Source: a virus. From it: a DNA stretch of 20,003 bases. The notes beneath the pieces are model-generated. The model saw nothing but the letters and a program-made list of their open reading frames with translations. It was not told the origin of the DNA and searched no databases. The stretch is from the IMG/VR virus record IMGVR_UViG_3300032073_007271, positions 1-20,003 of that record. One strand, given 5' to 3'. The translations under genes and the position numbers were made by a program. Positions 1 through 20,003 of this stretch are shown piece after piece (positions within the stretch are counted from its first letter, which is position 1; each line of letters begins with the position of its first letter).

Positions 1-2235
1 TCTGCAGCAGGTTCGTTAGTCTTGTATCTTTTAGGCGTAACAAATATTGACCCAATTGAATATGACTTATTTTTTGAAAGATTCGTATCTAGAAGTAGAG
101 CAAAACAAATTGAGCATGATGGTGAAGTTTTCCTTGATGGGTCTCTTCTTGCTGATGTTGATAATGATATCTCTTATAATCGCAGGAGCGAAGTTGTTAA
201 ATATATCGAAGAAAAATACAAAGGGAGAACGTCTAAGATCCTAACTCTCAATACTCTTAGTGGTAAGCTGTGCATGAAGGAATGTGGTAAGATAGTATCT
301 GAACTTAATGAGACGGACGTAAACCAAATAAGCGACAGTATTCCGAAACAGTTCGGGAAGGTGGCTAAATTAAAAGTTGCTTATGAAGAGAGTGAATCGT
401 TTAAAAAACACGCAGATAATCACCCAAAAGCTTTTAAGATAGCTAAGAAGCTAGAAGGCTTAGTGAAAAATACAGGTGTCCATCCTTCAGGGATTTCAAT
501 TTGCTATTATGAGCAATCGGATATCATGCCTCTACAAAAGACTAATGATGACTCTTTGGTTTCTGGTTACGACATGGATGACGTCGCAAGTTTAAGTGTG
601 AAATTTGATATTCTGGGTCTCAGGACTTTGTCTGTTGTTAATGATGTCTGTAATAGTCTAGGTATAGATGTAGATAATATAAACCCTCATGACCCTTTAA
701 TTTATACTGCTTTGGCTAACCTACAGAACCCACAAGGTTTATTCCAGATAGAAGCGGATACAAACTTCAAAGTCTGTCAAAGCGTTGCCCCAAGGAACCT
801 TGAGCAGCTTTCTGCTGTTGTAGCTATTGCTAGACCCGGAGCATTGGACTTCAAAGATAGGTATGCTGAATACGTTAAGACTGGAGAATCTCAGTCGGTA
901 CATGAATTTTTCGATTCTGTTTTGAACTATACAGGAGGTATCCCCCTTTATCAGGAACAGTTAATGAAGATGGCTGTCAAAGTTGGCTTTAGCTTAGATG
1001 AAGCGGAACAGCTTCGGCGTATTGTTGGAAAGAAAAAAATAGACCAAATGCCAGCTTGGAAAACTAAAATAACTGAAAAAGTAGGCCAGCTTGAAAATCC
1101 AGATCCTGCTATAGCGGATGTTTTGTGGAAGGTTGCGGAAGACTCTGCGAACTACTCATTCAACAAATCTCACTCTATTAGTTATGCATATCTAGCAGCC
1201 ATTACGGTCTATTTAAAATTCAAATATCCACAACAGTTCTTTTTAAGCCTGTTGAAGTTCACGAAGTTTGAACCAAATAGCCATGAAGAGATATCTAAAA
1301 TTTCTCAAGAGTTGATGGATTTCGATATCAAACTCCTACCTCCTGATCTAAATAAATCAGATATAGACTTCAAAATAGAAGGAAAGGATGTCAGGTATGG
1401 GTTGAACTCAATTAAAGGGGTCTCTGAGAAGGTCTTGAAGCATTTGTTGGAGTTTAGAGAGGATTCTTTTGAAAATAAGTATGATGTCTTTACGGCAGCT
1501 AAACAGGCTGGAGTTAATATAGGGGTGTTGTCAGCTTTGATTCAAGCTGGGCTTTTAGATTCATTCGTTACAGCTAACAGATCCCAGTTGGTTTTAGAAG
1601 CTCAGACTTTTAATATTCTTACAGATAGAGAGAAGAGGAACTTTAAAGCTTTAGGCAAAGAGCATAAGTATGACATATGCTGCTCTATAGACAAGGCTAT
1701 TTCAGAAGAATTAATTGGGGATGATAATAAAAGAATATTCTCAGATAGAAGGATCAATACTATAAAAAAGAAAAGAGAGCCTTATATAGAAATATTAAAG
1801 CGGAATAGAAAATCTATAAAGTACGCTAATTGGTATTTCGAAACTCAACTTCTAGGCTACAGTTATTCCTATACTATTAGGGATATATTTAAACATCCTG
1901 AAGATTACCAATGTTCTGATTCTGTAAAGATGGCTGGGGTAAGATCTGAAGTAAGATGTGTTGGTGTTTTAGTGGATATAATAAAGAGAACTAGTAGAAA
2001 TGGCAACAAATATGCTAGGTTAGAACTACATGATGAAAAAGGTATTATTAATGTCCTATTTATGGATAGTAATAGAGAGTCTCGCTTGACATCTTACTTA
2101 AATGCAGGTAATAAGTTGCCCAAGAAAGATGATGTCGTAATCATTACTGGAAGTAAAGGTGATGATATTATTTTCGCAAACACCGTTAATACTTTAAAAG
2201 ATAAAATTTACATGAAGCTTTCTCAGGTAAAATAA
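1..2235 (+). CDS. dnaE: DNA polymerase III alpha subunit (DnaE-type), 5' end outside the window
   Basis: This is the replicative C-family DNA polymerase, which extends primed DNA with dNTPs. The reading frame is open from base 1, so the N-terminal PHP domain is not visible; 744 residues remain (numbered here from the first window codon). It opens on the palm motif SAAGSLVLYLLGVTNIDP. The catalytic aspartates lie in ADVDND (about 52-56), matching PDFDVDF in E. coli DnaE, and the third in KFDILGL (D203). Further family motifs are HPSG (161), LFQIE (247), RPGAL (278), YQEQLM (317), LRRIVGKKK (338) and FNKSHS (387). An OB-fold-like region covers about 651-730. No clear clamp-binding QxxLF-type motif was recognised. 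A TTG at 22 could be mistaken for a start, but homology continues upstream of it. A DnaE enzyme rather than a family A or B polymerase is uncommon in phages. The clp-like gene follows after 12 nt. Confidence 0.95.
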   Translation, partial: SAAGSLVLYLLGVTNIDPIEYDLFFERFVSRSRAKQIEHDGEVFLDGSLLADVDNDISYNRRSEVVKYIEEKYKGRTSKILTLNTLSGKLCMKECGKIVSELNETDVNQISDSIPKQFGKVAKLKVAYEESESFKKHADNHPKAFKIAKKLEGLVKNTGVHPSGISICYYEQSDIMPLQKTNDDSLVSGYDMDDVASLSVKFDILGLRTLSVVNDVCNSLGIDVDNINPHDPLIYTALANLQNPQGLFQIEADTNFKVCQSVAPRNLEQLSAVVAIARPGALDFKDRYAEYVKTGESQSVHEFFDSVLNYTGGIPLYQEQLMKMAVKVGFSLDEAEQLRRIVGKKKIDQMPAWKTKITEKVGQLENPDPAIADVLWKVAEDSANYSFNKSHSISYAYLAAITVYLKFKYPQQFFLSLLKFTKFEPNSHEEISKISQELMDFDIKLLPPDLNKSDIDFKIEGKDVRYGLNSIKGVSEKVLKHLLEFREDSFENKYDVFTAAKQAGVNIGVLSALIQAGLLDSFVTANRSQLVLEAQTFNILTDREKRNFKALGKEHKYDICCSIDKAISEELIGDDNKRIFSDRRINTIKKKREPYIEILKRNRKSIKYANWYFETQLLGYSYSYTIRDIFKHPEDYQCSDSVKMAGVRSEVRCVGVLVDIIKRTSRNGNKYARLELHDEKGIINVLFMDSNRESRLTSYLNAGNKLPKKDDVVIITGSKGDDIIFANTVNTLKDKIYMKLSQVK

Positions 2236-2247
2236 GCGTAGTTATAT

Positions 2248-4665
2248 ATGATGTCTTTAACTGATTATAATCTTACCCCAAAAGCTAAGAAGGCTATAAG
2301 GGACGCTAAACTCTTCGCAGCTTCAAATAGTCACGAATTAATTAGAATACCTCATTTATTTTACGGGTGCTTATGCAATCTTTCTGACAGGGTAGATTTA
2401 CTATTTGAGAGCAGGGGGATCGAGTACCCGCCTAAATACTATTTAAAAGATTTTAAAAGTTTTTGTAAAGATAATAAAGACTATTTTTTAAGATCCAAAA
2501 ATGATAACGCTTGGCATTCTGAACTAAATGACATTATAGCTGATGCAAAATTGTTTGCTGATGATAACGAAGATTTCTTTGTCGGGGTTGATCATATACT
2601 TTATTGTCTTTTAGGATCACAATTTTGCAAAGGGATGCAATCTGATACTTGTGATATCTTGCATATGTCTGAAGTCCTGCTTGAATTGATTATAGACGCT
2701 AACTTAGTTATCCCTAAATCTTCTATTTTAGATCCTGAAGATCTTGACTCAGAAAGTTTTATAGAAAAGCTAGAAAGGTCTTTAGAGAGGAAGCCTTCAA
2801 AATTTTTATCTGAATATTGTTTAAATCTGAACGAACAGGTCGCACAAGAAAACCAAGTCCCTATAACATCAAGAGATGAGGAAATAGATATCTTGATTGA
2901 AGTTTTATCTAAAAAGAATAAAAGTAACGCTGTGTTATTGGGTGATTCTGGAGTGGGGAAGACTGCTGTTGTTGAAGGTTTAGCTCAAAAGATAATCAAA
3001 GATGAAGTTCCCGCTCATATTGGCGTATGCACTGTGTACAGTGTCGATATAGCCTCAATGGTCGCTGGGACTCAATATAGAGGACAGTTTGAAGAGAGGT
3101 TTAAAGGTTTATTAAAAGAGATCGAAGACCGCCCTGAAGTAATTCTATTTATTGATGAAATACATACTTTAATGGGTGCTGGGAATTCAAGCGATAACGG
3201 TATAGACGCTTCAAACATGCTAAAACCTGCTCTGGCTAGGGGGGAAGTTAAATGTATAGGGGCGACGACCTTCAAAGAATACGAAAAATCTTTTGGTAAA
3301 GACCCAGCATTAAAGAGGAGGTTTGATAAGGTTGAAGTCTTAGAGCCTACAAAAAAGCAGACTGAGGTAATGATTAAAAACAGCCTCTCATACTATGAAA
3401 ACTTTCATAAGGTTAAATATTCCAAAAGCAATATTAAAGACATTTTAGACCTTAGTGAGACCTACCTATCAAATAAAAAGTTTCCTGAGAAAGCTTTTGA
3501 TATTATTGACCAAGTTGGAGCTAAAGCTAAAATTGAGCAAGATTACCCTGACGATGAGTTGGCTTGTATTAGAGACAAGTTTTCTAAAAAAGACACAAAT
3601 TTAGAAAGTGAGGTCGAGACTGAGAAACTTATTAAAGAGTATGTTGAGGATTTGGTTTCTTACATGAATAAAGAGGATAAGAAAAGGAGGGTTTCTAGGA
3701 ATCAAATACTTGAGGTCTTTGAGAAAAAAACCGGTATACCTAAAAAAATCATTGGGGAAAGTAAAAAATCTTTTTCTAATTTCAATAAAAAAATGAAGTC
3801 TGAGATTTTTGGGCAAGATGAAGCTCTAGATAGGATTTACAGTATCCTTTCTTCCGTAAAGGTCGGCTTAAACGACCCCAATAAGCCTTTAGCTAATTTT
3901 TTGTTTGTCGGGCCAACGAGTGTAGGGAAGACGTTTACAGCAAAGAACATAGCAAAACATTTCTTTGGGAATCAGCAATCAATACTGCAAATCAATATGA
4001 GTGAGTATCAAGATAAAACTGGTATTTCTAAACTGCTTGGTGCTAATGCTGGTTATATTGGTTATGAAGAAGGGGGCGTCCTAAGTGATTTTGTTAGTAA
4101 TAACCCGAATTCTGTGGTTTTGTTCGACGAGATTGAGAAGTGTGACCCAAAGATTCTAGACTTACTATTACATCTTTTGGATGAGGGCTACATTTCTGAC
4201 AACTTAAATAGGCGTGTAGACTTCTCAAAATGTATTATCGTGATGACGACCAATATAGGGCATAAAGAAGCTTCTAAAACCTCTGTAGGTTTTGTCAGCG
4301 ATAACAACGAGCGAGACTCTTATAAAGAGAGTTTGTCTAATTACTTAAGGCCGGAGCTAATAGCTAGAATTCAAAACACCTTAATCTTTAACCCTTTAAA
4401 TGACGATATTATGGCTAATATCGTAGGGGTAGAAATAAATAAAATTAAAAGTCGTTTAGCTAGCAAAGGTATAAACTTATCTGTTCCTAGATCTATAAAG
4501 AACTTTCTTGTCAAAGAGATTAAATCTAAGAAGCTAAACGCAAGAAACATAAAGTCTTTAGTGGTGAAGCTGATACAGTTTCCTCTAGCCTCTCACATCA
4601 TGGATGGAGAAAAAAATAAAAAAATATCGTTGAAAGTGGTTGACAAAACTATAAAGATCTATTAA
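2248..4665 (+). CDS. ClpA-like AAA+ ATPase (Hsp100 unfoldase)
   Basis: This is a two-ring-domain Clp ATPase that would unfold proteins and thread them through its central pore. The N-terminal 150 residues look like the double Clp-N repeat. NBD1 has Walker A GDSGVGKT (232-239), pore loop GTQYRGQFEER (274-284) and Walker B VILFIDEIH (298-306). NBD2 has Walker A GPTSVGKT (555-562), pore loop GYIGYEEGG (602-610), Walker B VVLFDEIEK (623-631) and RPELIARI (701-708). The linker between the ATPase domains has no long ClpB-type coiled-coil M domain, so ClpA/ClpC is the nearest class. After TTNIGHKEASKTS comes VGF (680-682), at the place of the ClpP-docking IGL loop of ClpA or IGF of ClpX. No clpP gene is in the window, so the partner may be the host ClpP. 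Length (805) is close to ClpA (758). The gene starts with tandem ATGs and has no evident ribosome binding site. Confidence 0.93.
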   Translation: MMSLTDYNLTPKAKKAIRDAKLFAASNSHELIRIPHLFYGCLCNLSDRVDLLFESRGIEYPPKYYLKDFKSFCKDNKDYFLRSKNDNAWHSELNDIIADAKLFADDNEDFFVGVDHILYCLLGSQFCKGMQSDTCDILHMSEVLLELIIDANLVIPKSSILDPEDLDSESFIEKLERSLERKPSKFLSEYCLNLNEQVAQENQVPITSRDEEIDILIEVLSKKNKSNAVLLGDSGVGKTAVVEGLAQKIIKDEVPAHIGVCTVYSVDIASMVAGTQYRGQFEERFKGLLKEIEDRPEVILFIDEIHTLMGAGNSSDNGIDASNMLKPALARGEVKCIGATTFKEYEKSFGKDPALKRRFDKVEVLEPTKKQTEVMIKNSLSYYENFHKVKYSKSNIKDILDLSETYLSNKKFPEKAFDIIDQVGAKAKIEQDYPDDELACIRDKFSKKDTNLESEVETEKLIKEYVEDLVSYMNKEDKKRRVSRNQILEVFEKKTGIPKKIIGESKKSFSNFNKKMKSEIFGQDEALDRIYSILSSVKVGLNDPNKPLANFLFVGPTSVGKTFTAKNIAKHFFGNQQSILQINMSEYQDKTGISKLLGANAGYIGYEEGGVLSDFVSNNPNSVVLFDEIEKCDPKILDLLLHLLDEGYISDNLNRRVDFSKCIIVMTTNIGHKEASKTSVGFVSDNNERDSYKESLSNYLRPELIARIQNTLIFNPLNDDIMANIVGVEINKIKSRLASKGINLSVPRSIKNFLVKEIKSKKLNARNIKSLVVKLIQFPLASHIMDGEKNKKISLKVVDKTIKIY

Positions 4666-4674
4666 TATACACAT

Positions 4675-4890
4675 ATGAGTAAGTCAGTTTTAAAAGCTAT
4701 TCGTAATTCAAAAGGCCGTTTCTTTGGTCTATATACAAAGCAGGGTGAATCACTAAACGCTCAGCTCCAATCCGAAACGGATCAAACAATCGTGGTTTAT
4801 GACCGCAATTTTAATCGTACCCGGCGTTTCTCTAAAACCAGCATTTCTGGTGTACGCTCAGGTTCTCGCACTTTTGGTCGAGTTCGTTAA
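4675..4890 (+). CDS. small basic phage protein with unusual codon use
   Basis: This 71-residue, strongly basic protein has the central motif GRFFGLYTKQGESLNAQL and a C-terminal stretch rich in Arg, Ser and Gly. The layout of short beta strands suggests a small SH3/Sm-like fold, and the composition suggests nucleic-acid or virion contact; both are inferences. No function is assigned. All ten arginines use CGN codons, whereas neighbouring genes mostly use AGA/AGG, which suggests high expression or a different origin. It starts 9 nt after the Clp gene and is followed at once by a strong terminator, so it is the last gene of the left operon. Confidence 0.75.
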   Translation: MSKSVLKAIRNSKGRFFGLYTKQGESLNAQLQSETDQTIVVYDRNFNRTRRFSKTSISGVRSGSRTFGRVR

Positions 4891-4930
4891 ATTTTATTTG
4901 GTGTCATCGTTCATCGTTAAAAACATACGA

Positions 4931-4959
4931 AACCCGCCCTTTAAAAGGGGCGGGTTTTT
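4931..4959 (+). terminator. Rho-independent terminator
   Basis: A perfect 9-bp GC-rich stem, AACCCGCCC (4931-4939) with GGGCGGGTT (4948-4956), is extended by T:G and T:A pairs towards the loop and followed by a T run (4955-4959). It closes the polymerase/Clp/small-protein operon and separates it from the kinase-like gene at 4973. Confidence 0.92.
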
Positions 4960-4961
4960 AT

Positions 4962-4967
4962 TATAAT
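4962..4967 (+). promoter_or_regulatory. candidate -10 box (TATAAT) before the kinase-like gene
   Basis: A perfect TATAAT lies directly after the terminator and 5 nt before the GTG start at 4973. If used, transcription would begin at or next to the start codon, giving a leaderless message. No convincing -35 is visible, because that position falls inside the terminator hairpin. A promoter is needed here after such a strong terminator, unless read-through occurs. Confidence 0.4.
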
Positions 4968-4972
4968 CATCT

Positions 4973-6043
4973 GTGGACATTAGCTCAATATTTAGGGATA
5001 GACTGTATAATTTACCTGTTAGTAGTGATCCTACTCAAGTAGAACGGAAAATTGTATCTAGGATATTAGATTCTTGTGACACTACAATTAACGATAGTAA
5101 ACTATCTCTTCTTTATGTTGAAGAGGATTACGATTTTTATACCATAAGGGGTGATACTCACGGGTTAGATTTAAAGTTCTCTTTAGATTATGAAAGTAAA
5201 AATTTCTTAAGAGAAATAAAAAACGTAAAGAATTGTAAATCTCAATACTCCCCAAGATATGTCAAAAGCGATACTGTGAAAGTAGGAGACAAAGTTTGCT
5301 TCCTACTTTGTCAATCAGATCTATCTGAATCTTTATTTGATTATGGCAGGTCTATTTTGTCTAGTGATTTAAATTTGTTTTGTGATTGTTATGCCGATTT
5401 TGCTTCTCACTCAAACTACAGGATTCTCTACAAAACCATAGTAAAAGATTCTGTAATCAGTGCTGATATGGACCAGATATTTGATGACGATCAAAAAGGT
5501 TTTATCAAAAACAATTCGGATTATCGAAAATGTAAATTTATTATAGGTGAACTGAAATCAGAAATATTAGACCGTTTGGAAAAATTACCCAAGTTATCTA
5601 CTGGAAACATCCTTGGAGACATAACTAAGAACTCAATATTCACCTCTGGTGATAAATTTCTATTCAAAGACTTGAGATTTGCATGTAAAGGTCACTTTTA
5701 TTCAGATATAGCCAATATAGTTTTGTTTTTTGGGTTAAACCAAGCGGCTGAAAAACAACTTTTAAAAACCGTATCTCAGAAGTGTCAGGTGAATCTAAAT
5801 CAAAACTTATACGATGCTTACTATGAAGTAGAGTTAAGGAGGAGAGCTTTGTATTACCTACTACAATACCTAAAAGAGGTTTATGTTTACGAGTCAATGA
5901 GGGTAGAAACAATAATAAACATCATAGATTCTTTTTCTCAAAGCTATAAAAGGCTTTGTAAAATACCCGTCTTCAAAGAGAATAGAGACTTCATATTAAG
6001 TAATATCACAGAGCCTGTCTTTGGGGACGACATCAAACATTAG
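4973..6043 (+). CDS. APH/choline-kinase-like protein (phosphotransferase fold)
   Basis: This 356-residue protein has the marks of the aminoglycoside/choline kinase fold. An N-lobe with LKFSLDYESKNFLREIKN (67-84) resembles the beta3 lysine and alphaC glutamate region. A catalytic loop-like LGDITKNSI (214-222) matches the family pattern HGDxxxxNI. A metal-binding-like KDLRF (232-236) stands at the IDF/IDW position, followed by KGHFYSDIAN (239-248), like the usual GHPxYDLA. The His of HGD is Leu, while the catalytic Asp (216) and Asn (220) are kept, so activity is possible but not certain. The substrate is unknown. It sits just before glycosyltransferase genes, which suggests a sugar or glycoconjugate substrate. 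The GTG start is chosen because it follows the terminator and a TATAAT box; no better ATG lies near it. Confidence 0.6.
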   Translation: MDISSIFRDRLYNLPVSSDPTQVERKIVSRILDSCDTTINDSKLSLLYVEEDYDFYTIRGDTHGLDLKFSLDYESKNFLREIKNVKNCKSQYSPRYVKSDTVKVGDKVCFLLCQSDLSESLFDYGRSILSSDLNLFCDCYADFASHSNYRILYKTIVKDSVISADMDQIFDDDQKGFIKNNSDYRKCKFIIGELKSEILDRLEKLPKLSTGNILGDITKNSIFTSGDKFLFKDLRFACKGHFYSDIANIVLFFGLNQAAEKQLLKTVSQKCQVNLNQNLYDAYYEVELRRRALYYLLQYLKEVYVYESMRVETIINIIDSFSQSYKRLCKIPVFKENRDFILSNITEPVFGDDIKH

Positions 6044-6079
6044 TTGTTGAATTATAAGCCCTTTTATGTATCATCATTT

Positions 6080-6562
6080 ATGATTGTTCAGCTCTATAAA
6101 CCTAACCCCAGAAATACTGGATGCGCTTTTAGCTGCGATATTGGTAACGGTAATCAGAAAGGTGAACCTTGCGTCTATGTTAGGGCGGTTAGGCAGTTTT
6201 CTTGGGATGACAAAAAGAAGACTGGGTCTTTTTCTCAAAACGCTAAGAACCCAGAAACCTCAATTTCTATTAAGCTTAATGAAGTTGAGATAGGAGGTCT
6301 AATCCACGCTATCGAAAAATGCACGGAGTTTTCTGCATATCACTCTTATGAAGATAATAAAACCCAAATCTCTTTTAAACTCTGGGAGAGACAGGGGAGG
6401 TCTAATGCTTTTTCGTTTGGTATCATCAGGAACTCCACAAACAAGTTCGGGATAGGGGTGGAGATGTCTGAAGCTTACTGCTTACTTGAATTTTTTAGGT
6501 TCGCCTTACAGGAGATTTATGCTTTTCGCATGACCAGAAACGAAGAAATTAAATCGCGATAG
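6080..6562 (+). CDS. conserved phage protein, possibly ssDNA-binding
   Basis: This is a single-domain protein of about 160 residues starting MIVQLYKPNPRNTGCAFS. It has alternating beta-like segments, then a helix rich in aromatic residues near the end (LLEFFRFALQEIYAF). The pattern of a beta sheet with SFSQNAKNPE and ISFKLWERQG followed by a C-terminal helix recalls small ssDNA-binding (whirly/PC4-like) proteins of phages, but this rests on memory of family shape only. The ATG at 6080 is preferred because the conserved-looking part begins there. A TTG at 6044, directly after the previous stop codon, would add 12 residues and cannot be excluded. Its stop shares one base with the next start (TAGTG at 6560-6564). 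Confidence 0.65.
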   Translation: MIVQLYKPNPRNTGCAFSCDIGNGNQKGEPCVYVRAVRQFSWDDKKKTGSFSQNAKNPETSISIKLNEVEIGGLIHAIEKCTEFSAYHSYEDNKTQISFKLWERQGRSNAFSFGIIRNSTNKFGIGVEMSEAYCLLEFFRFALQEIYAFRMTRNEEIKSR

Positions 6563-8451
6563 TGAAGAAAAAAGTTCTGATTCACTCTAATTCTTGCAAA
6601 GCTTTTACAGGTTTTGGGAAGAATAAAAAGAATATCATGCGTTACCTGCATAATACAGGCAAGTATGAATTGATTGAGTTAGCTAATGGGTTGGAGTGGT
6701 CAGCTCCTCAATTATCTTTAATGCCTTGGCAAGCTGTTGGGTCTTTGCCATCAAAAGCTTCCTTATCTAGAATAGATAAGCAACGCCAGAGAGAGGAGGG
6801 TTATGGTTTCTCAGCTGTTGATAGGGCTGTAAAAGAGTTTAAGCCTGATGTGTATATTGGCATGGAGGATATATGGGCTTTTAAAGATTATCACGTTAAA
6901 CCTTGGTGGAACAAGATCAACTGTATGATTTGGACCACCTTAGATAGCCTTCCTATCCTACCTCAAGCTATTGAATACGCGCCCAAGACTAAGAATTATT
7001 ATGTTTGGGCCTCCTTTGCAGAAAAGGCTATGAATGAAATTGGTTACGACCATATAAAAACTCTTAGAGGGTCGGTAGAACATAGTAATTTCGTTAAACT
7101 TCCAGACGATAAACGCAAAAACTTACGAGAGTATCACGGTTTATCTGATGAGTTTATTATAGGTTTTGTTTTTAGAAACCAGCTTCGGAAATCTGTGCCT
7201 AATCTATTAGAAGGTTTTAAAATTTTTAAGAGTAAAAATCCGAAGTCTAAAGCTAAACTCCTTCTACACACTCATTGGTTGGAGGGGTGGGATATCAATA
7301 GACTCATTTCTGAAAAAAACTTAAGCAGGGCAGACATACTTACTACATATGTTTGTTCTAATTGTGGGACTTATTATATATCAGCTTATCAAGCTCAGAA
7401 AAAAGACTGTCGTAATTGCGGCTCTAAAGAAACTGTAAACACGACAAGCACTAAAAAAGGGGTAAGTGAAAAACAGCTCAATGAAATTTATAATCTTATG
7501 GATTTATACTGTCACCCATTTACGAGTGGTGGGCAGGAGATACCAATTCAAGAGGCTAAACTCACAGAGCTTATAACTTTAGTTACCGACTACTCATGCG
7601 GAGAAGATAACTGCACTAAAGAGAGTGGCGGCATCCCCCTTGATTGGAGTGAGTATAGGGAACCTGCAACTCAATTTATTAAAGCTTCAACCTGCGCTAA
7701 TTCAATTGCCAAAGAAATTAAAAGAGTTTATGAGATGCCCTCTTCACAAAGAAGTGAAATGGGTAAAATAGCTCGGCAATGGGTTATTGATAATTTTTCT
7801 GTTGAAGTGGTTGGTAAAAAGCTGGAAGAAATTATCGACAATATGCCAGCTGTTGATTACGATTACGAATCAAAACACAGAGACTATAACTTGAGTTATG
7901 AAGCTGAACCTTGTGCAGAGAAGGAAGACCTTATAATCAACATCTATAAAAATATTTTAGATGAAGATGTCGATAAAAATTCTGCCGCAGTTAAGCATTG
8001 GGTAGAAAAAATAAAATCAGGAGAAAAACTAGAATCCATAGTCGCTAAGTTTAAAAATGTAGCTAACCAGCAGATCAAAAAACATAATGCTCCTAACTTA
8101 GAAGATTTACTCAGTAAAAAAGATAAGGGTTTTAGAATAGCTGTTATTGTCCCTCAATCCGAAGTGGATGTGCTACTGGTCAACTCCCTGATGAAAAGAT
8201 TAAAAAAGCTTTATTCAGATTATAATATTTATTTTTTTACAAAGCCGGAATACTTTGAGTTTATTGAGGACAGTCCTTATATATTTAAGATTCTAAAGTA
8301 TAGCGAAGATATTGAGAATTGTTTAGATTTGGAAGGCGTCGGAAATTCAGAAGGGGTTTTCGCAGCAGCATTCTATCCTCACGCAACTACTCAAAAAACA
8401 GTGTCCTTCACACATAATGGAATTACTAAACACGAATTTTCATTTACATAA
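6562..8451 (+). CDS. multi-domain glycosyltransferase: GT-B (GT4-like) + DUF4214-like + N-half of GT9
   Basis: Residues 1-430 form a GT-B glycosyltransferase of the GT4 type: an N-terminal Rossmann half, GFVFRNQLRKSVPNLLEGF (201-219) opening the C-terminal half, and SGGQEIPIQEAKL (322-334) at the nucleotide-sugar site, where the first Glu of the usual EX7E motif is replaced. A zinc-ribbon-like insert with C265, C268, C283 and C286 interrupts the C-terminal half. Residues 454-505 (IYKNILDEDVDKNSAAVKHW and onward) match the DUF4214 pattern. From 524 the sequence FRIAVIVPQ... with SLMKRLKKLYSDYNIYFFT resembles the N-terminal half of heptosyltransferase-like GT9 enzymes, but the protein stops at 629 before the GT9 C-terminal half, which begins in the next gene. 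Sugar donor and acceptor are unknown. The GTG start overlaps the previous stop. Confidence 0.8.
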   Translation: MKKKVLIHSNSCKAFTGFGKNKKNIMRYLHNTGKYELIELANGLEWSAPQLSLMPWQAVGSLPSKASLSRIDKQRQREEGYGFSAVDRAVKEFKPDVYIGMEDIWAFKDYHVKPWWNKINCMIWTTLDSLPILPQAIEYAPKTKNYYVWASFAEKAMNEIGYDHIKTLRGSVEHSNFVKLPDDKRKNLREYHGLSDEFIIGFVFRNQLRKSVPNLLEGFKIFKSKNPKSKAKLLLHTHWLEGWDINRLISEKNLSRADILTTYVCSNCGTYYISAYQAQKKDCRNCGSKETVNTTSTKKGVSEKQLNEIYNLMDLYCHPFTSGGQEIPIQEAKLTELITLVTDYSCGEDNCTKESGGIPLDWSEYREPATQFIKASTCANSIAKEIKRVYEMPSSQRSEMGKIARQWVIDNFSVEVVGKKLEEIIDNMPAVDYDYESKHRDYNLSYEAEPCAEKEDLIINIYKNILDEDVDKNSAAVKHWVEKIKSGEKLESIVAKFKNVANQQIKKHNAPNLEDLLSKKDKGFRIAVIVPQSEVDVLLVNSLMKRLKKLYSDYNIYFFTKPEYFEFIEDSPYIFKILKYSEDIENCLDLEGVGNSEGVFAAAFYPHATTQKTVSFTHNGITKHEFSFT

Positions 8452-9590
8452 TGTCTCACTTACTTCATGAATACTCAAAGAGTTTGGGTGTAAAGGTCTC
8501 AAAGCCGGATATCCAACAGCATTTTTTCCCATGTTTAGATGAGAAATTTATAGTATTTTTTGATGGAGAGCTAAACCAATCAAAAATTTACAAACACTAT
8601 TCTACAGTCTTCCAGTTGATAGGCGAGACATTGAAGGAGCATAATATTAAAATATACCAAATTGGAGGTGAAAAACCAATCCTTGGGGCTAATAGGCACT
8701 TAAGTTGCAGTTTAAAGAATGAAGCTTATATCGTCTCTAAAAGTATGCTTTATATCGGGCCTGATAGTTACTTATCCCAATATGCCAGCTCTCAAAATGT
8801 AAAGACTATCACTTTATATGGAAGTAATTATGCGAGCAACACGAAACCTTTTTGGGGGAGTTACAAAAATAAAGCTCTCTTAGAACCAGATTGGGATCTT
8901 AAACCGTGTTTCTCAAGCGTTGACCCGCAAAGACAAATAGATTCAATAAAACCAGAGTTAGTTTGCAAAAAAATATTAGAGTTTTGTGATTTAGGCCATT
9001 TAAATTTTAATTTTAAAACATTAAATATTGGAGACTCTTATTATCAGAAAATTGTGGAGGTTGTCCCTACTTCGATTGTAGAGGGTTTGCCAAAAAGTAT
9101 CTTTGTCCGTATAGATTACGGGGTAAAGGAAGAGCCTCTGTTGTATTATTGCGCCAAACATGAAGTGGTGTTGGTAACAGATCAACTAGTACAGGTTAAT
9201 ATGTTACTTCAGTTTAAAGACAATATAAAAAGGATCATATACACAATTCAAGATAAGGACGACACAATCCCAGAGGAATATTTTGAGGCTTTACGGAAAT
9301 TAAATATTAGTTTTATTCTTTTATCCGATAAAGAAGAGGAGTTGCCTGAATTGAGGAATAAGTATTTTGATCAGCAGGTTCACTTCAAAGATGATGATAA
9401 AGATAAATTCGATTGCCCTAAAAACGCTAAGTTTTTGACTAACAAAAAAATCGTTGAAGGTGAAAAAGTTTACACCAGTTACGCTCATTACAAAAAAGGG
9501 CTTGACTCCTGCGATAAAGTAATTGATAGTAGTGATTACTGGGAAGAATCCAAACATTTTTATATTTATGAGCAAGAAGAAAGTGGCTAA
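8451..9590 (+). CDS. GT9-like C-terminal half plus extra domain of unknown function
   Basis: Residues 1-180 look like the nucleotide-binding half of a GT9 (heptosyltransferase-type) enzyme: VFQLIGETLKEHNIKIYQIG (53-72), then YIGPDSYLSQYASSQNVKTI (101-120) with TLYGS, at the place of the usual GnDSGpxHxAaAlgvP...LFG. The start MSHLLHEYSKSLGV matches the linker that normally continues from the N-terminal half, so this gene and the preceding one together spell a full GT9 enzyme. Residues about 185-379 are an added alpha/beta region I do not recognise. The ATG shares one base with the upstream stop (TAATG, 8449-8453), giving translational coupling. A sequencing indel is the main alternative explanation of the split. 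Confidence 0.7.
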   Translation: MSHLLHEYSKSLGVKVSKPDIQQHFFPCLDEKFIVFFDGELNQSKIYKHYSTVFQLIGETLKEHNIKIYQIGGEKPILGANRHLSCSLKNEAYIVSKSMLYIGPDSYLSQYASSQNVKTITLYGSNYASNTKPFWGSYKNKALLEPDWDLKPCFSSVDPQRQIDSIKPELVCKKILEFCDLGHLNFNFKTLNIGDSYYQKIVEVVPTSIVEGLPKSIFVRIDYGVKEEPLLYYCAKHEVVLVTDQLVQVNMLLQFKDNIKRIIYTIQDKDDTIPEEYFEALRKLNISFILLSDKEEELPELRNKYFDQQVHFKDDDKDKFDCPKNAKFLTNKKIVEGEKVYTSYAHYKKGLDSCDKVIDSSDYWEESKHFYIYEQEESG

Positions 9591-10356
9591 AAAAGCTGTC
9601 AAAAAGAAGTTATTTGGACCTGATCTCTACGAAAGGGATGAATACGGCTTGTTAAAGAATGTTGATTACATTTTTAATGGAGACGGCTCGGTCAATTGGC
9701 GAGCTATGATTAAGCCTGAGTTCCTTTACCCAAACCGCGATTGGTTTAACTATAGAAACAAGCCAATGCCTGATTCTTCTGAGGGTTTAGCTGATAATCA
9801 ACTTCTGATCATGCTTGGGGGCATCAAAGAGCTTGCCCGACTTAGAGGTTTTGAAAGCGTTTCCTTTAAAACCGAAAGCTTATCAGAGACTTATGTTATA
9901 GCCTCTTGTGAGATTATTTGGTCGCCTAACTATGAGAGCGGAAAAGAACGTGTGACTTATCAAGACGTAGCTAATGCTACTTTAGATAATACAGACTCAT
10001 TCGCTTCTAAGTTCCTAGAGACAATAGCTTGCAACAGGGCTTTTGTTCGTTGCGTTAGAAACTTTTTGAATATTCATATCGTAGGAGCTGATGAGATAGA
10101 CAAGTCTAAAGGGGCAAACAATAGCGTCTCTGTAGAGTCTGTCGAGGCTGCAGCTACAACACCTATTGGCCTCCTACAAAAGAGCCTCTTATCTAAGAAG
10201 AGCGTATCCTCATTTGAGGACTTTTTAGAATTGCTTAGGAGGATGTATAAAGAGGAGGTCTACAACTACGATGTAGAAGCTATAAAGACTTGGAAGTCTT
10301 GGAAAGACATTCCGACTAAAGAAGTTCGCAAATTGATTGCTCTTGTCCATAAATGA
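9568..10356 (+). CDS. conserved phage protein, possible ssDNA-annealing (Rad52/Sak-like) protein
   Basis: This 262-residue protein has a Lys-rich start (SKKKVAKKAVKKK). The core is RDWFNYRNKPMPDSSEGL, then ADNQLLIMLGGIKELARLRG, beta strands with VIASCEIIWSPNYES, and the helix KFLETIACNRAFVRCVRNFL (about 148-167). A strand block followed by an E-A-N-R-A-F-V-R-x-V-R helix resembles Rad52/DdrA/Sak-type annealing proteins, where a similar (A)ETRAxxRAxR helix occurs. This is a resemblance of pattern and not a firm assignment. The ATG at 9568 is preferred over an ATG at 9523, since the extra residues would be hydrophobic filler overlapping the previous gene by 68 nt. With 9568 the overlap is 23 nt. 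It is coupled to the GNAT gene by ATGA. Confidence 0.7.
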   Translation: MSKKKVAKKAVKKKLFGPDLYERDEYGLLKNVDYIFNGDGSVNWRAMIKPEFLYPNRDWFNYRNKPMPDSSEGLADNQLLIMLGGIKELARLRGFESVSFKTESLSETYVIASCEIIWSPNYESGKERVTYQDVANATLDNTDSFASKFLETIACNRAFVRCVRNFLNIHIVGADEIDKSKGANNSVSVESVEAAATTPIGLLQKSLLSKKSVSSFEDFLELLRRMYKEEVYNYDVEAIKTWKSWKDIPTKEVRKLIALVHK

Positions 10357-10814
10357 TCAAAAGAATAATTAGCAGACAACACTTCAATAAAGCTGTAGAT
10401 GATATTACTGAATACCTACAGCTTAACGAAGAGTCTAATAACTATTATCATCTTTTGCCAAATAACGTAGATACGTTAAAAAAAGCTTTTGGACATGATA
10501 AAATGTTGACTTACAATGTGTTTGTCTGGGCTAATCTAAATGACCAGCAAAAATATGATGCAGGTATCATTTTTCTCAAAGACACTAGTCCTAAACATGG
10601 AGTGGAAGTTTTTTCTGAATATATTTGGTTATCAGCTAACCCCAAGGTTGGCTACAAGCTGTTTGCGACCGCAATAAAATTCGCAAGAAATAACGGCTTT
10701 GAGAATATATCTATGGGCATCTCAGAAAAATCCCCTAAAAAAGATAAAGTAAAAAGCCTTTATAAAAGATTAGGTTTCATAAAGGTTTCAGAAAGTTACA
10801 TAGCAAAATTATGA
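10353..10814 (+). CDS. GNAT-family N-acetyltransferase
   Basis: This 153-residue protein has a GNAT-like C-terminal half: a beta strand (FSEYIWLSANPKVG), a long helix with KLFATAIKFARNNGFENIS, and the closing motif SLYKRLGFIKVSESYIAKL, typical of acetyltransferases that end in LYxxLGF. The pyrophosphate-binding (R/Q)xxGxG/A loop is weak (NPKVGYKLF), so acyl-CoA use is likely but not sure. The substrate is unknown. It may modify a sugar or protein made by the glycosyltransferase locus just upstream. The start codon overlaps the previous stop (ATGA, 10353-10356), so the two genes are probably translated together. Confidence 0.65.
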   Translation: MIKRIISRQHFNKAVDDITEYLQLNEESNNYYHLLPNNVDTLKKAFGHDKMLTYNVFVWANLNDQQKYDAGIIFLKDTSPKHGVEVFSEYIWLSANPKVGYKLFATAIKFARNNGFENISMGISEKSPKKDKVKSLYKRLGFIKVSESYIAKL

Positions 10815-10972
10815 GTGGAAAGACTTGCAAAAAAATAAGAAAAGCGTTACTATTAATTAATGAAGACCCGACATCCAGAAGGAATTATAGAAGATTCAAA
10901 CGTCAATATCAGAGAATCTCATCCAAAAATAAATCAGACTTCCTTAGAGCAACAGGAGAACTCTTCAAGTGA
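10811..10972 (+). CDS. tiny Arg/Lys-rich protein overlapping the next gene
   Basis: This 53-residue frame starts at an ATG that overlaps the GNAT stop (ATGA, 10811-10814), the same coupling as elsewhere in the operon. The protein begins MSGKTCKKIRKALLLINEDP and has about a third basic residues, with SRRNYRRFKRQYQR in the middle. It looks like the small helical basic proteins common in tailed phages. It overlaps the first 113 nt of the gene at 10860 in another frame. No function is assigned; nucleic-acid binding is a guess from charge. Confidence 0.45.
   Translation: MSGKTCKKIRKALLLINEDPTSRRNYRRFKRQYQRISSKNKSDFLRATGELFK
10825..10853 (+). promoter_or_regulatory. candidate sigma70-type promoter
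   Basis: TTGCAA (10825-10830), a 17-nt spacer and TACTAT (10848-10853) lie 6 nt before the ATG at 10860. The spacing is ideal for a -35/-10 pair. Predicted initiation would fall at about the start codon, so the message would be leaderless. The site lies inside the small overlapping frame 10811-10972. Confidence 0.45.
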
Positions 10973-11327
10973 ATGGAGTAACAAGAGAATTGGTGGTTTT
11001 TGGATCAAAAAGGATATCTCGGGAAATAAGTATTTATCCGGTTTAATCGCGTTTGAAGAAGGTAAACCTGAATGTTTTCATATTTTCAACAATCGTTTAG
11101 AAGGTAAGAGGTTACCTGATAAGGTTTGTTATCGAATTTTTGGGGACTCACAAAGAGACGAAGTCGGGGCTTTCTGGCTCAAGACAAATCAAAAAGGTAG
11201 CAAGTATTTATCCGGGGTGATTCGTAGACCTAACGGAGAGAAGAGAAGCCTTCATATTTATAAGAATGACTTTAAACAGGGCGATCAGCCTCTATATAAT
11301 TGTTTTTGTTTTGGCTCTCCTCTCTAA
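10860..11327 (+). CDS. two-repeat phage protein of unknown function
   Basis: This 155-residue protein holds a duplicated unit. Copy 1 starts IGGFWIKKDISGNKYLSG (about 45-62) and copy 2 starts VGAFWLKTNQKGSKYLSG (about 102-119). Each is followed by strands ending in a HIF/HIY motif and a short basic segment. Single copies of G(A)xWxKxSxxGxxYLSG proteins are common small phage genes, and the pattern also recalls DUF736. The first 40 residues are polar and probably disordered. Only the ATG at 10860 can serve as start in this frame. Its last 56 nt overlap tail-to-tail with the leftward gene 11272-11616. Function unknown. Confidence 0.75.
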   Translation: MKTRHPEGIIEDSNVNIRESHPKINQTSLEQQENSSSEWSNKRIGGFWIKKDISGNKYLSGLIAFEEGKPECFHIFNNRLEGKRLPDKVCYRIFGDSQRDEVGAFWLKTNQKGSKYLSGVIRRPNGEKRSLHIYKNDFKQGDQPLYNCFCFGSPL

Positions 11328-11616
11328 GCCTCTGGTTTTCTTCCCTCAAGAATTTAATCTCAACTTTTAATTCTGTTACTTGGACAGTCAATTCACTTAT
11401 TTGAACTCTCATAGCCTCCTTTTCTTCAGAGGAGCTAATTAGCAAAGCTTCTAGCTTGCTCACTCTATCAATTAGGTTACTAAGCAGGACTCCTTCTGTT
11501 TGGTAATCTAATTTTTTTATTTGGTGTTCGGCTTTAAGTCTTTTGCCCATATAATTCCATAAAGCCCCGCCAAATACCGCTGATATTATTGACGAGACTA
11601 TTGTCCAATGATCCAT
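11272..11616 (-). CDS. one-TM coiled-coil membrane protein
   Basis: This 114-residue leftward protein has an N-terminal hydrophobic segment (WTIVSSIISAVFGGALWNYM, about 4-23), then basic residues, then a heptad-like coiled coil rich in Glu and Leu (about 45-100). The topology suggests an inner-membrane anchor with a long helical stalk, as in some holin-like or lysis-accessory proteins, but no family was recognised. The reading frame shows ordinary codon use for this genome over its whole length, and its start is preceded by the GTGTAAT element, so I take it as real despite the 56-nt convergent overlap with the gene at 10860. Confidence 0.65.
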   Translation of the reverse strand: MDHWTIVSSIISAVFGGALWNYMGKRLKAEHQIKKLDYQTEGVLLSNLIDRVSKLEALLISSSEEKEAMRVQISELTVQVTELKVEIKFLREENQRLREESQNKNNYIEADRPV

Positions 11617-11623
11617 GAGATTA

Positions 11624-11630
11624 ATTACAC
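11624..11630 (-). promoter_or_regulatory. GTGTAAT start-proximal element (leftward)
   Basis: On the minus strand GTGTAAT lies 7 nt before the ATG at 11616, with TGTAAT fitting a -10 box. The same seven bases precede the starts at 11693 and 15312. A weak TTAATA stands 17 nt upstream as a possible -35. Confidence 0.4.
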
Positions 11631-11676
11631 AATTTATTTTAATTTTTATTAAAATATTTCAAAAATTTAACTTTTG

Positions 11677-11683
11677 GTGTAAT
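11677..11683 (+). promoter_or_regulatory. GTGTAAT start-proximal element (rightward)
   Basis: GTGTAAT lies 9 nt before the ATG at 11693 in the 76-nt, very AT-rich gap between divergent genes. Together with the mirror copy at 11624-11630 it makes a back-to-back promoter pair. No good -35 is visible, so an activator or a different sigma factor may be involved. Confidence 0.4.
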
Positions 11684-11692
11684 TAAAACTAA

Positions 11693-12985
11693 ATGGGGGA
11701 AAGCAACAAAAATCTTGAAGAAGCTACAGCTTTTGCTTTAAAGTACTGTAATCCAGATGATAGCGATATCATTTCTGACTTAGACAGGCATACAAGAGAG
11801 ACCGCTTGGGCTTTATTAAAAAGAATTGAGCATTTAGAGAATCAGTCTTGTGTTTGTGAAGAGTGTGGTAGTGAAGTTGAAGAAGAAATTGTTGAAGAAG
11901 AGTTCTCTCAGGAAGAAGTTGGAGAAGAAGATGTAAAAGTCGAGAAGGGCAAAAACCGGGAAGTCAAATCTGAAACTCCTGAGACTTCCACTATGGATAA
12001 GCTCAGTGAGATAGCTGAAAAAAATAAAGACATCTTAGATAAAGCTGCAAAAGGTACTGCTGCTGCTGCCGCCGCTGGAGCAACAACTCAAACAGCAAGT
12101 GCCGCTACTGGTTTAAGCGCTTTTGTACAAGAGACGGTTCAAAAAGTAGGAACAATTGGGGTTGCTGGAACTATGTCCATAGGTAGTGGAGCTTACTTCC
12201 AAGCCAAAACAACAAAAGAAAAAGGCACTGAAATAGCTGTTGTGGCAGAACAGGAACATAAAGTGTTCTCTAATTTAAATGATTTTACTGAGACGACAAT
12301 TGGGTTTCAGCCTTTTGGTGGCGTTACCGAGGCGATTGTAGAATATGCCGAAAAAGGTTATGGAGATGTCATTGGTACATCTGAAGAAGGTTACGAAGGG
12401 GGAGAAGAAGGAGAAGATGAAGGGTCTGTTGGTGAAGAGGGGGAAGGCGAAGCGTCTGACGAGGCCGAAGGAAATGAGGGTGAGCCTACAGAAGAAAATA
12501 ATGAAGAAGGCGAAGGAGAAGCTGTTAAAGAGGAGGATTCTGTAGAAACTGAAGAGGAAACTGAAGAGGAAACTGAAGAAGAAACAGAAGAATCCGAAGA
12601 GGAGTCTGAAGAGGAGTCTGGAGAAGAGCAAGAAGAAGAGGGATCGGAAGAAGAGTCCGAAGAAGAAGAGTCCGAAGAAGAAGAGTCCGAAGAAGAAGGG
12701 GAAGAAGAAGAGGAGTCCGAAGAAGAAGAGGAGTCCGAAGAAGAAGAGGAGGAATCTGAAGAGGAAGAAGAGGAAGAAGAAGAACAGGAACAAGAGGGGG
12801 AAGAGGAAGAGCAAGAAGAAGTGGAGGAAGAATCTGAAGAAGGTGAGCCTGAAGAACAGTCTGAAGAGGGTGAAAAAGAAAAAACAGATATTGAGAATTC
12901 AGAAGAAACATTCGAACTAGAAGAAGATGACCAAGTCACTCAAGTCCCTGATGTGATTAAACTCCCTAACATGATAAGAAAATAG
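11693..12985 (+). CDS. extremely acidic Glu-rich repeat protein
   Basis: This is a 430-residue protein of three parts. The N-terminal 1-100 has a Cys cluster (C53, C55, C58) and an acidic linker. Residues 119-168 are rich in Ala, Gly and Thr (GTAAAAAAGATTQTASAATG and onward), moderately hydrophobic, and could be a membrane-interacting or flexible helix. Residues 231-412 are almost pure Glu with Ser and Gly, in ETEE and SEEEE repeats. A short hydrophobic-basic end (VIKLPNMIRK) follows. The acidic part must be disordered and very negatively charged; it could mimic DNA, bind cations or hold basic proteins, all of which are guesses. The opposite-strand frames here are artefacts of the repeat. The gene heads a three-gene unit. 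Confidence 0.8.
   Translation: MGESNKNLEEATAFALKYCNPDDSDIISDLDRHTRETAWALLKRIEHLENQSCVCEECGSEVEEEIVEEEFSQEEVGEEDVKVEKGKNREVKSETPETSTMDKLSEIAEKNKDILDKAAKGTAAAAAAGATTQTASAATGLSAFVQETVQKVGTIGVAGTMSIGSGAYFQAKTTKEKGTEIAVVAEQEHKVFSNLNDFTETTIGFQPFGGVTEAIVEYAEKGYGDVIGTSEEGYEGGEEGEDEGSVGEEGEGEASDEAEGNEGEPTEENNEEGEGEAVKEEDSVETEEETEEETEEETEESEEESEEESGEEQEEEGSEEESEEEESEEEESEEEGEEEEESEEEEESEEEEEESEEEEEEEEEQEQEGEEEEQEEVEEESEEGEPEEQSEEGEKEKTDIENSEETFELEEDDQVTQVPDVIKLPNMIRK
12383..12928 (+). repeat. GAA/GAG-rich coding microsatellite region
   Basis: The coding strand here is almost all purine. Clear tandem units are a 12-bp unit encoding TEEE (from 12548, three copies) and a 15-bp unit encoding SEEEE (tccgaagaagaagag, starting at 12656, 12671 and 12686, then degenerate copies at 12716 and 12734). 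Such tracts expand and shrink by slippage, so the length probably varies between isolates or even assemblies. Confidence 0.85.
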
Positions 12986-12990
12986 TTATT

Positions 12991-13182
12991 ATGGAAGATT
13001 TATTTGAAAAAATACTTGCTCCTTACATGGGGTCAATGCCTGAGTTTATTATTTCTATCTTGGGTTTATTGGGGACGCTTTCTTATATTGTACCTGAAGA
13101 TAGTAAGCTGGGTAGGTTGTTGGGTAAGTTGACGGGGAATCTAACTAAACTTAAAAACTTTATACTAAAAAAGAAGAAATGA
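12991..13182 (+). CDS. small one-TM protein with basic tail
   Basis: This 63-residue protein has one hydrophobic segment (PEFIISILGLLGTLSYIV, about 17-34), then PEDSKLGRLLGKL and a Lys-rich end (LKKKK). The shape (one TM and a basic cytoplasmic tail) fits small phage membrane proteins, including some holins, but no family was recognised. It begins 5 nt after the Glu-rich gene and its stop overlaps the next start (ATGA, 13179-13182), so it is co-expressed with the secreted PEP-CTERM-like protein and could help its delivery or act as a holin. Confidence 0.7.
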   Translation: MEDLFEKILAPYMGSMPEFIISILGLLGTLSYIVPEDSKLGRLLGKLTGNLTKLKNFILKKKK

Positions 13183-14009
13183 AGCGCACACTCATAACTT
13201 TACTCTCAATTATTTCCGTAGCTAAATCTGCTGTTATAATCTCTACAGGAGGTATAATACGTAAAATAGACCCAACAGGGAACCCCACTATTAACCCTGT
13301 AATTAATCCTATAAGACCTACCTCGATTAGTAGTGAGGAAGTCGTAGAGACATCCGAGAGCGAAGATAAAAAGGAAGATTCAATTATTTCTTGGGACGCA
13401 GAAGAAGAGGATATCTATGATTTTTATGATGCTCCGAATTGGGATTTTTCAGAATCGGACTTGAAAGAGTTGGATCGAGATTCTGCCATCATTAGCATAC
13501 TAACCATAACAGATGCTAAAATACTTGAGGATAGTCCTTCTTATTCTAATATCGAAATTGGAAATGGGTTTTCAGTTACGTTAAAATCTACGAATTTTAC
13601 TTTCCAAAACAACAATGGTTTTACTGGAGTGAAGGATGATGATGGTGTTTACTCTACTCTGAATATAACTGAAGGATCGAGTATGGACGCCATGTTTTCT
13701 GCAATCGGCCTAAAGATAAATGTAGATTCAACTAGCAGCTTGACGCTCCGAGGGGCTGGGGACTCAATAAATAGCCAAACAGAAAGGTCTATTGTCAATT
13801 TGTCTCCAAATGCCAAACTCACTTTAAATTCAGTACAGGAGTTTTCGGAACAAGGGAATGATATCTACTTAAACGGGGTGTCCTTTTCCCAAGATCCTTC
13901 TATTTTAAAGTTTAATGGTACCACGGGTACTGCAATTCCAGAGGCGCATTTTATTCTGCTTAGCTCCATATTTATAATTTTGCTTTTAAGCAAAAGGGGA
14001 GAGAGGTAA
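13179..14009 (+). CDS. secreted protein with PEP-CTERM-like sorting tail
   Basis: This 276-residue protein starts with a signal peptide: basic MKR, hydrophobic TLITLLSIISV and a cleavage-like AKSA near residue 18. An acidic stretch follows (about 50-100, with DAEEEDIYDFYDAPNWDFSE). Residues about 105-245 are rich in Ser, Thr and Asn with strands such as SSLTLRGAGDS and NAKLTLNSVQE, resembling the beta-strand repeats of autotransporter-like surface proteins. The end is a tripartite tail: IPEAHF, a hydrophobic FILLSSIFIILLL and a basic SKRGER. This matches the PEP-CTERM layout (PEP motif, TM, Arg-rich end), with Ala at the second Pro. In PEP-CTERM systems the tail is cut by exosortase and the protein is exported to the surface or exopolysaccharide. 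The target exosortase would be the host's. A plain TM anchor is the alternative. Confidence 0.75.
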   Translation: MKRTLITLLSIISVAKSAVIISTGGIIRKIDPTGNPTINPVINPIRPTSISSEEVVETSESEDKKEDSIISWDAEEEDIYDFYDAPNWDFSESDLKELDRDSAIISILTITDAKILEDSPSYSNIEIGNGFSVTLKSTNFTFQNNNGFTGVKDDDGVYSTLNITEGSSMDAMFSAIGLKINVDSTSSLTLRGAGDSINSQTERSIVNLSPNAKLTLNSVQEFSEQGNDIYLNGVSFSQDPSILKFNGTTGTAIPEAHFILLSSIFIILLLSKRGER

Positions 14010-14019
14010 ATTCCAAAAA

Positions 14020-14048
14020 AAAACGGCACCCATAACAGGTGCCGTTTT
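14020..14048. terminator. bidirectional Rho-independent terminator
   Basis: A perfect 11-bp stem, AAAACGGCACC (14020-14030) with GGTGCCGTTTT (14038-14048), has a 7-nt loop. A-rich sequence on the left and T-rich on the right make it work for both the rightward unit ending at 14009 and the leftward operon ending at 14052. For the leftward operon the U tract is the longer one. Confidence 0.93.
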
Positions 14049-14051
14049 AAA

Positions 14052-14300
14052 TTAGTCAAAGAGTTCTCTTTCTAACTTTCTGTATCGAGCGTCAGAATGC
14101 CAAACTTCATCAGTCGGAGGGGTGTATATTCCCTCTTTAGTCTGAATCGCTTGACCCGCCTTCAGTTTCAAGGAAGACGGTTGATATATGTTTAAAGTCG
14201 TCGTTTTCGGATTTGAGGCGCTTTCGCAAGAGGTCAGCGCGATCAGAGGAGTTGCTATCACCAGCAGCCCGTAATTCTTCAATTTCACTAATAAGTTCAT
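14052..14300 (-). CDS. small lipoprotein, candidate outer-membrane spanin (Rz1-like)
   Basis: This 82-residue protein begins MNLLVKLKNYGLLVIATPLI and has the lipobox LTSC, with the lipidated Cys at 25. The mature part is about 57 residues, polar, ending VWHSDARYRKLERELFD. Short lipoproteins at the end of a phage lysis operon are commonly o-spanins. Its first 55 codons lie out of frame within the gene 14137-14403, the same nested arrangement as Rz/Rz1. It lacks the high proline content of classical Rz1, so another phage lipoprotein role, such as surface exclusion, remains possible. Last gene of the leftward operon, ending 4 nt before the shared terminator. Confidence 0.7.
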   Translation of the reverse strand: MNLLVKLKNYGLLVIATPLIALTSCESASNPKTTTLNIYQPSSLKLKAGQAIQTKEGIYTPPTDEVWHSDARYRKLERELFD

Positions 14301-14403
14301 TTTTTATCTTTCTATGTTGATTTTTAATTTCAAAAAAGGCTAATTTATTCCTTAACATAAGGTATAATTCAACGCTTTTTAACACGGATTTGATTAGAGA
14401 CAT
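14137..14403 (-). CDS. coiled-coil protein overlapping the lipoprotein, candidate Rz-like partner
   Basis: This 88-residue protein begins MSLIKSVLKSVELYLMLRNK, an amphipathic or weakly hydrophobic helix, followed by a charged coiled coil with ELISEIEELRAAGDSNSSDR and ADLLRKRLKSEN. The pairing with an out-of-frame lipoprotein gene suggests an i-spanin. A classical i-spanin has a clear N-terminal TM segment; here the first 20 residues contain four charged residues, so membrane anchoring is doubtful. Start choice: the ATG at 14403 overlaps the upstream stop (TGATG) and is preferred over the GTG at 14406. Confidence 0.6.
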   Translation of the reverse strand: MSLIKSVLKSVELYLMLRNKLAFFEIKNQHRKIKNELISEIEELRAAGDSNSSDRADLLRKRLKSENDDFKHISTVFLETEGGSSDSD

Positions 14404-14576
14404 CACTTTACTTGTTTTTTACTGTTAAAGATCTCTTTCTCGTCATAGTCTTTTACACTTTTTACGGAGCCAGACACATGCTTAGCACAATTAATTGCAT
14501 CATCCTCTGAAAGGTATGATTGGTGATACTTCCCTTTTTTATCGTAGACTCGATATTTTAGTAATTCTTGGTTCAT
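14403..14576 (-). CDS. small hypothetical protein (57 aa)
   Basis: This short frame reads MNQELLKYRVYDKKGKYHQS and onward, ending NSKKQVK. Its ATG overlaps the upstream stop by one base (TAATG, 14578-14574) and its stop overlaps the next ATG (TGATG, 14405-14401), so it is tightly held in the leftward operon. That two-sided coupling is the main argument that it is real. It is small, soluble and charged, with a possible beta hairpin followed by a helix (SEDDAINCAKHV). Function unknown. Confidence 0.7.
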   Translation of the reverse strand: MNQELLKYRVYDKKGKYHQSYLSEDDAINCAKHVSGSVKSVKDYDEKEIFNSKKQVK

Positions 14577-15271
14577 TATGGTTTAAATTCTAAAGCTATA
14601 TTAGCTGCAAAGCTTTTATCATCAGAGATCATGCCCTCGATTAAACATTTCCCCTCTCTTAGAGAAACGCGCTTCCCATCAAAAAAATATTTCTGATCAT
14701 CAATAGTGATTTGAGTCACACATGCATTGATACCAGATTCTACATTTATGATGTCATATTGAACAATTTTATCTTGTAGATGACTACTTGAGTCGTTAGT
14801 CCCTACAACTTTGAGATCTTTATTCATTTTTATTTCGTTATACCATAGGACAGTTTGGTCCTTATTATTCAATATTATAGCTCTTTTATCGTATCTATCT
14901 ATCCATTTTTTATAAAAATCCACCTTAAATGTGCGTCTAATTTCTGAGACGAAGTATTTACCATTTTTTGATCTAATATTATCCATTATATCGTGAAAAG
15001 CTCTGACCTTCATTAAGCTGGGCTTGGAGCCATTTCCAAATAAAAACTGGATATGATTATGATAGGTTAATTCTTTAGTAAAAACGTAACCAATATCACC
15101 GCAAGAGTAAACATCGCAATATTTGCAGAATTCATCGAAATGCCTTCTTATTGCATGAGTTCTCATGCTCCTAGAGCCAGAGCAGAAAGCTGCGTAAGGT
15201 TTAGATTTCAAACAGAAATTGAAAAAATCGTCCCAAGATTCTTCTTTATTGATTAGCTGTTTAATTATCAT
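14576..15271 (-). CDS. hypothetical phage protein, N-terminal part possibly GNAT-like
   Basis: This 231-residue protein is first in the leftward operon. Residues about 1-145 include SGSRSMRTHAIRRHFDEFC, DIGYVFTKELTYHNHIQFLF and YKKWIDRYDKRAIILNNKD followed by TVLWY. The last part resembles a short phage family that I associate loosely with GNAT folds, but no CoA-binding motif is visible. Residues 146-231 are a beta-rich tail with ITIDDQKYFFDGKRVSLREG. No signal peptide or TM segment. Position at the head of a probable lysis operon does not by itself give a function. The ATG is 40 nt from the divergent tail gene. Confidence 0.6.
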   Translation of the reverse strand: MIIKQLINKEESWDDFFNFCLKSKPYAAFCSGSRSMRTHAIRRHFDEFCKYCDVYSCGDIGYVFTKELTYHNHIQFLFGNGSKPSLMKVRAFHDIMDNIRSKNGKYFVSEIRRTFKVDFYKKWIDRYDKRAIILNNKDQTVLWYNEIKMNKDLKVVGTNDSSSHLQDKIVQYDIINVESGINACVTQITIDDQKYFFDGKRVSLREGKCLIEGMISDDKSFAANIALEFKP

Positions 15272-15276
15272 TTCTC

Positions 15277-15304
15277 TTGCTTATAATACTAAAAGAAGTG
15301 TAAT
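15277..15304 (+). promoter_or_regulatory. candidate promoter with GTGTAAT element for the tail operon
   Basis: GTGTAAT (15298-15304) lies 7 nt before the ATG at 15312; TGTAAT could be the -10 with TTGCTT (15277-15282) 16 nt upstream. GTGTAATATTAAAC (15298-15311) is also a near-perfect 14-bp palindrome (one mismatched pair), so an operator role is possible. A perfect TATAAT at 15282-15287 offers an alternative -10, with a leader of about 18 nt. The 40-nt gap also has to carry the leftward promoter. Confidence 0.45.
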
Positions 15305-15311
15305 ATTAAAC

Positions 15312-17273
15312 ATGGCGGTTGAAGGAAAAAACGAAGTAGCAAGAAGTTTATTGGATTTACAGCCAACAGCGATTGTTGAATTATATAAATTATATCCAGA
15401 TACCACTAATAGCCCTAGTGTTTTCATTAGTTTTCATGGAGGTTCAATGTTTGGTAAAAACATAACTTGGCAAGGTGTTCAATATATCCCTGTACCCATA
15501 GAAGCTGAAGGTTTTGGGGTTTTTGGGGATGGCACACTCCCCCGCCCTAAAATAAAAGTAAGTAACAATGATAGGTTAGTTACCTATTTCTTGGGCAAAT
15601 ATAAAGATTTTAAAAACGCCGCCATACTTAGGAAGAAAGTTTTTGTCAAACATCTGGATGATGTGAATTTTGATGGACAAAACCCTTTTGGATTGGCTAA
15701 CTCTGAAGCTGAAATTTCGGAAGAAAGATATTTAGTCGGTCAAAAAGTCCAAGAAAATAAAGCTTTTGTAGAGTTTGAGCTAAATTTACCTTTAGATCTT
15801 GATAATTTTGATGTAAATTACAGGACCGTAAATGCAAAATATTGTTATTGGACTTATAGGGGTTTAGGCTGTCAATACAAAGGCAAGCCTATTGAAAAAG
15901 AAGATGGTGGGTCTTTTCTTAATGTTGTTGACGAAAGGGTTTCGGTGGATGCTGATGATGAACTTATAAGAACTGGTCAGTTATTTTATGAATCTGAAAA
16001 AGTTTATAATGCTGGAGAATCTATTTACCTAGAAAACAGAAGGATTATAGTTGACAGAAACCAAGATAATCAACCCATCTACCATAAAACTTGGTATGTT
16101 TGTGTCAGTGGCCATTCAGGTCAACACCCAGAAGATAATGGCTCTTTTTGGCAGAAAGACGGGTGTAGTAAAAAAATTGAAGCCTGTCAGAAGAGATTTA
16201 CGAGTGAAAGTTTGAAAAGGGTATCTTTAGGAGCGGAAGAAACAGGTTTTAATTACTTACATTTAGATGGCGAGCAGGGTGCTACTCTAGCGACTCTTGA
16301 CTCTGATGTGACTGGCGTTTTTAACACTTTTAATTGGACTGTTTCTGTTTGGATGCGCGGGGACAAGCAATACAAAAGCCCTACTGGATGGATGGACCCA
16401 ACGGTATTCGCTACTAAAGCTCTACCTAGGACAGATAAAGCTTTTCAGCCTTCATCTTCAGGTTCATTTACAGATAGTGTTACAGCTAATTTGCACTTTT
16501 CCTCTAGAATTGAGGGTGAAGAGGGGTTGTTCTTAGAATTATCGGCTCTTCAAGCTGGCTCAGATAGAAGTCACACGAAGAAAATACCCACTAAAATAGC
16601 CTCATCAGAAAAATTTAACTTTCTAGTCTTTAGGGTTACTTCTCCTTCTTACCCCAGCGTTGAGGTGCTAGTTAACCCATATAAAAATCAGTATGGAGAG
16701 TTTACTTGTGCGAATAAAATCACAATGAGGTCTGATAATTTTGACAAAGGAGTAGACTTTTTCTCTATATTTGGCGAGGCAACTGGCGAAAATAATATTC
16801 ATAAAGAAAATTGTTTTGGAGGCGATATAGCGCAGGTTTGTGTGTGGGATAAAAAACTAACTAATGACGAAGTTTCTTGGTTGGGTTCGGCAAATAGCAT
16901 AGCTGATTCTGAATACTACCTAACTGACAACAACTTACAAAAACGTGTTGACCTATATTGTGACTATGCGCCTGTATCATATGGAGAAACTACTGGTTAC
17001 TTATCCTCTTTAAGAACTAATCTAAAGGGCTGGTATGATATGAATACGACATCTGTCAGTGGTAATTTTTACGTGTTAGATGAGTCAGATGCCGACAATC
17101 ACCTAACAGGATTTGGTGACACTAGCGAATTTTCGACGAGGAGGTTAGATTACACAATGGGTAAATTCGAACAGTTTGTAGCTAATCAAAATGCGTTACA
17201 ACCTTTACCTTTTGGTGGGTTCCCCGGAACAGACGGATTTGATTATAAAGCTTTAGGATCAGAAAATATATGA
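15312..17273 (+). CDS. L: tail tip protein L (lambda gpL-like) with two inserted domains
   Basis: This 653-residue protein is much longer than lambda gpL (232). The gpL framework is visible: an N-terminal domain with FGDGTLPRPKIKVSN (71-85), C178-x8-C187 in YCYWTYRGLGC, C285-x6-C292 in GCSKKIEACQKRF, and the end PLPFGGFPG (631-639). The two Cys pairs keep exactly the spacing of the gpL iron-sulfur ligands. Between the pairs lies an insert of about 97 residues (instead of 22) with VYNAGESIYL and WYVCVSGH...GSFWQKDG, which looks like a CBM5/12-type chitin-binding-like fold. Between CQKRF and PFGGFPG lies about 330 residues resembling a LamG/concanavalin-like jelly roll (NYLHLDG, FNTFNWTVSVWMRG, GDIAQVCVWDKKLTNDEVSW). 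These probably decorate the tail tip and bind host glycans. ATG 15312 is chosen; an in-frame upstream start at 15219 would overlap the divergent gene. Confidence 0.88.
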   Translation: MAVEGKNEVARSLLDLQPTAIVELYKLYPDTTNSPSVFISFHGGSMFGKNITWQGVQYIPVPIEAEGFGVFGDGTLPRPKIKVSNNDRLVTYFLGKYKDFKNAAILRKKVFVKHLDDVNFDGQNPFGLANSEAEISEERYLVGQKVQENKAFVEFELNLPLDLDNFDVNYRTVNAKYCYWTYRGLGCQYKGKPIEKEDGGSFLNVVDERVSVDADDELIRTGQLFYESEKVYNAGESIYLENRRIIVDRNQDNQPIYHKTWYVCVSGHSGQHPEDNGSFWQKDGCSKKIEACQKRFTSESLKRVSLGAEETGFNYLHLDGEQGATLATLDSDVTGVFNTFNWTVSVWMRGDKQYKSPTGWMDPTVFATKALPRTDKAFQPSSSGSFTDSVTANLHFSSRIEGEEGLFLELSALQAGSDRSHTKKIPTKIASSEKFNFLVFRVTSPSYPSVEVLVNPYKNQYGEFTCANKITMRSDNFDKGVDFFSIFGEATGENNIHKENCFGGDIAQVCVWDKKLTNDEVSWLGSANSIADSEYYLTDNNLQKRVDLYCDYAPVSYGETTGYLSSLRTNLKGWYDMNTTSVSGNFYVLDESDADNHLTGFGDTSEFSTRRLDYTMGKFEQFVANQNALQPLPFGGFPGTDGFDYKALGSENI

Positions 17274-17665
17274 ATTTAAAATCTAAACTGCAAGAAATAG
17301 TTGACTACTCAGAGAGTAACCCATTCATGGAGGTTTGTGGTTTTTTGGGTTTTGATGACGGAATAGAAGGTTATGTGGTCCAGAATTTAGAGAATATAGC
17401 AGAAGATCCTAGAAACAACTTCATGTTAGATCCTTTAGAGTATTTAATGTTTAAAGAGAAATTTGATATGGTTGCTATATATCATAGCCATATCAATGTA
17501 GATGAACAACCTTCGGAGTTTGACGTAAAGATGTGCAATAATTGCTGCATCCCTTTCCTTATATATAGCTTAGAGACTAAAAAATTTAATCTTTATGAGC
17601 CACAAAATTTAGAAACAGATGTAAATATACATAACAGGTTCAAGGACGATTATGACAACTATTAG
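17270..17665 (+). CDS. K: tail assembly protein K, JAMM/MPN metalloprotease domain only
   Basis: This 131-residue protein matches the N-terminal JAMM (Mov34/MPN) half of lambda gpK. The metal site is visible: Glu in PFMEVCGFLGF (about 19-29), then HSHINVDEQPSEFD with the HxH pair, Ser and Asp. These proteins cleave or cap partners during tail-tip assembly; zinc-dependent isopeptidase-type activity is known for the fold. The NlpC/P60 peptidase half that follows in lambda K is absent, so peptidoglycan cleavage must be supplied elsewhere, if needed. Its start overlaps the L stop (ATGA), and it overlaps gene I by 14 nt. Confidence 0.88.
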   Translation: MNLKSKLQEIVDYSESNPFMEVCGFLGFDDGIEGYVVQNLENIAEDPRNNFMLDPLEYLMFKEKFDMVAIYHSHINVDEQPSEFDVKMCNNCCIPFLIYSLETKKFNLYEPQNLETDVNIHNRFKDDYDNY

Positions 17666-18254
17666 ATTACACGGGATTTTAGCTCAGAAATACGGTAAAG
17701 TGTTCAAAATGAACATAGATAAGCCTAGAGATGTCATTAGAGCTATAGATGTAAATAGAGAAGGGTTTCGGAAGACCGTTGTAGATCTACAGAAACAAGG
17801 TTTTAGTTATGAGCTTATAGTAAATAAGAAAAGGCTGAGCCAAAAATCTTTTTTGGATAATAAACACCCTAAAGAGATAGATTTTGTTCCTTTTATTGTA
17901 GGCTCTGGACCGGGGTTTGTTCCAGCACTTATTCTAACGCTTCTTAGCGCAGCTATACAATACGCACTTACAGATCCGGGAACTATTGATGGCGGTGAAA
18001 CGACTATAGGTTCAGATAGTAAATCTTTGTTATTTAGTAGTAGTATAATCAACTTAACTGCTCAAGGGTCTCCACTTCCAATTGGTTATGGGAGATTGAA
18101 AGTTGGATCTAGCGTAATTCAATCGTCCATGAAGTCTATACCGCAAACTGTCAGAACTGTAGATGCGATGCAATCTGATAATTATTCTCCTGAGACTGAA
18201 GAGGGAGTTTTTAATCAGGAATCAAACATTGAGATTTCTAATCCTACCATCTAG
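17652..18254 (+). CDS. I: tail assembly protein I (lambda gpI-like)
   Basis: This 200-residue protein begins TTIRLHGILAQKYGKVFKMN and goes on to RDVIRAIDVNREGFR, the ubiquitin-like start typical of lambda gpI-type proteins. A Gly-rich hydrophobic helix follows (GSGPGFVPALILTLLSAAIQ, about 84-103), then PLPIGYGRLKVGSSVIQSS (about 141-159), the family signature near the C-terminal end. It acts in assembly of the tail tip between K and J and is usually not found in the mature virion. Position between K and J supports the call. Confidence 0.88.
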   Translation: MTTIRLHGILAQKYGKVFKMNIDKPRDVIRAIDVNREGFRKTVVDLQKQGFSYELIVNKKRLSQKSFLDNKHPKEIDFVPFIVGSGPGFVPALILTLLSAAIQYALTDPGTIDGGETTIGSDSKSLLFSSSIINLTAQGSPLPIGYGRLKVGSSVIQSSMKSIPQTVRTVDAMQSDNYSPETEEGVFNQESNIEISNPTI

Positions 18255-18260
18255 TAAACA

Positions 18261-20003
18261 ATGAATCATCTTTCTAGAAAAAAAAGGTTATACGGAGCGG
18301 GCAAAAAACCTGACGTTAAACCTGCTGTTCTGTCTCCTCCAAAGATAGGTGATTTTCAATTCGGGTCGTCTTTCAGTTACATGGAGACTCTTGATCTTAT
18401 TTCAGATGGCCCCATAGAAGGCTTAGTGGATTCTAAAGGGAACCTTTTAAACAAGGAGGACTCCTCAAGAGGTGTGTATTTAGATGCTACCCCGGTTTCG
18501 ATATCCATTCAAGAGGTAGAAAGCTCTGATAATGAAGAATCTGTAACAGATCTTACAAAGATAGATGTGAGTATTGCTAGCTCTTTCCAAAATTTAAATG
18601 TAGCCGATCAGGGTGGAGAATCTAGTGCTAGAGTAAATGATATAACTCACTCTAATCAAACTTACAGTAAAGGAGATCCAGATACATTAAATAGTCTTAT
18701 AACTTGGGATAATCTGGTTGATGGTGTAGACCCGTTAGCTTCTATTTCTGACCGTTCGACATTTCGAGCTTTAAGTACTTTTACAGGCGGCAATTATCCG
18801 AATATAGCATTGTATGATTCTAATAACGAGTCGATTAATACATTACATGTTAATATACACCAAAGATTTTCGTTGCTTTTCGGTAATGGTAGTAATTTTG
18901 CAGCTAACACAACAGAACTTTTTGTTGGCTTTTACAAAAATTATGTAGACACTATTAAACCATTAGATCAAAATGGAAAGAGAAGAATAGCTAATACAGT
19001 CTTGGCTGAAAAACTTGGAGGAAGCTCGGCAAAAGGGACAGAGAAATTTATTCGGAGTTTAATTACAGCTTACAATGTAACTTACCAAAATAATGCTTTT
19101 ATGAGGTCTCTCATAAAACAGAAAATGAACAGTTTTTTTGGCGTGGGTTGGGAAGAGCGTGAAGTAAGTGATTTACGCGATCAATTACTTTATACCGTTG
19201 ATGATGCAGGGCATTTTCTAATCTACTACCCTAAACGGGACATTTTAAATGGAGCATCTTCTGTAACGTTTGAAGATCCTAAGCAGGTTAGATTTTCTTT
19301 GATTGATTCTAGCGGTAAAGAATCTCGCATACAAAAAAATTCTGGCTATGTAGACTTTTTGATTCCTGTCTGTAATGAAAACGGTCAAGTCCAGACTAGT
19401 GAAAATATTCTAGGGGCTGTATTTTTAAATATACCTCACAGCCCTTCATTACAAACACAAGCTAATACTCACCGCGCTCAAGTTGAAGCTGGCCTTATTC
19501 CTTGGTGGCAACCAAGAACTTCCATGACGGGGTATTTAAAAGAGGAATCTTATGATATAGATAAGGTTATATCTGATTTTAAAAACATACAAACTATTTC
19601 GTTAGTTGAGAAGCCTTTTAATGCAAGAGATAATTCAAAATATAATTATAATAACGTTTTAATCGAGTCTAGACTGGGTTATGAGGATCAACCGCCATTT
19701 AAATATTTTAATAAAATAAATATAGACAAACTTGTAGATAAAAGTGTCTTCGGTCCATTTAGAGTGTCTGGCCAAGTTCAAAGGATAAAAAGGAATCCAG
19801 CTGCTAATAAAGACAATTTGTCGATGGAAGGTTCGGCTTATGATGGTCCTGACATCATATTATCTCAAGGGTTACCTACCAATGAAGGTAGCAACGATAA
19901 CAAGCGAAGTGCTAGCGAAAACAAAAACTACTCCTCTTGGAATAATAAGAACAAAGAATATGATTTAGAAGAAAAGTCTTCACCAATTACTTATGTAGTT
20001 CAA
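18261..20003 (+). CDS. J: tail tip/host specificity protein J (lambda gpJ-like), 3' end outside the window
   Basis: The frame is open from the ATG at 18261 to the window end (581 residues seen; full J proteins are often over 1000). The N-terminal region has the gpJ signature LDLISDGPIEGLVDSKG (about 45-61), followed by VYLDATPVSI, matching lambda's IDAISEGPIEGPVDG...VLLNSTPV. Later segments such as DKSVFGPFRVSGQVQRIKRN may be in the ring-forming part. J forms the central tail hub and its C-terminal end, not seen here, contacts the receptor. It follows gene I by 6 nt, completing the L-K-I-J order. Confidence 0.87.
   Translation, partial: MNHLSRKKRLYGAGKKPDVKPAVLSPPKIGDFQFGSSFSYMETLDLISDGPIEGLVDSKGNLLNKEDSSRGVYLDATPVSISIQEVESSDNEESVTDLTKIDVSIASSFQNLNVADQGGESSARVNDITHSNQTYSKGDPDTLNSLITWDNLVDGVDPLASISDRSTFRALSTFTGGNYPNIALYDSNNESINTLHVNIHQRFSLLFGNGSNFAANTTELFVGFYKNYVDTIKPLDQNGKRRIANTVLAEKLGGSSAKGTEKFIRSLITAYNVTYQNNAFMRSLIKQKMNSFFGVGWEEREVSDLRDQLLYTVDDAGHFLIYYPKRDILNGASSVTFEDPKQVRFSLIDSSGKESRIQKNSGYVDFLIPVCNENGQVQTSENILGAVFLNIPHSPSLQTQANTHRAQVEAGLIPWWQPRTSMTGYLKEESYDIDKVISDFKNIQTISLVEKPFNARDNSKYNYNNVLIESRLGYEDQPPFKYFNKINIDKLVDKSVFGPFRVSGQVQRIKRNPAANKDNLSMEGSAYDGPDIILSQGLPTNEGSNDNKRSASENKNYSSWNNKNKEYDLEEKSSPITYVVQ

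Follow-up and report, generated by a model that had tools for sequence, protein, structure and literature searches.

The ORF at 13179-14009 on the plus strand of the window, by which we mean the whole 20,003-base IMG/VR record analyzed here, encodes a protein of 276 amino acids, P0001, that starts MKRTLITLLSIISVAKSA and ends TAIPEAHFILLSSIFIILLLSKRGER. This ORF is real and conserved, with relatives in approximately 45 contigs in scans of IMG/VR. Its surroundings are those of a phage, as the initial annotation had recognized; genes for DnaE, a Clp-like ATPase, glycosyltransferases, minor tail protein L, a JAB-domain tail protein, and a tail assembly protein are found in the window. From its relatives, a tree, and an alignment, P0001 is best described as a Verrucomicrobiota-derived surface protein with a probable PEP-CTERM-type tail. 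We refer to it and its relatives as cargo 1.

The gene belongs to a three-gene unit. As judged by ORF reading and related loci, the unit begins in cargo-1 phages with a 430-aa protein that has a glutamate-rich second half (11693-12985, plus strand). Next comes a 63-aa single-span membrane protein with a basic C terminus (12991-13182, plus strand), which in related phages always lies directly upstream of a PEP-CTERM-tailed protein. The ATG of P0001 and the TGA of the 63-aa gene share a 4-nt overlap, which all related loci retain; the initial annotation had described the gene as translationally coupled to a small membrane gene. A terminator-like hairpin between convergent genes (14020-14048), with a T run after it on the minus strand, ends the unit; a similar hairpin, in which paired changes are visible, is found downstream of the relatives.

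Several other features of this region were observed. Within the 430-aa protein, a near-repetitive run of glutamate codons (12275-12890) encodes approximately 200 E/S-rich residues. On the minus strand, convergent with the unit, two overlapping ORFs in different frames (14052-14406) are arranged like Rz/Rz1 spanins; the inner ORF is lipoprotein-like (..LIALTSCESA..), and the outer one is conserved in a 118-kb relative. Also on the minus strand, an ORF of 114 aa (11272-11616) has an N-terminal membrane span and a coiled coil, matches PHROG 2658, "hol-like chemotaxis," with an E value of 1e-7, and is a possible holin.

P0001 itself can be divided into six parts, all on the plus strand. Its N terminus (MKRTLITLLSIISVAKSA, 13179-13232) is signal peptide-like by eye, has a predicted helix at residues 3 to 15, and shares its layout with cellular homologues. 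Alignment with cellular ORFs shows that it is followed in the phage versions by an insertion of approximately 50 residues (IDPTGNPTINPVINP.. plus an acidic ESEDKKED stretch, 13233-13391) that is absent from the cellular homologues. The conserved body (WDAEEEDIYDFYDAPNWDFS .. DPSILKFNGTTGT, 13392-13931) is homologous to cellular PEP-CTERM proteins and is predicted to be rich in beta strands; the structure model is also beta-rich overall, though poor (mean pLDDT of 55), and gave no match in a search against the PDB. The C terminus is tripartite, with an invariant AIPE motif (13932-13943) that holds the PE of the PEP motif, a 13-residue hydrophobic segment (13950-13988; predicted helix at residues 258 to 275), and a basic end, SKRGER (13989-14006), that is R/K-rich in all relatives. 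The PEAHF, hydrophobic run, and SKRGER layout noted at the outset is thus present in P0001, within an AIPEAHF-to-KRGER arrangement.

Related phages, in which the initial annotation had suggested looking for this tail, have a tail of the same layout. In every relative whose end is complete, a hydrophobic run and then a basic stretch come after AIPE. A, I, P, and E are identical in 33 of 33 sequences although their codons vary (for example, CCA/CCG/CCT and GAA/GAG), and the residue after them takes seven types (A, V, S, M, I, P, and F); the conservation of AIPE is thus more than chance. Over 253 pairs, pN/pS was 0.13 for the body and 0.45 for the tail core; for AIPE it was 0.00, with a pS of 0.61.

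The curated models give a different picture for the window's protein. When P0001 was compared to NCBIfam and Pfam, no PEP-CTERM model matched, nor did PHROGs return such a match, and it did not reach the cut-off of PF07589 or TIGR02595. The best phage relative, L047, which ends AIPEPNSFLLMSICVLLLSILRGRRN and reads PEP, also falls below (18.3 bits for PF07589, with an E value of 1e-4 for that record, and 14.7 bits in the full scan, against a cut-off of 20.7); it is matched as well by the last residues of two PEP-CTERM families, NF038129 and NF041927. The strict Pro-Glu-Pro signature reads PEA in the window; while PE is invariant in the 33 sequences, PEP is found in only 1 of them. A further HMM (the host-tail HMM) was made from 36 PEP-CTERM tails that occur in Verrucomicrobiota genomes; against it, the window tail scored 5.6 bits, compared to 2.0 for the best of 341 other phage ORF C termini; shuffled tails reached 5 bits in 71 of 5,000 cases (1.4%). 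Taken by itself, then, the window tail is weak evidence, and it is the family and its homologues that carry the case for a probable PEP-CTERM-type tail.

One could imagine that the protein was captured from a PEP-CTERM family but that its tail is now no more than a C-terminal membrane anchor, so that, at least in the AIPEAHF-type phages, the product is an inner membrane protein and not an exosortase substrate. This would fit the lack of a match between the window protein and any curated PEP-CTERM model, the PEA, PEV, PES, PEI, PEM, or PEF found instead of PEP in most cargo-1 relatives, and a tail core that evolves faster than the body. We consider it unlikely; a plain anchor would not need AIPE to be invariant, with a pN of 0.00, beside neighbors that vary, and the chromosomal and phage homologues discussed below also speak against it. 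We favor instead a tail that is still of the PEP-CTERM type. Even so, the hydrophobic segment of cargo 1 contains more Ile than the host tails and lacks their Gly/Ser pattern, and because of this, recognition by exosortase could have been lost in some phages.

Two further observations were made among the relatives. In L009, the N-terminal part differs strongly from the window's protein, while the tail is identical and the downstream sequence nearly so, which suggests that phages have recombined in the tail or close to it. A match to PF18527 (PglB C-terminal) in 13 relatives was weak and below threshold, and we rejected it.

Where did the gene come from? A tblastn search of annotated phages gave no match. 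When 84,980 species genomes were scanned using the C-terminal part of the family as the query, a single relative came up, L051, in a Verrucomicrobiota metagenome-assembled genome, with 59% identity over the C-terminal part; a scan of this type with the whole phage family found none, its patterns having fallen in the phage-specific acidic part. L051 is encoded by a chromosomal gene that adjoins dnaK, groES, and groEL, is 229 to 236 aa long depending on the start codon, and ends AAVPEPSSSLLAALGLLGLTIRRRK. It scores 30.1 bits with PF07589 (cut-off, 20.7) and is above the cut-off of TIGR02595. Homologues are found in 21 of 260 genomes of the L051 family, nearly all with clear PEP-CTERM tails, and P0001 is homologous over its full length to such proteins with canonical tails. 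DNA-level matches of the window to the chromosomal gene were also found among these 260 genomes.

The proteins closest to those of the phages, with 55 to 58% identity over approximately 200 residues, are in G594, G597, G587, and G582 (L106 to L109) and end VPELSSSLF..LALLGRRRK. In the four genomes checked for placement (that of L051 plus G597, G582, and G587), the gene is at the same dnaK-groES-groEL locus, and in the last three the flanking genes are 65 to 95% identical to those of L051. Tails of the chromosomal orthologues read VPEPSSSLL..RRRK or VPELSSSLF..RRRK, with PEP in L051 and PEL in L243 to L245. Because orthologues at the groEL locus end in VPEL, normal chromosomal members, too, can have a PE tail that lacks the second proline; the use of PEL by host orthologues is a further point against reading the phage tail as a plain anchor. 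In a midpoint-rooted tree computed from 47 proteins, the 19 phage rows make up a single clade (100/100), nested in a group with 100/98 support that includes seven cellular proteins and whose internal branching is unresolved. These comparisons indicate that the P0001 gene descends from a chromosomal Verrucomicrobiota PEP-CTERM surface protein.

The initial annotation had predicted a host lineage with exosortase, and this agrees with what was found. Exosortase (PF09721) scored above its cut-off in 21 of 21 genomes with a homologue; of 14 control genomes, just one or two had it. It had also been argued that two results together, no match to any PEP-CTERM model and a host lineage without exosortase, would leave only an ordinary membrane anchor; the first holds for this sequence, and the second probably does not. 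No exosortase was found in the phage contigs tested, and thus the idea of an exosortase route rests on the host.

In a search of the 260 family genomes, the window DNA matched a 31-kb contig of G599 with 65 to 70% identity over window positions 34-10900. G599 is a Verrucomicrobiota genome bin of the same family as L051 and carries exosortase. The contig comes from a related phage; it shares the replication and glycosyltransferase genes of the window but lacks the PEP-CTERM unit. Many other matches between the window and these genomes were low-complexity matches to the glutamate-rich gene, and no CRISPR spacer match to the window was identified in the 260 genomes. Judged indirectly, from the shared homologous gene and the related phage contig binned in G599, a Verrucomicrobiota host for the window's contig seems likely. 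As a separate observation, DnaE in the G599 contig (L233, G599:C260, 12767-15751, minus strand) is encoded by two neighboring ORFs that resemble split-intein halves, with the N half beginning CMSLDTLVEG.. after SANYSFNK and the C half ending HNFYAEGLVTSN before SHSISYAY; at this site, the window's DnaE is uninterrupted.

Searches with the 63-aa protein uncovered phages in which the next gene is not related to P0001. These proteins, cargo 2, are 238 to 251 aa long and end, for example, AAAPELSSSLFGGLGCLLLLQRRRRY, AVPESGSILFAGLGALMLLRRRR, or PIPELSSSLLGGLGLLLLLQRKRR; their bodies have no significant similarity to P0001. Over residues ~90 to 243, cargo 2 aligns with the PEP-CTERM family NF038120 (QFxxD) to the end of the model, with scores of 14.4 to 26 bits in seven proteins, far below the 80-bit cut-off; cargo 1 is unrelated to that family in its body. 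Cellular homologues of cargo 2 in the L051 family match only in the last ~45 to 70 residues. The glutamate-rich upstream gene is present in cargo-1 phages and in L201, a cargo-2 locus; in the remaining cargo-2 loci, we saw no such gene upstream.

In 38 of 38 complete loci (29 with cargo 1 and 9 with cargo 2), a protein with a PE-hydrophobic-basic tail follows the 63-aa gene directly, with the 4-nt overlap. With the host-tail HMM, cargo-2 tails score 20.7 to 33.2 bits, except for that of L201, at 4.5. L201 combines a cargo-2 body with a tail that is most similar to those of cargo 1 (17 of 24 residues identical to L036, as against at most 10 of 24 for the cargo-2 tails compared), and thus the tail behaves as a separate module. 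The strong tails kept by cargo-2 phages in the same slot and the hybrid in L201 also speak against a plain anchor. The phage gene slot, as we read these loci, keeps a putative sorting tail while the cargo changes, and this exchange is our strongest evidence that the tail, and not the body alone, is selected for in the slot.

Thus, the central claim of the initial annotation, that the product is a PEP-CTERM-like exosortase substrate, stands in part. The PEP-CTERM-type tail, the Verrucomicrobiota PEP-CTERM descent, and a sister-phage cargo with a stronger tail agree with it; the strict motif, PEA instead of PEP, and the lack of a curated model match do not. For these last two reasons, we do not file P0001 as a member of the PEP-CTERM family; we class it as a protein derived from that family that probably works like a member.

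How might such a protein act? We imagine that P0001, made from a conserved unit with the 63-aa membrane protein, would be exported by Sec via its putative signal peptide and parked in the inner membrane by its C-terminal helix. Host exosortase would then recognize the PE of the PE-hydrophobic-basic tail. It would remove the tail and pass the protein to the outer surface or the exopolysaccharide layer, as proposed for host PEP-CTERM proteins (PMC1569441). On balance, we think it likely that P0001 is a host-derived surface protein that is exported via the host exosortase, loses its tail, and alters the surface of the infected cell late in infection. The gene, its conservation and origin, the constraint on its tail, the exchange of cargo, and exosortase in the source lineage are shown by the comparisons above. 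Exosortase cleavage itself is little characterized; we infer how P0001 is processed, that it reaches the surface, which host this contig infects, when the protein acts, and to what end. Candidate purposes include superinfection exclusion, which the initial annotation had proposed along with receptor masking and particle release, a block to re-adsorption, and an exosortase decoy; the likeliest use would be a late surface change that excludes further phages or stops progeny from re-adsorbing. The model of cargo 2 has a weak resemblance to carbohydrate-binding jelly rolls (E of about 0.01), and this likeness, together with the beta-rich model of cargo 1, would suit a surface or polysaccharide-binding role, without being proof of it.

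The decoy idea can be extended to lysis. A good substrate, overproduced late in infection, could occupy the host exosortase or disturb PEP-CTERM/exopolysaccharide assembly, loosening the envelope before lysis, with the displayed domain of minor importance. The holin-like 63-aa membrane protein of the unit, the adjoining convergent spanin-like pair, and cargo that is exchangeable while the tail stays would all fit, yet the lysis roles of these neighbors are read from layout alone. Moreover, the cargo-1 body is under strong purifying selection, with its pN/pS of 0.13, and thus the displayed domain appears to matter; we regard this scenario as doubtful. We give still less credence to P0001 being a virion component, attached to particles at release and binding host or particle surfaces. 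Its gene is upstream of tail-tip genes in the window, and in the 118-kb relative it adjoins a cluster of long late genes; however, a signal peptide and a C-terminal membrane tail are unusual for virion proteins of tailed phages, and the cargo families are families of host surface proteins.

The 118-kb relative (L091 to L096) encodes a GDP-mannose 4,6-dehydratase, a pfkB-family kinase, and other sugar genes, along with RecA/RuvB-like proteins and an amidase; its surface-glycan genes also include a HAD phosphatase and epimerases by sequence. These sugar genes and the PEP-CTERM protein together suggest a wider remodeling of the surface. No integrase was recognized among the ten proteins scanned from this relative or in its ORF list, and thus a lytic life seems likely. 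Probably, this is a group of aquatic phages that redecorates the host surface during infection by means of host-derived tailed proteins in a fixed slot. We lean, by a little, toward the fuller proposal that probably lytic phages keep a dedicated slot in which exchangeable host-derived surface domains are presented via host exosortase, to exclude competitors or protect progeny.

PEP-CTERM/exosortase (EpsH, PF09721) protein sorting is known from bacteria (Haft et al. 2006, PMC1569441). P0001 resembles its substrates in a signal peptide-like start and a C-terminal PE motif, hydrophobic helix, and basic end, and it has homologous full-length host proteins with canonical tails and a source lineage with exosortase. 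It differs in being encoded by a phage, in a conserved multigene unit with a membrane protein, and in a tail that in phages conserves PE and has mostly lost the second P; in the window, the tail falls below curated model detection. The T5 lipoprotein Llp provides superinfection exclusion by blocking FhuA (PMC9586334). There, too, a phage sends its own protein via a host export route to the host envelope, although Llp is a lipoprotein and not an exosortase substrate, and the analogy would extend to purpose only. SasX of staphylococci is of prophage origin and, like P0001, would be a phage-borne surface protein with a host sortase-type C-terminal tag. It is an LPXTG surface protein (e.g., PMC7285666), a lysogenic-conversion gene product that uses Gram-positive sortase, whereas here we propose exosortase and a conserved slot of a phage group. 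The initial annotation knew of no such phage function, and our search of open-access papers for PEP-CTERM proteins with phage, prophage, virus, or auxiliary metabolic genes found no report of one encoded by a phage. Thus, the pathway is known, while it appears to be new that phages use it, and do so with cargo that can be exchanged in a fixed slot.

If this is correct, the exosortase pathway, for which both substrates and purpose are still poorly understood, is also used by phages, which would thereby have an exosortase-dependent equivalent of their surface proteins based on sortase or lipoprotein routes. The slot provides a natural set of about 40 tails, on two cargos, in which PE is kept and the second P is free to vary; the rule by which an exosortase recognizes its substrates may be read from this set. 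It also offers a means of linking such phages to hosts that carry exosortase and a candidate function in superinfection exclusion or surface remodeling for phages of Verrucomicrobiota.
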